From Neoroseomonas alkaliterrae (GTDB lineage: Bacteria > Pseudomonadota > Alphaproteobacteria > Acetobacterales > Acetobacteraceae): a DNA stretch of 64,000 nt. The translations under genes and the position numbers were made by a program. Where the stretch lies: assembly GCF_014199195.1 (NCBI RefSeq), contig NZ_JACIJE010000001.1:434001-498000 (forward strand), read 5' to 3'. Positions within the stretch are counted from its first letter, which is position 1. Each line of letters opens with the position of its first letter. The notes beneath the pieces are model-generated. The model searched no databases. It saw only the letters and a program-made list of their open reading frames with translations, and was not told the DNA's origin. Shown in pieces: positions 1 through 64,000 of the stretch.

Positions 1-1682
1 GGCAGCACGCGCCCGCCGATGCAGAGCAGTCGCGTCTTGCGCCACACGCCGTCGGGGTCGCGGAACTCCACGTACTCGGTGACGAAAATCTCGGTCTGCG
101 CCGGCAGCGCGGCGAGGCCCGCCGGATCGCGCAGCAGCGTCATGCCCTGCCCGGTATGCGTGCCGGCCGGGCGCGCGATGACGGGAAAGCCGAGCCCGGC
201 CGCCGCCATCGCCTCGCGCACCGCCGCCGCGGTGTCCGCCGCCGCCGGCACGCGCAGCACCCGCGGCACGACGAGGCCCTCGATCCCCTCGAACAGCGCG
301 GGCGCGAGGTCGCGCGCCGCCTGCCCGATGCGGCCGGGCGGGTTGATCACCGGCAGGCCGAGCCGCGCGACCGCCCGTTCCGCCAGCGCGAGGCTGCTTC
401 GCATCCCGTCGGGCTCGGTGATGGCGTTGTAGATGACGTCGCAGCGCGGCAGGCGGTCGAGCAGGTCGGGATCCTGTTCCAGCGCGTCCACGAAGAGCTC
501 CACCCGCGCGAAGCGCGCCGGGTCGAGATGCTCGACCGCGTTGTTGTGCCCCTCGGGCAGTTTCACGCCGCCCGGCGCGGGCGCGAAATGCCCCTCGCCC
601 AGGGCCTGCAGCACCAGCACCGTCGCCTCGGCCGCGCCGCGGGCGGGGATGTGGACGAAGGGGCGCAGCCGCACCGCCTCGCGCGAATCCGCCCGCGCCG
701 CCGCGAGGTCCCCGCGCGCGGCGGCGGCCACGGCGCTCGCCATGCGCGCGCGCTCGTCGGCCGGGGCGAGTGCGACGGCCCGCGCCGCCGCCGCGCTCGC
801 CGCCTTGTCGTCGCCGAGCCAGGCCAGCAGCAGGGCGAGGTTCGCCTGCGCCTCGGCCAGCCCCGGCTCGGCGGCGATGGCGCTGCGGAAGGCGGTGATC
901 GCCTCCTTCAACTGGCCGCGGGCGCGCAGCACGAGGCCGAGGCTGTTCCACGCCCCCGCCGCCTTCGGCTCCTGCGCGACCACCTGGCGCAGCGCGGCCT
1001 CGGCCTCCTCGGTGCGGCCGAGGCCGAGCAGCAGATCCCCCAGCCGGTGCCGCGCCAGGACCAGGGCCGGGTTGAGCGAGAGGGCGCGGCGCAGCGCCGC
1101 CTCGGCCTCCGCCGCCTGGCCGAGCTCGGCCAGCGCCCCGCCCAGATTGGCGTGCGCCTCGGCGAAGTCGGGACGGGCGGCGATCGCCTCCCGCCAGGCG
1201 ACGACGGCGCCGAGGGCATCGCCCGCCTGGCTGCGGGCATTGCCGAGGGCGAGCAGCGCGCCCGGATGGCCGGGCCGGGCGGCGAGCGAGGCCTCGAGCG
1301 CGCGCTCGGCCTCCGCGAAGGCGCCGCGGCCGGTCAGCAGGATGCCGAGATTGAGCAGCAGGACCGCGTTCTGCGGCTCGCGCGCGAGGCCGCGGCGGAA
1401 ACTGGCCTCCGCCTCCTCCGCCCGCCCGGCCATCATCTGCGCGTTGCCCAGGGCGGTGATCCAGGCGAGCGGCGCATCCTCCCGCGCGGCGGCGCGGCCG
1501 AGCGGGCGCAGGGCATCGGCGACCCGGCCGAGGCGCAGCAGCGCCATGCCGCCCATGTGCTGCACGGCGGGGTCGTCCGGGGCGGCGGCCAGGGCGGCGC
1601 GGGCGGCCGTCTCGGCCTCGGCCGGGCGGCCGGCGCGGAAGGCGGCATCGACGGCGCGCAGATGGTCGGCGGGCGTGTTCAC
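1..1682 (-). CDS. TPR-repeat protein with C-terminal ATP-grasp-like domain (partial)
   Basis: The gene reads leftward and its 3' end lies outside the window. The likely start is GTG at 1682 (MNTPADHLRAVDAAFRAGRP). About 330 residues are tandem TPR units rich in Ala, Leu and Gly (for example AWNSLGLVLRARGQLKEAITAF). A region of about 200 residues follows with VINPPGRIGQAARD, FPVIARPAGTHTGQGM and ITEYVEFRD-like motifs, which resemble an ATP-grasp nucleotide-binding fold. TPR plus ATP-grasp proteins are known in alphaproteobacteria, but their substrate is not known to me. The TPR part is certain; the ATP-grasp call is moderate because the domain is cut. The next gene, yggS, is divergent, with 122 bases between the two starts. 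Confidence 0.8.
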   Translation of the reverse strand, partial: MNTPADHLRAVDAAFRAGRPAEAETAARAALAAAPDDPAVQHMGGMALLRLGRVADALRPLGRAAAREDAPLAWITALGNAQMMAGRAEEAEASFRRGLAREPQNAVLLLNLGILLTGRGAFAEAERALEASLAARPGHPGALLALGNARSQAGDALGAVVAWREAIAARPDFAEAHANLGGALAELGQAAEAEAALRRALSLNPALVLARHRLGDLLLGLGRTEEAEAALRQVVAQEPKAAGAWNSLGLVLRARGQLKEAITAFRSAIAAEPGLAEAQANLALLLAWLGDDKAASAAAARAVALAPADERARMASAVAAAARGDLAAARADSREAVRLRPFVHIPARGAAEATVLVLQALGEGHFAPAPGGVKLPEGHNNAVEHLDPARFARVELFVDALEQDPDLLDRLPRCDVIYNAITEPDGMRSSLALAERAVARLGLPVINPPGRIGQAARDLAPALFEGIEGLVVPRVLRVPAAADTAAAVREAMAAAGLGFPVIARPAGTHTGQGMTLLRDPAGLAALPAQTEIFVTEYVEFRDPDGVWRKTRLLCIGGRVL

Positions 1683-1804
1683 CGGGCAGGGTCCTGGGTG
1701 TGGCGTGCGGCGGGGGGTGTAGAGCAGATCGGCCGGGACGGGAATCGGCGCCGGCGCGGCGGGGCGGTTCCAGCCCCGCGCGAGGTGATCTAGGGTCCGC
1801 CGCC

Positions 1805-2488
1805 ATGGCCGACCTGCCCGACATCGCCGCCAACCTCGCCGCCATCCGCGCCCGCATCGCCGAGGCCTGCCGCCGCGCCGGCCGCGATGCCGCCGCGGTC
1901 ACGCTCGTCGCCGTCTCCAAGACCCATCCGGCCGAGGCGGTGCTGGCCGCGCTCGCCGCCGGGCAGACGGTGTTCGGGGAGAACCGCGTGCAGGAGGCGG
2001 CGGCGAAGTTCCCGCCGCTGCGCGCCGCCCATCCGGCGCTGCGCCTGCACATCATCGGCGGGCTGCAGACCAACAAGGCGCGCGATGCGGTGCGCATCGC
2101 CGACGTGATCGAGACGATCGACCGCCCGCGGCTCGCCGCGGCCGTCGCCGATGCCATGGCGAAGGAGGGCCGCCGCCCCGACTGCCTCGTGCAGGTGAAC
2201 ACCGGCGACGAGGCGCAGAAGAACGGCGTGCCGCGCGCCGGGGCCGATGCCTTCATCCGCGCCGCGCGGGAGGAATACGGCCTGCCCGTCACCGGCCTGA
2301 TGTGCATCCCGCCGGTGGACCAGGACCCGCGCCCGCATTTCGCCTATCTGCGCGCGCTCGCCGCCGCCCACGGCCTCGGCGTGCTGTCCATGGGCATGAG
2401 CGGGGATTTCGAGGCGGCGATCGCCGAGGGCGCCACGCATGTGCGGATCGGCACCGCGATCTTCGGGCACCGCCCCGCCGCTGCTTGA
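1805..2488 (+). CDS. yggS: YggS-family pyridoxal phosphate homeostasis protein
   Basis: This is a 227-residue protein of normal family length. It binds pyridoxal phosphate and acts in vitamin B6 and amino-acid homeostasis (family knowledge) without a known catalytic reaction. The PLP lysine is in [12 protein letters not shown] (about K39). Further family signatures are [15 protein letters not shown] and the C-terminal [20 protein letters not shown] segment. The frame is open further upstream, but homology begins at [11 protein letters not shown], so the ATG at 1805 is chosen. It is followed after 55 bases by trpS on the same strand, and co-transcription is likely. Confidence 0.95.
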
Positions 2489-2543
2489 CGCGCCCGCCGC
2501 GGCGCGGGATGCACGGCCCGGACCCGTCCAGCCAAGGCCTTCC

Positions 2544-3545
2544 ATGACCCGCGTCTTCTCCGGCATCCAGCCCTCGGGCGTTCCCACCCTCGGCAACTAC
2601 CTCGGCGCCATCCGCAACTGGGTGCCGCTGCAGGAGACGCACGAGGCGATCTACTGCGTGGTGGACCTGCACGCGATCACGGTGTGGCAGGACCCGAAGG
2701 AACTGACGCGCCAGACGCGGGAGATGGCCGCCGCGCTGATCGCCTGCGGCCTCGATCCGCGGCGCTGCATCCTGTTCGTGCAGTCGCATGTGCGCGCCCA
2801 TGCGGAGCTCGCCTGGATCTTCAACTGCGTCGCGCGCATCGGCTGGCTGAACCGCATGACGCAGTTCAAGGACAAGGCCGGAAAGGACCGCGAGGCGGCC
2901 TCCGCCGGGCTCTACGTCTATCCGAACCTGATGGCCGCCGACATCCACGCCTACCACGCGACCAAGGTGCCGGTGGGCGAGGACCAGAAGCAGCACCTCG
3001 AACTGGCCAACGACATCGCGCAGAAGTTCAACCACGACTACGGCGTGGCGTTCTTCCCCACCATCGAGCCGCTGATCCAGGGTGTCGCCGCGCGCGTGAT
3101 GAGCCTGCGCGACGGGACGAAGAAGATGTCCAAGTCCGACCCGTCGGACCAGTCGCGCATCAACCTCACGGACGATGCGGATACCATCGCGCTGAAGATC
3201 CGCCGCGCCAAGACCGACCCCGAGCCGCTGCCCGACCACCTCGCGGGCCTCGAAGGCCGGCCGGAGGCGCGCAACCTCGTCGGCATCCTCGCCGCCATCA
3301 ACGGCACGCTGCCCGAGAACGTGCTGCGCGAGCATGGCGGGCAGGGCTTCGGCCAGTTCAAGAACACGCTGACCGAGGCGCTGGTCGCGCATCTGACGCC
3401 CATCGCGGCGGAGATGAAGCGGCTGCTCGACGACCCCTACGCCCTCGATGCCGCGCTGCACCTGGGCGCGGAGCGCGCGCGCGCGATCGCCGAGCCGATC
3501 GTGGCGAAGGCGCGCGAGATCGTGGGCTTCCTGCCGGCGCGCTGA
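2544..3545 (+). CDS. trpS: tryptophanyl-tRNA synthetase
   Basis: This cytosolic class I aminoacyl-tRNA synthetase charges tRNA-Trp. Its 333 residues match the bacterial family. The HIGH-equivalent lies in [13 protein letters not shown] (residues 10-22) and the KMSKS loop is KKMSKSD near residues 193-199. The ATG at 2544 directly precedes [11 protein letters not shown], the expected N-terminus. The gene ends convergent to the phoR-like gene. A copy of the hairpin element described below fills the gap. Confidence 0.97.
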
Positions 3546-3644
3546 GGCCTCATGCCAGCGCGCGGGGTTGGTGGGGCGGCCGCGCGCGGAACCAAGCCCT
3601 GACACCCTGCGGACGAAGGATCGACCCTTGTCCGCGGGGCATCA
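3546..3644 (+). repeat. convergent-junction hairpin element, copy A (hairpin 1 deleted)
   Basis: This copy lies between trpS and the phoR-like gene. From left to right it has a collapsed remnant of hairpin 1 (CATGCCAGC), the conserved GC-rich linker beginning GCGCGCGGGGTTGGTGGGGC, and hairpin 2 at 3605-3639 with arms GCGGACGAAGG and CCCTTGTCCGC. Its right edge, read on the minus strand, is TGATGCC. The TGA there is the stop codon of the phoR-like gene (3642-3644). See copies B-E. Confidence 0.85.
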
Positions 3645-5030
3645 GGCGCCACCCGGCCACCACACGCGAAACGTCGTGCCCACGCCCTCCTCGCTCTCGA
3701 TCGCGAGCGTGCCGCGGTGGCGGTTGACGATGTGCTTGACGATGGCGAGGCCGAGTCCCGTCCCGCCCGCGCTGCGCGCCCGCGCCTTGTCCACGCGGTA
3801 GAAGCGTTCGGTCAGGCGCGGGATGTGCTCGCGCGGCACGCCGGGCCCGTCATCGGCCACGCTCAGCAGCACGCCCGCCCGTCCGTCGCGCCCCGGCGCG
3901 GCGGCGACGGCGAGGCGCACCTCGCCCCCCTGCCGCCCGTGGCGGATCGCGTTGTCGAGCAGGTTGCGCACCACCTGCGCCACCTGGTCGGGATCGGCCG
4001 GCGCGGCGATCGCGCGCTCCGGCGCCTCGATCGCGAGGCGCACCTGCCGCGCGGCGAGGAGCGGCGCCATGGCCTCCGCCTCGGCGCGCGCGATCAGCGC
4101 GACATCGGCGCTGCCCGAAGGCGCCTGGTGCTCGGTCATCTCGATGCGCGAGAGGCCGAGCAGATCGTCGATCAGCCGCCGCATCCGGTCCGACTGCTCG
4201 GCCATGATGCCGAGGAAGCGCTGCTGCGCCGCCGGGTCGTCCGCCGCCGGGCCGCGCAGGGTCTCGATGAAGCCGATCAGCGAGGCGAGCGGCGTGCGCA
4301 GCTCATGGCTCGCATTGGCGACGAAATCGGCGCGCATGCGCTCGACCGCGCGTTCCCGCGTGCGGTCGGAGAGGATCACGAGCAACCGTCCGCCATCGGC
4401 CAGCGGCGGGTCGAGCGGGATCGCCTGCGCCACGAGGTCGCGCAGCACCGGCACCGGCAGCACGAGGTCCGCCGAGGCCGGCGCGCCCGTGGCGAGCGCG
4501 CGGTCCAGCGCCTCGGCCAGCGCCGGGTGGCGCAGCAGGGCGGCGGCATCGGGCGGCGGCGCGCCGGCCTCCCCCGGCGTGCCGAGCATCTCGCGCCCCG
4601 CGCGGTTGGCGCGCAGCACCGCCCTCTCGGCCGAGAGCACCAGCAGCGGGTCGGGCAGCGCCTCGATGATGGCGGCATCGGCGCGGCGCAGCCGCTCCAC
4701 CAGCGCGCCGCGCTCGGCGAGGCTGCGCGCGAGCCGCGCCACCCCGTCCGCGACCTCCTGGACCGAGGGCAGCAGGAAGGTGCCGGAGAGGCTCGGCGCC
4801 TCGCCCCCCGCGGCGGCGGCGCGGATGCGCGCGGCGAGCCTCGCGAGGTTGCCGAGCCAGAGCCGCGCCACCAGCGCCGCGCCGGCCAGCGTCGCGAGCA
4901 GCGCGGCGAGGCCCGGCCGCGGCGCCAGCGCGCCGTTGGCCATCAGCAGCAGCAGCGCGGTGGCCGGCGCGGCGCCGACGACGAGGCTCGCGCGCAGCCA
5001 GGCCCCCGGGCGGGGGCCCTCGCCCGGCAT
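3642..5030 (-). CDS. PhoR-type sensor histidine kinase
   Basis: This is a 462-residue membrane histidine kinase. Two hydrophobic segments near the N-terminus (about 13-33 and 38-58) anchor it. A PAS-like region around 115-215 (IIEALPDPLLVLSAERAVLRAN) follows. The phospho-accepting H-box is NASHELRTPL with His242, and the ATPase has NLLDNAIRHG, DDGPGVP and GTGLGLAIVKHI. The arrangement matches PhoR, which senses phosphate status, but no phoB or pst genes are in the window, so the signal is inferred only from architecture. The start lies 6 bases after the LpoA-like stop, suggesting one operon. The TGA stop is the edge of repeat copy A. Confidence 0.85.
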   Translation of the reverse strand: MPGEGPRPGAWLRASLVVGAAPATALLLLMANGALAPRPGLAALLATLAGAALVARLWLGNLARLAARIRAAAAGGEAPSLSGTFLLPSVQEVADGVARLARSLAERGALVERLRRADAAIIEALPDPLLVLSAERAVLRANRAGREMLGTPGEAGAPPPDAAALLRHPALAEALDRALATGAPASADLVLPVPVLRDLVAQAIPLDPPLADGGRLLVILSDRTRERAVERMRADFVANASHELRTPLASLIGFIETLRGPAADDPAAQQRFLGIMAEQSDRMRRLIDDLLGLSRIEMTEHQAPSGSADVALIARAEAEAMAPLLAARQVRLAIEAPERAIAAPADPDQVAQVVRNLLDNAIRHGRQGGEVRLAVAAAPGRDGRAGVLLSVADDGPGVPREHIPRLTERFYRVDKARARSAGGTGLGLAIVKHIVNRHRGTLAIESEEGVGTTFRVWWPGGA

Positions 5031-5036
5031 GGCGGT

Positions 5037-6182
5037 TCAGGACCCGGCGGCGCCGGGGCGCGGGGCGGCTTCGAGCATGCGCGGCTCGCCGCCCTGCTCC
5101 ACGGCGAAGAGGGCGAGGCCGCGCTGCACCACGCCGTCGGGCTGCAGGCGCAGCGGGCCGTCCACGCCGTCGAACACCTCCCCGGTGTTCGGGCCGGCCT
5201 GGCCGCGCGGGGTCAGCACCACGCGCGCGGCGACGCCGGCCGCGTCATAGGCCACGCCCGCGAGGCGCGGCGGGCGCTCCCCGAAGGCGCCCTCGTAGCG
5301 GGAAACGAAGCGGGCGCGGCTGCGCGGGTCCGGCGCGGCGAAGATGGCGCCGACCAGCGCCGGTTCCTGCCCCAGCCCGGCATCCTGCGCCCAGAGCGCA
5401 TGGCCGAGGATGCGCGGCGCCGGCTCGCCGAGGCCCGCCGGGCCGAGTGCGGCGGCGATCTGGCGCGCCTGCGCCCCCGTGCTGCCGAGCATCACCGCAT
5501 CCACCCCGCCGCCCGCGCGGGAGGCGAGTTCCTGCGCCACCGAGGCTGCCGAGGCCCGCTGGGCATGGAGCAGCACCACCGGCTCGGGCAGGCCCCAGCC
5601 GGCGGCCTCGGCGCGCATGGCGGCGGCGAGCGCGCGGCCGAAGGCGTCATCGGGGGCGAGCAGCGCGAAGCGTTGCGCCCCGCCCGCCATCGCCGCGCCC
5701 ATCGCCCGGCGCACCTGCTGCGCCGGCGTCACCCCGAGGGTCCAGACCCCCGCCCCGGCCTGCGCGGCGTCGTTGGTGAAGGCGAGGATCGGAATGCGCG
5801 CCGCCCGCGCGGGGCCGGAGGCGGCGGAGGTCTCGGCCGCGGTCAGCGGGCCGACGATCACCCGCGCGCCCTCGGCGGCGGCGCGCCGGGCCGCCTGGGC
5901 GGCGCCCGAGGCGGTGCCGCCGGTGTCCATCGGCAGGAAATCCACGCTGCGGCTGCCGCGCTCGAACAGCGCCAGTTCGGCCGCCTGCTGCATCGCCGCC
6001 CCGAGCGGCGCCTGCGCGCCCGAAAGCGGCAGCAGCAGCGCGATGCGCGAGCGCGGCGGCTCCTGCAGCGGGGCGCGCGTGACCGGCGAGGCTTGCGGCC
6101 CGCAGGCCGCAAGGCCCACAAGGGCGCCGAGGGCAAGGACGGAGAAGCGGCGTGGGAGAGGAAGGCGGGGCGGAAGCGGCAC
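5037..6182 (-). CDS. LpoA/LppC-like periplasmic lipoprotein (penicillin-binding protein activator family)
   Basis: This is a 381-residue lipoprotein with a signal peptide ending in the lipobox VGLAAC, with the Cys near residue 27. The mature part has the type I periplasmic-binding fold used by LpoA and ABC amino-acid receptors (ALLLPLSGAQAPLGAAMQQA, VIVGPLTAAETSA, AQAGAGVWTLGVTPAQQ). LpoA relatives activate peptidoglycan synthases at the outer membrane, and alphaproteobacteria commonly encode this protein beside rsmI. The start is GTG at 6182. It overlaps the divergent rsmI start by 31 bases, so one of the two starts may lie further inside. Confidence 0.85.
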   Translation of the reverse strand: MPLPPRLPLPRRFSVLALGALVGLAACGPQASPVTRAPLQEPPRSRIALLLPLSGAQAPLGAAMQQAAELALFERGSRSVDFLPMDTGGTASGAAQAARRAAAEGARVIVGPLTAAETSAASGPARAARIPILAFTNDAAQAGAGVWTLGVTPAQQVRRAMGAAMAGGAQRFALLAPDDAFGRALAAAMRAEAAGWGLPEPVVLLHAQRASAASVAQELASRAGGGVDAVMLGSTGAQARQIAAALGPAGLGEPAPRILGHALWAQDAGLGQEPALVGAIFAAPDPRSRARFVSRYEGAFGERPPRLAGVAYDAAGVAARVVLTPRGQAGPNTGEVFDGVDGPLRLQPDGVVQRGLALFAVEQGGEPRMLEAAPRPGAAGS

Positions 6183-7075
6183 GGTCCTCGGAACCTCCCG
6201 ACGACCCGGCGGCGCGGCCGGGCCTGATGCTCGTGGCGACGCCGATCGGCAATCTCGGCGACCTCTCTGCGCGGGCGCTCGCGGCGCTCCGGGACGCCGA
6301 CGCCGTGCTGTGCGAGGACAGCCGCGTGACCGGCGGCCTGCTCGCGCGCCACGGCATCGCGGCGACGATGATCCCCTTGCACGATCACAACGAGGCCGCG
6401 CAAGCCCCGAGGCTGGTCGGCCGCATGAAGGCGGGGGAGCGTTTCGCGCTCGTCTCGGATGCCGGGACGCCGCTGCTCAGCGACCCCGGCTACCGCCTGG
6501 TGCGGGAGGCGATCGCCGCGGGTGTCGCGGTCTCGGCCGTGCCGGGGCCGAACGCGGCGGTGACGGCGCTGGCGCTCTCGGGCCTGCCGCCGCACCCCTT
6601 CCTGTTCCTGGGCTTCCTGCCGGCCAAGGCGGGGCCGCGCGCGGCGGAGGTGGCACGGCTGCGGGCGGTGGAACGGGCGGGCCTTTCGGCGACGCTGGTG
6701 TTCCACGAGGCGCCGCACCGGCTGGCCGAGGCGCTGGCGGCGCTGGCCGAGGGCCTGGGGGCGGACCGCCCGGCGGCGGTGGCGCGCGAACTGACCAAGC
6801 GCTTCGAGGAGGTGCGGCGCGGCAGCCTCGGCGACCTCGCCGCGCATTACGCCACGCACGAGGCGCGCGGGGAGATCTGCATCGTCGTCGGGCCCGCCAT
6901 GGCGGAGGCGGCTGGCGGGGAGGAACTCGATGCCCGGCTGCGCGCGGCGCTGGCGGCGGGGCTCAGCCTGCGCGACGCGGCGGCGAGCGTGGCGGAGGCG
7001 ACCGGGGCGAGCAGGCGGGAGGTGTACCGGCGGGCGCTGGACATGGGCGGGGGCCGCGCCGAACCGGAGGACTGA
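6152..7075 (+). CDS. rsmI: 16S rRNA (cytidine(1402)-2'-O)-methyltransferase
   Basis: RsmI methylates the ribose of C1402 in 16S rRNA using S-adenosylmethionine. The signature VATPIGNLGDLSARAL lies near the N-terminus. The SAM-binding AVPGPNAAVTALALSGLP and VFHEAPHRLAEAL are also present. The protein is 307 residues from a GTG at 6152; an ATG at 6227 (MLVATPIGNLGD) is an alternative that would remove the overlap with the divergent lipoprotein gene. The lpoA-like/rsmI divergent pair is common in proteobacteria. The yraN gene that often follows is absent here. Confidence 0.95.
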   Translation: MGEEGGAEAARSSEPPDDPAARPGLMLVATPIGNLGDLSARALAALRDADAVLCEDSRVTGGLLARHGIAATMIPLHDHNEAAQAPRLVGRMKAGERFALVSDAGTPLLSDPGYRLVREAIAAGVAVSAVPGPNAAVTALALSGLPPHPFLFLGFLPAKAGPRAAEVARLRAVERAGLSATLVFHEAPHRLAEALAALAEGLGADRPAAVARELTKRFEEVRRGSLGDLAAHYATHEARGEICIVVGPAMAEAAGGEELDARLRAALAAGLSLRDAAASVAEATGASRREVYRRALDMGGGRAEPED

Positions 7076-7155
7076 TCGCCGCGAGCCGGTGCGCGCTGGC
7101 GGCCCGCGAACCGCCCCGGCCATCGCCCGCGGCCCTGCACCGCCGGCGCGCGAGC

Positions 7156-7626
7156 TCAGAACAGGCCCAGGATGTCCACCACCACGCCGCCGGCGCCGAG
7201 CAGCACGAGCGAGGTGCCGACCATCGCGTAGGCATGGCCGGGATGAACCGGCAGCTGCGCGAGCAGCCCCGGCGGGACCGCCTGGCGCGCGATGCCGGGC
7301 GGCAGCGGGCGCCCGCGCGCCAATTGCCGCATCTGCCCCGGCGGCAGCGGCCGGGGCGACCAGCCCGGATTGGCGGCCTGCCAGCCCCGCGCGATGCCCT
7401 GGGCATCGGCACCGAGGCGCGGCGGTCCGCCGGCCGGCCCCGGCCGTTGCGCCGGCCCGCCCGGCTGGGGCTGGCCGCGGCCCTGGCCGCCGCCGGCGTT
7501 GCCGCGCCCCCCGGGCGGCCCGCCGCCCTGGCCGCGTGGCCGCTCCCCATCCGACCGCGACGGCTGGGCCTGGGCTGCCGCCGGCAGGAGGAACGCGATC
7601 CCGGCCAGAATGCGGCGTCTTGCCAT
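7156..7626 (-). CDS. CigR-like/RcnB-family secreted protein
   Basis: This 156-residue protein starts at MARRRILAGIAFLLPAAAQAQ, a clear signal peptide. A long low-complexity Gly/Pro/Arg/Gln stretch follows. The C-terminal domain has repeated LPPG motifs (GRPLPPGIARQAVPPGLLAQLP) and ends YAMVGTSLVLLGAGGVVVDILG. That ending resembles the CigR/RcnB family tail, in which a valine-rich segment follows LPPGL repeats. CigR is an anti-virulence protein in Salmonella, but in environmental bacteria the role is unknown. The gene sits 37 bases after the HIT gene and is probably co-transcribed with it. Confidence 0.65.
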   Translation of the reverse strand: MARRRILAGIAFLLPAAAQAQPSRSDGERPRGQGGGPPGGRGNAGGGQGRGQPQPGGPAQRPGPAGGPPRLGADAQGIARGWQAANPGWSPRPLPPGQMRQLARGRPLPPGIARQAVPPGLLAQLPVHPGHAYAMVGTSLVLLGAGGVVVDILGLF

Positions 7627-7663
7627 CCTCACGGCGGAAGCGCCGCGGAGGCGCCGGCCGTGG

Positions 7664-8071
7664 TCAATCGCCGTCGGCACCCGATGCGGCCTGTTCGGAC
7701 CGGGCGACCATCCGCCCCAGCGGCCGCCCGCCGAAGATGTGGACGTGGAAATGCGGCACTTCCTGGCCGCCGTCCCGGCCCATGTTCATCAGCACGCGGT
7801 AGCCGGGGCCTTCCAGCCCGAGGTCCTTCGCCACCTTCGCCACCGCGCGCCAGAAGCCCGCGATCTCCTCGGCGCTGGCGGTGGCCGCGAAATCGGCGAC
7901 CGAGACGTAGCGCCCCTTCGGAATGACCAGCACATGCACCGGCGCCTGCGGGTTGATGTCGTGGAAGGCGAGGGCATGGGCGTCCTCGTGCACCTTCCTG
8001 GCGGGGATCTCGCCGCGCAGGATGCGGGCGAAGATGTTCGCGTCGTCGTATGGCGGCAGGCCGGTCACGGG
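7664..8071 (-). CDS. HIT-family nucleotide hydrolase
   Basis: This is a 135-residue histidine-triad protein. The triad HFHVHIF is at residues 108-114. NIFARILRGEIPARKVHEDA, typical of the bacterial HinT-like branch, is at 13-32, followed by HVLVIPKGRYVS. Such enzymes hydrolyse AMP-linked phosphoramidates. The ATG at 8071 gives the usual N-terminus. HIT genes often close the alphaproteobacterial his cluster, which fits hisE lying about 1 kb away with a PEP-CTERM gene inserted between them. Confidence 0.93.
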   Translation of the reverse strand, partial: PVTGLPPYDDANIFARILRGEIPARKVHEDAHALAFHDINPQAPVHVLVIPKGRYVSVADFAATASAEEIAGFWRAVAKVAKDLGLEGPGYRVLMNMGRDGGQEVPHFHVHIFGGRPLGRMVARSEQAASGADGD

Positions 8072-8162
8072 CATGGCGGGGTTCCGGGCAAGGGGTGCGG
8101 ATGCGCCGCGCACCATGCCATGTCCGTCCGGCGAGGGAAGGCGGGGAACCCCCGGTTGCACG

Positions 8163-8178
8163 GTCGGAAAACCTTACA
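8163..8178 (+). promoter_or_regulatory. putative activator-binding motif upstream of PEP-CTERM gene 1
   Basis: The sequence GTCGGAAAACCTTACA stands 61 bp upstream of a sigma-54-like promoter. An almost identical 16-mer (14 of 16 bases) stands 63 bp upstream of the other PEP-CTERM gene's promoter (60509-60524). Spacing and conservation suggest an enhancer-type site for an NtrC-family activator. This is inferred from two copies only. Confidence 0.6.
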
Positions 8179-8238
8179 CCCGGGCGGCCGAGTTCATGCA
8201 ATCAGCGACAAATCCCTGGAATCACTCGCGAATATTTC

Positions 8239-8254
8239 CGGCACGAACCATGCA
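8239..8254 (+). promoter_or_regulatory. putative sigma-54 (-24/-12) promoter
   Basis: CGGCACGAACCATGCA matches the sigma-54 consensus TGGCACG-N4-TTGCW closely, with GG at 8240-8241 and GC at 8252-8253 separated by exactly ten bases. It lies about 63 bp before the start codon of the PEP-CTERM protein. The surrounding DNA is unusually AT-rich for this genome. Confidence 0.65.
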
Positions 8255-8316
8255 GAGACTTGGTCTGGCGAGGCACAACCGCGCCACGCACACCCCAGCG
8301 TTCAAGGATCTTCGGC

Positions 8317-9042
8317 ATGGGCTTTCAGCACATCATCAAGGCGGGATCGGCGGCGCTGCTCCTCACGATTGGCACCGCCGGCAGCGGCTCGGCCGCGCCG
8401 CTGACCTTCTTCGGCGAGGATCTCGGCCAGGGCGAGACTGTCCGCCTCGCCGCGACGCCGAACGCGGATGCGGCGCGCAACGCCTTCTTCGCGAACCTCG
8501 TCGGCGTCGGCACCGAGACCTTCGAGGGCTTCGCGGCGGGCACCGGCGCTCCGCTCGCGGTCAGCTTCGGCGCCGCGGGCACCGCGACCCTCGGTGGCAG
8601 CGGCAGCGTGGCCAGCGTGCCGACCGGCACCAACGGCGTCGGCCGCTACCCGATCTCCGGCGACAAGTACTGGGAGACGGGGCAGAACTTCACCATCACC
8701 TTCTCCGACCCGGTGGCGGCCTTCGGATTCTACGGCATCGACATCGGCGATTTCGGCGGCCAGGTGACGCTGACGCTGGCCGGGGGCGGGGCGCAGACCA
8801 TCAACGTGCCGAACACCGTGAATGGCCGTGGCGGCGGGGTGCTCTATTTCGGCATCATCGAGACGCTGACCTTCACCGCCATCACCTTCGGCAACACCGC
8901 CGCGGGCACGGACTTCTTCGGCTTCGACGATTTCAGCATCGGCTCGCTGGAGCAGGTGCGGATCCCGGCGCCGGCCGCGCTCGGCCTGTTCGGCATCGCG
9001 CTCGCCGGCCTCGGCATGGCGATGCGCCGCCGCGCCGCCTGA
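8317..9042 (+). CDS. PEP-CTERM-type exported surface protein
   Basis: This 241-residue protein has a signal peptide (about 1-28) and a mature region rich in Gly, Thr and Phe with beta-strand character (ETFEGFAAGTGAPLAVSFG, FYGIDIGDFGGQVTLTLAGG). Its C-terminus is IPAPAALGLFGIALAGLGMA followed by MRRRAA. That tripartite tail (Pro-rich motif, transmembrane helix, Arg cluster) is the PEP-CTERM sorting signal cut by exosortases. The start ATG has AAGGA nine bases upstream. The protein probably belongs to the extracellular matrix. A sigma-54-type promoter and a terminator frame it as a single-gene unit. No exosortase is in the window. Confidence 0.8.
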   Translation: MGFQHIIKAGSAALLLTIGTAGSGSAAPLTFFGEDLGQGETVRLAATPNADAARNAFFANLVGVGTETFEGFAAGTGAPLAVSFGAAGTATLGGSGSVASVPTGTNGVGRYPISGDKYWETGQNFTITFSDPVAAFGFYGIDIGDFGGQVTLTLAGGGAQTINVPNTVNGRGGGVLYFGIIETLTFTAITFGNTAAGTDFFGFDDFSIGSLEQVRIPAPAALGLFGIALAGLGMAMRRRAA

Positions 9043-9069
9043 TCCGGCCGCGAGAGGACGGAAAGATCG

Positions 9070-9104
9070 CCCGGCCGTGCTCACGCGCGGCCGGGTTTCC
9101 TTTT
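9070..9104 (+). terminator. intrinsic terminator after PEP-CTERM gene 1
   Basis: The stem is CCCGGCCG (9070-9077) and CGGCCGGG (9088-9095) with a 10-base loop, followed by TTTCCTTTT. It lies 27 bases after the stop codon and is the clearest U-tract terminator in the first half of the window. Confidence 0.85.
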
Positions 9105-9141
9105 GCGGCGGCCCGGCGCTGCGCGCCGGCGCGGGCTCGCC

Positions 9142-9708
9142 CTATGGCAGTTTTGTCGTCCCTGCCGCGCGGATGATGCCGCGCGGCCGCGCCGCCTTCT
9201 CGGCGATGCCCGAGATGCCCTGCCGGCGCGCCAGTTCGGCCCAGACCTCCTGCGGATGGATCCCGGCATCCACCCAGACCACCAGCAGGTGATAGAGCAG
9301 GTCCGCGCTCTCGAGCACGGTCGCGTCCCGGTTGCCGGTCGCGGCCTCGATGACGCACTCCACCGCCTCCTCGCCGAGCTTCTGCGCGACCTTGGCGGTG
9401 CCGCGGGCGAGCAGCCGCGCCGAATGGGAGTGCGCGACATCGCCCGAGAGCCGGCGGTCCTCCACCACCTGCCAGAGCCGGTCCAGGATGGCGGCATCCG
9501 CGCCGGCGACATCCGGCGCGAGGGGGGCGAGCACCCGCTTCTCCGCCTTGCGCAGCGGCTTCGGCAGCTTGCCTTTGGCCGGGCCGCCCGGCGGAGCGGC
9601 GGCGACGGGCAGCGGCAGCTTCACCTTCTTCGCCGCCTTCTTCTTCGGCCCGGCCTTGGCCGCCGCAGCCTTGGCCGCCGCCGGCTTCTTCTTCGCCGCC
9701 TTGCCCAT
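9142..9708 (-). CDS. hisE: phosphoribosyl-ATP pyrophosphatase with Lys/Ala-rich N-terminal tail
   Basis: HisE performs the second step of histidine synthesis, PR-ATP to PR-AMP plus pyrophosphate. The catalytic domain starts near residue 72 (AILDRLWQVVEDRRLSGD) and carries SHSARLLARGTAKVAQKLGEEAVE, the family signature. The protein is 188 residues, whereas HisE is usually about 100-110. The extra ~70 residues begin GKAAKKKPAAAKAAAAKAG and look like the basic tail of histone H1 or of bacterial H1-like proteins. The start codon overlaps the hisF stop (TGATG), so translational coupling supports this long start. Only one his function sits in the domain; hisI is not fused. Confidence 0.92.
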   Translation of the reverse strand: MGKAAKKKPAAAKAAAAKAGPKKKAAKKVKLPLPVAAAPPGGPAKGKLPKPLRKAEKRVLAPLAPDVAGADAAILDRLWQVVEDRRLSGDVAHSHSARLLARGTAKVAQKLGEEAVECVIEAATGNRDATVLESADLLYHLLVVWVDAGIHPQEVWAELARRQGISGIAEKAARPRGIIRAAGTTKLP

Positions 9709-10490
9709 CAGCCCCCCTCCATGCGGCGCCGCAGCCGCCGCACCGGCAGGCCGGCCGCGGCCAGCGCCGCCTTCGCCTCGGCGATGCGGAATGCGCCGTA
9801 ATGGAACACCGAGGCGGCGAGCAGCCCGGTCGCGCCCGCCCGCGCCCCCTCGACGAAATGCTCCGGCGCGCCGACGCCGCCCGAGGCGACGATCGGCAGC
9901 CGCACCGCCGCGCGCACGGCCCGCGTCAGTGGCAGGTCGAAGCCCTGCCTGGTGCCGTCGCGGTCCATCGAGGTCAGCAGGATCTCGCCCGCGCCGAGGG
10001 CGGCGACGCGCCTTGCCCATTCGACGGCGTCGAGGCCGGTGCCGCGGCGGCCGCCATGGGTGAAGACCTCCCAGCCCTCGCCCGTCTCCTTCCTGCGCGC
10101 GTCGATGGCCACGACGATGGCCTGGCTGCCGAAGGCCTCGGCGCAGCGGCGCACCAGGTCGGGATCGGCCACCGCCGCGGAGTTGATGGACACCTTGTCC
10201 GCGCCGGCGAGCAGCAGCCGCCGCGCATCCTCGACGCTGCGCACGCCGCCGCCGACGGTGAGCGGGATGAACACCTCCGCCGCCGTGCGGGCGACGACAT
10301 CGAGGATGGTGTCGCGGTTCTCGTGGGAGGCGGTGATGTCGAGGAAGGTCACCTCGTCCGCGCCCTCGGCGTCGTAGGTGCGGGCCTGCTCCACCGGATC
10401 CCCGGCGTCGCGCAGTTCGACGAAGTTTACGCCCTTGACGACGCGGCCGTCCTTCACGTCGAGGCAGGGGATGACACGGAGGGCGAGCAA
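9708..10490 (-). CDS. hisF: imidazole glycerol phosphate synthase cyclase subunit
   Basis: HisF is the (beta/alpha)8 subunit that joins with HisH to make IGP and AICAR. The start is TTG at 10490 giving [22 protein letters not shown], with catalytic Asp11. The second catalytic Asp is in VVAIDARRK. Length (260) is normal. The hisF stop overlaps the hisE start by one base. In many relatives hisA lies directly upstream. Here a divergent DUF6492-like gene separates them. Confidence 0.97.
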
Positions 10491-10706
10491 GGGCGTGGAT
10501 GACCTGTCCGATTGTCGGCAAACCGGCGCCCCGCCGGGCTTCGGCGCCTGCCGGGGATCGAGTGATGCGGATTGCGCCGCCGGTCAAGGGAAGGCGTGGC
10601 CCCTGCCGCCAATAAATCCGCCCCGCCCTCGCCGCAGCCCGGCGCGCGGCCGGTGTTGCCCGCCGATGCGGGCCATGCGACGGATCGGCGCATGAGCGGG
10701 GAAGCC

Positions 10707-11657
10707 ATGGCGGATCGCAGCGACCCATCGCGGAAGCGGCAGCCTTCGCTCTGCCTGCTGACGATCTCCCACGCACCGGATGTCGAGCGCTTCGCCCTGC
10801 TGCGCCATTCGCTGGAACTTTTCGCCCCCGGCTTCGAGCATGTGGCGGTCGTGCACACCGAGGACCTGCCGCTCTTCTCGGCGCGCTTCGGCGGCAGCCC
10901 GCGCCTGAGGCTGCTGCCGACCGCGGCCGTGCTGCCCGCGAAGGTGGAGCGCCAGCGGCGCTTCTGGGGCGGCCGCCCCGGGCGCTGGCTGCGCCATCTC
11001 GAGTGGCGCATCCCGTCCCATGCCCGGCTCTATTCGGGCTGGAAGCTGCAGCAGATCGCCAAGATCGAGGCGGCCGCGGAGCTCAGCGCCGACGCGGTGA
11101 TGTTCCTCGATTCCGACACCTTCCTGACCCATCCGCTGGTGCATGGGGATGTCTTCGACGGCGAGGGGCGGCTCCATCTGCGCGAATGCCCGGCGGAGAC
11201 CTACGAGGATTTCGCCTTCGAGGTCGGGCGCCAGATCCTCTTCCGCGGCCGGCTGACCGACCGGGCGGAGGCCTTCAACTACATCCTCCCGACGCCGCGC
11301 TTCCTGACGCGGACGGCCGCCACTCTGCGGTCGGCGCTGCGCGAGATGCACAAGGACTGGGTCCAAACCTACTACCGCACGGATTTTCCGGCCGAGTACA
11401 ACCTCCTTGGCCATGTCGCCCGGGCCATCGAGGGCTACGCCGGCTACGCGCCCGACCCGCGCAACAGGGACGACTGGGGCTACGACGTGAAGTTCCCGGA
11501 GCAGCTCGAGCCGGCCATCGCGCTGTGCGAGCAGGAGCAGGGCCGCCGGCAATTCTTCCTCGTGCAGTCGAACATGCGGATGCCGCCCGCCGATTACGTG
11601 CCACGGCTCCGGCGCATGATCGAGGCCTTGGCGCGGCGGCAGCCCGCCGCGGGCTGA
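10707..11657 (+). CDS. DUF6492-like glycosyltransferase-type protein
   Basis: This protein of about 316 residues resembles DUF6492, recognised from memory with moderate certainty. It has a nucleotide-sugar-transferase feel. LCLLTISHAPDVERFALLRHSL is near the N-terminus and the DxD-like motif AVMFLDSDTFLTHPL lies near residues 130-145. EYNLLGHVARAIEGYAGY and FFLVQSNMRMPP come later. No signal peptide or membrane segment is seen. The ATG at 10707 has GGGGAA upstream; an in-frame ATG at 10692 is an alternative. It sits between hisA and hisF on the opposite strand and is followed by repeat copy B, so it looks like an insertion into the his cluster. Confidence 0.7.
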   Translation: MADRSDPSRKRQPSLCLLTISHAPDVERFALLRHSLELFAPGFEHVAVVHTEDLPLFSARFGGSPRLRLLPTAAVLPAKVERQRRFWGGRPGRWLRHLEWRIPSHARLYSGWKLQQIAKIEAAAELSADAVMFLDSDTFLTHPLVHGDVFDGEGRLHLRECPAETYEDFAFEVGRQILFRGRLTDRAEAFNYILPTPRFLTRTAATLRSALREMHKDWVQTYYRTDFPAEYNLLGHVARAIEGYAGYAPDPRNRDDWGYDVKFPEQLEPAIALCEQEQGRRQFFLVQSNMRMPPADYVPRLRRMIEALARRQPAAG

Positions 11658-11782
11658 TACCCCGCGGACAAAGGATGGACCTTTGTCTGCAGGGTACCAG
11701 GATTTGCTTCCGCGCGCGGCCGCCCCACCAGCCCCGCGCGCCGTACCAGCGGGCGAAAGGTCAGACCTTTCGCCCGCTGATA
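11655..11782 (-). repeat. convergent-junction hairpin element, copy B
   Basis: This is a full copy between the DUF6492-like gene and hisA. Hairpin 2 is at 11658-11696 (17-base arms, 15 matches, loop ATGGA). The linker runs to 11743. Hairpin 1 is at 11744-11782 (17-base arms, 16 matches, loop TCAGA). The left edge TGATACC contains the TGA stop of the DUF6492-like gene. Confidence 0.9.
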
Positions 11783-11797
11783 TGAGGCGCGCCGCGC

Positions 11798-12526
11798 CTA
11801 CCCGGCCGCCGCCAGCGCCGCCTCCGGCGCGATCCGCCCGTCATAGAGCGCGCGGCCGATGATCGCGCCCTCGATGCCGGCCCGCGCCTCGCGCAGCGCC
11901 ACGAGATCCGCCACGCCGGCCACGCCGCCGCTCGCGATCACCGGCAGGCGCACCGCCCGCGCCAGCGCCGCCGTCGCCTCGACATTCACGCCGCCCAGCA
12001 TCCCGTCGCGCGCGATGTCGGTGTAGATCACCGCCGCCGCCCCGGAATCCTCGAAACGCTTCGCGAGGTCGGTGGCGCTGACATCGGAGGTCTCCGCCCA
12101 GCCCTCGGTGGCCACCATCCCCTCGCGCGCGTCGATGCCGAGCGCGACGCGCGCGGGAAATGCCCGGCAGGCCGCGCGCGCGAAATCGGGGTCCTTCACC
12201 GCCGCGCTGCCGAGGATGATGCGGCTGACCCCCGCCGCCAGCCACGCCTCCGCCACCGCCATGGAGCGGATGCCGCCGCCGAGCTGGATGCGCGCGCCCG
12301 GCACGGCGGCGAGGATGGCGCGCACCGCCTCGGCATTCGCCGGCCGGCCGGCGAAGGCGCCGTCGAGGTCCACCACATGCACCCAGGCGAAGCCCGCCGC
12401 GATGAAGGCCCGCGCCTGGGCGGCGGGGTCCTCGGCATAGACCGTCGCCTGGTCCATCTCCCCGCGCCGGAGGCGCACCACCTGGCCGCCCTTGAGGTCG
12501 ATGGCGGGATAGAGCGTGAGGGTCAT
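11798..12526 (-). CDS. hisA: phosphoribosylformimino-5-aminoimidazole carboxamide ribotide isomerase
   Basis: HisA isomerises ProFAR to PRFAR in histidine synthesis. It is a 242-residue TIM barrel. The N-terminus [18 protein letters not shown] carries the catalytic Asp10 and the second Asp is in [30 protein letters not shown] is the phosphate-binding region. It is homologous to hisF. The nearest upstream minus-strand gene is the isochorismatase, 207 bases away, so hisA may have its own promoter. Confidence 0.97.
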
Positions 12527-12733
12527 GGCGTCGGGTCCGTGGCGGCGCCGGGCCAGGCGCCGGCAGGGGCGGCCTTATAGCGCGGCAGGCCGCCGCGGGG
12601 ATGGGGTTCCCGTGCCGGACCGTGCCGGCGGGACGAGCGCCGCGGATGCGGCCGCCTCGCCGCAGCGGCGCGGGCCGTCTCCGCATCGCGTGGGAGCGAA
12701 GCCCGGGCTCGCGAGGACAGGCGGCGCGCCCCG

Positions 12734-13435
12734 TCAGCCGGGCATGCGCGGAATGGCCTCCAGCACCTCGCCCACCGGCAGGACATCGGCGTACTTCACC
12801 GCCATGTCGTAGAGGTTCGCGAAATGCGGGCTCTCGTGCTTGTCGGCCACGCATTCCTCCGGGACGATCATGCGGAAGCCGCAGGACAGCCCGTCCACCA
12901 CCGTCGCGCGCACGCAGCCCGAGGTGGAGCCGCCGGTCACCACCACCGTGTCCGTGCCGTGGAAGGTGAGCAGGGAGCGCAGATGCGTCTCGAAGAAGGC
13001 GCTCGCCATGCGCTTGTTGATCAGGATGTCGGATGGCGCGCGCTCCACCCGCGGGTCGAGGGCCGCCCGCGGCGAGCCCTCCTTGATGTTCTGCAGGCTG
13101 TCCGGCGTGTCCGAGCGCGTGCCCCAGACGCCGCAATCCTCGCCCGAGGGCAGGTAGGCCACATAGGTCCAGACCACCGGCCAGGACCGCGCGCGGAAGG
13201 CGCGGGCCAGCGCGTTCACATGCTCGATCTGGCGCGGGTCGGTCTCGTAGGCGGTGGCGTAGGTGCCGACCTGCGTGTAGGCGCATTGCAGGTCGATGTT
13301 CACGAGCGCCGCGCGCCGGCCGAAGCCGAAGCGACGGCGGGTTGAGGAGGCCTTCGCCTCCGCATAGAGCTGCCGCGCCGTCTTCCCGTCCTCGATCATC
13401 GCCCCATCCCGCGCCGCGCGGCGAAAGCGTTCCAT
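12734..13435 (-). CDS. isochorismatase-family amidohydrolase
   Basis: This cysteine hydrolase of the isochorismatase/N-carbamoylsarcosine amidase family has about 233 residues. The catalytic triad is visible: Asp in ALVNIDLQCAYT, Lys in ILINKRMASAFFET, and the nucleophile Cys in VTGGSTSGCVRATVVDG. Relatives with IEDGKTARQLYAEAKA and this core act on small amides such as N-carbamoylsarcosine. The substrate cannot be read here. The start may be ATG 13435 or ATG 13399. It lies divergent to the Na/Ca antiporter gene and inside the scattered his cluster. Confidence 0.85.
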   Translation of the reverse strand: MERFRRAARDGAMIEDGKTARQLYAEAKASSTRRRFGFGRRAALVNIDLQCAYTQVGTYATAYETDPRQIEHVNALARAFRARSWPVVWTYVAYLPSGEDCGVWGTRSDTPDSLQNIKEGSPRAALDPRVERAPSDILINKRMASAFFETHLRSLLTFHGTDTVVVTGGSTSGCVRATVVDGLSCGFRMIVPEECVADKHESPHFANLYDMAVKYADVLPVGEVLEAIPRMPG

Positions 13436-13507
13436 GCCCGCGGCCCGATCACAAGGCGGGCTGGAACGGCGCGGGGCCCCTTCCCATCTGGCCGCGAAAC
13501 CGAGCCG

Positions 13508-14506
13508 ATGGGGGGCCTGTTGGAGACGACGCTGCTGATCCTGGGCGGGCTGGTGCTGCTCGCCCTGGGCGGGGAGGCGCTGGTGCGTGGGGCGGTGCAG
13601 ATCGCCGAACGCCTCGGCATCTCGCCGCTGCTGATCGGGCTGACGCTGGTCGGCTTCGGCACCTCGACGCCGGAACTGGTGACGAGCGTGCAGGCCTCCC
13701 TCGCGGGCTCGCCGGGCATCGCGGTCGGCAACGTGGTCGGGTCCAACATCGCGAATGTGCTGCTGATCCTCGGCGCGGCGGCGCTGATCCATCCGGTCCG
13801 CGTGACCTCCGCCGCGCTGGCGCGCGACGGCGTGATCGGCGCGGCGGCGGCCGCGGCGCTGGTCGCGGCCGGGCTGCTGTGGTCGCTCGACCGGATGGTG
13901 GGCGCGGCCTTCCTGGCCGGACTCGTCGCCTATCTCGGCTTCGCCTGGTGGCAGGAATCGCGCGGCACGGCGGACCACACGGCCGCCTTCGACAAGGGTG
14001 TGGCCTTCGAGGAGGCGCATCCCGACCGGCTGCGCGCCGCCCCGGCCTCGGCGGCGGGCGGCCTCGCGCTCTCCCTCGCGCTGCTGCTGGGCGGGCTTGC
14101 GCTGGTCGTGCTCGGCGGGCGGCTGCTCGTGGATGGCGCGGTGGCCCTTGCGCGCGCCTTCGCGGTGGAGGAGGCGCTGATCGGCCTGACCATCGTCGCG
14201 GTCGGCACCTCGCTGCCCGAGCTCGTCACCTCGGCCATCGCGGCCATGCGCCGGCAGGCGGATGTGGCGATCGGCAACGTGCTCGGCTCGAACATCTACA
14301 ATGTGCTCGGCATCGCCGGCGCAACGGGCATGATCGCCCCGACCGCGATCCCCGCCGGGATCGCGGGCTTCGACGCGCCGCTGATGCTCGCCGTCTCGCT
14401 GTTGCTGCTGGTGGTCGCGCGCACCGGATGGCGCATCGGCCGGCGGGAGGGCGGCCTGCTGCTCGGCCTCTATGCGGCCTATCTTTGGTGGATGTGGCCC
14501 GCCTGA
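13508..14506 (+). CDS. calcium/sodium antiporter (CaCA family, YrbG-like)
   Basis: This is a 332-residue inner-membrane cation antiporter with the two inverted alpha-repeats of the family. Repeat 1 has GFGTSTPELVTSVQAS and GNVVGSNIANVLLILG. Repeat 2 has AVGTSLPELVTSAIAA and GNVLGSNIYNVLGIAG. About ten hydrophobic segments surround a short acidic loop near residue 155-180. Members exchange sodium or protons for calcium; ion choice cannot be told from sequence alone. It ends 16 bases from the convergent GNAT gene. Confidence 0.93.
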   Translation: MGGLLETTLLILGGLVLLALGGEALVRGAVQIAERLGISPLLIGLTLVGFGTSTPELVTSVQASLAGSPGIAVGNVVGSNIANVLLILGAAALIHPVRVTSAALARDGVIGAAAAAALVAAGLLWSLDRMVGAAFLAGLVAYLGFAWWQESRGTADHTAAFDKGVAFEEAHPDRLRAAPASAAGGLALSLALLLGGLALVVLGGRLLVDGAVALARAFAVEEALIGLTIVAVGTSLPELVTSAIAAMRRQADVAIGNVLGSNIYNVLGIAGATGMIAPTAIPAGIAGFDAPLMLAVSLLLLVVARTGWRIGRREGGLLLGLYAAYLWWMWPA

Positions 14507-14522
14507 GGCCGGGCGGCGGCGT

Positions 14523-15122
14523 TCAGCAGGCGCCGTCCATCAGCGCGCCCGTGCTGCGCCCGCGGCCGGGTTCCAGCGTCTTGTAGTAGAAGCGCCCGGC
14601 CACGGTCTGCCCCTTCACCCGCGCATAGAAGGGGTGGGTGCCCCAATGCACGTAGCCGAGGCTCTCGAACAGCGCGATGGCGGTGCGCTGCGTCTCGCGC
14701 ACGTCGAGGTTCAGCACCCGGTGGCCGAGCGCGGCGGCGCGTTCCTCGACCCGCTGCACGAGCATCCGCGCGAGCCCCACGCCGCGGGCATAGGGCGCGA
14801 TGTAGGCATGGGTCAGCGTCGCGCTGAAGGCCTGCGCCTCGTTGTTGCGGGGCGGGCGGACGAGCTGCGCCGAACCGACCGGATGGCCGTCGAGGCGGGC
14901 GACGAACAATTCCCGCTCGGGCACCAGCAGCGCGCCGCGGAAATGCCGCACCAGCGCCGCGCGCCCCTGCGGCTCGACCCAGCCGAAGCCGCCGCCCTCG
15001 ATGATGGCGGCGTCCGTCGCCTCGGCCAGTTCGGCGAGGTCGGCCTCCGAGAGGTGCTCGACGCGCTCGACAGCCAGCGCGCGGGCGGATTGCAGGGCCG
15101 CGGAAGCGTTCAAGGTTCCCAC
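14523..15122 (-). CDS. GNAT-family N-acetyltransferase
   Basis: This 199-residue protein carries the GNAT acetyl-CoA motif A in AYIAPYARGVGLARMLVQRVEERA and a typical motif B in VRETQRTAIALFESLGYVHWG. The GTG start at 15122 overlaps the end of hisH by 13 bases; TTG at 15113 is an alternative. The overlap suggests co-transcription with the histidine genes. The substrate is unknown. Confidence 0.88.
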   Translation of the reverse strand: MGTLNASAALQSARALAVERVEHLSEADLAELAEATDAAIIEGGGFGWVEPQGRAALVRHFRGALLVPERELFVARLDGHPVGSAQLVRPPRNNEAQAFSATLTHAYIAPYARGVGLARMLVQRVEERAAALGHRVLNLDVRETQRTAIALFESLGYVHWGTHPFYARVKGQTVAGRFYYKTLEPGRGRSTGALMDGAC

Positions 15123-15769
15123 CTGAGGAAGTTGGCGAGCATCAGCAGCCCCACCGGGCCGCTCTTTTCCACATGGAACTGCAGCCCGGCAAGGTTGCCG
15201 CGCGCGATGATGGCGGTCACGGGGCCGCCATAGTCGGTGGTGGCGATCACGTCCTCGGGATCGTCGGCCTCGAAGGCGAAGGAGTGGACGAAATAGACCT
15301 GGTCGCCGGGCTTCACCCCGTCGAGCACGGGGTGGAAGTTCTCCTCGAAGGAGAGGGCGTTCCAGCCCATCTGCGGCAGCGGCAGCGGCGTGCCGTCCGG
15401 GCCGCGCGGGTCCATCGGCGCCACCACGCCCGGGATCCAGCCGAGGCCCGGCGTCTCCCCGTGCTCGAGGCCCTTCGTGCCCATCAACTGCATGCCGACG
15501 CAGATGCCGAGGAAGGGCACGCCCATGCCGCGCACCCGTTCCTCGAGCGCCTCCACCACGCCGGGCAGGGCATCGAGGCCGCGGCGGCAGGCCGCGAAGG
15601 CACCCTGGCCGGGCAGCACGATGCGGTCGGCGAGGCGCAGGTCGGACGCGGCGGTGACGACCTTGACCTCGGCCGCGATGTCGTTGTCCTCCGCCGCCTT
15701 CTCGAAGGCGCGGACCACCGAGGCGAGGTTGCCCGAGCCCGGATCCACCACCGCGACGCGCTGCGCCAT
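15110..15769 (-). CDS. hisH: imidazole glycerol phosphate synthase glutamine amidotransferase subunit
   Basis: HisH releases ammonia from glutamine for HisF. It has 219 residues. The nucleophile Cys lies in FLGICVGMQLMG, and His and Glu in LQFHVEKSGPVG. The oxyanion segment PGQGAFAACRRGL is present. The ATG at 15769 precedes AQRVAVVDPGSGNLASV. It is 19 bases downstream of the DUF2628 gene and in line with hisB, so hisB-DUF2628-hisH-GNAT reads as one operon. Confidence 0.97.
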   Translation of the reverse strand: MAQRVAVVDPGSGNLASVVRAFEKAAEDNDIAAEVKVVTAASDLRLADRIVLPGQGAFAACRRGLDALPGVVEALEERVRGMGVPFLGICVGMQLMGTKGLEHGETPGLGWIPGVVAPMDPRGPDGTPLPLPQMGWNALSFEENFHPVLDGVKPGDQVYFVHSFAFEADDPEDVIATTDYGGPVTAIIARGNLAGLQFHVEKSGPVGLLMLANFLRWEP

Positions 15770-15788
15770 CCCCCCCCTCCTCCCCGCC

Positions 15789-16163
15789 TCAGGCCGCGAG
15801 CCGCGCGAGATCCGGCCGGGCGCTGGCCAGGGTGAGGAAGGCGGCATCCTCGTTCCGCCCCATCACCACGCCTTCCGTTCGCCAGCCACGCAGGCCTAGC
15901 CACCAGGATTGCAGCGCCCGCGCCTCGAAGCCGATGAAGAGCTGCAGGCCGAGCAGCAGCGGCGCCGCCGCGGCGGGCGGCAGCAGCGCGCCGAGCGCCA
16001 CCGTGGCGGCGAGCGCCAGCGCCGCCAGCGCGAAGAGCCGGTTCGCCGCGAACCAGAGCACCGGCGCGAGGAAGGCGCCGAAGGCGAAGCCGTCGCGGAC
16101 CAGCAAGGTGCGCGGCGGACGGTTCCGGTCGGGCGGTCGGACATGCACCGTCCAGACGCGCAT
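15789..16163 (-). CDS. DUF2628 membrane protein
   Basis: This small protein of 124 residues starts MRVWTVHVRPPDRNRPPRTLLVRDGFAFGAFLAP (shown in two parts: MRVWTVHVRPPDR and then LVRDGFAFGAFLAP). That start is characteristic of DUF2628, found between hisB and hisH in many alphaproteobacteria. Three hydrophobic stretches cover about 40-105, and a tail GVVMGRNEDAAFLTLA follows. The function is unknown. It lies 2 bases after hisB. Confidence 0.85.
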   Translation of the reverse strand: MRVWTVHVRPPDRNRPPRTLLVRDGFAFGAFLAPVLWFAANRLFALAALALAATVALGALLPPAAAAPLLLGLQLFIGFEARALQSWWLGLRGWRTEGVVMGRNEDAAFLTLASARPDLARLAA

Positions 16164-16165
16164 CC

Positions 16166-16780
16166 TCAAGCCTCCAGCACCCCCTTCGTCGAGGGGATCG
16201 CCCCGCCGGCCCGCGGATCGGGCTCGACGGCCTGCCGGAGCGCGCGTGCGGCGGCCTTGAAGCAGGCCTCGGCGACATGGTGCGCGTTGGTGCCCGCCTT
16301 CAAGGTCATGTGCAGGGTGATGCCGGCATTGAAGGCCAGTGCCCGGAAGAACTCCTCGAACAGCTCGGTGTCCATCTCCCCCACCTTGTCGCGGGCGAAG
16401 GGGACGGACCAGGCGAGGAAGGGCCGGCCCGAGAGGTCCACCGCGCATTCGGCCAGCGCCTCGTCCATCGGCAGCAGGGCGGCGCCGTAGCGGCGGATGC
16501 CGCGCTTCTCCCCCAGCGCCTTGCGCAGCGCCTGGCCGAGCACGATGCCGACATCCTCGGCGGTGTGGTGGAAGTCGATGTGCAGGTCGCCGCGGGCGGC
16601 GATCTGCATGTCGATCATCGAATGGCGCGCGAGCGCGGTCAGCATGTGGTCGAGGAAGCCGATGCCGGTCGCGACCTCGGCCCGGCCGGTGCCGTCGAGG
16701 TCGAGGGCGACGCGGATCTCGGTCTCGGCGGTGCTGCGGGCGATCTCGGCGCGGCGCGGCGGGGCGAAGGAACCTTGCAT
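16166..16780 (-). CDS. hisB: imidazoleglycerol-phosphate dehydratase
   Basis: HisB dehydrates IGP to imidazole acetol phosphate. It is a monofunctional enzyme of 204 residues with the two metal-binding His motifs: [14 protein letters not shown] with [13 protein letters not shown] in the first half, and [14 protein letters not shown] in the second. No phosphatase domain is fused, as usual outside enterobacteria. It is divergent from hslV, with 92 bases between the start codons. Confidence 0.97.
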
Positions 16781-16872
16781 GTCCGTTACCTACGCCCCCC
16801 GGCCGGGGTGCCGCAACGGCCCCGAGGGGCCCCGTTGAGTCCGGCCGCCCGCTCGCCCACATTCGGGGCACC

Positions 16873-17433
16873 ATGAACTCCCCACAACACGATCCCCTCG
16901 GGTGGCACGGCACCACCATCCTCTGCGTGCGCAAGGGCGGGCGCGTCGCCATGGCGGGCGACGGCCAGGTCTCGCTCGGCCAGACGGTGGTCAAGGGCAA
17001 TGCCCGCAAGGTCCGCCGCATCGCCGGCGGCCGCGTGCTGGCGGGCTTCGCCGGCGCGACCGCGGATGCCTTCACCCTGCTCGAAAGGCTCGAGGCCAAG
17101 CTCGAGCGCTTCCCCGACCAGCTCGAACGCGCCTGCGTCGATCTCGCCAAGGACTGGCGCACCGACCGCTACCTGCGCCGGCTGGAGGCCCTGCTGGCGG
17201 TGGCGGATGCGAAGCGCTCCCTGCTCGTGACCGGCCAGGGCGACGTGCTGGAGCCCGAGGACGCGATCATCGGCATCGGCTCGGGCGGCAACTACGCGCT
17301 CGCGGCCGCGCGCGCCCTGCTGCCGGTGGAAGGCGTGGACGCCGAGGAGATCTGCCGCCGCGCAATGCGGATCGCCGCCGACATCTGCGTCTATACCAAC
17401 GGCAACATCGTGCTGGAGACGATCGAGGCATGA
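16873..17433 (+). CDS. hslV: ATP-dependent protease peptidase subunit HslV
   Basis: HslV forms the proteolytic double ring of HslUV in the cytosol. It has 186 residues. The catalytic threonine follows a short propeptide, [12 protein letters not shown] then [10 protein letters not shown], so mature protein should start at Thr14. This propeptide form is usual in alphaproteobacteria. [21 protein letters not shown] and [15 protein letters not shown] are diagnostic. The stop overlaps the hslU start (ATGA). Confidence 0.97.
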
Positions 17434-18755
17434 GCGAGGCGATCAATCTGAGCCCCCGCGAGATCGTCTCCGAGCTCGACCGCCACATCGTCGGCCAGCA
17501 GGACGCCAAGCGCGCGGTGGCGATCGCGCTGCGCAACCGCTGGCGCCGCCAGCAGCTCCCCGAAGGGCTGCGCGAGGAGGTGGTGCCCAAGAACATCCTG
17601 ATGATCGGGCCCACCGGCGTGGGCAAGACCGAGATCGCGCGGCGGCTGGCGAAGCTCGCGAACGCGCCCTTCCTCAAGGTCGAGGCGACGAAGTTCACCG
17701 AGGTCGGCTATGTCGGCCGCGACGTGGACAGCATCGTGCGCGACCTCGTGGAGGCGGCGATCACCATGGGCCGCGAGCAGGCGCGCCGCGGCGTGCAGGC
17801 CAAGGCCGAGCTCGCCGCCGAGGAGAGGCTGCTCAACGCCCTGGTGGGCGAGGGCGCCTCGGGCGAGACGCGCATGAAGTTCCGCCGCCTGCTGCGCGAG
17901 GGCCAGCTCGAGACGCGCGAGGTCGAGGTGCAGGTGACCGATGCCGGGGCGGGCATGCCGCTCGGCATGATCGACCTGCCCGGCGCCCAGGGCATCCAGA
18001 TGCAGAACATGCAGGAGATGCTGGGCAGGATGTTCGGCGGCCGCCAGAAGCCGCGCAAGATGACGGTGGCCGAGGCCCGCACCGTGCTGACGCGCGAGGA
18101 GGCGGACAAGCTGCTCGACCAGGACGCGCTGGTGCGCGACGCGGTGGCGAATGCCGAGAACAACGGCATCGTCTTCCTCGACGAGATCGACAAGGTCTGC
18201 GCCCGCACCTCCGAATCCGGCTTCCGCGGCGGCGACGTGAGCCGCGAGGGCGTGCAGCGCGACCTGCTGCCGCTGATCGAGGGCACCACCGTCACCACCA
18301 AGCACGGCCCGGTGAAGACCGACCACATCCTGTTCATCGCCTCCGGCGCCTTCCACCTCGCGAAGCCGTCCGACCTGCTGCCCGAGCTGCAGGGCCGGCT
18401 GCCGATCCGCGTCGAGCTCTCGGCGCTCACGCGCGAGGATTTCCGCCGCATCCTGACCGAGCCGGAACACTCCCTGCTCAAGCAGTACACGGCGCTGCTC
18501 GGGACCGAGGGGGTGAACCTCGACTTCGCCGAGGATGCGGTGGAGGCGCTCGCCGACCTCGCCGCCGAGATCAACGCGACGGTGGAGAACATCGGCGCGC
18601 GGCGCCTCGCCACCGTGCTCGAGCGGCTGCTCGAGGACATCTCCTTCACCGCCTCGGATAGGGCTGGCGAGACCATCCGGGTGGACGCCGCGCTGGTGCG
18701 GGAGCGGGTCGCGCCGCTGGCCGGCAGCGCGGACCTCTCGCGCTTCATCCTCTAG
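17430..18755 (+). CDS. hslU: ATP-dependent protease ATPase subunit HslU
   Basis: HslU is the AAA+ unfoldase that feeds HslV. It has 441 residues. Walker A is GPTGVGKT at 60-67, Walker B is in [11 protein letters not shown] near 247-256, and an arginine-finger region is in [11 protein letters not shown]. The inserted I domain lies between about 110 and 230 ([14 protein letters not shown]). The C-terminus ends SRFIL, the tail that inserts into HslV and activates it. It is coupled to hslV by a 4-base overlap. Confidence 0.98.
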
Positions 18756-18769
18756 CGGGGCCGGCGGCG

Positions 18770-19579
18770 ATGAGCCTCGCCACCACCGCCGGCCCGCTCG
18801 CGCCGCGCGACCAGCGCGACCTCCTCGCCGCCTACGAGGCGCTGGAGAACCCCTCCCTCGCCGCGCGCCTCGCCGCGCTGGCCGGGCTGCCGGTCGAGGC
18901 GCTGCGCGCGCGCCTGCCCGCGGCGCTCCAGGGCAGCGTGGACGGCGCGGTGCGCGCGGCGCTGACGCTCGCCATGTCGGCCGCGCTGCGCTCGGGCCCG
19001 GCGGTGACGCCGCTGCCCGTGCCTTCGGGCTGGTTCCATCGCGGCCTCGCCTTCGCCTCCGGCGCCATGGGCGGGGCCTTCGGCCTGCCCGGCACGCTGA
19101 TGGAACTGCCGGTCTCGACCACCATCCTGCTGCGCCAGATCGCCGCCGTCGCGGCGGAGGAGGGCGAGGATCTCGGCGCGCCCGAGGCGGCCGCCGAATG
19201 CCTGAAGGTGTTCGCCCTCGGCGGCAGCTCGCCGGCCGACGACGCGGCGGAGAGCGGGTATTTCGCCGTCCGCCTCGCGCTGGCCGAGGCGCTGAAGGGG
19301 GCGGTGGGCCGCACGGTCCTGCCCGGCTTCGTCGCCGCCGTCGCCTCTCGCTTCGTGGGGCCGGTCGGACTCAAGGTCACGGCGCAGGCTGCGCCGGTGC
19401 TGGGCGCGGCGGCGGGGGCGGCGGTGAACCTCGCCTTCCTCCAGCATTTCCGCAGCGTCGGGCGCGGCCATTTCGTGCTGCGCCGGCTGGAGCGCGCCTA
19501 CGGCCCCGCGCGCATCCGCGCCGCCTGGGCGGAGGTCGAGGCCGGCCGCGACGCCCCCTTCCTGCCGCGCGGGCGCTGA
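18770..19579 (+). CDS. EcsC-family protein
   Basis: This 269-residue protein resembles the EcsC domain family. The pattern RGLAFASGAMGGAFGLPGTLMELPVSTTILLRQIA is characteristic (quoted here as GAFGLPGTLMELPVSTTI and LLRQIA). AAPVLGAAAGAAVNLAFLQHFRSVGRGHFVLRRLE is near the C-terminus, with core FLQHFRSVGRGHFVLRRL. EcsC proteins are linked to membrane or secretion functions in Bacillus, but the biochemical role is unknown. It starts 14 bases after hslU and is probably in the same transcript. Confidence 0.85.
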   Translation: MSLATTAGPLAPRDQRDLLAAYEALENPSLAARLAALAGLPVEALRARLPAALQGSVDGAVRAALTLAMSAALRSGPAVTPLPVPSGWFHRGLAFASGAMGGAFGLPGTLMELPVSTTILLRQIAAVAAEEGEDLGAPEAAAECLKVFALGGSSPADDAAESGYFAVRLALAEALKGAVGRTVLPGFVAAVASRFVGPVGLKVTAQAAPVLGAAAGAAVNLAFLQHFRSVGRGHFVLRRLERAYGPARIRAAWAEVEAGRDAPFLPRGR

Positions 19580-19623
19580 CGCCCCGGATTGACGCCGCCG
19601 CCCCGCCGCGCGAAGCGGAAGCC

Positions 19624-20055
19624 ATGACCGACGCCCCCGCCCCCTTCGACCCCGCCGCCGCCGGCTGGAAGATCCTGCATTGGCACGAGGAAGGCTTCCC
19701 GAGCCTCGTCGGCCCCTTCTGGTCGAAGCGGGAGGGCGATGGCTGGGTCTATGGCCTGCTCGCCGAGCCGCGCCACGGCAACGCGCATGGCATCATCCAT
19801 GGCGGGATGCTGGTGACCTTCCTCGACCAGATCCTCGGCGTCACCTGCTGGGCGGCGGCCGGCAAGGCGCCTGTCGTGACCATCCAGCTCAACACGCATT
19901 TCGTCTCGGGCGCCAAGGCGGGGGAATTCATCGAGGCCCGGGCCGAGGCTGTGCGCGCCACGCGCTCGGTCGTCTTCGTGCGCGGCCAGCTCACCGTGGG
20001 CAGCCGCATCGTCGCCACCGCCGACGGCGTCTGGAAGCGTCTGGGCGCGCCCTGA
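19624..20055 (+). CDS. PaaI-family hotdog thioesterase
   Basis: This is a 143-residue hotdog-fold protein of the PaaI/YbgC type. HGIIHGGMLVTFLDQILGV holds the helix with the conserved His-Gly-Gly and Asp residues. QLNTHFVSGAKAGEFIEARAEAVRATRSVVFVRG forms the sheet, with core NTHFVSGAKAGEFIEARA. Such enzymes hydrolyse acyl-CoA thioesters. The following thiolase on the same strand is consistent with acyl-CoA metabolism. Confidence 0.9.
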   Translation: MTDAPAPFDPAAAGWKILHWHEEGFPSLVGPFWSKREGDGWVYGLLAEPRHGNAHGIIHGGMLVTFLDQILGVTCWAAAGKAPVVTIQLNTHFVSGAKAGEFIEARAEAVRATRSVVFVRGQLTVGSRIVATADGVWKRLGAP

Positions 20056-20103
20056 GGGCTTCGCTACCCTGCCGCGCAGGACAAGGCAGGGGAAGGAAGC
20101 GCC

Positions 20104-21306
20104 ATGCGCAGCGCCGTCATCGTCTCGACCGCCCGCACGCCGATCGGCCGCGCCTATCGCGGCGCCTTCAACGATACCAACGCCCAGACGCTGGGCGGCC
20201 ACGCGGTGCGCGCGGCGGTGGAGCGCGCCCGCCTCGACCCCGCCGAGGTCGAGGACGTGATCATGGGCGCGGCACTCCAGCAGGGCTGCCAGGGGTCCAA
20301 TGTCGGCCGCCAGGTCGCGCTGGCCGCCGGGCTGCCGGACACGGTGCCGGGCATGTCGCTCGACCGGCAGTGTTCCTCGGGGCTGATGGCGATCGCCACC
20401 GCGGCGAAGCAGATCATGCATGACGGGATGCAGGTCGCCGTCGGCGGCGGGCTCGAATCCATCTCGCTGGTGCAGAACGAGAAGGCCAACTGGTTCCGCC
20501 GCGCCGATCCCGCGCTGATGCAGCGCGTGCCGCAGCTCTACATGTCCATGCTGGAGACGGCCGAGATCGTCGCCGACCGCTACGGCATCAGCCGCGAGGC
20601 GCAGGACGAATACGCGCTGTCGAGCCAGCAGCGCACCGCTGCCGCCCAGGCGCGCGGCGCCTTCGACGAGGAGATCGTGCCGCTGCCCTCGGTGATGAAG
20701 CTGGTCAACCGCGAGACCGGCGAGACGAAGGACGTGCCCACCACGCTGACGAAGGACGAGGGCAACCGCGCCGACACCACGCTCGAGGGGCTGCAGTCGC
20801 TCAAGCCCGTGTTCAAGGACGGGATGGTGGTGAAGGAGGGGCGCTTCATCACCGCCGGCAATGCGAGCCAGCTCTCCGACGGCGCCTCGGCCTGCGTGCT
20901 GATGGAGGAGGCCGAGGCCTCGCGCCGCGGGCTGCATCCGCTCGGCATCTACCGCGGCATGGCGGTCGCCGGCTGCGACCCGGGGGAGATGGGCATCGGC
21001 CCGGTCTTCGCCGTGCCGAAGCTGCTCAGGCAGCACGGGCTGAAGATGGACGACATCGGCCTGTGGGAGCTGAACGAGGCCTTCGCCTGCCAGGTGATCT
21101 ACTGCCGCGACCGTCTCGGCATTCCGATGGAGCGGCTGAACGTGAACGGCGGCGCCATCGCGATCGGCCACCCCTACGGCATGTCGGGCGCGCGCATGGC
21201 CGGGCATGCGCTGATCGAGGGCCGCCGCCGTGGCGCGCGGTTCGTGGTGGTGACGATGTGCGTCGGCGGCGGCCAGGGCGCCGCCGGGCTGTTCGAGGTG
21301 GCGTGA
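20104..21306 (+). CDS. acetyl-CoA acyltransferase (thiolase)
   Basis: This thiolase has 400 residues. The acylated Cys90 is in [14 protein letters not shown]. The catalytic His is in [19 protein letters not shown] and the second Cys in [12 protein letters not shown]. The family cleaves 3-ketoacyl-CoA in beta-oxidation or condenses acetyl-CoA; direction cannot be told here. A short ribosome-binding stretch (GGGGAAGGAAG) precedes ATG 20104. The TetR gene is convergent 36 bases downstream and could control the acyl-CoA genes, but this is only a guess from position. Confidence 0.95.
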
Positions 21307-21342
21307 TGGCGGAGGAGGGGCGCGCCCATCCTCCGCCGCGCA

Positions 21343-21975
21343 TCAGGGCCGCAGGTAGCCCAGCACGACCTCGACCACGTGCCTCTCCCGCGCCTCCAGC
21401 GCCGCCTCGGTGCCGAGATCCTCGCCGAAGATGGTCGAGAGCGTGTGCCGGTTCGCCACCCAGAAATGCCCGAGCGCGAGCATGGTGACGTAGAGCTGCA
21501 GCGGGTCCACGTCCCGGCGGAACACGCCCTCGGCCGCGCCGCGGTCGAGCACGGCGCGCAGGCTGTCCACCAGCGGCGAGTAGAGCGCCGGCACCGCCGC
21601 GCTGCGCCTGAGATAGGCGGCGCGGTGGATGTTCTCCTGGTTCAGCAGGGCGACGAATTCGGGATGCGCGGCGGTGTAGCGCAGGTTGAAGCGCACGAGG
21701 CGCGCCATCGCCTCCGGCGGGGGCAGGTGCTCGACCTCGAGCGCGCGCTCCTCCGCCCGCTTGGCGGCATAGGCGCGCTCCAGCACCGTCAGCCAAAGTT
21801 CTTCCTTCGAGCCGAAATGTGCGTAGAGCATCCGCTTGTTGGCGCCCGAGCGCGCGGCGATCTCGTCCACCCGCGCGCCCGCGAGCCCGTTCGCCGCGAA
21901 CTCCGCGAGCGCCGCGTCCAGGATGCGCTGGCGCGTGGCCTGCGCGCGGACCGAGAGCGGGCGCGGGCCGTCCAT
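21343..21975 (-). CDS. TetR-family transcriptional regulator
   Basis: This is a 210-residue repressor-type protein. The N-terminal HTH is ATRQRILDAALAEFAANGLAGARVDEIA then ARSGANKRMLYAHFGSKEELW (motif GANKRMLYAHFGSKEELW). The C-terminal ligand domain has HPEFVALLNQENIHRAAY, found in the TetR_C_6 or AcrR-like groups. The start overlaps the stop of the upstream epimerase gene by one base, so they form an operon. The regulator may control that operon; no operator was identified. Confidence 0.92.
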   Translation of the reverse strand: MDGPRPLSVRAQATRQRILDAALAEFAANGLAGARVDEIAARSGANKRMLYAHFGSKEELWLTVLERAYAAKRAEERALEVEHLPPPEAMARLVRFNLRYTAAHPEFVALLNQENIHRAAYLRRSAAVPALYSPLVDSLRAVLDRGAAEGVFRRDVDPLQLYVTMLALGHFWVANRHTLSTIFGEDLGTEAALEARERHVVEVVLGYLRP

Positions 21976-23000
21976 CAGAACCGGCCGTCGCGCACTTCGA
22001 ACTTCGTCGCCTTGCCGAGCGAGCGCCCGCCACCCGCCACCCAGCCCGCCACCCAGTCGAGCATGCGCGCGAGCGGCACCGAGGGGTAGCCGAACAGCGC
22101 GAAGGCGCGCGCCGCGTTGGAAAGCAGCGCGTCGGGCGCCTCCTCCCCCGCGAAGGCGGCCTCGCGCCCCAGGCGGCGGGCGAATTCGCGCGCCACCCAG
22201 CGGACGGAGACGGTCTCCGGCCCCGTCACGTTCAGGATGGGGCAGGAGGCGTCGGCATGGCGCAGCGCGCGCAGCGTCCAGGCATTGGCGTCGCCCTGCC
22301 AGATCACGTTGGCATGGCCCATGGCGAGCGGCACCGGCGTGCCGTGCAGCACCTTCGTCGCGATGTCGTGCAGCACGCCGTAGCGCAGGTCGATCGCGTA
22401 GTTCAGACGGATGCCGAAGCAGGCCGTGCCGCGCGTGGCCGCCGCGTGCTGGAACACGCGCTCGCGCCCCAGGCAGGAGGCGGCGTAGTCGCCCACCGGT
22501 GCGGGCGCGACATCCTCGGTCGCGCCGCCCGAGATCACGGGCACCAGCGGCAGCACATTGCCGGTCGAGAAGAAGACGATGCGCGAGGCGGCGTAGCGCT
22601 CGGCCACCATCGCCGGCAGCAGCACGTTCATCGCCCAGGTCAGCGCCTCGTTGCCGGTCGAGCCGAACTTGCGCGCGGCCATGAAGACCACGTTCGGCGC
22701 GTCGGGCAGGGCGGCGAGCGCGGCGCGGTCCGTCAGGTCGGCGGCGATGGTCTCCACGCCCCAGGATTCCATGCGCGCGCGCAGCCCTTCCTCGGACCAG
22801 CGGGCGACCGCGATGACGCGGCGGGCGGGGTCGGCGCGCCTGGCCTGGCGACACAGCGTCGGGCCCATCTTGCCGGCCGCGCCGAGCACCAGGATGTCCC
22901 CCGGCACGGCGGCGAGGTCGGCCTCAAGCGCGGGGTCGGGGCGGGAGAGCGCCTCCTCGAGCGTCTCCTCGTCGGCGATGGTGTCGGGCCAGGGCTGCAC
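21975..23000 (-). CDS. NAD-dependent epimerase/dehydratase family protein
   Basis: This extended SDR protein has 341 residues. The dinucleotide-binding glycine motif is ILVLGAAGKMGPTLCRQA at 36-53. TENVVF-like strands follow (APNVVFMAARKFGSTGNE, SRIVFFSTGNVLPLVPV). The region corresponding to the catalytic Tyr-x3-Lys is altered: GDYAASCLGRERVF has Tyr but Arg/Gly where Lys is expected. It may therefore bind NAD without epimerase activity. It is co-transcribed with the TetR gene. The substrate is unknown. Confidence 0.85.
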   Translation of the reverse strand: MQPWPDTIADEETLEEALSRPDPALEADLAAVPGDILVLGAAGKMGPTLCRQARRADPARRVIAVARWSEEGLRARMESWGVETIAADLTDRAALAALPDAPNVVFMAARKFGSTGNEALTWAMNVLLPAMVAERYAASRIVFFSTGNVLPLVPVISGGATEDVAPAPVGDYAASCLGRERVFQHAAATRGTACFGIRLNYAIDLRYGVLHDIATKVLHGTPVPLAMGHANVIWQGDANAWTLRALRHADASCPILNVTGPETVSVRWVAREFARRLGREAAFAGEEAPDALLSNAARAFALFGYPSVPLARMLDWVAGWVAGGGRSLGKATKFEVRDGRF

Positions 23001-23060
23001 GGCGGGTCTCTCCTGCGCGCATCCTCGCGCCGGCGCCGCAGCCTGTCCATCGGGCCGGGA

Positions 23061-23384
23061 TCAGGCGAGGAAGCCCCCGGGTGCGGCGCGCGCGAGTTCG
23101 ACACCCTCGAGCGTGGCGCGGGTGACGAGGCAGTCATGGACCACCGCGCCGCCGGCATGGCGCAGCAGGCGCACCCGGTCCCCCGGCCGCAACCCGGGAA
23201 CGCCGCCGACGACCGCGTGGCTGGCCGAGAGCATCCGCAGCACGCCCTCGCGCCGCTGCCAACCGATCAGCACGGCGCAGGGCTCGTCATGGGCGTAGAG
23301 CGGCGCCGGCTCCGGCGCCGATGCCGGGGTGGAGAGGCCGGTCCTGTCCGGCCGCAGCGCCGCCTCGGCGGGCATGTTCGTCAT
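23061..23384 (-). CDS. small hypothetical protein
   Basis: I do not recognise this 107-residue protein. It has no signal peptide or membrane segment. The central part EPCAVLIGWQRREGVLRML and GLRPGDRVRLLRHAGGAVVHDCLVTRA suggests a small beta-barrel, vaguely like PilZ or an SH3-like fold. Codon use and third-position GC match the neighbours, and the gene lies in line with mltA upstream (90 bases) and the epimerase downstream (60 bases). It is probably real. Confidence 0.6.
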   Translation of the reverse strand: MTNMPAEAALRPDRTGLSTPASAPEPAPLYAHDEPCAVLIGWQRREGVLRMLSASHAVVGGVPGLRPGDRVRLLRHAGGAVVHDCLVTRATLEGVELARAAPGGFLA

Positions 23385-23474
23385 GGTGGGGCCTCCTGCC
23401 GCCGCGATGCGCGCCTGGCGCGCGGACGGGACGATAGGGGGCGGGCGTTAACGCGGGGTTGCGGCGGGGCGCGG

Positions 23475-24878
23475 TCAATCGGCCCCGGCGGCCGCGACGG
23501 TGACGATGCGCGGCAGCAGGAGGAAGACCTCCGCCTCGTCGCGCATCCGGCCCGCCCGCTCGCCGGCCTCGGGGCCCCATCCCTGGAAGAAGTCCGTGCG
23601 CGCGGGGCCGCGGATCGCCCCGCCGGTGTCCTGCGCCACCACCAGACGCCCGGCGGGCGGTGCGTCGCGCCGCGCCATCGGGTCGCGCACCATCACCCAC
23701 ATCGGCGCGCCGAGCGGGATGAAGCCGCGGTCCACCGCCACGCTGCGCTGCGGCGTCAGCGGCACGCCCATGGCGCCGATCGGGCCCTGGTCCGGGTCCA
23801 GCCCCTCGACGCGGCGGAAGAACACGAAGGAAGGGTTGTGGCGCATCAACTCGGTGGCGCGCTCATGCCCCGCGGCGGCGAGCCAGGCGCGGATCGCCTG
23901 CATGGACATCTGCTCGCGCGGGATCTCGCCGCGCTCGATCAGCACGCGCCCGATCGGCACATAGGGCCGCCCGTTCTGCCCGGCATAGCCGATCCGCAGC
24001 ACCTCCCCGTCCGGCAGCACCACGCGGCCGGAGCCCTGGATGTGCAGGAAGAAGGCATCCGCCGGATCGTCCACCCAGACGAGTTCGAGCCCGCGCTCGG
24101 CCAGCGCGCCGGATTCGATCGCTGCGCGGTCGTGGAAGGGCTCGAGCCGCCCCTCCACCATCATGCCGAAGCGCCGGCGCAGCGGATTGCCGTTCACCGG
24201 CACCTCCATCAGCTCCGGCGGGCGGGCGAAGAGCGGGGTGCGATAGACCTCGTCCGCGGTGACCGAGCCGCGCAGGATCGGCTCGTAATAGCCGGTCATG
24301 ATGCCGGGGCCGGCGGCGAAGGGCTCGAAATGCTGCTCGATGAAGGCACGCACCGCGGCGTCGCGCGCGGCCCGCCATTCGGCCATGCGGCGCTCATGCG
24401 CGCGGCCGGTCCCGGGGCGCGGGGGGCGCGGCAGGGCGCGTTCCAGCACGCGCAGCTCGGCGCAGAGGCCTGACCAGGCGGCCGCCGTCCCGGCCCGCAG
24501 CGCGGCCTCCTGCTGCCCGCCGAGCGGCGTCTCCGGGCGCATCGTCCGGAGCGCGGCGCAGCTTGCCTGCAGCGCGGGCAGCGCCTCGGCTTGGCGGTCG
24601 GCGGTCCAGCCGGGGAGGTCGGCGAAGGGCACCGCGCGCAGCAGCGGCGGCGCGGGGGGCGTGGCCTCCTGCGGCGCGGCCTCGGCCTCGGGCGGGGGGC
24701 CGCCATGCTGCGCCGCGGCGGGTGCGGCGAGCACGGCGCCGAGCAGGACCAGCGCGGCGACGAGGGTGCGGCCCCGCGCCGCCCGGGCCCGGGAAGGCCG
24801 CGCGGCCCGCCCGGCGGCAAGCCGCCGGCGCCGCGGGCGCGCACGGGGGCGCAAGCGGCAGGTCGGTCCTTTCGCCAT
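23475..24878 (-). CDS. mltA: membrane-bound lytic murein transglycosylase A
   Basis: MltA cleaves peptidoglycan glycan strands to 1,6-anhydromuropeptides in the periplasm. It has 467 residues. A very basic N-terminus (about 1-38) precedes a hydrophobic signal segment LVAALVLLGAVLAAPAAAQ. The MltA core has GIMTGYYEPILRGS, FFLHIQGSGRVVLPDG and IGYAGQNGRPYVPIGR. The terminal 3D domain has VAQDTGGAIRGPARTDFFQG with the catalytic Asp residues. The Arg-rich extension before the signal is unusual; a later start would be needed for a normal signal peptide. mltA next to a Tim44-like gene is a conserved alphaproteobacterial pair. Confidence 0.93.
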   Translation of the reverse strand: MAKGPTCRLRPRARPRRRRLAAGRAARPSRARAARGRTLVAALVLLGAVLAAPAAAQHGGPPPEAEAAPQEATPPAPPLLRAVPFADLPGWTADRQAEALPALQASCAALRTMRPETPLGGQQEAALRAGTAAAWSGLCAELRVLERALPRPPRPGTGRAHERRMAEWRAARDAAVRAFIEQHFEPFAAGPGIMTGYYEPILRGSVTADEVYRTPLFARPPELMEVPVNGNPLRRRFGMMVEGRLEPFHDRAAIESGALAERGLELVWVDDPADAFFLHIQGSGRVVLPDGEVLRIGYAGQNGRPYVPIGRVLIERGEIPREQMSMQAIRAWLAAAGHERATELMRHNPSFVFFRRVEGLDPDQGPIGAMGVPLTPQRSVAVDRGFIPLGAPMWVMVRDPMARRDAPPAGRLVVAQDTGGAIRGPARTDFFQGWGPEAGERAGRMRDEAEVFLLLPRIVTVAAAGAD

Positions 24879-24962
24879 GGGGATGACCTTACCCCGGCCC
24901 GGCCGGCGCCGCGAACCCCCCTGGGGGCTGGAAGGAGGGCCGCGGGCGCCCCGGTCCTGGGC

Positions 24963-25625
24963 TCAGGCGGACCGGGTTCCCACCAGCTTCCAGGTGGGAT
25001 CGGACGAGCGAAGATCGCGCTGGAAGGTCCAGACGTCGGTGATCTCGGTCACCGCCTCCGCGCCCGCGCTGATCGAGCCGTCGCGCGCCGTCGTCACGTT
25101 CACCTGGTCGGAGACGATGCGCACCGTGATGTCGGCGATGCTGCCGCGCAGCTCGGCCGCCTCGATCGCCATGTCCTGGATGGCGCGGATCTCGGTGCGC
25201 TGCGTCTCGCCCGCCTGCTCGCGCGCGGTGATGGCGCCCTCGAAGCCGGCATAGGCGTCGTCGGAGAGGAGGTTGCGCAGCGTCTCGCGGTCGCCGGCGG
25301 CGAACGCCTCGACGATCATGCGGAAGGCGCCCTCCGCGCCGGCCAGGAAGGCGGCCGGGTCGAAGGCGGGGTCGATCTCGCGCATGCGGGAGAGGCCCTG
25401 GCCCGCGGCGCTGCGCGGGTCGGGCAGGCCGCGCGCGGCGGCGGGCTGGGGCGGGGGCAGCGCCTCCGGCCCGGGCAGCGGCGACTGGCCGATGCCGGGC
25501 GCGGCCTCGCCCTGCGGCGGCCGCTCGAAGCCGGTGCGGCGGCCGAGCACGCTGCGCAGGCGCAGGACCAGGAAGGCCGCGACCATCGCGAACAGGATCA
25601 GGTCTATCGGCAGGCCGCCACTCAT
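24963..25625 (-). CDS. Tim44/TimA-like membrane-associated protein
   Basis: This 220-residue protein has an N-terminal membrane anchor IDLILFAMVAAFLVLRLRSVLG. A Pro-rich linker (about 35-75) and a Tim44-like domain follow, with AAFLAGAEGAFRMIVEAFAAGDRETLRNLLS (core GAEGAFRMIVEAFAAGDRET) and WTFQRDLRSSDPTWKLVGT at the end. Mitochondrial Tim44 belongs to this family. In alphaproteobacteria the gene lies beside mltA and often near secB; secB is not present here. It is 84 bases upstream of mltA on the same strand. Confidence 0.92.
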   Translation of the reverse strand: MSGGLPIDLILFAMVAAFLVLRLRSVLGRRTGFERPPQGEAAPGIGQSPLPGPEALPPPQPAAARGLPDPRSAAGQGLSRMREIDPAFDPAAFLAGAEGAFRMIVEAFAAGDRETLRNLLSDDAYAGFEGAITAREQAGETQRTEIRAIQDMAIEAAELRGSIADITVRIVSDQVNVTTARDGSISAGAEAVTEITDVWTFQRDLRSSDPTWKLVGTRSA

Positions 25626-25749
25626 GTCGCTCTCCTCACCGCCTTCACTTAGGCGCGTCGGGGGCCCGCCGCAACCGAAGACGGCCGCCTTGCCGGCCGC
25701 GCGCCCCACCGCTACGCCCCGGCCGGGCCCGCAACGGGAGACGCGCCGC

Positions 25750-26307
25750 ATGATCCTGCTCCGCCACGGACAGAGCGAGTTCAACCTGCTCTTCACCCAG
25801 ACGCGGCGCGACCCCGGCATCGCGGACCCGGTGCTGACGCCGCTCGGCCACCGGCAGGCCGAGGCCGCGGCCGAGGCGCTGGCGGCCGAGCCGATCCGCC
25901 GCATCCTCGTCTCCCCCTATCGCCGGGCGATCCAGACGGCGCTGCCGGTGGCGCGGCGGCTCGGGCTGCCCTTGAGCGTGACGCCGCTGGTGCGCGAGCG
26001 CTACGCCTTCACCTGCGACATCGGCAGCCCGCGCACCGAACTGGCCATGGCCTTCCCCGGCCTCGCCCTCGACCATCTGGAGGAGGTGTGGTGGCCGCCG
26101 CAGGAGGAGCCGGCGGACCAGGTCGAGGCCCGCGCCCGCCTCTTCCGCGCCGAGATGGCCGCGCTCGAGGACTGGGCGCACACGCTGGTCGTCTCCCACT
26201 GGGGCTTCATCATGGCCCTGACCGGGCAGAGCGTGACCAACGGGCAGATGCTGCGCGTGGACCCGAGGGCGCCGGCGCCGCAGGAGGTCTCGTGGAAGCA
26301 CCCGTGA
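25750..26307 (+). CDS. histidine phosphatase family protein
   Basis: This 185-residue protein is of the phosphoglycerate-mutase-like branch of histidine phosphatases. The catalytic motif LLRHGQSEFN is at 3-12, VSPYRRAIQTALPVARRL carries the second Arg, and the acid/base His is in LVVSHWGFIMAL. Such proteins dephosphorylate small metabolites or proteins. The ATG at 25750 places the RHG motif at the normal position. It is divergent from the Tim44-like gene. Confidence 0.92.
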   Translation: MILLRHGQSEFNLLFTQTRRDPGIADPVLTPLGHRQAEAAAEALAAEPIRRILVSPYRRAIQTALPVARRLGLPLSVTPLVRERYAFTCDIGSPRTELAMAFPGLALDHLEEVWWPPQEEPADQVEARARLFRAEMAALEDWAHTLVVSHWGFIMALTGQSVTNGQMLRVDPRAPAPQEVSWKHP

Positions 26308-26332
26308 GGGGCGGGCAGCCGCGCCCCGCACC

Positions 26333-27262
26333 TCAGCCCCAGGGGTTGCGCCGCTTCGCGCCGCCCCAGGGGCCGGGCGCCATCGCCGCCGGGCGCATCG
26401 CGCCCTGGCCCATCCGGGCCGCGAGCTGCTGCAGCGCCGCGATGCGGTTCTCGGTGCGCGGATGGGTCGAGAACAGGTTGTCCATCCGCGCGCCCGAGAG
26501 CGGGTTGACGATGAACATGTGCGCCGTGGCCGGGTTGGCCTCGGCATTGTAGTTCTGGATGCGGTGGACGTAGCTCTCGAGCCGCGCGAGGCCGGAGGCG
26601 AGGCCGAGCGGATTGCCGGTGAGCTCCGCCGCCACCCGGTCCGCCTCGTATTCGCGCGAGCGGCTGATCGCCATCTGCACCACGGCGGCGGCGAGCGGGG
26701 CGAGGATCAGCATCAGGATCATCGCGATCGGGCCGAAGGGGCTCTGGTTGCGGTCGCGCTGCGCGCCGCCGAACAGCATGCCGAAATTGGCGAGCATCGA
26801 GATCGCGCCGGCGATGGTCGCCGTCACGGTCATGATCAGCGTGTCGCGGTTCTTGATGTGCGCCAGCTCGTGGGCGATCACGCCCTCGACCTCCTCCTCC
26901 GTCATCAGGTCGAGCAGCCCGGTGTTGACCGCCACCGCCGCATTGGCCGGGTTGCGGCCGGTGGCGAAGGCATTGGGCTGGTCCTCGTGGATGACATAGA
27001 GCGCGGGCATGGGCAGCCCGGCGCGCTGCGCGAGCCTCGCGGTCATCTGGTAGAGGCGCGGCGCGTCATGCGGCCCGATCGGCTGCGCGTTGTGCATGCG
27101 CAGCACCATCCGGTCGCTGTTCCACCAGGCGAAGAGGTTCATGCCGCCGGCGAACAGCAGCGCCAGGATCATGCCCTGCTCGCCCGCGATGGCGAAGCCG
27201 ATGGCGCCAAACAGCGCGGTCAGCGCCGCCAGCAGCACGACTGTCTTGAGGTAGCCGCCCAT
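26333..27262 (-). CDS. htpX: zinc metalloprotease HtpX
   Basis: HtpX is an inner-membrane M48 protease that degrades misfolded membrane proteins. It has 309 residues from ATG 27262 ([19 protein letters not shown]). Two N-terminal membrane segments come first. The zinc motif HELAH is at 131-135 and the third ligand Glu lies in [12 protein letters not shown]. Two further membrane segments sit around 145-195. [22 protein letters not shown] is typical near the end. It is divergent from the DUF1674 gene, with only 39 bases between starts. Confidence 0.96.
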
Positions 27263-27301
27263 GTCCGATTCCCTGCTGCGAACCCTCAACGGAGAGCCTA
27301 G

Positions 27302-27493
27302 ATGTTGGTTGCCATGAGCGACACGCCAAACCCGCCCGCCCCCGACGCGCCCGCCGCGGATGCCGCGCCCGCGCCGCAGCCGCCGCCCCGCCCCGCCGCG
27401 CCAAGGCTGCCCAAGGAGATCGGCGGCCCCGCCGGCCCCGAGCCTACGCGCTTCGGCGACTGGGAGCGCAAGGGCCGGGTGAGCGACTTCTGA
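27302..27493 (+). CDS. DUF1674 (SDHAF4-like) protein
   Basis: This is a 63-residue protein. The C-terminal half [20 protein letters not shown] and KGRVSDF is the DUF1674 signature, shared with the succinate dehydrogenase assembly factor SDHAF4 of mitochondria. The N-terminal half is Pro/Ala-rich. GGAGAG-like sequence (GGAGAG) 9 bases before ATG 27302 favours this start over ATG 27314. The stop overlaps the next start by one base. Confidence 0.9.
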
Positions 27494-27909
27494 TGCCGCT
27501 CGACGAAGGCCCGGCCCGTGGCCTGCCGCCGCGGCCGCAGGCGCGCAACGTGCTGGGCGGCGCGCTGCTGCCCTGCTCGGTCGCGCCGGTGACCGGCTTC
27601 TTCCGCGACGGCTGCTGCAACACCGGGCCGGCCGACCACGGGCTGCATGTGGTCTGCGCGGAGATGACGGCGGGCTTCCTCGCCTTCAGCCAGGCGGCGG
27701 GCAACGACCTCTCGACGCCGGTGCCGGAATACGGGTTCGGCGGGCTGAAGCCGGGCGACCGCTGGTGCCTCTGCGCCGTGCGGTGGGAGGAGGCGCGGCT
27801 GGCCGGCTTCGCACCCCCGGTGCTGCTGGAGGCGACGCACGAGGCCGCCCTGGCGGTGTGCCGGCGCGAGGACCTCGAGGCGCATGCGCTGGACCTGACG
27901 CGCGACTGA
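27493..27909 (+). CDS. DUF2237 family protein
   Basis: This 138-residue protein matches the DUF2237 pattern along most of its length: [60 protein letters not shown] and [12 protein letters not shown]. The many conserved Cys and acidic residues suggest metal binding, but the function is unknown. It is translationally coupled to the DUF1674 gene. Its TGA stop is the first three bases of repeat copy C. Confidence 0.9.
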
Positions 27910-28034
27910 TGCCCTGCGGACGAAGGATGAACCTTGGCCCGCAGGACATCAGGATCCGGTCCCGCGTGCGGCCGCGCCACCAGCCCCGCGCGCCAGAGCA
28001 GCGGGTGAAAGGTCAAGTCTTTCGCCCGCTGGCA
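27907..28034 (-). repeat. convergent-junction hairpin element, copy C
   Basis: This copy is between the DUF2237 gene and the hybrid kinase. Hairpin 2 is at about 27909-27950 (GCGGACGAAGG with CCTTGGCCCGC). The linker is slightly diverged. Hairpin 1 is at about 27994-28034 (GCGGGTGAAAGG with GTCTTTCGCCCGC). The left edge TGATGCC gives the stop of the DUF2237 gene. The 150 bases from 28035 to 28186 hold nothing recognisable. Confidence 0.85.
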
Positions 28035-28186
28035 TGCGGCAGCACGACGCATTCGGCGCAACCATCGGCTCGCGGCCGCGCCGCGCGCCGGGAGCGCAAG
28101 GCGCCACCGCGCCCTGATCGGCCGCTTTCCCCGGCGCGCCGCCGCATGGCGCGAAGGCAGGGGCCGCATCCGCGGGATGTAAACCC

Positions 28187-30466
28187 CTACGCCGCGACGT
28201 GGCGGCGGCGCAGCGCGGCGATGCGGGCGATCACCGTCTCCACGTCGTAGGGCTTGCTGATCAGCTCGAACTCGCCGGCGCCGCCATGCTTGGCCAGCGC
28301 CTCGGCCGCGTAGCCGGAGGCGAGCAGCACGCCGATGCGCGGGCGCAGGCGCCGCGCCTCGCGCGCGAGGTCCACGCCCGTCATGCCGCCGGGCATGACC
28401 ACATCCGAGAACAGGATGTCGGCCTGCACGCCCTCGCGCAGGAGTTGCAGCGCGGTGGGGCCGTCCGGCGCGGCGAGCACGGTGAAGCCGTAGTCGGTCA
28501 GCATGTCCACCGCGACGGCGCGCACGGCGGGCTCATCCTCGACCACCAGCACCGAGGTGCCCTGGCCCGAGCCCGGCAGCCTCGCGGGCGCGGCGGGGCG
28601 CGCCGCCGGCGCCTCCACCTCGGAGCCGAGCGGCAGGTAGAGCGTGACGGTGGTCCCGCGGCCGGGGGTGGACTGGATGGCGACATGCCCGCCGATCTGG
28701 CGCATGAAGCCGAACACCTGCGAGAGGCCGAGGCCGGTGCCCTCGCCCGCCTTCTTGGTGGTGAAGAAGGGCTCGAAGGCGCGCTCGCGCACCTCGGGGG
28801 ACATGCCTTCGCCGGTGTCGCGCACCTCGACCGCGACATAGGGCCCGGGCTGGGCGTCCGGGTTGCCGGCCAGCGCCTGTTCCTGCAGCCAGGCGCGCCG
28901 CGTGACGATGCGCAGCTTGCCGCCCCGGGGCATGGCGTCGCGCGCATTGATCGCGAGGTTGAGCAGCGCCGCCTCGAGCTGCGCGGCATCGGCGCGGCAG
29001 GGCGGCAGCTTCTGGTCGAGCGCGAATTCGAGGATGATGGATTCATCGAGCGCGCGGCGCAGCAGCGGCCGGAAATCCTGCACCAGCGCATTGGCGTCCA
29101 CGGTGGCGAGGACCAGCGGCTGGCGCCGCGCGAAGGCGAGCAGGCTGGCGTTCAGCCGCGCGCCGCGGTCCACCGCGGCGGCGGCGGCGGAGAGCAGGCG
29201 CTTCGTCCGCTCGTCCACCTGCCGGCCGAGATGGCGCTCGAGCGCGCGCACCGTGCCGAGGATGGCGGTGAGAAGGTTGTTGAAGTCGTGCGCCACGCCG
29301 CCGGTCAGCCGGCCGAGGCCCTCGAGGCGCTGGGCATTGCGCAGGTTCTCCTCGGCCACCTCGCGCCGCGCGATCTCGGCGCGCAGGTCGGCGGCGTTCT
29401 CCTCGAGCCGCGCGAGCGTCTCGCGGTCGCGCTCGGTGCGCCGGCGCAGCGCCAGCGCGGTGAGGGCGAGCATCGCCGCGGCGAGCGCGCAGGCCATGCC
29501 GATCACCGCCATGGCGATGGTCGCGCGCCGCTGCTCGGGCCGCTGCGGCAGGGTATAGACGATGCGCAGCGGCAGCCCGCCGACCTGCCGCCACGCGACG
29601 TATTGCAGCGCGCCGTCGTGGAACGGGTCGCCCGTGAGCGGGGTGCTGGCGGTCGGCTCGGCCTCGTAGGCCGCCTCGAGCGCGCCGTCGAGGGCGAGGC
29701 GCGCGGCGCCGTCGGCCGCCGCGTCCTCGCGCAGCAGGATGGTTCCGTCCTCGCGCACCAGGGCGAAGCGGCCGCCGGCGCTGCGCGCCGCTTCCCGCCA
29801 GGCGCCGAGGAAGGCCTCGCTGCGCAGCACGACGAGCGCGATGCCATCGAAGGGGCGGCCCTCGGGCGCGCGGGCGCGGCTGACCGCGAGGCCCGCCTCC
29901 TCCCCGAACAGCGCGCGCGGCGGCGGGTCGAAGGCGAGGCTGCGCTGCCCGTCGCGCAGCGTGCGCAGCGCCTCGAGCGCCGAGGCATCGGCCAGCGGCG
30001 CGATCTCGGGCGAGCCGCTGACCACCACCCGCCCGTCGGGGCGGATCAGCGCGAGGTGGCTGATCGCGGGCTTGGACTGCTCGATGCGCCGGAACTCAGG
30101 CTGGAGCTGGGCGCGGCGCTGCTGGAGCTGGGCCCAGCTCTGGCCGGCCGAGAGATCCTCGATGCGGTCGAGCCCGGCGAGGCCGCCCTCGATCACGCGC
30201 TGGACCTGCTCGCGCGCGAGCAGCGTCGCGATGGCGGCGTTGGTCGTGAGCTGGTCGTCGCGCTGCGCGCTGTCCCAGCGCACCAGGACCACGAAGAGCA
30301 GCAGCGGCACGATGACGGCGGCGGCGAGAATCACCGCCGGGCGCAGCGTCCGCCCGCCGGCGAGGCGCGTCGTGATCGGCCGCGATTCCACCTCTTCCAC
30401 GCGTTCCCCTGGTCCGTCCCTGTGCGCCGCGCGCAGCCCCGGCCGCGGCGGGGGCGAGCCCATCAT
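28187..30466 (-). CDS. hybrid sensor histidine kinase with receiver domain
   Basis: This membrane-bound hybrid kinase has 759 residues. A first membrane helix lies at about 42-64. A periplasmic double-Cache-like sensor follows to about 310, and a second helix lies at 318-342. A short coiled coil (342-385) leads to the H-box GRLTGGVAHDFNNLL with His393. The ATPase has NLAINARDAMPRGG, DTGEGMSPE and GTGLGLSQVFGFMRQIGGH. A CheY-like receiver (about 638-755) has the phospho-acceptor Asp688 in ILFSDVVMPGGMTG. The signal is unknown. No partner regulator is adjacent. Confidence 0.93.
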   Translation of the reverse strand: MMGSPPPRPGLRAAHRDGPGERVEEVESRPITTRLAGGRTLRPAVILAAAVIVPLLLFVVLVRWDSAQRDDQLTTNAAIATLLAREQVQRVIEGGLAGLDRIEDLSAGQSWAQLQQRRAQLQPEFRRIEQSKPAISHLALIRPDGRVVVSGSPEIAPLADASALEALRTLRDGQRSLAFDPPPRALFGEEAGLAVSRARAPEGRPFDGIALVVLRSEAFLGAWREAARSAGGRFALVREDGTILLREDAAADGAARLALDGALEAAYEAEPTASTPLTGDPFHDGALQYVAWRQVGGLPLRIVYTLPQRPEQRRATIAMAVIGMACALAAAMLALTALALRRRTERDRETLARLEENAADLRAEIARREVAEENLRNAQRLEGLGRLTGGVAHDFNNLLTAILGTVRALERHLGRQVDERTKRLLSAAAAAVDRGARLNASLLAFARRQPLVLATVDANALVQDFRPLLRRALDESIILEFALDQKLPPCRADAAQLEAALLNLAINARDAMPRGGKLRIVTRRAWLQEQALAGNPDAQPGPYVAVEVRDTGEGMSPEVRERAFEPFFTTKKAGEGTGLGLSQVFGFMRQIGGHVAIQSTPGRGTTVTLYLPLGSEVEAPAARPAAPARLPGSGQGTSVLVVEDEPAVRAVAVDMLTDYGFTVLAAPDGPTALQLLREGVQADILFSDVVMPGGMTGVDLAREARRLRPRIGVLLASGYAAEALAKHGGAGEFELISKPYDVETVIARIAALRRRHVAA

Positions 30467-30557
30467 GCCACGGCCCAGGGCCCCGGCGCAGCGGGGAGGT
30501 TACGCGCTGCGCCCTGTCAGGGAAGGGAAAATCTGCGCGGCAGGGGCGGGGAGCTGC

Positions 30558-31787
30558 TCACTCCGCCGGCGCCGCGGCGGCGATGCGGCGGCGCTGGCGG
30601 GCCAGCCGCCACTCCTGCGCGAGTGCCATGACCGAGGTGAGCAGCATGAAGGCGGCCGCGGCGAAGAAGATCGCGCTGGGGTTGCCGGCATCCAGCAGCC
30701 AGCCGAACAGGGGCGGCCCGGCCATGCCGCCGAGGTTGAAGCCGGTCGAGACGATGCCGAACACCGCCCCCGCCTGACCCGGCGGCGCGGCGGCGCGCAC
30801 CAGCATGTCGCGCGAGGGCATGATCATCCCCGAAAGGAACCCCGCCGCCGCCATGGCCGGCACCAGCATCAGCCCGCCCACCGCGCCGCTGCCCACCAGC
30901 AGGACCAGTCCAGCGGCCGAGCCGAAGCCGAAGGCGGCGACCAGGCCATGGTGCTTCGTGCGGTCGGCGACGATCCCGCCCGCCAGCACGCCGCCCGCGC
31001 TGGCGAAGAGGAAGGCGGTGAGCGCGGCATTCGCCATGGTCAGCGACAGGCCCTGCCCGTCCACCCAGGCGGCCACCGAGAAGTTCTGGATTCCGCCATT
31101 GGACATGGCGAGGGTGACGAAGAACAGCGTCATGGCCAGCACGGCGGGCGAGAGAACGCGCGTCGGCGCCCCCGCCGGCGCGGCGGCGGGCTTCGCGGCG
31201 GGGCTCTGCCTCGGCGCGGCCTCGCCGCCGCGCATCGCGACCAGCGGGATGGCGGCGAGTGGCCCGATCGCGCCGGCGGCGATGAGCGCCGCCGAGACGC
31301 CGAACAGCGCCGCGGTGCCGAGCACGAAGGCCGGCGCGATCGCCCCGCCAAGGAAGCCCGCGAAGGTGTGGATGGAGAAGGCGCGGCCGACGCGCTGCTC
31401 GCCGATCGCGGTGCCCAGGATGGCGTAGTCCGCCGGGTGGTAGACGCTGTTGGCGAGCCCGGCCAGCGCCGCCGCGACGATCAGCCAGGTGTAGCCGCCG
31501 GTCAGCCCGAGCAGGATGAAGGCCGAGCCGCCGAGCACCAGCGCGGCCGCCAGCATCCGCCGCGGCCCCAGCCGGTCCACCACGAAGCCCATCGGCGCCT
31601 GGGTGAAGAAGGAGACGACGTTGAACACCGTCAGCGCGAGGCCGAGCTCGACATAGGAGACGCCGAGGCTTTCGCGCAGCAGCGGGAAGAGCGGCGGCAG
31701 CACCAGGTAGTGCACATGGCTGACGAAATGCGCGGCGCAGATCTGCGCGAGCGTGCGCCTCTCCTGCGGGGTCCAGCCTGCGGCCAT
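30558..31787 (-). CDS. MFS transporter
   Basis: This is a 409-residue major facilitator with about 12 hydrophobic segments. [19 protein letters not shown] is the loop 2-3 signature, and [20 protein letters not shown] starts the second half. The overall pattern ([20 protein letters not shown] at the start) resembles the fosmidomycin-resistance-like/YfcJ-type branch. The substrate cannot be deduced. ATG 31787 is chosen over TTG 31793. It begins within 3 bases of the polA stop, so it is read from the polA transcript. Confidence 0.9.
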
Positions 31788-31789
31788 GC

Positions 31790-34675
31790 TCAATGCGCCT
31801 CCGCCCAGGAACGGCCGATGCCGACCTCGACCGCGAGCGGCACGCGCAGGGTCGCGACCGATTCCATGATGTGCTTCACCAGCCGGCCGGTGGCCTCGGC
31901 TTCGGCCTCGGGCACCTCGAAGACGAGCTCGTCATGCACCTGCAGCAGCATCCGCGCGGCCAGCCCCGCCTGCCGCAGCGCGCGCGGGATGCGCACCATG
32001 GCGCGCTTGATGATCTCGGCCGCACCGCCCTGGAAGGGGGCGTTGATGGCCGCGCGCTCGGCGCCGGCGCGGCGCATCGGGTCCTTGGCGGCGATGTCGG
32101 GGATCCAGAGCTTGCGGCCGAAGGGCGTGCGGACGAAGCCGTGGGTGCGGGCCTCCTCCTTGCAGCGTTCCATCTCCTGTCGGATGCCGGGGTATTGCGC
32201 GAAATAGGCGTCGATGATCGCGCGCCCCTCGGCCGGCGGGATGCCGAGGCGGGCGGCAAGTCCGAAGGCCGACATGCCGTAGATGATGCCGAAATTGATG
32301 GTCTTGGCCCGCCGCCGCGCCTCCTTGTCCACCTGCGCCGGGTCGAGGTGGAAGATCTCGGCCGCGGTGCGCGCGTGGATGTCCTCCCCGCGCGCGAAGG
32401 CCTCGCGCAGCGTCGGCACCTCGGCCAGGTGCGCGAGCAGGCGCAGCTCGATCTGGCTGTAGTCGGCGGCGAGCAGCACATGGCCCGGCTCGGCCACGAA
32501 GGCGCGGCGGATGCGCAGGCCCTCCTCGGTGCGGATCGGGATGTTCTGCAGGTTGGGGTCGTTGGAGGAGAGCCGGCCCGTGGAGGTGCCCGCCATGCCG
32601 TAGGAGGTGTGCACGCGCCGGTCGGCGGGGTCGATCTGCGCCGCCAGCGCCTCGACATAGGTGGATTTCAGTTTCGCGAGCTGCCGCCAGTCGAGCACGC
32701 GGGCGGCGAGTTCCACCCCCTGCGCGGCGAGGTCCTCGAGCACCGAGGCATCGGTGGAATAGGCCCCGGTCTTGCCCTTCCGCCCGCCGGCGAGCTTCAT
32801 CTCGTCGAACAGGATCTCGCCGAGCTGCTTGGGCGAGCCGACATTGAACTCGCGCCCGGCCAGCGCGTGGATCCGCTTCTCCAGCACCGCGAGGCGGGCG
32901 GAGAAATCCTCCCCGATGCGCGCCAGTTCCGCGCCGTCCACCTTGATGCCGGCGGCCTCCATGTCGCGCAGCACGGCGATCATGCGGCGCTCGACCTGTT
33001 CGTAGAGCGCGAGCGCGCCCTCCTCGCGCAGCCGGGGCTTCAGGAGCAGCCACAGCCGCAGCGTCACGTCCGCATCCTCGGCGGCATAGGCGGTGGCGCG
33101 GTCGAGCGGCACGCGGGAGAAGGGAATGCGCGCCTTGCCCGTGCCCGTCACCTCGTCGAACCTGATCGGCTGGTGGTTGAGATGGAGCACCGACAGCTCG
33201 TCCATCCCATGCCCATGCTTCCCCGCCGCCATGGCGTAGGAGATCATCATCGTGTCGTCGATCGGCGCGATGGCGGCGAAGCCGCCATTCTCCGCCCGCG
33301 CGAAGACCTCGAGGTCGTATTTCGCGTGCTGGAACACTTTCAGCACGGTGGGGTCTTCCAGCAGCGGGCGCAGCAGTGCGAAGGCGCGCGCGGGCGGAAC
33401 CTGCGCGGGCGCGGGCTGCGCCAGCATGTCGTCCGCATCGCCGTGGCGGATCGGCACGTAGCACGCCCTGCCCGGCGCGACGGCCAGCGAGAAGCCCACC
33501 ATCCGCGCGCGCCGCGCGTCGAGGCTGTCGGTCTCGGTATCCAGGGCCACCACGCCGGCCGCGCCGGCCTGCGCGATCCAGGCCTCGAGCGCCGCCTCGC
33601 TCGTCACCGTCTCGTAGGGGCCGAAGGGGGCCGAGAGGTCCGGCGCGGCAGGACCCGGTGCGGGCGCATGGGTCAGCGCCGCGGGCGCGGCGCCGCGCCG
33701 CGGCGGCTCGTTGCCCTCGCCGAGCCGTCCCATGCGCGCGAGGAGGGAGCGGAAGCCCATGGCGCGCAGGAAGGATTCCAGCCGGTGGTCGGTCGGGGGC
33801 TTGGCGGCGAAGGCCTCGATGGGCTGGGGCAGCGGCGCATCCGCGTCGAGCATCACCAGCCGCTTCGAGATGCGCGCCTTCTCGGCGTTCTCGATCAGCG
33901 CCTCGCGCCGCTTGGGCTGCTTGATGCTCGCGGCGTTGGCGAGCAGGGATTCGAGGTCCCCGTATTCGGCGATGAGCTGCGCGGCGGTCTTGATGCCGAT
34001 GCCCGGCACGCCCGGCACGTTGTCGGTGGAATCGCCGGCGAGCGCCTGCACCTCCACCACCTTCCCGGGCGGCACGCCGAACTTCTCGATCACCTCCGCC
34101 TCGCGGATCGGCTTCTGCTTGATGGGATCGAGGAGCTGCACGCCGGGCCGGACCAGCTGCATCAGGTCCTTGTCGGAGGAGACGATGGTGACGCGACCGC
34201 CTTCCGCCGTGAACGCCTTGGCATAGGCGGCGATCAGGTCGTCCGCCTCGTAGCCTTCCTGCTGCACGCGGGCGACGCCGAGCGCGTCCGTCGCCTCGCG
34301 GATCAGCTCGAACTGCGGCACCAGGTCCTCGGGCGGGTCGGGGCGATGGGCCTTGTAGTCGGGGTAGATGGCGTTGCGGAAATTCTCCCGCGCGGCGTCG
34401 AAGACCACGGCGATGTGGCTGGCCGCATGGCGGGTGAGGAACTGCGCCAGCATGGAGGTGAAGCCGTAGACCGCGTTCACCGGCACGCCCTGCGGGTTCG
34501 TCATCGGCGGCAGGGCGTGATAGGCGCGGAAGATGTAGCCGGAGCCGTCCACCAGGATCAGGTGGCGTTCGCCGGGCTTCACCTCGGGCAGGGATTCCGA
34601 TGCGGCCGCCGCCTCGGCCATCGCGGCGCCCCGCGGCCGGCCGGCCTCCGGGGCCTTCGCGTCGTCAGTGCCCAT
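31790..34675 (-). CDS. polA: DNA polymerase I
   Basis: PolA fills gaps and removes RNA primers. This is the full three-domain form of 961 residues. The 5' nuclease (about 35-300) has [20 protein letters not shown] and [11 protein letters not shown]. An active-looking 3'-5' exonuclease (about 395-590) has [20 protein letters not shown]. The polymerase has motif [18 protein letters not shown], motif [16 protein letters not shown] and motif [14 protein letters not shown]. The start may be ATG 34675, which overlaps the zinc-finger gene by 11 bases, or ATG 34621. Confidence 0.98.
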
Positions 34676-34892
34676 GGTCCTCGCCTGCGCCCTCGGCGAG
34701 GACGTAGGTGATGGAGCAGTAGGGGCAGGTGACCTCGCGGTCCTCGACGTGCAGCCAGATGCGCGGATGGCCGAGGGCGCCATTGCCCTCCCCCTCGCAG
34801 GCCACCTTGCGGGAGCGCACCTCGATCCGCTGCTCCGGCGTCACGCCGGAAACGGGATGCGGGGCATAGCCTGTCATCAGGGGGTCGCGCAT
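34665..34892 (-). CDS. zinc-finger (zf-CHCC) domain protein
   Basis: This 75-residue protein is of the zf-CHCC family, related to the NDUFS6 subunit of complex I. The zinc ligands are visible as Cys in KVACEGEGNGALGHPRIWLH, with His in the same segment, and CPYC further on (VEDREVTCPYCSITYVL). The ATG at 34892 (MRDPLMTGYAPHP) is chosen; ATG 34877 is possible. It overlaps polA by 11 bases. The role outside respiratory complex I is unclear. Confidence 0.88.
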   Translation of the reverse strand: MRDPLMTGYAPHPVSGVTPEQRIEVRSRKVACEGEGNGALGHPRIWLHVEDREVTCPYCSITYVLAEGAGEDHGH

Positions 34893-34971
34893 GACGGTCC
34901 TCGGTTCGGTCGGCCGCACCATAGTCGGCGCGGGCGTGGCGGGCCAGGGCGGCGGGCGATACGATGCTCCC

Positions 34972-36018
34972 ATGATGAGCGCCACCGGTGAATACAGCAC
35001 CGCGAGCAAGGCGCCCGCGCCGCCCGCCGGGCCCGGGCGCGCCCTCGGCCGCCGCCCCCTCCTCGCCGCCCTCGCGGCCGCGGGCTGCGCCCCCGCCCGC
35101 GCGCCGATGGGCCCGCCCGTCGCCGAGCCCTCCATCACCGGCGAGTTCCTCGTCATGGCCGATGGCGTGCGCCTGCCATTCCACGCCTGGCTGCCCCCCT
35201 CCCCGCCGCAGGCGGTGGTGCTCGGCCTGCACGGCATGAACGAGCACGCCCGCGCCTTCCTCGAGGACGCCGCGCCCTGGTTCGCCGCCGAGGGCATCGC
35301 GCTCTACGGCTACGACCAGCGCGGCTTCGGCGCGGCACCCCATCGCGGCATCTGGGCCGGGCACGCGACCATGGCCGCGGATGCGGGGCAGGCGGCGCGG
35401 CTGATCCGCGCCCGCCATCCCGGCGTGCCGCTGGTGATGATGGGCGAGAGCATGGGCGGCGCGGTGCTGCTGGTGGCCGGCGCCGGGCCCGCGCCGCCGC
35501 CGGCCGACGGCTATGTGCTGCTCGCCCCGGCGGTGGTCGGGCGCGCGGATCTCGGCTGGCTCGCGCGCGGGCTGCTCGACGTGCTGGTCACGCTGGTGCC
35601 GGTCATGGGCTTCGAGAACTCCGCCCCCGGCTTCATGCCCACCGACAACATCGAGGCCCTGCGCCGCTGGTCGCGCGATCCGCTGCTGCTCCGCCACACG
35701 CGGGTGGATGCGCTGGCGGGCCTCGTCGAGCTGATGGATGCCGCGGTCGCCGCCGCGCCGGGCTTCGAGCCACCGGCGCTGCTGCTCTATGGCGGGCGGG
35801 ACCGGCTGGTGCCGGCGCGGCCGACCCGCGCGCTGCTCGCGCGCCTGCCCGCGCCGGAGCGCCAGCGCCCCGGCTTCTATCCGCGCGGCCACCACATGCT
35901 GCTGCGCGACCTGCAGGGCGAGACGGTGGCGCACGACATCGCCACCTGGGCGAAGGACCGCCGGGCGCGGCTGCCCTCGGGCGCCGAGGAGGCGGCGCGC
36001 GCCTGGCTCGCGGCGTGA
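34972..36018 (+). CDS. alpha/beta hydrolase lipoprotein (monoglyceride-lipase-like)
   Basis: This is a 348-residue hydrolase. An N-terminal segment GRRPLLAALAAAGCAPARAP has a lipobox (AAGC), possibly with a Tat-like RR, suggesting a membrane-anchored exported enzyme. The catalytic triad is Ser in MMGESMGGAVLL, Asp in LLYGGRDRLVPA and His in RGHHMLLRDLQG. LGLHGMNEHARAF holds the oxyanion region. The family includes monoacylglycerol lipases. The ATG at 34972 or 34975 starts it. It is coupled to the next gene by a GTGA overlap. Confidence 0.9.
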   Translation: MMSATGEYSTASKAPAPPAGPGRALGRRPLLAALAAAGCAPARAPMGPPVAEPSITGEFLVMADGVRLPFHAWLPPSPPQAVVLGLHGMNEHARAFLEDAAPWFAAEGIALYGYDQRGFGAAPHRGIWAGHATMAADAGQAARLIRARHPGVPLVMMGESMGGAVLLVAGAGPAPPPADGYVLLAPAVVGRADLGWLARGLLDVLVTLVPVMGFENSAPGFMPTDNIEALRRWSRDPLLLRHTRVDALAGLVELMDAAVAAAPGFEPPALLLYGGRDRLVPARPTRALLARLPAPERQRPGFYPRGHHMLLRDLQGETVAHDIATWAKDRRARLPSGAEEAARAWLAA

Positions 36019-36689
36019 GTCGGGGCGAGGCCGGGGCGCGCCCGCCGCCCTTCCTCGGCCATGACGGCGCGATCACCCTGCTCGCCGCGCTCGCGGTGGC
36101 CGCGCTCAGCCTCGGCATGGGGCCGCTGGCCGCGGCGCTGGCGGTGCGGCGCACGGCCCGGGACGCGCCCCTCGCCCCCGCAGCCGAGCCGGCGCGCATC
36201 CTGGTCCTGGGCCACCGGCTGGAGGCGGGCAGGCCCTCGGCCGCATTCGTCGCCCGCCTCGCCCGCGCGCTGGACCTCGCGCGGGCGCATCCGGGCGCGC
36301 AGGTGCTGGTGCTGGGGGGCGCGACCTCTCCCGGCGCGCCGGCCGAGGCGGAGATCGGCCGCGCCTGGCTGCTCGCCCACGGGCTGCCGGCGGGGCGGAT
36401 CGGCGTCGAGACGACCTCCCGCCACACGCTCGAGAACCTGCGCCATCATCGCGCGGCGGGGCATGGGCCGGGCGTCGAGGCGCTGGTGACCAGCCGGCTG
36501 CACCTGCATCGCGCGCTGCTGATGGCGCGCGGCCTCGGCCTCGCGCCGCTGCCGGTGGCGGCGGAGCCGGCGCTGCCGCGCGCGCCGCTGCGCCTTGCCG
36601 CCGAGGGCTTCATGGTGCTGTGGTACCTGACCGGGCGATGGCTCGCGCGCGCGCTGCGGCGCCGCGCCTGGCTGGCGCGGATCGGTTGA
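36015..36689 (+). CDS. YdcF-family (DUF218) protein
   Basis: This 224-residue protein has one N-terminal membrane segment (about 20-42) and the DUF218 domain: RILVLGHRLEAGRPSAAFVA, QVLVLGGATSPGAPAEAEIG and GVETTSRHTLENLRHHR. YdcF/SanA relatives act at the cell envelope, and the exact activity is unknown. A GTG start overlaps the upstream hydrolase stop by 4 bases. A second hydrophobic region lies near 200. Confidence 0.88.
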   Translation: MSRGEAGARPPPFLGHDGAITLLAALAVAALSLGMGPLAAALAVRRTARDAPLAPAAEPARILVLGHRLEAGRPSAAFVARLARALDLARAHPGAQVLVLGGATSPGAPAEAEIGRAWLLAHGLPAGRIGVETTSRHTLENLRHHRAAGHGPGVEALVTSRLHLHRALLMARGLGLAPLPVAAEPALPRAPLRLAAEGFMVLWYLTGRWLARALRRRAWLARIG

Positions 36690-36768
36690 TCCGCCGCAAG
36701 GCCAAGCGGCGCGGTCCGGGGCATGTCCCGGCGAGCCCGCCCGGGCGGGAAGAACGCAAGGAAGGCAG

Positions 36769-37149
36769 ATGAAAAGACGGACTCTTGTCGTCGCGGGGCC
36801 GGCGGTGCTGGCGGCGCTCGCGCTCGGGGCCTGCACGGCGCCGATCTACAACGTGCCGGGCCGCCGCTTCGATTCGCCCGCGCCCTTCGAGGCCCGCGCC
36901 GAGCAGATCCGCCGCGCCGCCGCCGGCCTCGGCTGGCAGACGGACCTGGTCCGCCCGGGCGTGATGCGCGCCACGCTGAACCTGCGCAGCCACGTCGCCG
37001 TGGTCGAGATCACCTACAGCGCGGACGCCTTCGCCATCCGCTACGTGGACAGCCGCAACCTGCAATACGACGGCAGCAGCATCCACAAGAACTACAATGG
37101 CTGGATCCAGAACCTCGAACGCGCCATCGCGCAGCAGCCGGTGAGCTGA
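36769..37149 (+). CDS. small lipoprotein, paralogue 1
   Basis: This is a 126-residue lipoprotein with lipobox ALALGAC (Cys near residue 22). The mature part aligns with the lipoprotein at 39487-39885: AEQIRRAAAGLGWQTDLVRP, GVMRATLNLRSHVAVVEITY, FAIRYVDSRNLQYDGSSIHK and YNGWIQNLERAI. I do not recognise a named family. The fold looks like a small alpha/beta domain. The ATG is preceded by AAGGAAGGC. The stop TGA is the edge of repeat copy D. Confidence 0.82.
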   Translation: MKRRTLVVAGPAVLAALALGACTAPIYNVPGRRFDSPAPFEARAEQIRRAAAGLGWQTDLVRPGVMRATLNLRSHVAVVEITYSADAFAIRYVDSRNLQYDGSSIHKNYNGWIQNLERAIAQQPVS

Positions 37150-37276
37150 TACCAGCGGGCGAAGGGTTCGACCTTTCGCCCGCTGGTATCGCGCGCGGGG
37201 CTGGTGGGGCGGCCGCGCGCGGAACCAGATCCTCATGCCCTGCGGACAAAGGTCGATCCTTTGTCCACAGGGCATG
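37147..37276 (+). repeat. convergent-junction hairpin element, copy D (best preserved)
   Basis: Hairpin 1 is at 37148-37190 (19-base arms, 18 matches, loop TTCGA). A middle hairpin has GCGCGCGG (37191-37198) with CCGCGCGC (37213-37220). Hairpin 2 is at 37234-37276 (19-base arms, 18 matches, loop TCGAT). The left edge TGATACC supplies the stop of the lipoprotein gene. Here the flanking gene abuts hairpin 1, unlike copies A, B, C and E. Confidence 0.92.
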
Positions 37277-37319
37277 AGCGCCCGCCCGCGCGCCGCCCGC
37301 GCCGCGCGGGGGCGCCTCG

Positions 37320-38657
37320 TCAGCCCGCCGTCGCCGGCGCCGGTGCGGGCGCGCGCGGCATCCGCACGAGCCCGTCCGGCCCCAGCCGGTAGCCGAAGCG
37401 GCGGGCGATGGTCAGCGCGCGATAGGCGGCCTTGAAGGCGAGGACCGGCACCTGCCGGTCCGGGTGCGCATGCACGTCTCCCGCCAGCAGGCTGATCAGG
37501 CCACGCTTCATGTTGAAGCGGTTGCTCGGCCACATGAACATGTCGCGCAGCACCGGCGTGTTGATGCGGTAGATCAGCCAGGAGAGCGAGCCGATCGCGC
37601 GCTTGACCTTCCGCTCGAAGGTGCGGGCCATCGCGGCCGCGCGCGCGGGGTCGTCGAGCCAGGTGTCGGCGACCTCCGATCCCATCTCCGCGCTCGCCAT
37701 CGCGAGCAGCACGCCCGAGGAGAACACCGGGTCGATGAAGGCATAGGCGTCGCCGGCCATCAGCCAGCCATCCCCCTGCATCACCTTCGCGGCGTAGGAG
37801 TAGTTGCCGGTGGTGGTGACCTCGCTGATCAGCTCGGCCCGCGCGATCCGCCGCGCGACCGAGGGCACGCTTTTCAGCGTCGAGAGGAAGAAGGCCTCCA
37901 CGCTGCCGCGCCGCCGCTTGAAGAAGGCGGGGTTGGAGACGACGCCGATGCTCATGACCCCGCCGGTCAGCGGGATCATCCAGAACCAGCCCTCGTCGAA
38001 GAGATGGACGGTGATGTTGCCGTCCTCCTCCTCGCCGAAGGGCGCGACGCCGCGGAAATGGCCGTAGATCGCGGCGGTGTTGTTGTGCGGGTTGCGCGCC
38101 TTGGTCCCCATCGCGGTGGCGAGGAAGGTGTCGCGGCCGGAGCAGTCCATCAGGAAGCGGGGGCGGAAATGCAGCATCGCCCCGTCCTCCGCGCGCGCCG
38201 TGACGCGGTGCCCGCCTCTCGCGTCGAGCGCGACATCGAGCACCCGCACCCCCTCGCGCGCATCGGCCCCGGCCTCGCGGGCGCGGGCGAAGAGGGCCTC
38301 GTCGAACTCGCTGCGGCGGACCTGGTAGGAATAGGTGAAGTCCGGGTTGAGCCCCTCGGCGAAGGAGAAGGCGGTGTGCTTGCCGTGCTCGTCCGAGACG
38401 AAGCGTGCGCCCGGCTTGTGCACCCCGATCGCGGCGATGCGGTCCGACACGCCGAGCCTGTGGAAGATCCGCAGGTTCAGCGGCAGCAGGCTCTCCCCGA
38501 TGTGGAAGCGCGGATGGCGGTCCTTCTCGAGCATCACGACGTGGCGGCCCTTCTCGGCCAGCAGCGTCGCGGCGGTCGAGCCGGCGGGGCCGCCGCCGAT
38601 GATCAGCACGTCGCAGCGGGTTTCGTCGGGCAGGTCACGCGAGGCGTCGAGCGGCAT
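37320..38657 (-). CDS. flavin-dependent halogenase-like FAD oxidoreductase
   Basis: This is a 445-residue FAD protein. The Rossmann motif is VLIIGGGPAGSTAATLLAEK at 18-37, followed by RFHIGESLLP. It has features of flavin-dependent halogenases of the phenolic/aliphatic type: a candidate catalytic Lys81 in GVHKPGARFV, the WxWxIP motif as WFWMIP at 224-229, and FIDPVFSSGVLLAM at about 307-320. Related geranylgeranyl-reductase-like and epoxidase-like enzymes share the first motif but not usually WxWxIP. No flavin reductase or biosynthetic cluster is adjacent, so halogenation is plausible but unproven. Confidence 0.8.
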   Translation of the reverse strand: MPLDASRDLPDETRCDVLIIGGGPAGSTAATLLAEKGRHVVMLEKDRHPRFHIGESLLPLNLRIFHRLGVSDRIAAIGVHKPGARFVSDEHGKHTAFSFAEGLNPDFTYSYQVRRSEFDEALFARAREAGADAREGVRVLDVALDARGGHRVTARAEDGAMLHFRPRFLMDCSGRDTFLATAMGTKARNPHNNTAAIYGHFRGVAPFGEEEDGNITVHLFDEGWFWMIPLTGGVMSIGVVSNPAFFKRRRGSVEAFFLSTLKSVPSVARRIARAELISEVTTTGNYSYAAKVMQGDGWLMAGDAYAFIDPVFSSGVLLAMASAEMGSEVADTWLDDPARAAAMARTFERKVKRAIGSLSWLIYRINTPVLRDMFMWPSNRFNMKRGLISLLAGDVHAHPDRQVPVLAFKAAYRALTIARRFGYRLGPDGLVRMPRAPAPAPATAG

Positions 38658-38689
38658 GGACACTGGTCCGGATGCTGTGGGGCGGTAGG

Positions 38690-39490
38690 ATGCGCCTTCA
38701 TACCAGCCGGGCCGCCGTGACCGAAACATCAACCTCGCCCCCGGGGCCGCTCGTCGTCGTGGTGCCCGCCTACCAGGAGGCGGCGACCATCGCCGGCGTG
38801 GTCGCAGGCCTGCGCGCCGCCGCCCCCGGCGTGCCGGTGCTGGTGGTGGATGACGGCTCGACCGACGGCACCGCCTCGGCCGCGGCGGCGGCGGGGGCCG
38901 AGGTGCTCGCCAGCCCGGCCAACGAGGGCAAGGGGGCGGCGCTGCGGCGGGGGATGCGCGCCGCGCTCGCCCGCGGGGCGGGGCTGGTCGCGACGCTCGA
39001 CGGGGACGGGCAGCACCGCCCGCAGGACCTGCCGCGCCTGCTCGCCCTCGCCCGGGCCGACCGCATCGTGATCGGCTCGCGCCGCGGCGCGCCCGGCCAG
39101 CCCGCGGCCCGGCGCCGGGCGAACCGGGTGGCGGATTTCTGGATCTCCTGGGCCGCGCGCCACCCGGTCGCCGACAGCCAGTCCGGCTTCCGCATCTACC
39201 CCGCCGCCGCGCTCGCGGGGCTCGACCGCTACGAGGGCCGCGCCCGGCGCTTCTCCTTCGAGAGTGAGATCCTGATCGACGCCGCGCGCGCGGGCATCAC
39301 CACCGTCGCGGCGGAGATCCCTGCCCTCTATGGCGAAACCCTTCGGCGGCGGAGCCATTTCAGACCCGTTGCGGATATCGCGCGTATCGTGATCATGGTG
39401 GCCGGCAAACTTCTGGCCCGGGGCATGGACCCGGCCGGACTGGTGCGGAGCCTCGCCCCGGCCCGGCGCAGCGACAGGGAGGGTGGATGA
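38690..39490 (+). CDS. glycosyltransferase family 2
   Basis: This protein of about 266 residues resembles dolichyl/polyprenyl-phosphate sugar synthases. VVVVPAYQEAATIAGVVAGL and VLVVDDGSTDGTASAA bind the nucleotide sugar. LDGDGQHRPQDLPRLLALA has the DxD. RFSFESEILIDAARAGI and VAAEIPALYG complete it. No transmembrane segment is clear except a weak one near the end. The start is uncertain (ATG 38672, ATG 38690 or GTG 38717). It is coupled to the downstream lipoprotein by an ATGA overlap. Confidence 0.88.
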   Translation: MRLHTSRAAVTETSTSPPGPLVVVVPAYQEAATIAGVVAGLRAAAPGVPVLVVDDGSTDGTASAAAAAGAEVLASPANEGKGAALRRGMRAALARGAGLVATLDGDGQHRPQDLPRLLALARADRIVIGSRRGAPGQPAARRRANRVADFWISWAARHPVADSQSGFRIYPAAALAGLDRYEGRARRFSFESEILIDAARAGITTVAAEIPALYGETLRRRSHFRPVADIARIVIMVAGKLLARGMDPAGLVRSLAPARRSDREGG

Positions 39491-39885
39491 TGCTTGCTCG
39501 TCGTGATGTGCTGCGGCGCGGGATGCCGGTGCTGGTCGCCCTGGGCGGCGGCATCGGCCTCGGCGCCTGCCGCGCCCAGCCGATCTACCAGAGCACCGGC
39601 GCGCAATTCCCCGGCCGGGGCAACCTCGCCGAGCGCGAGGCGCAGATCCGCCGCGCCGCCGCCAGCCAGGGCGGCTGGCACCTCCAGTCCATCCGGCCCG
39701 GGTTGCTGCGCGGCACCAACACCTGGCGCAGCCACCAGATGACGGTGGACATCGCCTTCGACGTGCGCGGCTTCTCCATCACCTATGTGAACAGCGTCAA
39801 CCTGGACTACAGCGGCGGGCAGATCCACAGCGCCTACAACGACCGCGTCCGGGCGCTGGAATCGGCGATCCTGCGCGGCGCGTGA
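39487..39885 (+). CDS. small lipoprotein, paralogue 2
   Basis: This is a 132-residue protein with twin arginines (ARRDVLRRG) and a lipobox GIGLGAC. It is a paralogue of the lipoprotein at 36769-37149. Shared blocks include AQIRRAAASQGGWHLQSIRP, GLLRGTNTWRSHQMTVDIAF, SITYVNSVNLDYSGGQIHSAYN and RALESAI. The start overlaps the glycosyltransferase stop by 4 bases. The function is unknown. Position suggests a role with the envelope glycosyltransferase. Confidence 0.82.
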   Translation: MMLARRDVLRRGMPVLVALGGGIGLGACRAQPIYQSTGAQFPGRGNLAEREAQIRRAAASQGGWHLQSIRPGLLRGTNTWRSHQMTVDIAFDVRGFSITYVNSVNLDYSGGQIHSAYNDRVRALESAILRGA

Positions 39886-39925
39886 CGGCCGGCCGCGCCC
39901 GTTCCGGCGGGCGCGGGGCCGGCGC

Positions 39926-40141
39926 TCAGCCCTTCACGGCGTAGCCTTCCTCCTCCACCGCCATCGAGACGACATGGCGGGGCAGGGCCGTCTCGGCCTT
40001 CACCGTGCCGTCGGCGAGGTCCACCACCACCTTCGCGTCCGGGTCCTTCGCCTGGATCGCGGCGGTCACCGCCTTCACGCAATGGCCGCAGGACATGCCC
40101 TCCACCTTCAGCGTGATGGTCGGGCCTTCGGGCTTGCTCAT
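39926..40141 (-). CDS. copZ: CopZ-like copper chaperone (heavy-metal-associated domain)
   Basis: This is a 71-residue single HMA domain. The metal motif GMSCGHC has Cys18 and Cys21, and VEGMSCGHCVKAVTAAIQ is the typical helix. It carries Cu(I) to the CopA ATPase. It is the last gene of the copA-cueR-copZ operon, 4 bases after cueR. Confidence 0.93.
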   Translation of the reverse strand: MSKPEGPTITLKVEGMSCGHCVKAVTAAIQAKDPDAKVVVDLADGTVKAETALPRHVVSMAVEEEGYAVKG

Positions 40142-40145
40142 CGGT

Positions 40146-40531
40146 TCAGTCCTTCCGTGCGAGGTCGTCGAGGATGGGGCAGTCGGGGCGGTCATCCCCG
40201 TGGCAATGGGCGGCGAGGTGGCGCAGGCTCGCGGCCATGCGGCGGAGCGAATCGGCCTTGCTCTCCAGCGCGGCGACATGCGCCAGCGCAAGCCGCTTCA
40301 CCTCGGCCGAGGCGCGATTGCGATCCTGCCACAGCGCGAGCAGCCGGCGCACGTCCTCGAGCGGGAAGCCGAGGTCGCGGGCATGGCGGATGAAGCGCAG
40401 CACGGCGACGTCGCGCTCGCCATAGACGCGGTAGCCGTTGGCGCTGCGCACCGCGCCGATCAGGCCGATCGCCTCGTAGTGGCGGATCATCTTGGCGCTC
40501 ACGCCCGAGCGCGCGGCGGCCTCGCCGATGT

Positions 40532-40535
<4 letters not shown>
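40146..40535 (-). CDS. cueR: CueR-type MerR-family copper regulator
   Basis: This 129-residue activator has the MerR HTH MNIGEAAARSGVSAKMIRHY and YEAIGLIGAVRSANGYRVY. The metal loop CHGDDRPDCPILDDL has Cys111 and Cys119 at the CueR positions, and the serine near residue 76 (NRASAEVKRL) is typical of sensors of monovalent copper/silver. The start overlaps the copA stop by 4 bases. It probably acts at the operator before copA (42917-42935). Confidence 0.94.
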
Positions 40536-42901
<2,366 letters not shown>

Positions 42902-42908
42902 GGAGGGC

Positions 42909-42939
42909 GATCTGGCCCTTCCCAATATGGGAAGGTCAA
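42909..42939 (-). promoter_or_regulatory. CueR operator and promoter of copA
   Basis: The palindrome CCTTCCCAATATGGGAAGG (42917-42935) has 7-base arms and a 5-base centre, as in CueR boxes. On the minus strand, -35 TTGACC (42939-42934) is followed after 19 bases by a weak -10 CAGATC (42914-42909). The 19-bp spacer is typical of MerR-activated promoters. Confidence 0.85.
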
Positions 42940-42985
42940 GGCCCGCCGATTGACACCGCGCGGCGGCGAAGCGACATGCGCTGTC

Positions 42986-43339
42986 ATGCGGCATCGTATC
43001 GTCGTCGCGCTGGCGCTGGCCCTCGGCGCCGGCCAGGCCTTCGCGCAGAACGAACCCTTCCGCATCGCCAACCGCGCGGGCGAGGCGGCGACCGCGCTGC
43101 ACATCGTGCGCAGCGGCACGGCGGAATGGGGCGGCAACATCCTGCGCGGCCCGCTCGGCTCCGGGGAGCTCTTCGCGCTGCGCGCGCCCGAGGGTGCCGG
43201 CTGCCGCTTCGACATCCGCCTCGTGCTGCAATCGGGCCGGGAATCCGTCCGCCGCGGGGTGGATGTCTGCCAGGAGCGGACGGTCGCCATGGCCGAGGAG
43301 TTCGGCCCGGTGGCGCCGGCCGCGCGCGGCCCGCGCTGA
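42986..43339 (+). CDS. secreted single-domain protein related to N-terminal domain of the next protease
   Basis: This 117-residue protein has a signal peptide (about 1-20, ending AFAQ) and one domain: EPFRIANRAGEAATALHIVR, SGTAEWGGNILRGPLGSGEL and GAGCRFDIRLVLQSGRE. The same domain, at high identity, forms the N-terminus of the protease encoded 53 bases downstream. It has two Cys that may form a disulfide. The pattern (NRT..., W-G-N-x-L, C-x-F/Y-D-x-R) recalls a widespread small beta-domain without a name known to me. It is divergent from copA across the CueR operator. Confidence 0.78.
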   Translation: MRHRIVVALALALGAGQAFAQNEPFRIANRAGEAATALHIVRSGTAEWGGNILRGPLGSGELFALRAPEGAGCRFDIRLVLQSGRESVRRGVDVCQERTVAMAEEFGPVAPAARGPR

Positions 43340-43392
43340 TCCGGCGCGATGGCGATTGACGGCGGCCGGCCGGCTGCCGACATGCTGAGGCC

Positions 43393-44499
43393 ATGAGATC
43401 CTTCGCCCTGCCCGCGGCCCTCGCGCTGGCGCTCGCCGCGCCGGCGGCCTTCGCGCAGTCCGAGCCCTTCCGCGTGGTCAACCGGACGCCGGAGGCGGCG
43501 GTGGCGCTGCATGCGGTGCGCAGCGGGCGGCAGGACTGGGGCGGCAACCTGCTCAACCGCGGGCCGCTCGGCCCCGGCGGGCAATTCGCGCTGCGCCCGG
43601 CCGAGGGCGCGGGCTGCGCCTTCGACCTGCGGATGGTGCTGCGCGACGGGCAGGAGATCGTCCGCCGCAACGCCGACATCTGCGCCGAGCGCACGGTGGT
43701 CATGGCGCTGCCGCCGCAGGCCCTGCTGCCGCCGCAGGCCGCGCGGCCGCCGGTCGCGGCGCCGGGCGGCGGCCTGCCGGGCGCCAAGCCGCCGGCCCTC
43801 GGCCCCTCCGAGGCCGGCGCGCGCCCCGCGCCGCCGCCCGCCGCGGGCGCGCGGCCCAACCCGCAGGCGCGCGTCGCCTCGGGCACCGGCTTCGTCGTCG
43901 CGCCCGAGCGGGTGCTGACCAACCAGCATGTCATCGAGGGCTGCAGCCGGCTCTTCGTCCGCACCGCCGAGAACCGGATGCTGCCGGTGGTCGAGGTGCA
44001 GGGGCATGACGCGGTGCGCGACCTCGCGCTGCTGCGCGTGCAGGGCAACCCAGGGCCGGTGCTCGCCTTCCGCGCCAATCCGGTGCGCCGGGGGGAGGGC
44101 GTCGTGACCTATGGATTCCCGCTGGCGGGCCTGCTCTCCTCGGGGCCGACGCTGACGACGGGCGAGGTCAGCGCGCTGGCCGGCCTCGGCGACAACCAGC
44201 AGCAGTTCCAGATCAGCGCGCCGGTGCAGCAGGGCAATTCGGGCGGGCCGCTGCTCGACCGCCAGGGCCATGTCATCGGCGTCGTCGTCTCCAAGCTGAA
44301 TGCCGCGCGCATCGCCCAGCGCACCGGCGACATCCCTCAGAACGTGAACTTCGCGGTGAAGGGGACCGAGGCGGTGGCCTTCCTGCGCCGCCACGGCGTG
44401 ACCCCCGTGATGCGCGAGAGCCAGGGCGCCGAGCGCAGCGCCGCCGAGGTGGGCGAGCAGGCGCACCCCTCCACCGTCTTCATCCGCTGCGAGCGGTAG
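43393..44499 (+). CDS. periplasmic trypsin-like serine protease with N-terminal accessory domain
   Basis: This is a 368-residue exported protease. The signal peptide ends AAFAQ at about 22. An accessory domain (24-105, EPFRVVNRTPEAAVALHAVR) is the same as the stand-alone protein upstream. A Pro/Ala-rich linker runs 106-158. The trypsin-2 domain has His179 in VLTNQHVIEGC, Asp210 in DAVRDLALLRV and Ser283 in QGNSGGPLLD. There is no PDZ domain, unlike HtrA/DegP. The accessory domain may direct localisation or regulate the protease. Confidence 0.88.
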   Translation: MRSFALPAALALALAAPAAFAQSEPFRVVNRTPEAAVALHAVRSGRQDWGGNLLNRGPLGPGGQFALRPAEGAGCAFDLRMVLRDGQEIVRRNADICAERTVVMALPPQALLPPQAARPPVAAPGGGLPGAKPPALGPSEAGARPAPPPAAGARPNPQARVASGTGFVVAPERVLTNQHVIEGCSRLFVRTAENRMLPVVEVQGHDAVRDLALLRVQGNPGPVLAFRANPVRRGEGVVTYGFPLAGLLSSGPTLTTGEVSALAGLGDNQQQFQISAPVQQGNSGGPLLDRQGHVIGVVVSKLNAARIAQRTGDIPQNVNFAVKGTEAVAFLRRHGVTPVMRESQGAERSAAEVGEQAHPSTVFIRCER

Positions 44500-44607
44500 G
44501 CGCGATGGCGGCGGGCGGGGGGTTCGGCCCGTCCTCCGCCGGCATCGCGCGCGGGGCCGCAAGGCCGATGCCCGGCGGCTGAGGGCGGCCCCGACCGGCG
44601 GGGATCA

Positions 44608-44735
44608 CGCCAGCGGGCGAAAGGTTTGGCCTTTCACCCTCTGCTATGGCGCGCGGGGCTGGTGGGGCGGCCGCGCGCGGAACCAGATCCTGATGCCCTG
44701 CGCGCAAAGGTTGATCCTTTGTCCGCAGGGTATCA
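44608..44735 (+). repeat. convergent-junction hairpin element, copy E
   Basis: This copy lies between the protease and the exonuclease gene. Hairpin 1 (about 44605-44646) is decayed on its right arm. The linker GCGCGCGGGGCTGGTGGGGC is intact. Hairpin 2 is at 44692-44734. The right edge, on the minus strand TGATACC, supplies the stop (44733-44735) of the exonuclease gene. The stretch 44500-44604 is GC-rich with short inverted repeats and no gene. Confidence 0.88.
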
Positions 44736-45539
44736 GCCCCCGGCGAGCCGCGCCGCCGCCTCCCGATGCGCGGCGAAGGCGGGGGCGGGGCGATGCTCCG
44801 CGAGGAAGGCGGCGAAGCCGGCGAAGGACTGCCGCGCCGCATCGCCCGGCAGCGCGCCGGTCGCCTGCCAGTAGCGCAGCGCCAGCAGCCAGGTCGCGGC
44901 GACATCCGTCTCGCAGTATTCGGCGACCGCGGCGCCGCGGCCCGCCGCCATGGCGGGCTCGACCTCCGCACCGTCCATCCCGGCCTTGGCGGTCAGGCCG
45001 ATCAGCGCGCAGGCCTCGGCCAGCGAGGGCATGGGCGAGGCGCGGAAGCCCGAGAGCCGGTCCGCGAGGTCGAGATGGTCGCGCCCGTAGCGATAGCCGT
45101 AGTCCCGCCCATTGGCCCCGTGGAGCGAGGGCATCGCCACCCCGGTCGCGATCGCGCGGTAGCGCAGCACCGGCAGGTCGAAGCCCGAGGTGTTGAAGCC
45201 CACGAGCAGCGGCGCCGGGCGCTGGGCGATGCTCCGCTCGAACAGGGCCAGGATCTCGGCCTCCGCCGTCTCGCCGACATGCCGCGCGGCCATGCGGCGC
45301 ACGCGCCAGGGCTCCTCCGCGCCGTCGCGCTCGGCGACCAGCAGCGCGAGGCAGGCCAGCGCATGCAGCGGCGGCTTGAGGAAGGCGGTGGCGGGGTCCT
45401 GGCCGTCCCGCGCCTGGCGGGCGCCGAGGCGGGCGCGCAGCGCGGCATCGTCCAGCCCCTCGGCGGCCTCGCCCAGCAGGGCGCGGCCGGCGGCGAGGTC
45501 GGGGACGGTCTCGATGTCGAAGGCGACGGCGCGTTCCAT
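44733..45539 (-). CDS. predicted 3'-5' exonuclease (PolB-related DEDD family)
   Basis: This is a 268-residue protein with the DEDD exonuclease motif I AFDIETVPD (Asp8, Glu10), motif II LLVGFNTSGFDLPVLRYRAI, and motif III AEYCETDVAATWLLALRY. It matches the predicted PolB-like 3'-5' exonuclease family seen as a stand-alone protein. A role in DNA repair or RNA processing is likely but untested. Its TGA stop is supplied by repeat copy E. It follows the MFS gene on the same strand, separated by terminator-like hairpins. Confidence 0.88.
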   Translation of the reverse strand: MERAVAFDIETVPDLAAGRALLGEAAEGLDDAALRARLGARQARDGQDPATAFLKPPLHALACLALLVAERDGAEEPWRVRRMAARHVGETAEAEILALFERSIAQRPAPLLVGFNTSGFDLPVLRYRAIATGVAMPSLHGANGRDYGYRYGRDHLDLADRLSGFRASPMPSLAEACALIGLTAKAGMDGAEVEPAMAAGRGAAVAEYCETDVAATWLLALRYWQATGALPGDAARQSFAGFAAFLAEHRPAPAFAAHREAAARLAGG

Positions 45540-45562
45540 GGGCGGGAGTATGGCGGGAAAGC

Positions 45563-45618
45563 GGGAGGGGCGCCGCCCCTCCCGAAACCCACCCCGCCGA
45601 GGGCCGGAAGGCCCTCGG
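45563..45618 (-). terminator. two terminator-like hairpins after the MFS gene
   Basis: On the minus strand, downstream of the MFS stop, CCGAGGGCC (45597-45605) pairs with GGCCCTCGG (45610-45618) with a 4-base loop. Then GGGAGGGGCG (45563-45572) pairs with CGCCCCTCCC (45574-45583). There is no long U-tract. They probably end the catabolic operon. Confidence 0.6.
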
Positions 45619-45624
45619 AACCCG

Positions 45625-46752
45625 TCACCGGCGCAGCAGCAGGGCCAGCAGCGCGCAGAACAGCGCGAGGGCGAGCCAGAACCCCGTCAGCGCGGCCGGC
45701 GCGCCGAAGGCGTCCACCGCCAGGCCCGTGAGAAGCGGCGGGATGCAGAAGCCGGCATGGGCGACCAGGAACACGCCGGCGGCGGCGCGCGCACGGTCCT
45801 CGCCCGAGGCGGCCTCCGACGCCGCCGCCAGCGCGCCGACGAACAGGAAGCCATAGGCCGCGCTGCCGACCAGCGCGCCGCCGGCCAGCAGCAGGGCCGG
45901 CGAGGCGGCGAGCGTGCCCAGGACCACCAGCCCCGCCCCGGCGGCGAGCACGGGCAGCCCGATCAGCGAAAGCCGCCGCGCCGGCAGCTGCCCGATCGCC
46001 TGCTGCACCGCCGTGCCGACCAGGATCATGAAGCACACCGCGAGCGGCCCGAGGCGCGGATGCCCCGCCGCCGCCAGCGCCGAGGGCACGGAGGTGATCG
46101 CCACCCCGGTCACCCCCCAGGCGGCGAACATGCCGAAGGAGGAGGCGACGGTGCCGCGCGGGAAGGCCGGCACGCGCAGCCAGGCGACGCGCTCGCGCGG
46201 GCGGCGGTCGGGCAGGCGCGCGACCACCGGGATCAGCACCGCCACCGCGGCGATGTGCAGCCAGAAGGTCAACGGCGGCTCGCCATCCCCGAGCAGCCAC
46301 AGCGCGCCGAGCGTGGCGAGCCCGCCCGCGGCATAGGACCCCGCCGTGCCGAAGGCGGTGACGCGCGCCGCCCGCCGCCCCGCCTCCGGCCCGCCGGCCA
46401 GTTCCGCCGCCCAGGCCGTCGCGCCGCCGGCGATCAGGCCGATCGCCAGGCCCTGCAGCGCCCGCGCGACGGCGAGCGCGGCAAGCCCGGGCGCGAGGAT
46501 CAGCGCCAGCGTGGACAGCCCCGCCAGCGCCAGCCCCGCCAGCACGCAGGGCCTGCGCCCGATGCGGTCGGACAGCCCGCCGAGCAGCGGCGCGGTGACG
46601 ATCAGCGTCGCCGCATAGGCGATGAAGGCGAGCGCGAGACCGCCCGCGCCGCCGCCCTCCCGCGCCGCATAGGCGGTGAAGAGCGGCATGGCGAGGGTGG
46701 TGGAGAAGCCGATGGCGAAGACCGCGGCGCCGACCGCCGCGACGCCGCTCAC
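45625..46752 (-). CDS. MFS transporter
   Basis: This 375-residue protein has about 12 membrane segments, with GGLSDRIGRRPCVLAGLALA as the loop 2-3 signature and RGTVASSFGMFAAWGVTGVA in the second half. A GTG start at 46752 overlaps the GMC gene stop (GTGA). It closes a leftward operon and could export or import the product or substrate of the neighbouring oxidoreductases. The substrate cannot be read. Confidence 0.88.
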   Translation of the reverse strand: MSGVAAVGAAVFAIGFSTTLAMPLFTAYAAREGGGAGGLALAFIAYAATLIVTAPLLGGLSDRIGRRPCVLAGLALAGLSTLALILAPGLAALAVARALQGLAIGLIAGGATAWAAELAGGPEAGRRAARVTAFGTAGSYAAGGLATLGALWLLGDGEPPLTFWLHIAAVAVLIPVVARLPDRRPRERVAWLRVPAFPRGTVASSFGMFAAWGVTGVAITSVPSALAAAGHPRLGPLAVCFMILVGTAVQQAIGQLPARRLSLIGLPVLAAGAGLVVLGTLAASPALLLAGGALVGSAAYGFLFVGALAAASEAASGEDRARAAAGVFLVAHAGFCIPPLLTGLAVDAFGAPAALTGFWLALALFCALLALLLRR

Positions 46753-48347
46753 GCCGCCGCCCTGATGAAATCCGCGCAGCGCTCGGCGACCAGCATCACC
46801 GCCGGCTGGATGTTGGGCGAGGGGATGAGCGGGAAGGCCGACGCATCCGCCACGCGCAGCCCCGCCACGCCATGCACGCGCAGCTCGGGGTCGAGCACCG
46901 CCATCGCATCGCTGCCCATGCGCGCGGTGCCGCAGGGGTGGAAGACCGTGCCGGCGGTGGCGCGGATGTTGGCGAGCAGCGCCTCGTCCGTGGTCGCGTC
47001 GGGGCCGGGGCGGAGCTCCTCCTCGATCAGCGCGGCGAGCGGCGCCTGCGCGGCGATGCGCCGGCCGAGACGCGCGGCGCCGAGCATCACGCGGATGTCG
47101 TTCGGGTGGTCGAGGTAGTTCGGCCGGATCAGCGGCTTGTCCCGCGGGTCGGGCGAGCGCAGCGCGATCTCCCCGCGGCTGTCGGGGCGGCAGACGCCGT
47201 AGTTGAACATGAAGCCCGGGAAGTCCTGCAGGCCCTTCATGTAGTCGAAGGTGGAGAAGTTGACGAAGAGGAACTGCACCTCCGCCTCCTCGGCGCCGGG
47301 CGTCACGCGCGCGAAGGCGTTCGCCTCCCCCGCGCCGATCGCGAGCGGCCCCTGCCGCGCGAGCAGGTAGTCGAGCCCCATGCGCGCCTTCTTCCACGGC
47401 GAGAGCAGGATCTCGTTCAGCGTGCCGCAGGGCTTCGCGCGGAAGATGAACTTCGCGATCAGATGGTCCTGCAGGTTGCGCCCCACGCCCGGGCTGTGGC
47501 GCGCGAGGGGGATTCCCATCGCCTGCAGCGCCGCGCCGTCGCCGATGCCCGAGAGCATCAGCAGCTTCGGCGTCTCGATCGCCCCGGCGCAGCACACGAT
47601 CTCGCGCGCCGCGCGGAAGAGAAGGGGCTCGCCGTCGCGCTCCGCCTCGACGGCGACCGCGCGGCCGTCCTGCACGACGATGCGCCGCGCCAGCACGCCG
47701 GTCTCCACGCGCAGGTTGCCGCGCGCCATGGCCGGGCGCAGATACTCCTTGGCGGTCGAGGAGCGGCGCCCGCCATTCACGTTGAGCTGCACCGGGCCCG
47801 CGCCGTCGATCGGGCTGCCGTCGTTCCAGTCGCGGTTGCGCGGCAGGCCGGCGGCTATGCAGGCCTCGACGAAGGCGGCGGCGGCGGGGGCGAGCCTGCG
47901 AGGCTCGCGCACATGGATCGCGCCGGCGGCGCCGCGCGCGGGGTCGGGCGGGCCGTCCCAGTGCTCGATGCGGCGGAAGACGGGCGCCACCTCCTCGTGC
48001 GACCAGCCGCGCGCCCCGGCCTGCGCCCAGCGGTCGTAGTCGTGCGGGGAGCCGCGCAGGAAGACGAGGCCGTTCACGCTGCCCGAGCCGCCCAGAACCT
48101 TGCCGCGCGGCCAGTGGATGGCGCGGCCGTCGAGGTTGGGCTCGGGCTCGGTCAGGTAGTCCCAGTCGTAGCGCTTGCTGCCGTAGAGCTTCGCATAGCC
48201 GGCGGGCAGCGAGATCCAGATGTCGCGGTCGGGCGGCCCGGCCTCCAGCAGCAGCACGCGGCAGCGCGGATCCTCGGACAGGCGCGCCGCCACGATGCAG
48301 CCGGCGGTGCCGCCGCCGACGACGATGACATCCGCCGCCGCCGTCAT
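46749..48347 (-). CDS. GMC-family FAD oxidoreductase
   Basis: This is a 532-residue GMC protein of the choline dehydrogenase/alcohol oxidase type. The FAD motif VIVVGGGTAGCIVAARLSED is at 8-27. GKVLGGSGSVNGLVFLRG is GMC signature 1 and GAIETPKLLMLSGIGDG is signature 2. The catalytic His is in FHPCGTARMGSDAM. It oxidises an alcohol, with the electron acceptor unknown. It overlaps the TctC gene and the MFS gene by 4 bases each. Confidence 0.93.
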   Translation of the reverse strand: MTAAADVIVVGGGTAGCIVAARLSEDPRCRVLLLEAGPPDRDIWISLPAGYAKLYGSKRYDWDYLTEPEPNLDGRAIHWPRGKVLGGSGSVNGLVFLRGSPHDYDRWAQAGARGWSHEEVAPVFRRIEHWDGPPDPARGAAGAIHVREPRRLAPAAAAFVEACIAAGLPRNRDWNDGSPIDGAGPVQLNVNGGRRSSTAKEYLRPAMARGNLRVETGVLARRIVVQDGRAVAVEAERDGEPLLFRAAREIVCCAGAIETPKLLMLSGIGDGAALQAMGIPLARHSPGVGRNLQDHLIAKFIFRAKPCGTLNEILLSPWKKARMGLDYLLARQGPLAIGAGEANAFARVTPGAEEAEVQFLFVNFSTFDYMKGLQDFPGFMFNYGVCRPDSRGEIALRSPDPRDKPLIRPNYLDHPNDIRVMLGAARLGRRIAAQAPLAALIEEELRPGPDATTDEALLANIRATAGTVFHPCGTARMGSDAMAVLDPELRVHGVAGLRVADASAFPLIPSPNIQPAVMLVAERCADFIRAAA

Positions 48348-49333
48348 TCGTCGAGGCGCAGATTGGTGCGGTTGACGTAATCCCGCCAGCGCTCCTGCTC
48401 GGCGGCGAAATAGGCCCGCGCGGCCTCGGGCGTGTTGTCGCCCGGCCAGGCGTCGAGCGCGGCGGTGAGGAAGCGCTGGCGCAGCTGCGGGTCCGCGAGC
48501 GCCTGGCGGATGGCGCCGTTGAGCCTGGCAGTGATCTCGGCCGGCATGTTGGGCGGGCCGATGATGGCGTACCAGTTCACGAGGTCGAAGCCCGACACGC
48601 CGCTCTCGGCCAGGGTCGGGATGTCGGGGAAGGAGGCCGAGCGCTGCGCCGAGGTGACCGCGATGCCGCGGATGCGCCCGCCGCTGATCTGCGCGGCGGC
48701 GGAGGCCAGCGCGGCGGTGCCCCAGGCGGTCTCGCCGCGCGCGATGCTCTCCACCATCAGCCCGCCCGAGCGATAGGGCACGTTCGGGAAGCGCCCGCCG
48801 CGGCCGAGCTGGTTGACCAGCAGCTCGGCGGCGAAATGCGTGGCGTTGGCGACGCCGGAGGTGGCGAAGGGCAGGGTCTCGGGGTCGGCGCTGCGCAGCT
48901 GCGCGACCATCTCCTGCGCGGTGCGGGCGGGGAAGTCGGTGCGCGTGATCAGCACATAGGGCGTGGTGCAGACCATCGCGATCTGGGTGAAGTCGTTGAC
49001 CGGATGATGGGGCGTGCCGCGTCGCACCGCATGCGGCAGCAGCGCATGGGAGGAGCTTTCCGTCAGCATCAGCGTGTAGCCGTCGGCCGGCTGGCGGCGC
49101 AGCCAGTCGGAGGCGACGCGGCCCGCCGCCCCCGGCCGGTTCTCGACCACGATCCGCGCATCGGGGCCGAGCAGCCCCTGCATCCGCTCGCCCACCAGGC
49201 GGGCGGAGATGTCGGTCGAGCCGCCGGGCGCATAGCCGCTGACCAGGGTGATGGCGCGGCTGGGGAAGGCCTGCGCGCGGGCGATGCCGGGCAGGGCGAG
49301 GACGGGAAGGGCAAGCAGGCTGCGGCGATCCAT
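48344..49333 (-). CDS. tripartite tricarboxylate transporter substrate-binding protein (Bug/TctC family)
   Basis: This is a 329-residue periplasmic binding protein. A signal peptide SLLALPVLALPGIARAQ is present. FPSRAITLVSGYAPGGSTDI and VENRPGAAGRVASDWLRRQPADGYTL are Bug signatures (core VVENRPGAAGRVASDWL). NVPYRSGGLMVESIARGE comes later. No tctA or tctB permease is adjacent, so it is an orphan Bug, as is common in Roseomonas-type and Bordetella-type genomes. It likely binds a carboxylate related to the operon's substrate. Confidence 0.93.
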   Translation of the reverse strand: MDRRSLLALPVLALPGIARAQAFPSRAITLVSGYAPGGSTDISARLVGERMQGLLGPDARIVVENRPGAAGRVASDWLRRQPADGYTLMLTESSSHALLPHAVRRGTPHHPVNDFTQIAMVCTTPYVLITRTDFPARTAQEMVAQLRSADPETLPFATSGVANATHFAAELLVNQLGRGGRFPNVPYRSGGLMVESIARGETAWGTAALASAAAQISGGRIRGIAVTSAQRSASFPDIPTLAESGVSGFDLVNWYAIIGPPNMPAEITARLNGAIRQALADPQLRQRFLTAALDAWPGDNTPEAARAYFAAEQERWRDYVNRTNLRLDE

Positions 49334-49401
49334 GCGGACGGTTCCTCGTGCTGTTGTGGTTGTGCCCACAGAAGCGCCGGAGCCGCGGCGCGGCAAGGGC
49401 A

Positions 49402-50382
49402 TCACGACGCGAGCGCGCGGGCGAAGATGGCGGGATCCGCGTTGCCGCCGCTGATCACCACGCCGATCACCCCGCCTTTGGCCGCGACCTTGCCCGCGAG
49501 CACGGCGGCCAGCGCCACCGCGCCGCCCGGCTCGGCCACCACCTTCAGGTGCTCGAAGGCGAAGCGCATGGCGCGGAGGATCTCCGCTTCCGTCACCACC
49601 ACGCCGCCGGCGAGGTGGCGGTGGTTGATCGCGAACGTCAGCGCGCCGGGCTGGCGGGAGAGCAGCGCGTCGCACAGCCCGCTGCCCGGCGTGGCGACCG
49701 GGATGCGCCGGCCGGCGGCGAGCGAGCGCGCCGTGTCGTCCCAGCCCTCCGGCTCGACGGCATAGGCCTCGGCCTTCGGCGCCAGCGCCTCGAGCGCCAG
49801 CACGCAGCCCGCCGTGAGCCCGCCGCCGCCGGTGCAGACGGCGAAGGCGTCGAGCGTGAGGCCCAGCGCCTGCGCGTCCTCGATCAGTTCGAGCGCCACC
49901 GTGCCCTGCCCGGCGATGACATGGGGGTGGTCGAAGGGCGGGATGACGGTCGCGCCGCGCTCGGCCGCCAGCGTCTCGGCCAGTGCGTCGCGGTCCACGC
50001 CGTGGCGGTCGAAGGGGATGATCTCGGCCCCCCAGCGGCGCGTCGCCTCCACCTTGATGGCCGGCGCGTCGGAGGGCATGGCGATGGTCGCGCGCATGCC
50101 GAGCATGTGCGCCGCCGCCGCGCAGGCCTGGCCGTGATTGCCCGAGGAATGCGTGACGATCCCGCCCCGCCGCGCCGCCGGCTCCATCAGCAGCGCCGCG
50201 TTGGTCGCCCCGCGCAGCTTGAAGGAGCCGGTGCGCTGCAGCGGCTCGGGCTTGACCAGCACCGTCGCGCCGGTGATCTCGTCGAGCAGCCGGTGGCGCA
50301 GCAGCGGCGTGCGCAGCACGCGCCCGGCGAGGCGCGCGGCGGCGGCGCGGACATCCTCGAAGTCGGGCAGGGTGTCGCTCAT
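49402..50382 (-). CDS. threonine/serine dehydratase (PLP fold type II)
   Basis: This 326-residue enzyme uses PLP on Lys55 in RTGSFKLRGATNAAL. The Asn loop SSGNHGQACAAAA and the glycine-rich phosphate site AVCTGGGGLTAGCVLA are present. It lacks the C-terminal ACT regulatory domain, so it is the short catabolic type (threonine, serine or threo-3-hydroxyaspartate). The start overlaps the FAD oxidoreductase stop by 4 bases. Confidence 0.9.
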   Translation of the reverse strand: MSDTLPDFEDVRAAAARLAGRVLRTPLLRHRLLDEITGATVLVKPEPLQRTGSFKLRGATNAALLMEPAARRGGIVTHSSGNHGQACAAAAHMLGMRATIAMPSDAPAIKVEATRRWGAEIIPFDRHGVDRDALAETLAAERGATVIPPFDHPHVIAGQGTVALELIEDAQALGLTLDAFAVCTGGGGLTAGCVLALEALAPKAEAYAVEPEGWDDTARSLAAGRRIPVATPGSGLCDALLSRQPGALTFAINHRHLAGGVVVTEAEILRAMRFAFEHLKVVAEPGGAVALAAVLAGKVAAKGGVIGVVISGGNADPAIFARALAS

Positions 50383-51500
50383 GCCGCCGCCCTCCGCGTG
50401 AAGCGGCGCGGATCGCACAGCGGCACGGCGGCGGCGAGCGCGCCGGGATCCTCGCCCGCGACCAGCGCGGCGAGCAGCCGCCCGGCCGCCGGCGCCGTCT
50501 GCATACCGTAGCCGCCCTGGCCGACCATCCAGAAGAAGCCCTCCGCCTCGCCCTGCCCGATGGCGAGGCCGCGATCCGGCGTGAAGGTCCTGAGCCCCGC
50601 CCAGCGGTGCTCGACGCGCGAGACCGGGATGTCGAGCGCCTGCTGCATGCGGTCGATCGCGACCGCCACGTCGTATTCGTCGGGCTGCGCGTCGCAGGGC
50701 GCGCTCGGCGTCTCGTCGGCCGGGCTGACCATCAGCTTGCGCCGCGCCTCGGGCCGCACATACCAGGTGTGGCCAGCATCGCCGACCAGCGGCCAGGCGG
50801 CGCAGTCATGCGCGCCAGGGTCCACGACGCAGGCGGTGCGGCGCCTAGGCTGCAGCCCGATGGGGGCGAGGCCCGCAATGCGCGCCACCTCGTCGCCCCA
50901 GGCGCCGGCGGCGTTCACGATCACCGGTGCGGCGAAGACGGCGCCGGTTGCGGTCTCCGCATGCCAGCGCCCCCGTTCGCGCCACAGGCGTCCGGCGCGG
51001 CTGCGCAGGGCCAGCGTTCCGCCCGCCGCGCGCGCCTGGCGCAGGAAGCCCTGGTGCATGGCCGCGACGTCGATGTCGAAGCAGTCCGCCTCGATGGCCG
51101 CGAGGCTGGCGTAGCCGGGCCGCAGCGCCGGGACCATCGCCTGCGCCTGCGCGAGCGGGATCTCGCGCATGCCATCGCCCTCCGCGATCATCGCGCGCAG
51201 GGCGTCTGCCTGCTCCGCCGGGGCGAGGTGCAGCACCGGGCGCGGCTGCATCAGCGGCACCTCCGCGAAGCCCGGCGGCGGGCTCTGGAAAAAGGCGCGC
51301 GAGGCGGCGGTGAGGATGCGCGCATCCGGGCTGCCGTAGTTGCGGATCCAGATGGCGGCGGAGCGGCCCGTGGCGTGGTAGCCGGCGCTCTCCTCGGCCT
51401 CCAGCAGCGCGACGCGATGGCTGGCCGAGAGATGCGCCGCGGCGGTCGCGCCGGCGATGCCGGCGCCGATCACGATGGCGTCGAAGGCGTGCATGTCCAT
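50379..51500 (-). CDS. D-amino-acid-oxidase-like FAD oxidoreductase
   Basis: This 373-residue DAO-family protein has the FAD motif AIVIGAGIAGATAAAHLSAS at 9-28 and RSAAIWIRNYGSPDA. VIVNAAGAWGDEVARIAGL and the C-terminal GFFWMVGQGGYGMQTAPAAG are also present. It could oxidise glycine, a D-amino acid or a hydroxy acid. It is first in the leftward operon (FAD oxidase, dehydratase, TctC, GMC, MFS). The divergent ABC operon starts 161 bases away. Confidence 0.9.
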   Translation of the reverse strand: MDMHAFDAIVIGAGIAGATAAAHLSASHRVALLEAEESAGYHATGRSAAIWIRNYGSPDARILTAASRAFFQSPPPGFAEVPLMQPRPVLHLAPAEQADALRAMIAEGDGMREIPLAQAQAMVPALRPGYASLAAIEADCFDIDVAAMHQGFLRQARAAGGTLALRSRAGRLWRERGRWHAETATGAVFAAPVIVNAAGAWGDEVARIAGLAPIGLQPRRRTACVVDPGAHDCAAWPLVGDAGHTWYVRPEARRKLMVSPADETPSAPCDAQPDEYDVAVAIDRMQQALDIPVSRVEHRWAGLRTFTPDRGLAIGQGEAEGFFWMVGQGGYGMQTAPAAGRLLAALVAGEDPGALAAAVPLCDPRRFTRRAAA

Positions 51501-51548
51501 GGCGCCGACAGCCTGCGCCGGGCAAACGTAACGGGCAAGGCGATGCCG

Positions 51549-51563
51549 CTTACTGGTCGTAAG
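51549..51563. promoter_or_regulatory. inverted repeat in divergent promoter region
   Basis: CTTAC-TGGTC-GTAAG is a 15-base inverted repeat between the divergent FAD oxidase and ABC transporter operons. It is a plausible operator for a GntR- or TetR-like repressor controlling both directions. No regulator is adjacent. Confidence 0.4.
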
Positions 51564-51661
51564 GCCGTTGCCAGGGCGCTCCGACGGTGACTAACTTTGC
51601 GACTACCGACAAGCGAGCTCGCCATCGAGGCTCGCCCCGGGGAGAGAACGGAAGGGAAAGC

Positions 51662-53023
51662 ATGTCGAAGCACGGGATGACCCGGCGCAATGTGCTGCGC
51701 AACGGGGCTGGCGTTCTGGCGGCGACCGCGGTCGGCGCGCCGATGGTGCACGCGCAGGGCACGGGCGGCACCCTGCGCTGCGGCTTCTGGGACCATTGGG
51801 TGCCGGTGGGCAACAATGCCATCCGCGAGCTCTGCGCCGAATGGGGCCAGCGCAACCGCGTCAATGTGCAGGTGGACTTCATCACCTCGGTCGGCAACCA
51901 GAACCTGCTGACCATCGCGGCGCAGGCGCAGTCGCGCTCGGGGCACGACATCCTCTCCTTCCCGACCTGGGAGCCGGCGTCGAAGGCCGACCTGCTCGAG
52001 CCGGTGGACGACGTGATGGCGCGGCTGACCGCGAAATACGGCGCGGTGAACCCGGCCGCCGAATACCTCGGCAAGATCCGCGGCAAGTGGGTGGCGATCC
52101 CGGCGGTGTCCGGCACCCAGTACAAGCCCGCCTGCGTGCGCTTCGACCTGCTGCAGCAGCATGCGGGCGTGGACATCCGCGCCATGTGGCCGGCCGAGAA
52201 CCGCGTCGGGCCGGGGGCCGACCAGTGGACCTGGGCGAACCTCCTGACCTATGCCGAGAAGTGCCACGCCGCGGGCTTCCCCTTCGGCATGCCCATGGGC
52301 TCCTTCACCGACGCGGTGGACACGGTGGGCGCCATCTTCGCCGCCTATGGCGCGAGCGTGATGGATGCGCGCGGCAACATCACCGTGCGCGGCAACGACA
52401 AGCTGCGCGCGGCGGTGGAATACCTCGTGCGCCTGTCGCGCTTCCTGCCCAACGACGTCTGGGCCTGGGATGACGGGGCGAACAACCGCGCGCTGATCTC
52501 CGGCCGTTCGGCGCTGATCTTCAACCCGCCCTCGGCCTGGGCGGTGGCCAAGCGCGACGCGCCGCAGGTGGCCGAGCGGTGCTGGACGGTGACCACGCCC
52601 GCCGGCCCCGAGGGCCGCTTCGTGCCCTACCTGCCCTATTTCTGGGGCATCTGGTCCTTCAGCCGCATGAAGCCGGCGGCGAAGGCGCTGCTCGAGTTCA
52701 TGAGCGAGCGCACGAGTGCCGAGAAGCAGACAACCACATCGAACGGCTACGACATCCCGCCCTTCCTGAGCATGAGCGACTTCGCTGTGTGGGCGAACGA
52801 GGGGCCGCCGACCGGCACGATCTTCAACTACCCGATCAAGCCGCACCACAACGCCACCGCCTCGATCGCCTTCGCGCCGGCGCCGGCGGAGTTCGCGGTG
52901 CAGGCCTACCAGCAGGGGCTGAACACCAAGGTGGTGGCGCGCGTCGCCCAGGCGGGCGAGACGATCGACCAGGCGCTCGCCTGGCTCGAGCGCGAACTGA
53001 CCACCATCCGCCGCGGCGGCTGA
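51662..53023 (+). CDS. ABC transporter extracellular substrate-binding protein
   Basis: This 453-residue family 1 binding protein is exported by a signal with Tat character (MTRRNVLRNGAGVLAATAVG). WDHWVPVGNNAIRELCAEWG and LLTIAAQAQSRSGHDILSF lie in the first lobe. PLPYFWGIWSFSRMKPAAKA-like sequence (YLPYFWGIWSFSRMKPAAKA) is in the second. The ligand is probably a sugar, polyol or related carboxylate, since the partners are UgpC/MalK-type. GGAAGGGAAAGC precedes the ATG at 51662. Confidence 0.92.
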   Translation: MSKHGMTRRNVLRNGAGVLAATAVGAPMVHAQGTGGTLRCGFWDHWVPVGNNAIRELCAEWGQRNRVNVQVDFITSVGNQNLLTIAAQAQSRSGHDILSFPTWEPASKADLLEPVDDVMARLTAKYGAVNPAAEYLGKIRGKWVAIPAVSGTQYKPACVRFDLLQQHAGVDIRAMWPAENRVGPGADQWTWANLLTYAEKCHAAGFPFGMPMGSFTDAVDTVGAIFAAYGASVMDARGNITVRGNDKLRAAVEYLVRLSRFLPNDVWAWDDGANNRALISGRSALIFNPPSAWAVAKRDAPQVAERCWTVTTPAGPEGRFVPYLPYFWGIWSFSRMKPAAKALLEFMSERTSAEKQTTTSNGYDIPPFLSMSDFAVWANEGPPTGTIFNYPIKPHHNATASIAFAPAPAEFAVQAYQQGLNTKVVARVAQAGETIDQALAWLERELTTIRRGG

Positions 53024-53047
53024 CCCGCGGCACCGCAGGACCGGGTG

Positions 53048-53076
53048 AGGGCGGGCGCCGGAAGGCTGCCCGCCCT
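53048..53076 (+). other. intercistronic hairpin between binding protein and permease
   Basis: AGGGCGGGC (53048-53056) pairs with GCCCGCCCT (53068-53076), loop 11 bases. A stem at this place is often seen in ABC import operons, where it keeps binding-protein mRNA in excess of permease mRNA. This is inference from position. Confidence 0.5.
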
Positions 53077-53099
53077 GGCCTTCCCAGGGGGAGAGCACC

Positions 53100-54041
53100 A
53101 TGGCAGCCGACGGCACGATCGCCGTGAGAGACGCCGCCGAGATCACGGGCGGCCGCGCGAACTCGCTCCAGCGTTTCGCGCGGCGGCGCTCGACCATCGC
53201 CTTCGTCATGACGCTGCCGCTGCTCGCGGTCATCGTCGGGCTCGTGGCCTATCCGGCGCTGTTCGGCATCTACCTCTCGATGCTGAACCGGCGCATGACC
53301 GAGTTCGTCGGCTTCCTCAACTACGAGATCCTGATCGAGAGCGAGACCTTCTGGAACGTCTTCTTCCAGTCCTGCTTCTTCGCCATCACGGCGGTGCTGC
53401 TGAAGGCGCTGATCGGCTTCTGGCTCGCGCACATGCTGCACCACATCCCGAACAACAAGCAGCGCAAGTGGCGCGGCATGCTGCTGGTGCCCTGGGTGAT
53501 CCCGCCGGCGCTGTCCACCCTCGGCTGGTGGTGGATGTTCGACCCCTCCTACTCCTCGATCAACTGGCTGCTCTCCATCGTCTCGGTGCCGGAGGTGCCC
53601 TGGCTCGGGCACCACTGGTGGGCGCGCATCGCGATCATCATGGTCAATGTCTGGATCGGCGCGCCCTTCTTCATGATCATGTATCTCGCGGCGCTGAAGT
53701 CGGTGCCCGAGCAGCTCTACGAGGCGGCGGCGATCGACGGCGCGACCTCCTGGCAGCGGCTGCGCTACGTGACGCTGCCGATGATGGCGAACATCATCTC
53801 CATCACCGTGCTGTTCAGCCTGATCGTCACCTTCGCGAACTACGACATCGTGCGGGTGCTGACGAATGGCGGCCCGCGCGACCTGACGCATGTCTTCGCC
53901 TCCTACGCCTTCCAGGTCGGCATCCTGTCGGGGAACATTCCGCGCGGCGCGGCGGTCTCCCTGTTCATGCTGCCCTTCCTCGCGGTCTGCGCCTTCTTCG
54001 TCCTGCGCGGCGTGGTCCGGCGCAACAAGGAGCAGATGTGA
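53100..54041 (+). CDS. ABC transporter permease (UgpA/MalF type)
   Basis: This 313-residue permease has six membrane helices, first around 35-58 (IAFVMTLPLLAVIVGLVAYP). The cytoplasmic EAA loop is EQLYEAAAIDGATSWQRLRY then VTLPMM. A GGGGGAGAG ribosome site precedes the ATG. The stop overlaps the second permease by one base. Confidence 0.95.
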   Translation: MAADGTIAVRDAAEITGGRANSLQRFARRRSTIAFVMTLPLLAVIVGLVAYPALFGIYLSMLNRRMTEFVGFLNYEILIESETFWNVFFQSCFFAITAVLLKALIGFWLAHMLHHIPNNKQRKWRGMLLVPWVIPPALSTLGWWWMFDPSYSSINWLLSIVSVPEVPWLGHHWWARIAIIMVNVWIGAPFFMIMYLAALKSVPEQLYEAAAIDGATSWQRLRYVTLPMMANIISITVLFSLIVTFANYDIVRVLTNGGPRDLTHVFASYAFQVGILSGNIPRGAAVSLFMLPFLAVCAFFVLRGVVRRNKEQM

Positions 54042-54937
54042 TGTCGGCCACCGCCGCGAACCGCGACCTCCCGGGCATCTACCACAAGGCGGGCAGCCTG
54101 CGCGCCGAGCGGCGCTGGGCGATGTGGACCGCCTATGCCTCGCTCATCGTCGCCGCCGTCATCTTCATGGCGCCGCCCTTCTACATGCTGGTCACCAGCC
54201 TCAAGACCAGCGGCGAGATCGCCGGCATGGCCGGCAACCCCTGGATCGTGCGCGAGCCCACGCTCGAGAACTACTGGGCGATCATCGAGAATCCGCTGTT
54301 CCGCGGCTTCATGCTGAACAGCATCATCATCACCGCCTGCGTGGTGGCGGTGACGATGGTGATCTCCATCCTCGCCGCCTTCGCGCTGGCGCGCATGCGC
54401 TTCTGGGGCAGCCAGATGCTGGCCACCGGCGTGTTCCTGACCTACCTCGTGCCGGACACGCTGCTCTTCATTCCGCTCTACCAGATCGTGGGCGGGCTCG
54501 GGCTGCTGAACTCAATCTGGGGGCTGGTGCTGGTCTATCCGACGCTGACGGTGCCCTTCTGCACCTGGATCATGATCGGCTACTTCGCCTCCATCCCGAA
54601 GGAGCTGGACGAGGCCGCGCTGATCGACGGCGCCACCTGGCCGCAGATGCTGCTCAAGATCTTCATCCCGGTCGCATTGCCGGGGATCATCGCGGCGACG
54701 ATCTTCGCCTTCACCGTCTCCTGGGCGGCCTTCGTCTATCCCACCGCCTTCGTCACCACGCCGGACCAGATGCCGCTGACCATCGGCGTCGTGTCGCAGC
54801 TGGTGCGCGCGGACACCTTCGCCTGGGGGCAGATCATGGCCGGCGCGCTGATGGCGGCGCTCCCGCCGGTGATCATCTACGCCTTCCTGATGGACTACTA
54901 CATCGCCGGGCTGACCGCCGGCGCCACCAAGGGCTGA
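54041..54937 (+). CDS. ABC transporter permease (UgpE/MalG type)
   Basis: This 298-residue permease has six helices. The EAA loop is KELDEAALIDGATWPQMLLK. ALARMRFWGSQMLATGVFL and YQIVGGLGLLNSIWGLVLVY are typical of the second subunit. It pairs with the preceding permease in one importer. It is 9 bases upstream of the ATPase gene. Confidence 0.95.
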   Translation: MSATAANRDLPGIYHKAGSLRAERRWAMWTAYASLIVAAVIFMAPPFYMLVTSLKTSGEIAGMAGNPWIVREPTLENYWAIIENPLFRGFMLNSIIITACVVAVTMVISILAAFALARMRFWGSQMLATGVFLTYLVPDTLLFIPLYQIVGGLGLLNSIWGLVLVYPTLTVPFCTWIMIGYFASIPKELDEAALIDGATWPQMLLKIFIPVALPGIIAATIFAFTVSWAAFVYPTAFVTTPDQMPLTIGVVSQLVRADTFAWGQIMAGALMAALPPVIIYAFLMDYYIAGLTAGATKG

Positions 54938-54946
54938 GGAACGAGA

Positions 54947-56047
<1,101 letters not shown>

Positions 56048-56806
56048 ATGAAACGCCTCGAAGGCAAGTCCGCCTGGGTGACCGGCGCGGGCAGCGGCAT
56101 CGGCCGCGCCATCGCGATCCTCTTCGCGCAGGAGGGGGCGAAGGTCGCCCTCACCGGCCGGCGCACGGCACCGCTGGAGGAAACCGCGAGGATGATCGGC
56201 GGGGGCGCCGTCGTCGTGCCCGCCGACCTGACCGACGACAAGCAGGTCGCGGCCGCGCTGGCGAAGGTCGAGAGCACGATCGGCGGGCCTGACATCCTGG
56301 TGAACAATGCCGGCGTGAACCTGCCGAAGCGCTACCTCCATCAGCTCACGCCGGAGGCGATCCGCACGCTGGTGGACGGCAACCTCACCGCGCCCTTCAT
56401 GACCTCGGTCGCGGTGCTGCCGGGGATGCGCCGGCGTGGCGGCGGGCATCTGGTGCAGATCGCCTCGATGGCGGGGAAGAACATCTCCTTCCTCTCGGGG
56501 CCCGGCTACACCGCGGCCAAGCACGGCTTCGTCGCGCTCTCGCAAGCCATCAACCAGGAGAACGGGATCCACAACATCCGCTCCTGCTGCATCTGCCCCG
56601 GCGAGGTGGCGACCGACATCCTCAAGAACCGCCCCGAGCCGGTGCCGGCCGAGGAGATCGAGCGCCTGCTGCAGCCCGAGGACATCGCCGCCATGGCGCT
56701 CTTCGCGGTGACGATGCCGCCGCGCGCCAACATCACCGAGATGCTGGTGACGCCGACCTACATGCGCCTGCTGGCGCCGCAGGCGAAGAAGATCGCCGCG
56801 ATGTGA
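56048..56806 (+). CDS. SDR-family dehydrogenase
   Basis: This 252-residue short-chain dehydrogenase has NAD(P) motif TGAGSGIG (12-19), NNAG in ILVNNAGVNLP, and the catalytic Tyr-x3-Lys as YTAAKHG (about 154-160) with Ser in IASMAG. ICPGEVATDILKNRPEPV follows. It begins immediately after the ATPase stop and belongs to the importer operon, so it probably oxidises the imported substrate. Confidence 0.94.
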   Translation: MKRLEGKSAWVTGAGSGIGRAIAILFAQEGAKVALTGRRTAPLEETARMIGGGAVVVPADLTDDKQVAAALAKVESTIGGPDILVNNAGVNLPKRYLHQLTPEAIRTLVDGNLTAPFMTSVAVLPGMRRRGGGHLVQIASMAGKNISFLSGPGYTAAKHGFVALSQAINQENGIHNIRSCCICPGEVATDILKNRPEPVPAEEIERLLQPEDIAAMALFAVTMPPRANITEMLVTPTYMRLLAPQAKKIAAM

Positions 56807-56813
56807 TGAAGGC

Positions 56814-56934
56814 CGGGGGAGGGTGAACCTCCCCCGATCCCCCTCCCTTCTTTGCCATTTGGCACCGGCCCTGGCTGTCAGTTCCCAGAAGACAAAGAAG
56901 GTTGGGGGGCTCGGGGGGAAGTTCCCTTCCCCCC
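56814..56934. repeat. MITE-like element with long imperfect inverted repeats
   Basis: Between the SDR and dehydrogenase genes, arms at 56828-56854 and 56893-56921 are complementary with a few gaps. They share C/G runs followed by TTCTTTG or CAAAGAA. Each end carries an extra hairpin (56814-56836 and 56913-56934). The 38-base core (56855-56892) is of lower GC than the genome. There is no gene. Confidence 0.6.
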
Positions 56935-56947
56935 GTCTTTTCTTTTT
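56913..56947 (+). terminator. intrinsic terminator after the importer operon
   Basis: GGGGGGAAG (56913-56921) pairs perfectly with CTTCCCCCC (56926-56934), loop TTCC, followed by GTCTTTTCTTTTT. It would end the ABC/SDR transcript just 14 bases before the next start codon, so the dehydrogenase either needs read-through or is regulated by attenuation. Confidence 0.85.
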
Positions 56948-56960
56948 CGGGAATGCCCTC

Positions 56961-58040
56961 ATGGACATGCTGCACATCCCCGTTGACGCACTCACCACCC
57001 TGGTGCGCGACGTCTTCGTCGCCGCCGGCTGCGACGATGCGGAAGCCGGCCGCATCGCGACGCATCTCGTCGGCGCCAATCTCGCGGGCCATGACAGCCA
57101 TGGCGTGGTGCGCGTGCCGCGCTATGTCGAATGGCTCGAAGCCGGCCATGTGGTGAAGGGTCAGACGGCCGAGGTCATCACCGATGGCGGTTGCTTCGCC
57201 GTGCTCGACGGCAAGTGGGGCTTCGGCCAGACGGTGGCGCCGCAGGCGGTCGCGCTCGGCATCGCCCGGGCGCAGGAGCATGGCGTCTGCGTCACCGCGC
57301 TGCGCAATGCCGGGCATATCGGCCGCGTCGGCGATTATGCCGAGCAGGCGATCGCCGCCGGGCTCATCTCCATCCACTTCGTCAATGTCGCGGGCAGCGT
57401 GCTGGTGGCGCCCTTCGGCGGGGTGGAGCGGCGCTTCTCCACCAATCCGGTCTCGATCGGCGTGCCGCTGCCGGGCAAGCCGCTGGTGCTCGACTTCGCG
57501 ACCTCGCTGGTGGCGGAGGGCAAGGTGCTGGTGGCCTCCTCGGGCGGCAAGAAACTGCCGGAGGGCGCGCTGATCGAGCCCGACGGGCGGCTCTCGACCG
57601 ACCCGCACACGCTCTACGGCCCCTATGACGCGATCGGGCCGCGCAACCCGGCCAACGGCAAGGGCGCGATCCGCGCCTTCGGCGAGCACAAGGGCTCGGG
57701 CCTCGCCTTCATGTGCGAGATGCTGGCCGGATGCCTGACCGCCGGCGGCACCTCGGGGCCTGTCGGGGAGCGGGGGCGCATCGCCAACGGGATGCTCTCG
57801 GTCTTCATCTCCCCGCGGCATTTCGGCACCCAGGCGGAGTTCGAGCGCATGGGCCTCGCCTATGCCGAATGGATCTCCGCCTGCCGTCCGGCGGACCCCG
57901 CGCAGCCGGTCCTGCTGCCCGGCGAGCCGGAGGAGCAGCGCCGCGCCGAGCGCACCCGCAACGGCGTGCCGCTTCCGCAGGATGCCTGGGCGAGCATCCT
58001 CGCCACCGCGACGCGGCTCGGGGTCAGGAGCCCCGTCTAG
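56961..58040 (+). CDS. malate/L-lactate dehydrogenase family (Ldh2) oxidoreductase
   Basis: This 359-residue protein belongs to the type 2 malate/lactate/ureidoglycolate/delta1-piperideine-2-carboxylate reductase family. HLVGANLAGHDSHGVVRVPR has the DSHG motif. TALRNAGHIGRVGDYAEQAI and FSTNPVSIGVPLPGKPLVLD are diagnostic, as are LDFATS and FGEHKGSGLA. It reduces or oxidises a 2-oxo/2-hydroxy acid with NAD(P)H. The nearby oxidases and dehydratase act on similar compounds. The start may be ATG 56961 or ATG 56967. Confidence 0.93.
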   Translation: MDMLHIPVDALTTLVRDVFVAAGCDDAEAGRIATHLVGANLAGHDSHGVVRVPRYVEWLEAGHVVKGQTAEVITDGGCFAVLDGKWGFGQTVAPQAVALGIARAQEHGVCVTALRNAGHIGRVGDYAEQAIAAGLISIHFVNVAGSVLVAPFGGVERRFSTNPVSIGVPLPGKPLVLDFATSLVAEGKVLVASSGGKKLPEGALIEPDGRLSTDPHTLYGPYDAIGPRNPANGKGAIRAFGEHKGSGLAFMCEMLAGCLTAGGTSGPVGERGRIANGMLSVFISPRHFGTQAEFERMGLAYAEWISACRPADPAQPVLLPGEPEEQRRAERTRNGVPLPQDAWASILATATRLGVRSPV

Positions 58041-58111
58041 GGCAGCCGCGGCGCCCGGCTCCCGCCCCGCCGCGCGCTGTCAAGGGCGCCTGCCGGCTGG
58101 TCCCGGCGCGG

Positions 58112-58735
58112 CTAGCGCCGCTCGGCCCGCCGCCGCCGCGCCCGCCGGAAGGCGAAGGCGAGATGCGCGAGATAGGCGCCGAGCGCCGCGCCGACCACGA
58201 CCCAGGCCAGCGGCTCGACCCACTTCTCCACCCGGTCGTAGTGGTCCTCGAGGAAGTAGCCCGCATAGGCGAGGAAGGTGAGCCACACCAGCGAGCCCAG
58301 CGCCGTCCAGAGGTAGAACACCCCGCGCGGGATCTCGACCATGCCCGCGGGCACCGAGATCAGCGTGCGCACGCCCGGGAACATCCGCCCGATGCAGATG
58401 GCGAACGGCCCCCAGCGCTTGAGCATGGCGGTGGCGCGGTCGAGATCCTCGACCTCCACCGCGAACCACTTGCCCCAGCGCGCGACCAGCGGGCGGAACC
58501 GCTCGACGCCGAGCCAGCGGCCGAGCTCGTACCAGAAGATGTTGCCGACCAGCGTGCCCCCCACCGCGGCGACGAGCAGCAGCAGCATCGAGAGCTGCCC
58601 CCGCGCGGCGGCGAAGCCCGAGGCGGCCATGATCAGCTCCGACGGGATGGGCGGGAACAGGTTCTCGAGCACCATCAGCGCGAAGATGCCGGCATAGCCG
58701 CCGGCGGCCACCATCTCGGTGATCCACTGGAACAT
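58112..58735 (-). CDS. DedA-family membrane protein
   Basis: This 207-residue protein has the DedA pattern: LMVLENLFPPIPSELIMAAS, LVGNIFWYELGRWLG and RMFPGVRTLISVPAGMVEIP. About five hydrophobic segments are present. DedA proteins are linked to lipid carrier or phospholipid flipping and membrane homeostasis. It directly follows the ArnT-like gene. Confidence 0.95.
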   Translation of the reverse strand: MFQWITEMVAAGGYAGIFALMVLENLFPPIPSELIMAASGFAAARGQLSMLLLLVAAVGGTLVGNIFWYELGRWLGVERFRPLVARWGKWFAVEVEDLDRATAMLKRWGPFAICIGRMFPGVRTLISVPAGMVEIPRGVFYLWTALGSLVWLTFLAYAGYFLEDHYDRVEKWVEPLAWVVVGAALGAYLAHLAFAFRRARRRRAERR

Positions 58736-60424
58736 TCAGTCCACCCTGAACAGCGAGAGCGCGACCTGCCGCCCGCGCACGTAGTTGAGGCCCGCAACGG
58801 TGCCGAGTTCGCGCAAGGTGAGGCCGCGCTCCGCAGCCGCCGCGCGGAAGGCGGCTTCCTGCCGGTCGTTCACGGCGACGATGCGGCCCTGCCCGCCGGC
58901 CAGGAACGCCGCCGCCGCCGCGCCGTCGCGCAGCAGCCGGATCTCCCCGCCCAGGGCGAATTGCAGGGAGGGCTCGTGATAGCCGACCACGCCGAAGCGC
59001 TCGTCGGGCAGCCCCGGCGCGACGGCCGCGAGCTGCGCGGCGAGGCGCGGGGAGAGCCACACCGCCTGCAGGCGGGGGATCACGCCCTCGAGCACGCTGG
59101 CATAGACCGGCACGGCGAGGATCGCGCCGGCGAGCGCCGCCCGCCCCCAGGCCTGCGCGCGCGCGAGGCGCAGCAGCACCCAGGCCATGGCGGCGCCGGC
59201 CGCGATGCCGAGCAGCGCGAAGACCTCGACGCGCCCCTCGACATGCAGCGCCGCCGCGCCGGCGACCAGCGGCAGCCCGACCGCCACGCCCACCAGCGCC
59301 GCATTGCCGAGCCAGCCCATCCAGCGCGGCGGCGCCACCCGCAGCGGGTCCATCGCCCAGCGCGCGCCGAGCAGCATCAGCGCCGGGAAGGTGGGCAGCA
59401 CGTAGTGCGGCAGCTTCGTCGCCACCGCCTCGAAGAGCAGCCAGGTCGGCACCGTCCAGGCAAGCAGGAAGCGCACCGGCGGGCTCATGCGCTCGGCCCA
59501 GGCCTGGGGCAGCGCGCGCAGCACGATCCAGGCCGAGGGGAAGGCGGTGATGCCGAAGATCGCCGCATACATCCCCGGCGGCCCCCAATGCGCCTCCTCG
59601 CCCGAGGAGACCTTGCCGAGCATGTCGCCGCCGATCGCCTCGGCGAAGAAGCGGCCTTCGGTCGCGATGCCGATGGCGACGAACCAGGGGGCGGCGAAGA
59701 GCGCCATCAGCGGCAGGCCCCAGCCCGGCCGCAGCGCCGCGAGCCAGGGGGCGGAGAGGCGCCAGAATCGCGCCCCGCGCGGACGGTCCATGACGGCAAG
59801 CGTGATGCCGGCCAGCAGCGGCACCATGGGCGCGATCGGCCCCTTCAACAGCACGCCGAGGCCGAGCACCGCCCAGAACCCCGCCGCCATCGTTGGGCTG
59901 AAGCGGTCGGGCGCGAGATAGGCGCGGCCCATCAGGCCCATGGCGATGGTGATGCTCGCCAGCAGCGCGGCATCCGTCTTGGCGATATGCGTCTCGACCA
60001 CGAGCACCATGCTGGGCGCGAGCATCGCCGCCGCGACGAAGGCCGCCCGCCGCCCCACCAGCGCGCGGCCGAGCAGGAAGGTCGCCAGCACCGCCGCCAG
60101 CGCCCCGAGCAGGGAGGGCACGCGATAGGCCCAGATCTGCCCGCGCGCCGGCACCCCGGCGGCCTCGAGACCATGCACCACGGCGGCCTGCGCCCAGTGG
60201 ATGCCGGCCGGCTTCTTGTTGCGCTCGACCTCGCCGAGGCGGATGCGGACATAGTCCCCGCTCTCGACCATCTGGCGCGTGGCCTGGGCGAAGCGGCTCT
60301 CGTCACGGTCGCCAGGCGGGATGGTGAAGAAGCCCGGCAGCCAGAGCAGCAGGCAGAGCGCGACGAGCCAGAGGGCCGGCCATCGCGTTTCGGGCAGCCG
60401 GTCGAGGAAGGCAGCGGCGCGCAT
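58736..60424 (-). CDS. ArnT-like glycosyltransferase (GT83/PMT family)
   Basis: This 562-residue integral membrane transferase has the N-terminal motif PPGDRDESRFAQATRQMVES, in which the DE pair is the catalytic acid region of ArnT/PMT enzymes. KKPAGIHWAQAAVVHG and VSSGEEAHWGPPGMYA are in periplasmic loops. At least 11 hydrophobic segments follow. ArnT adds aminoarabinose to lipid A, but the sugar and acceptor here are unknown. Pairing with DedA fits an envelope-lipid modification operon. Confidence 0.92.
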   Translation of the reverse strand: MRAAAFLDRLPETRWPALWLVALCLLLWLPGFFTIPPGDRDESRFAQATRQMVESGDYVRIRLGEVERNKKPAGIHWAQAAVVHGLEAAGVPARGQIWAYRVPSLLGALAAVLATFLLGRALVGRRAAFVAAAMLAPSMVLVVETHIAKTDAALLASITIAMGLMGRAYLAPDRFSPTMAAGFWAVLGLGVLLKGPIAPMVPLLAGITLAVMDRPRGARFWRLSAPWLAALRPGWGLPLMALFAAPWFVAIGIATEGRFFAEAIGGDMLGKVSSGEEAHWGPPGMYAAIFGITAFPSAWIVLRALPQAWAERMSPPVRFLLAWTVPTWLLFEAVATKLPHYVLPTFPALMLLGARWAMDPLRVAPPRWMGWLGNAALVGVAVGLPLVAGAAALHVEGRVEVFALLGIAAGAAMAWVLLRLARAQAWGRAALAGAILAVPVYASVLEGVIPRLQAVWLSPRLAAQLAAVAPGLPDERFGVVGYHEPSLQFALGGEIRLLRDGAAAAAFLAGGQGRIVAVNDRQEAAFRAAAAERGLTLRELGTVAGLNYVRGRQVALSLFRVD

Positions 60425-60508
60425 CGCGCGGCGCCTCTAGCACGCTGCGGCGCGGGCGGCCATGAAGGCCGTGCGGCGCGCCGGGCCTCCGGGGCAGCCC
60501 CCGATCTT

Positions 60509-60524
60509 GTCGAAAAATCTTACA
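60509..60524 (+). promoter_or_regulatory. putative activator-binding motif upstream of PEP-CTERM gene 2
   Basis: GTCGAAAAATCTTACA differs from the motif at 8163-8178 at two positions and stands 63 bp before the GG of a sigma-54-like promoter. With one more base it forms TGT-N11-ACA. It lies in an AT-rich 260-base gap. Confidence 0.6.
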
Positions 60525-60586
60525 TCGCGACGCCTATTTGCACCAACCCAGGCGCGAAGCCTTTGATTTACGACTGCTCTTTTTCT

Positions 60587-60602
60587 TGGCGCAGTTTCTG
60601 CT
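60587..60602 (+). promoter_or_regulatory. putative sigma-54 (-24/-12) promoter
   Basis: TGGCGCAGTTTCTGCT has GG at 60588-60589 and GC at 60600-60601 with ten bases between. It differs from the consensus TGGCACG-N4-TTGCW at three positions. It is about 83 bp before the GTG start. Confidence 0.5.
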
Positions 60603-60684
60603 TTAGAGACGATCGGGGCGGGCTGCGGCCGGCGCGGAGAGCGTTCCGCCGGGCATCCCGCAGGACCAGGGGGAACCACAGAAC

Positions 60685-61287
60685 GTGAAGAAGCATCTTC
60701 TTGCCGCCGCCGCCGCCATCGCGGTCGGCACCGCGGCGCCCGCCGCGAAGGCGGCCTTCCTCGACTTCGAGGACGGGATCCTGGGCTCGCCCGTCGGCGC
60801 CTTCTACGCCGGCCAGGGCGTGAGTTTCGCGAACACCGAGTTCACCTGGTCCGGCGGCTTCGCCGGCGCGTCCGGGATCGTCGGCATCCGCGCGCAGGGG
60901 ACCTACTGGTTCGGCGCCGGCCATGCCGTGGTCGGCGTGTTCAGCCAGGCCGTCTCCTCGGTCGCGATCACGGGCATCGACATCGGCGTCGCGGGCATCC
61001 GCATCGACGCGTATGACGCCGTCTCCGGCGGCAATCTCGTCGCCTTCGGCGAGGCCTTCGGGCCGGGCGTCGGCGTCGGCACCTTCCACACCGTGACCGC
61101 CGCGGCGCCGAACATCCGCCGCTTCGAGATCTACCAGCCGGCCTACAACGGCTATGACGGCATGCTGATGGACAACCTCTCCTTCACCCTCGCGGCGGTG
61201 CCGGGCCCGGCCTCGCTCGCGCTGTTCGGGATGGGGCTGCTCGGCCTCGGCATCGCCGCGCGCCGCCGCGCGCCGGCCCGCGCCTGA
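60685..61287 (+). CDS. PEP-CTERM-type exported surface protein
   Basis: This 200-residue protein has a signal peptide KKHLLAAAAAIAVGTAAPAA and a mature part with the same look as many PEP-CTERM proteins (FLDFEDGILGSPVGAFYAGQ, SVAITGIDIGVAGIRIDAYD, DGMLMDNLSFTLAAV). The tail VPGPASLALFGMGLLGLGIA plus ARRRAPARA is the sorting signal. A GTG start has AGGGGGAA upstream. It stands alone between a sigma-54-type promoter and a hairpin terminator. Confidence 0.85.
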   Translation: MKKHLLAAAAAIAVGTAAPAAKAAFLDFEDGILGSPVGAFYAGQGVSFANTEFTWSGGFAGASGIVGIRAQGTYWFGAGHAVVGVFSQAVSSVAITGIDIGVAGIRIDAYDAVSGGNLVAFGEAFGPGVGVGTFHTVTAAAPNIRRFEIYQPAYNGYDGMLMDNLSFTLAAVPGPASLALFGMGLLGLGIAARRRAPARA

Positions 61288-61295
61288 ACCGGCGG

Positions 61296-61325
61296 CCTGG
61301 CGGGGCGCAGGGGAGCCCCGCCAGG
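61296..61325 (+). terminator. terminator-like hairpin after PEP-CTERM gene 2
   Basis: CCTGGCGGGGC (61296-61306) pairs perfectly with GCCCCGCCAGG (61315-61325), with an 8-base loop. No U-tract follows, so it may be a processing stop or a weak terminator. Confidence 0.6.
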
Positions 61326-61414
61326 CCCGCCCGGGGGCGACCGAAGCCCCCCGCTCTGGCCCTGCGGCCCCTCGGGTGCGATGAAGGCGTGCGAACCCCC
61401 GCCCGCGTGAAGCC

Positions 61415-62680
61415 TTGACCGCACCCACCCATCCGCCGCCGCCCGGCCTGCCCACCCGCCGCGCCGCGCGCGACCTCCTCACCGCCACGCTCGAGCAGCG
61501 CCGACCGCTGGAGGAGGCGCTGGAGGCGCTGCCCGCGCGCCTCGATCCGCGCGACCGCGCCGCCGCGCACCGCATCGCCGCCACGGTGCTGCGCCGCCTC
61601 GGCAGCCTGGACGAGATCCTTGCCCCCTTCCTGCGCAAGGAGCCGCCGCCCCCGGCGCGCCACGCGCTGCGCATCGGCGCGGCGGAACTGCTGCTTCTGG
61701 GCACGCCGCCCCATGCCGCCGTCGCCACCGCCGTGGCGCTCGCGCCGCGGGCCTTCGCCGGGCTGGTCAATGCCGTGCTGCGCAAGGTCGCGGCCGAGGG
61801 CGCGGCGGCGCTGGAGGGGCTCGATGCCGCGCGGCTCGACACGCCGCCCTGGCTCTGGGCCTCCTGGCACGCCGCCTATGGCCCCGCGGTGCGCGCCATT
61901 GCCGAGGCCCACCGTGCCCCCGCGCCGCTCGACCTGACCCCCGCGCCGGGCGCCAGCCCGCCCGAGGGTGCCGAGGTGCTTCCCACCGGCTCCTGGCGGC
62001 TTTCGGCCGGCACGCGCGTGACCGACCTGCCCGGCTTCGCCGAGGGACGCTTCTGGGTGCAGGACGCCGCCGCCGCCCTGCCGGCCCTGCTGCTGGCGCC
62101 GCGGCCGGGCGAGCGCATCGCCGACCTCTGCGCCGCGCCCGGCGGCAAGACGGCGCAGCTCGCCGCCGCCGGCGCCGAGGTCACGGCGGTCGAGCGCGAC
62201 GCGCGGCGGCTCGACCGCCTGCGGGAGAACCTCGCGCGGCTGCGCCTTCGCGCCACCATCGTGCAGGCCGATGCCGCCGCCTGGACGCCGGATGCGCCCT
62301 TCGACGCCATCCTGCTCGACGCGCCCTGCACCGCGACGGGGACCATCCGCCGCCACCCCGATGTCGCCCATGCCAAGCGCCCGCGCGACGTTCCCGCGGC
62401 GGCGGAGGCGCAGGCGCGGCTGCTCGCCGCCGCGGCGCGGATGCTCAGGCCCGGCGGGCGGCTGGTCTTCGCCACCTGCTCGCTGCAGCCGGAGGAGGGC
62501 GAGGCGCATCTCCCGCGCGCCGCCGCGCTCGGCCTGGTGCACAAGCCCTTCTTGCCGGCCGAGCTGCCCGGGCTGCCGGAGGCGATCACGCCTGCGGGCT
62601 GCCTGCGCACGCGGCCGGATTTCTGGGCGGGGCGGGGCGGGATGGACGGGTTCTTCGCGGCGCGGTTCCGGCGCCCCTGA
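61415..62680 (+). CDS. rsmB: 16S rRNA (cytosine(967)-C5)-methyltransferase (RsmB-like)
   Basis: This 421-residue protein has an NusB-like N-terminal domain (about 15-130, RDRAAAHRIAATVLRRLGS) and a SAM methyltransferase domain. PGERIADLCAAPGGKTAQLA is the SAM site, the catalytic Cys pair is in LLDAPCTATGTIRRHPD and FATCSLQPEEGEAH, and RFWVQDAAAALPALLL is typical. It methylates C967 of 16S rRNA (family knowledge). The start is TTG at 61415. Confidence 0.92.
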   Translation: MTAPTHPPPPGLPTRRAARDLLTATLEQRRPLEEALEALPARLDPRDRAAAHRIAATVLRRLGSLDEILAPFLRKEPPPPARHALRIGAAELLLLGTPPHAAVATAVALAPRAFAGLVNAVLRKVAAEGAAALEGLDAARLDTPPWLWASWHAAYGPAVRAIAEAHRAPAPLDLTPAPGASPPEGAEVLPTGSWRLSAGTRVTDLPGFAEGRFWVQDAAAALPALLLAPRPGERIADLCAAPGGKTAQLAAAGAEVTAVERDARRLDRLRENLARLRLRATIVQADAAAWTPDAPFDAILLDAPCTATGTIRRHPDVAHAKRPRDVPAAAEAQARLLAAAARMLRPGGRLVFATCSLQPEEGEAHLPRAAALGLVHKPFLPAELPGLPEAITPAGCLRTRPDFWAGRGGMDGFFAARFRRP

Positions 62681-62712
62681 GCCGGGCCGCCGCCCGCCGT
62701 CACCCAGCGGGC

Positions 62713-63885
62713 CTAGTAGGATTTCGGCAGGCCCAGCACCCGCTCGGCGATGTGGCTCAGGATCAGTTCCCGGCTCACCGGCGCGATGCGCGGGATCAGG
62801 CTTTCGCGCAGGTAGCGCTCGACATGGTATTCCTGCGCATAGCCCATGCCGCCATGCGTCATCACGGCGGTCTCGGCGGCGGAGAAGCCGGCCTCGGCGG
62901 CGAGATACTTTGCCGCGTTGGATTCCGCCCCGCAGTCGCGCCCGGCATCGTAGAGCGCCGCCGCCTTCAGGACCATCAGCTCGGCGGCCTCGAGATGCGC
63001 CCAGCAGCGCGCGAGCGGATGTTGGATGCCCTGGTTCTGCCCGATGGCGCGGCCGAAGACGCGGCGTTCCCGCGCGTAGTCGGCCGCCTTGCGCAGCGCC
63101 GCGCGGCCGATGCCCACGGCCTCGGCGGCGATCAGGATGCGCTCGGGGTTCATGCCGTGCAGGATGTAGTGGAAGCCCTTGCCTTCCTCGCCGATGCGGT
63201 CCTCGACCGGCACCTCGAGGCCGTCGAAGAACACCATGTTCGAATCGACCGCATGGCGGCCCATCTTCTCGATCAGGCGGATCTCCACCCGCGCGCGGTC
63301 GATGTCGGTGTAGAAGAGCGACAGGCCGTCGGTCTTGCGCTTCACCGCCTCGAGCGGCGTGGTGCGCGCGAGCAGCAGCATCTTGTTCGCCACCTGCGCG
63401 GTGCTGATCCACATCTTCTGGCCGCGCACCACGTAGCGATCCCCCTGCCGCTCCGCGCGCGTCTTGAGCTGGGTGGTGTTGAGCCCGACATCGGGCTCGG
63501 TCACCGCGAAGCAGGGCTTGTCGCGCCCGGCGATGAGCGGCGGCAGGGCGCGCCGCTTCTGCTCCTCGGTGCCGAAGACGACGACCGGGTTCAGGCCGAA
63601 GATGTTCATGTGGATGGCCGAGGCGCCGCTCATGCAGGCGCCGCTCTCGGCGACCGCCTGCATCATCACCGCCGCCTCGGTGATGCCGAGCCCGCCGCCG
63701 CCATAGGCCTCCGGCATGGCGATGCCGAGCCAGCCGCCCGCGGCCATGGCGGCGTGGAACTCCTCGGGGAAGGTGCCTTCGCGGTCCTTGCGCAGCCAGT
63801 ATTCGTCGCCGAAGGCGGCGCAGAGCCTGAGGACCTGCTCGCGGATCTCGGCCTGCTCGGCCGTCAGTTCGAAGGCCATGGCCAT
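62713..63885 (-). CDS. acyl-CoA dehydrogenase
   Basis: This 390-residue flavoprotein has the acyl-CoA dehydrogenase pattern: PCFAVTEPDVGLNTTQLKTR, VVRGQKMWISTAQVANKMLL, and the C-terminal VMTHGGMGYAQEYHVERYLRE region (core THGGMGYAQEYHVERYLR). It oxidises an acyl-CoA, with chain type unknown. The start may be ATG 63885 or ATG 63879. A perfect palindrome lies 86 bases upstream. Confidence 0.95.
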   Translation of the reverse strand: MAMAFELTAEQAEIREQVLRLCAAFGDEYWLRKDREGTFPEEFHAAMAAGGWLGIAMPEAYGGGGLGITEAAVMMQAVAESGACMSGASAIHMNIFGLNPVVVFGTEEQKRRALPPLIAGRDKPCFAVTEPDVGLNTTQLKTRAERQGDRYVVRGQKMWISTAQVANKMLLLARTTPLEAVKRKTDGLSLFYTDIDRARVEIRLIEKMGRHAVDSNMVFFDGLEVPVEDRIGEEGKGFHYILHGMNPERILIAAEAVGIGRAALRKAADYARERRVFGRAIGQNQGIQHPLARCWAHLEAAELMVLKAAALYDAGRDCGAESNAAKYLAAEAGFSAAETAVMTHGGMGYAQEYHVERYLRESLIPRIAPVSRELILSHIAERVLGLPKSY

Positions 63886-63970
63886 CCCCTCCGGTGCCGG
63901 GCGAAGGGGCCAGATGCGCGCGGGGCTGTCAATGCGGCATTGACGCGCGCGTTCGCGGAATCCACCCTGC

Positions 63971-63986
63971 GTTCGGATATCCGAAC
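63971..63986. promoter_or_regulatory. perfect 16-base palindrome upstream of the acyl-CoA dehydrogenase
   Basis: GTTCGGATATCCGAAC is fully self-complementary. The position between the acyl-CoA dehydrogenase and whatever starts beyond the window (GGGAGAAGGGG follows at the edge) suggests a dimeric repressor site, IclR- or TetR-like, for divergent genes. Confidence 0.55.
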
Positions 63987-64000
63987 ACGGGAGAAGGGGC

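Follow-up and report, generated by a model that had tools for sequence, protein, structure and literature searches.

Bru-RS and RIME repeats of rhizobia and their relatives are palindromic and lie between genes. The CIR elements are the CcrM-associated intergenic repeats of Caulobacter that Chen and Shapiro described in 2003, and the MIRU repeats of mycobacteria reportedly insert at TGA stop sites and reportedly lie in same-strand operons. The element described here shares with MIRU the reported TGA stop sites and differs from the same-strand operon location reported for MIRU. It is likened to Bru-RS and RIME by description, being of similar length, palindromic and intergenic; Bru-RS repeats measure 103-105 bp according to the available part of their account (PMC2267715). 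In the available parts of the CIR accounts, CIR has two long arms, a linker, a length of approximately 110 bp and a GANTC site, and its mobility is called unresolved (PMC2229807; PMC10969869). REPs are defined by GTAG or CGTC tags in an account that is likewise available in part; according to it, flanking genes often take a TAG stop from the end of a GTAG REP, and CGTC repeats are missing in Acetobacteraceae (PMC3733652). Among insertion sequences, the IS1031 subgroup of the IS5 family makes a 3-bp TNA target duplication, and the example described in the available portion of the source was inserted at TGA (PMC12016507). No description of the present element family was recognised among the papers listed in searches of the open-licence literature.

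The window is the whole stretch of Neoroseomonas alkaliterrae DNA that was analysed, 64,000 nucleotides long. Five copies of the repeat exist in the window and fold as hairpins, as the first-pass annotation had stated, and their bounds are corrected here by including both outermost triplets. Three hairpins had been assigned to all five copies; this description holds for four of them, the copy at 3550-3644 being a short form without the first hairpin arm. The copies, with their corrected bounds, are as follows.

3550-3644, plus strand: short copy that lacks arm 1 and measures 92 bp from triplet to triplet, with triplets TCA/TCA; TCA at 3642-3644 is the stop of the minus-strand gene at 3642-5030.
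11655-11785, minus strand: full-length copy with TGA at each end on the plus strand; TGA at 11655-11657 is the stop of the plus-strand gene ending at 11657.
27907-28037, minus strand: full-length copy; TGA at 27907-27909 is the stop of the plus-strand gene ending at 27909, and the free triplet has decayed to TGC (plus strand).
37147-37277, plus strand: full-length copy, triplets TGA/TGA included; TGA at 37147-37149, on the hairpin-1 side, is the stop of the plus-strand gene ending at 37149.
44605-44735, plus strand: full-length copy with triplets TCA/TCA; TCA at 44733-44735, on the hairpin-2 side, is the TGA stop, on the minus strand, of the gene at 44733-45539.

In all five copies an outermost triplet is thus the stop codon of a flanking gene, a feature absent from the first-pass annotation.

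A covariance model of the repeat was built from 20 copies of the N. alkaliterrae genome. Searching with it yielded at least 89 non-overlapping places in the genome, 82 with E below 1e-5 and 7 of the 89 listed with E between 1e-5 and 0.11. If up to 3 mismatches are allowed, the middle hairpin is matched at 43 places in the 4.24-Mb genome, compared to 0 for a reversed control. Rfam gave 0 matches at the gathering score on either strand of the window. The unit reads TNA[TRCC...GGYA]TNA, where the outer triplets form a 3-bp direct repeat, and its length from triplet to triplet is 128 bp in the full form and 88-92 bp in the short form. Copies range from 71 to 144 bp, and they are short, non-coding and numerous, as is characteristic of MITEs. 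The short form (88 or 92 bp) accounts for seven copies in the genome, nos. 37, 46, 49, 53, 56, 58 and 79 of the own-genome set, one such form being the window copy at 3550-3644. Six of the seven have identical flanking triplets, all TCA, and the seventh has the unequal pair TGA/TCG. Since short copies without arm 1 carry matching triplets, arm 1 is either dispensable for some insertions or was lost in a founder copy, and these copies speak against a need for both arms. The short form may be mobile by itself.

Each of the described families resembles the element in part. GTAG and CGTC REPs, as far as the available part of their account describes them, are also short palindromes downstream of genes, mostly in same-strand and convergent gaps (PMC3733652). 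Unlike these REPs, the element has other end tags, no RAYT-type gene, a target duplication, and TGA or TAA rather than TAG. Its ends read TNA-TRCC and GGYA-TNA in the alignments, with neither a GTAG nor a CGTC tag. Given that GTAG REPs often supply TAG, according to that partly available account, an element end serving as a stop is already known; what differs is the duplication and the TGA/TAA target. The first-pass annotation had called the family REP/BIME-like. It is indeed dispersed, palindromic, similar to REP/BIME in appearance and enriched at convergent junctions, but membership in REP is contradicted by its end tags, by the lack of a Y1 transposase match in this genome and by the target duplication. 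CIR elements are like it in being approximately 110-130 bp long, intergenic and present in many copies in alphaproteobacteria, with two long palindromic arms and a linker (PMC2229807, available in part). The linker of the element, in contrast, holds a conserved core hairpin, and the CIR accounts mention neither TNA duplication nor a stop target in the parts available. The element shares the CIR plan, a likeness judged from descriptions, so we do not file it as CIR. It shows the combination of TNA target and 3-bp duplication that marks the IS1031 subgroup (rule in the available part of PMC12016507). However, the terminal repeat quoted for IS1031 is unlike the TRCC ends by eye, and the description of an IS1031-derived MITE, in the part of that source available, includes neither palindromic arms nor a conserved core, both of which the element possesses (PMC12016507). 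MITE/CIR-like in kind, it is a mobile hairpin element with two arms and with stop codons as its target.

Stop codons are found at the element ends well beyond the window. To see this, 75 stretches surrounding the copies were given gene calls based on codon usage, the caller having been trained on the N. alkaliterrae genome. An element end is exactly the stop codon of the neighbouring gene in 68 of the 89 listed copies (approximately three quarters), and the remaining 21 do not lie at a called stop. The hairpin-2 end coincides with a flanking stop at one constant offset in 59 of the 89 listed copies, and the hairpin-1 end does so in 13, 12 of them at one offset. In ten other genomes, 19 of 34 copies lie at a called stop, a count that may be too low for other genera because the gene caller was trained on the N. 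alkaliterrae genome. The gene-facing end differs by genus: it is mostly hairpin 2 in the N. alkaliterrae genome (59 versus 13) and hairpin 1 in 18 of the 19 stop-fused copies among those of the ten other genomes (L297-L336).

The outer triplets of the N. alkaliterrae copies are TCA/TCA, TGA/TGA or TAA/TAA direct repeats. Where a full-length copy has a T.A triplet at each end, the two are identical in 21 of 21 cases, compared to a mean of 12.0 and a maximum of 19 when the right ends were permuted (20,000 permutations). Adding the short copies gives 32 identical pairs among 35 clear copies (mean 21.6 and maximum 30 under permutation). A sample of 40 further copies came from ten other Acetobacteraceae genomes; after 6 of the 40 without T.A at both ends were left out, the triplets are identical in 29 of 34 (permutation mean 18.9, maximum 27), namely TGA (22), TAA (6) and TTA (1). 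No bonus for equality entered the choice of ends for the counts 21/21, 32/35 and 29/34. In a separate set with equal triplets in 31 of 40, the choice of ends favoured equality, and that set is hence not independent. Unequal triplets occur in 3 of 35 clear copies in the N. alkaliterrae genome and in 5 of 34 in the ten others, where some such loci lie near contig ends. A triplet that serves as a stop stays intact, and the free triplet is often mutated. As read from the alignments, the matching outer triplets are the signature of target site duplication, which is also the mark of a MITE. Movement is shown directly in genome G017, where two copies differing at one base carry TAA/TAA and TTA/TTA.

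Loci without the element in congeners provide a second line of evidence. At the 37147 locus, 12 regions were compared and 6 gave both flanks; the element is absent in these six congeners (G079, G080, G062, G069, G074 and G075), and the gene stops at the same codon or within approximately one codon. At the 44605 locus, likewise an empty site in congeners, 8 regions were compared and 4 gave both flanks; in G062 and G068 the alignment begins at the first base of the stop, and in G072 and G074 it begins 13 bases further in. A wider survey used the last 220 bases of 14 stop-fused genes as queries for orthologues in 12 congeners. Its first 70 loci (30 chosen automatically and 40 mostly picked for matches reaching the gene end) include 68 that stop at the same codon (62 TGA, 5 TAG, 1 TAA) and 68 in which the core is absent within 250 bp. 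A further 20 loci were picked for matches not reaching the gene end, countering the selection of the first set; 8 of these stop at the same codon and 18 within five codons, and all 20 are without the core. Combined, the 90 orthologues, which were drawn from a longer list and cover 13 of the 14 query genes (none for copy 5), have the same stop codon in 76 cases and a stop within five codons in 88, and the core is absent within 250 bp in 88. Since congeners without the element stop at the same or a near codon, the element entered existing stops and did not create them. The aligned orthologues show that insertion left the protein essentially unchanged, with the stop regenerated. Two of the 90 loci were flagged for a core. 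At one, a diverged core-bearing element with different arms was found beside the same stop as an N. alkaliterrae element (L270, genome G070, approximately 540-700); it is either an old shared site or an independent insertion. At the other, L242, a six-error core match has no visible element ends and is probably due to chance.

The best explanation of the repeat is that it is mobile but non-autonomous and enters existing stops of the CTGA type, duplicating three bases and regenerating the stop, a reading to which we give a probability of about 0.8. Against it count the conserved end sequence, which is very short for a transposon, the failure to find an autonomous element or transposase with these ends in this genome, the part that motif choice plays in the stop preference, the clear copies with unequal triplets, and the 21 listed copies that do not lie at a called stop. 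Under this reading, what was presumed to be a terminator repeat is an insertion that follows a clear rule, in which TNA is duplicated over 3 bp, in most cases at a stop codon, and the protein is unchanged. The same stop codons at element ends and the same palindromic arms would be expected if no transposition had occurred and the hairpins had evolved in place as 3' ends beside stops, the matching triplets being pairing partners. This alternative is hardly credible, as the two triplets of a unit repeat each other directly from its two ends, instead of facing each other within one hairpin, and they vary together (TCA, TGA, TAA, TTA). At least 89 places in one genome share the sequence, orthologous junctions are mostly without the whole unit, and evolution in place is already contradicted by these empty sites.

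Under the preferred reading of insertion at existing stops, the bases around the target can be considered. C precedes the stop at 59 of the 68 fused sites, versus 417 of the 688 TGA stops that the same stretches contain, and G follows it at 38 of 68 versus 268 of 688. The excess of C before and G after fused stops suggests an insertion target of roughly C-TNA-G. If only stops and non-coding DNA are considered, the share of stops is 0.32 for TNA, 0.51 for CTGA and 0.61 for CTNAG sites. Copies lie at stops in 68 of 83 cases (the 89 listed copies minus 6 without a TNA triplet), compared with 0.61 for CTNAG sites, and these expected fractions are slightly too low since element-bearing stops were masked from the background. 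The preference for stops is thus partly accounted for: choice of motif and loss of genic insertions explain much of it, and some remains, attributable to selection or true recognition. Stop codons would be safe places for insertion where a genome is GC-rich and densely packed with genes, and the element is a case of mobile DNA multiplying in such a genome with little harm.

The element would be moved by a transposase acting in trans through a 3-bp staggered cut at roughly C-TNA-G, and the enzyme may belong to the IS5 family and be IS1031-like. No parent insertion sequence or autonomous element with the ends of the element was found in the N. alkaliterrae genome. Three PF01609 (DDE_Tnp_1, IS5-like) matches are present in this genome (C1:780-1178, C23:279-692 and C33:812-1246; L216-L218), and the TNATRCC motif is absent from the DNA examined around them. 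All three lie within 1.3 kb of a contig start and may be repeats at which the assembly broke. Movement as a single strand, by a hairpin-reading Y1 transposase of the REP-associated type, was also considered, as arm pairing is kept where arm sequence differs between lineages. We judge it very unlikely. The RAYT-type Y1 family (PF01797) has 0 matches in the N. alkaliterrae genome, which is rated 100% complete, compared to matches in 5 of 14 control genomes, although an extinct or very diverged enzyme would escape such a search. The matching 3-bp direct repeats stand against it as well, since IS200/IS605-type transposition makes no target duplication according to the available part of its description (PMC2817692). 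An origin from REP/RAYT elements was accordingly rejected on the lack of a Y1 match, the matching direct repeats and the ends without a GTAG or CGTC tag.

The first-pass annotation counted 13 convergent gene pairs in the window, five of them holding a copy, and codon-usage gene calls give the same numbers. It had further placed the repeat only between convergent genes, and this does not hold across the genome, where the 89 listed copies comprise 60 in convergent gaps, 27 in same-strand gaps, 1 in a divergent gap and 1 at the edge of a contig. The annotation had named copies equally common in same-strand gaps as evidence against a terminator, and this was not found; the exclusivity to convergent gaps nevertheless fails. 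Convergent gaps hold 60 of the 89 listed copies, whereas 134 of 800 neighbouring gene pairs are convergent in the stretches with gene calls, a background that is centred on the copies. The element occupies 52 of 268 stops that have a convergent neighbour, versus 16 of 537 that have a same-strand one. Divided by gap length, the occupied stops (convergent versus same-strand) are 19/67 versus 1/216 under 20 bp, 12/50 versus 2/79 at 20-60 bp, 9/59 versus 1/94 at 60-120 bp, 4/50 versus 5/88 at 120-250 bp, and 8/42 versus 7/60 over 250 bp. The convergent bias is largest in tight gaps and small in wide ones, as removal from operons predicts, and selection purging copies from operons would produce such a bias. 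The near-absence from tight same-strand gaps is compatible with a polar or terminating effect, and also with simple insertional harm.

The first-pass annotation took the family to be REP/BIME-like repeats acting as bidirectional terminators and placed between convergent genes by that function. The hairpins are strong and GC-rich, and the occupation of convergent stops together with nearly empty tight same-strand gaps agrees with such a role. We nevertheless consider it unlikely. A T-rich tract (at least 5 T in 7) directly after either arm, on either strand, was found in 0 of 29 well-preserved copies, and a terminator scan of 36000-46000 flagged neither of the two copies there, so a canonical intrinsic terminator is unsupported. 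Moreover, 27 of the 89 listed copies are in same-strand gaps, occupation rates converge where genes lie far apart, and insertion at stops already explains the position. The arms may secondarily stabilise or end transcripts. As a warning for similar cases, repeats at convergent junctions may reflect insertion choice and selection and not the evolution of terminators.

The first-pass annotation described the arms of the window copies as complementary at nearly every position. Compensatory change in the arms is strong across lineages but weak among the 20 N. alkaliterrae copies. Within those 20 copies, 9 pairs changed on both sides versus 6.5 when shuffled, a value reached in 74 of 500 shuffles. 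A cross-lineage alignment took one copy from each of 19 records. Its 22 outer arm pairs have a pairing of 91.4%, and changes on both sides affect 15 pairs and 91 cells, the latter versus 30.9 when shuffled (reached in 0 of 500) and at most 33 when slid. Among 18 lineage representatives, the arm interiors have an identity of 0.49 versus 0.46 shuffled, and the core hairpin 0.91 versus 0.69, the core value being partly a result of selection since the elements were found via the core. As candidate terminal inverted repeats, TRCC/GGYA stand at both ends; further in, the ends are alike but imperfect within the N. alkaliterrae genome and differ between lineages. The alignments show that across Acetobacteraceae the core hairpin keeps its sequence and the outer arms mainly their pairing and the TRCC/GGYA end. 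This is a strong natural case of arm sequence turning over with pairing kept. The arms might be kept palindromic because movement requires the DNA or RNA in its folded state. A transposition system that recognises its ends mainly by the shape of the folded arms and by the conserved core, instead of by a fixed end sequence, with the stop codon as its natural target, is possible though doubtful, and it may explain the spread of CIR-type repeats in alphaproteobacteria. If such a system is true, lineage-specific arms would still fold, and the duplication at a stop would be a gene-safe landing rule. The element also gives a route to the mobility of two-armed alphaproteobacterial repeats.

The model built from the N. 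alkaliterrae genome has a match at E of at most 0.01 in 24 of 60 Acetobacteraceae genomes, and several congeners have many matches. A class-wide search of 385 genomes with model R2 matched only the N. alkaliterrae genome at E of at most 1e-4, which is a weak negative as 8 candidates were scored per genome; a few Acetobacteraceae members included in that set gave no match. A plasmid collection searched with the core of the L034 copy had no match. One rhizobial-type linker motif was found in 0 of 240 genomes, a negative that concerns that motif alone. An exact scan for the core in named genomes returned 12 stretches, which belong to species of Neoroseomonas and Roseomonas, to Elioraea, and to metagenome bins of Acetobacteraceae and alphaproteobacteria. 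Contigs of N. alba, N. eburnea, N. soli and R. rubea contain copies of the congeners G060, G062, G074 and G075 without a single difference, in keeping with an origin of the window in that genus. With respect to the GANTC (CcrM-type) site of CIR, the N. alkaliterrae representative copy has none, whereas such sites are present in 10 of the 18 lineage representatives (L033, L034, L040, L051 and others), often in the arm-1 loop or the linker.
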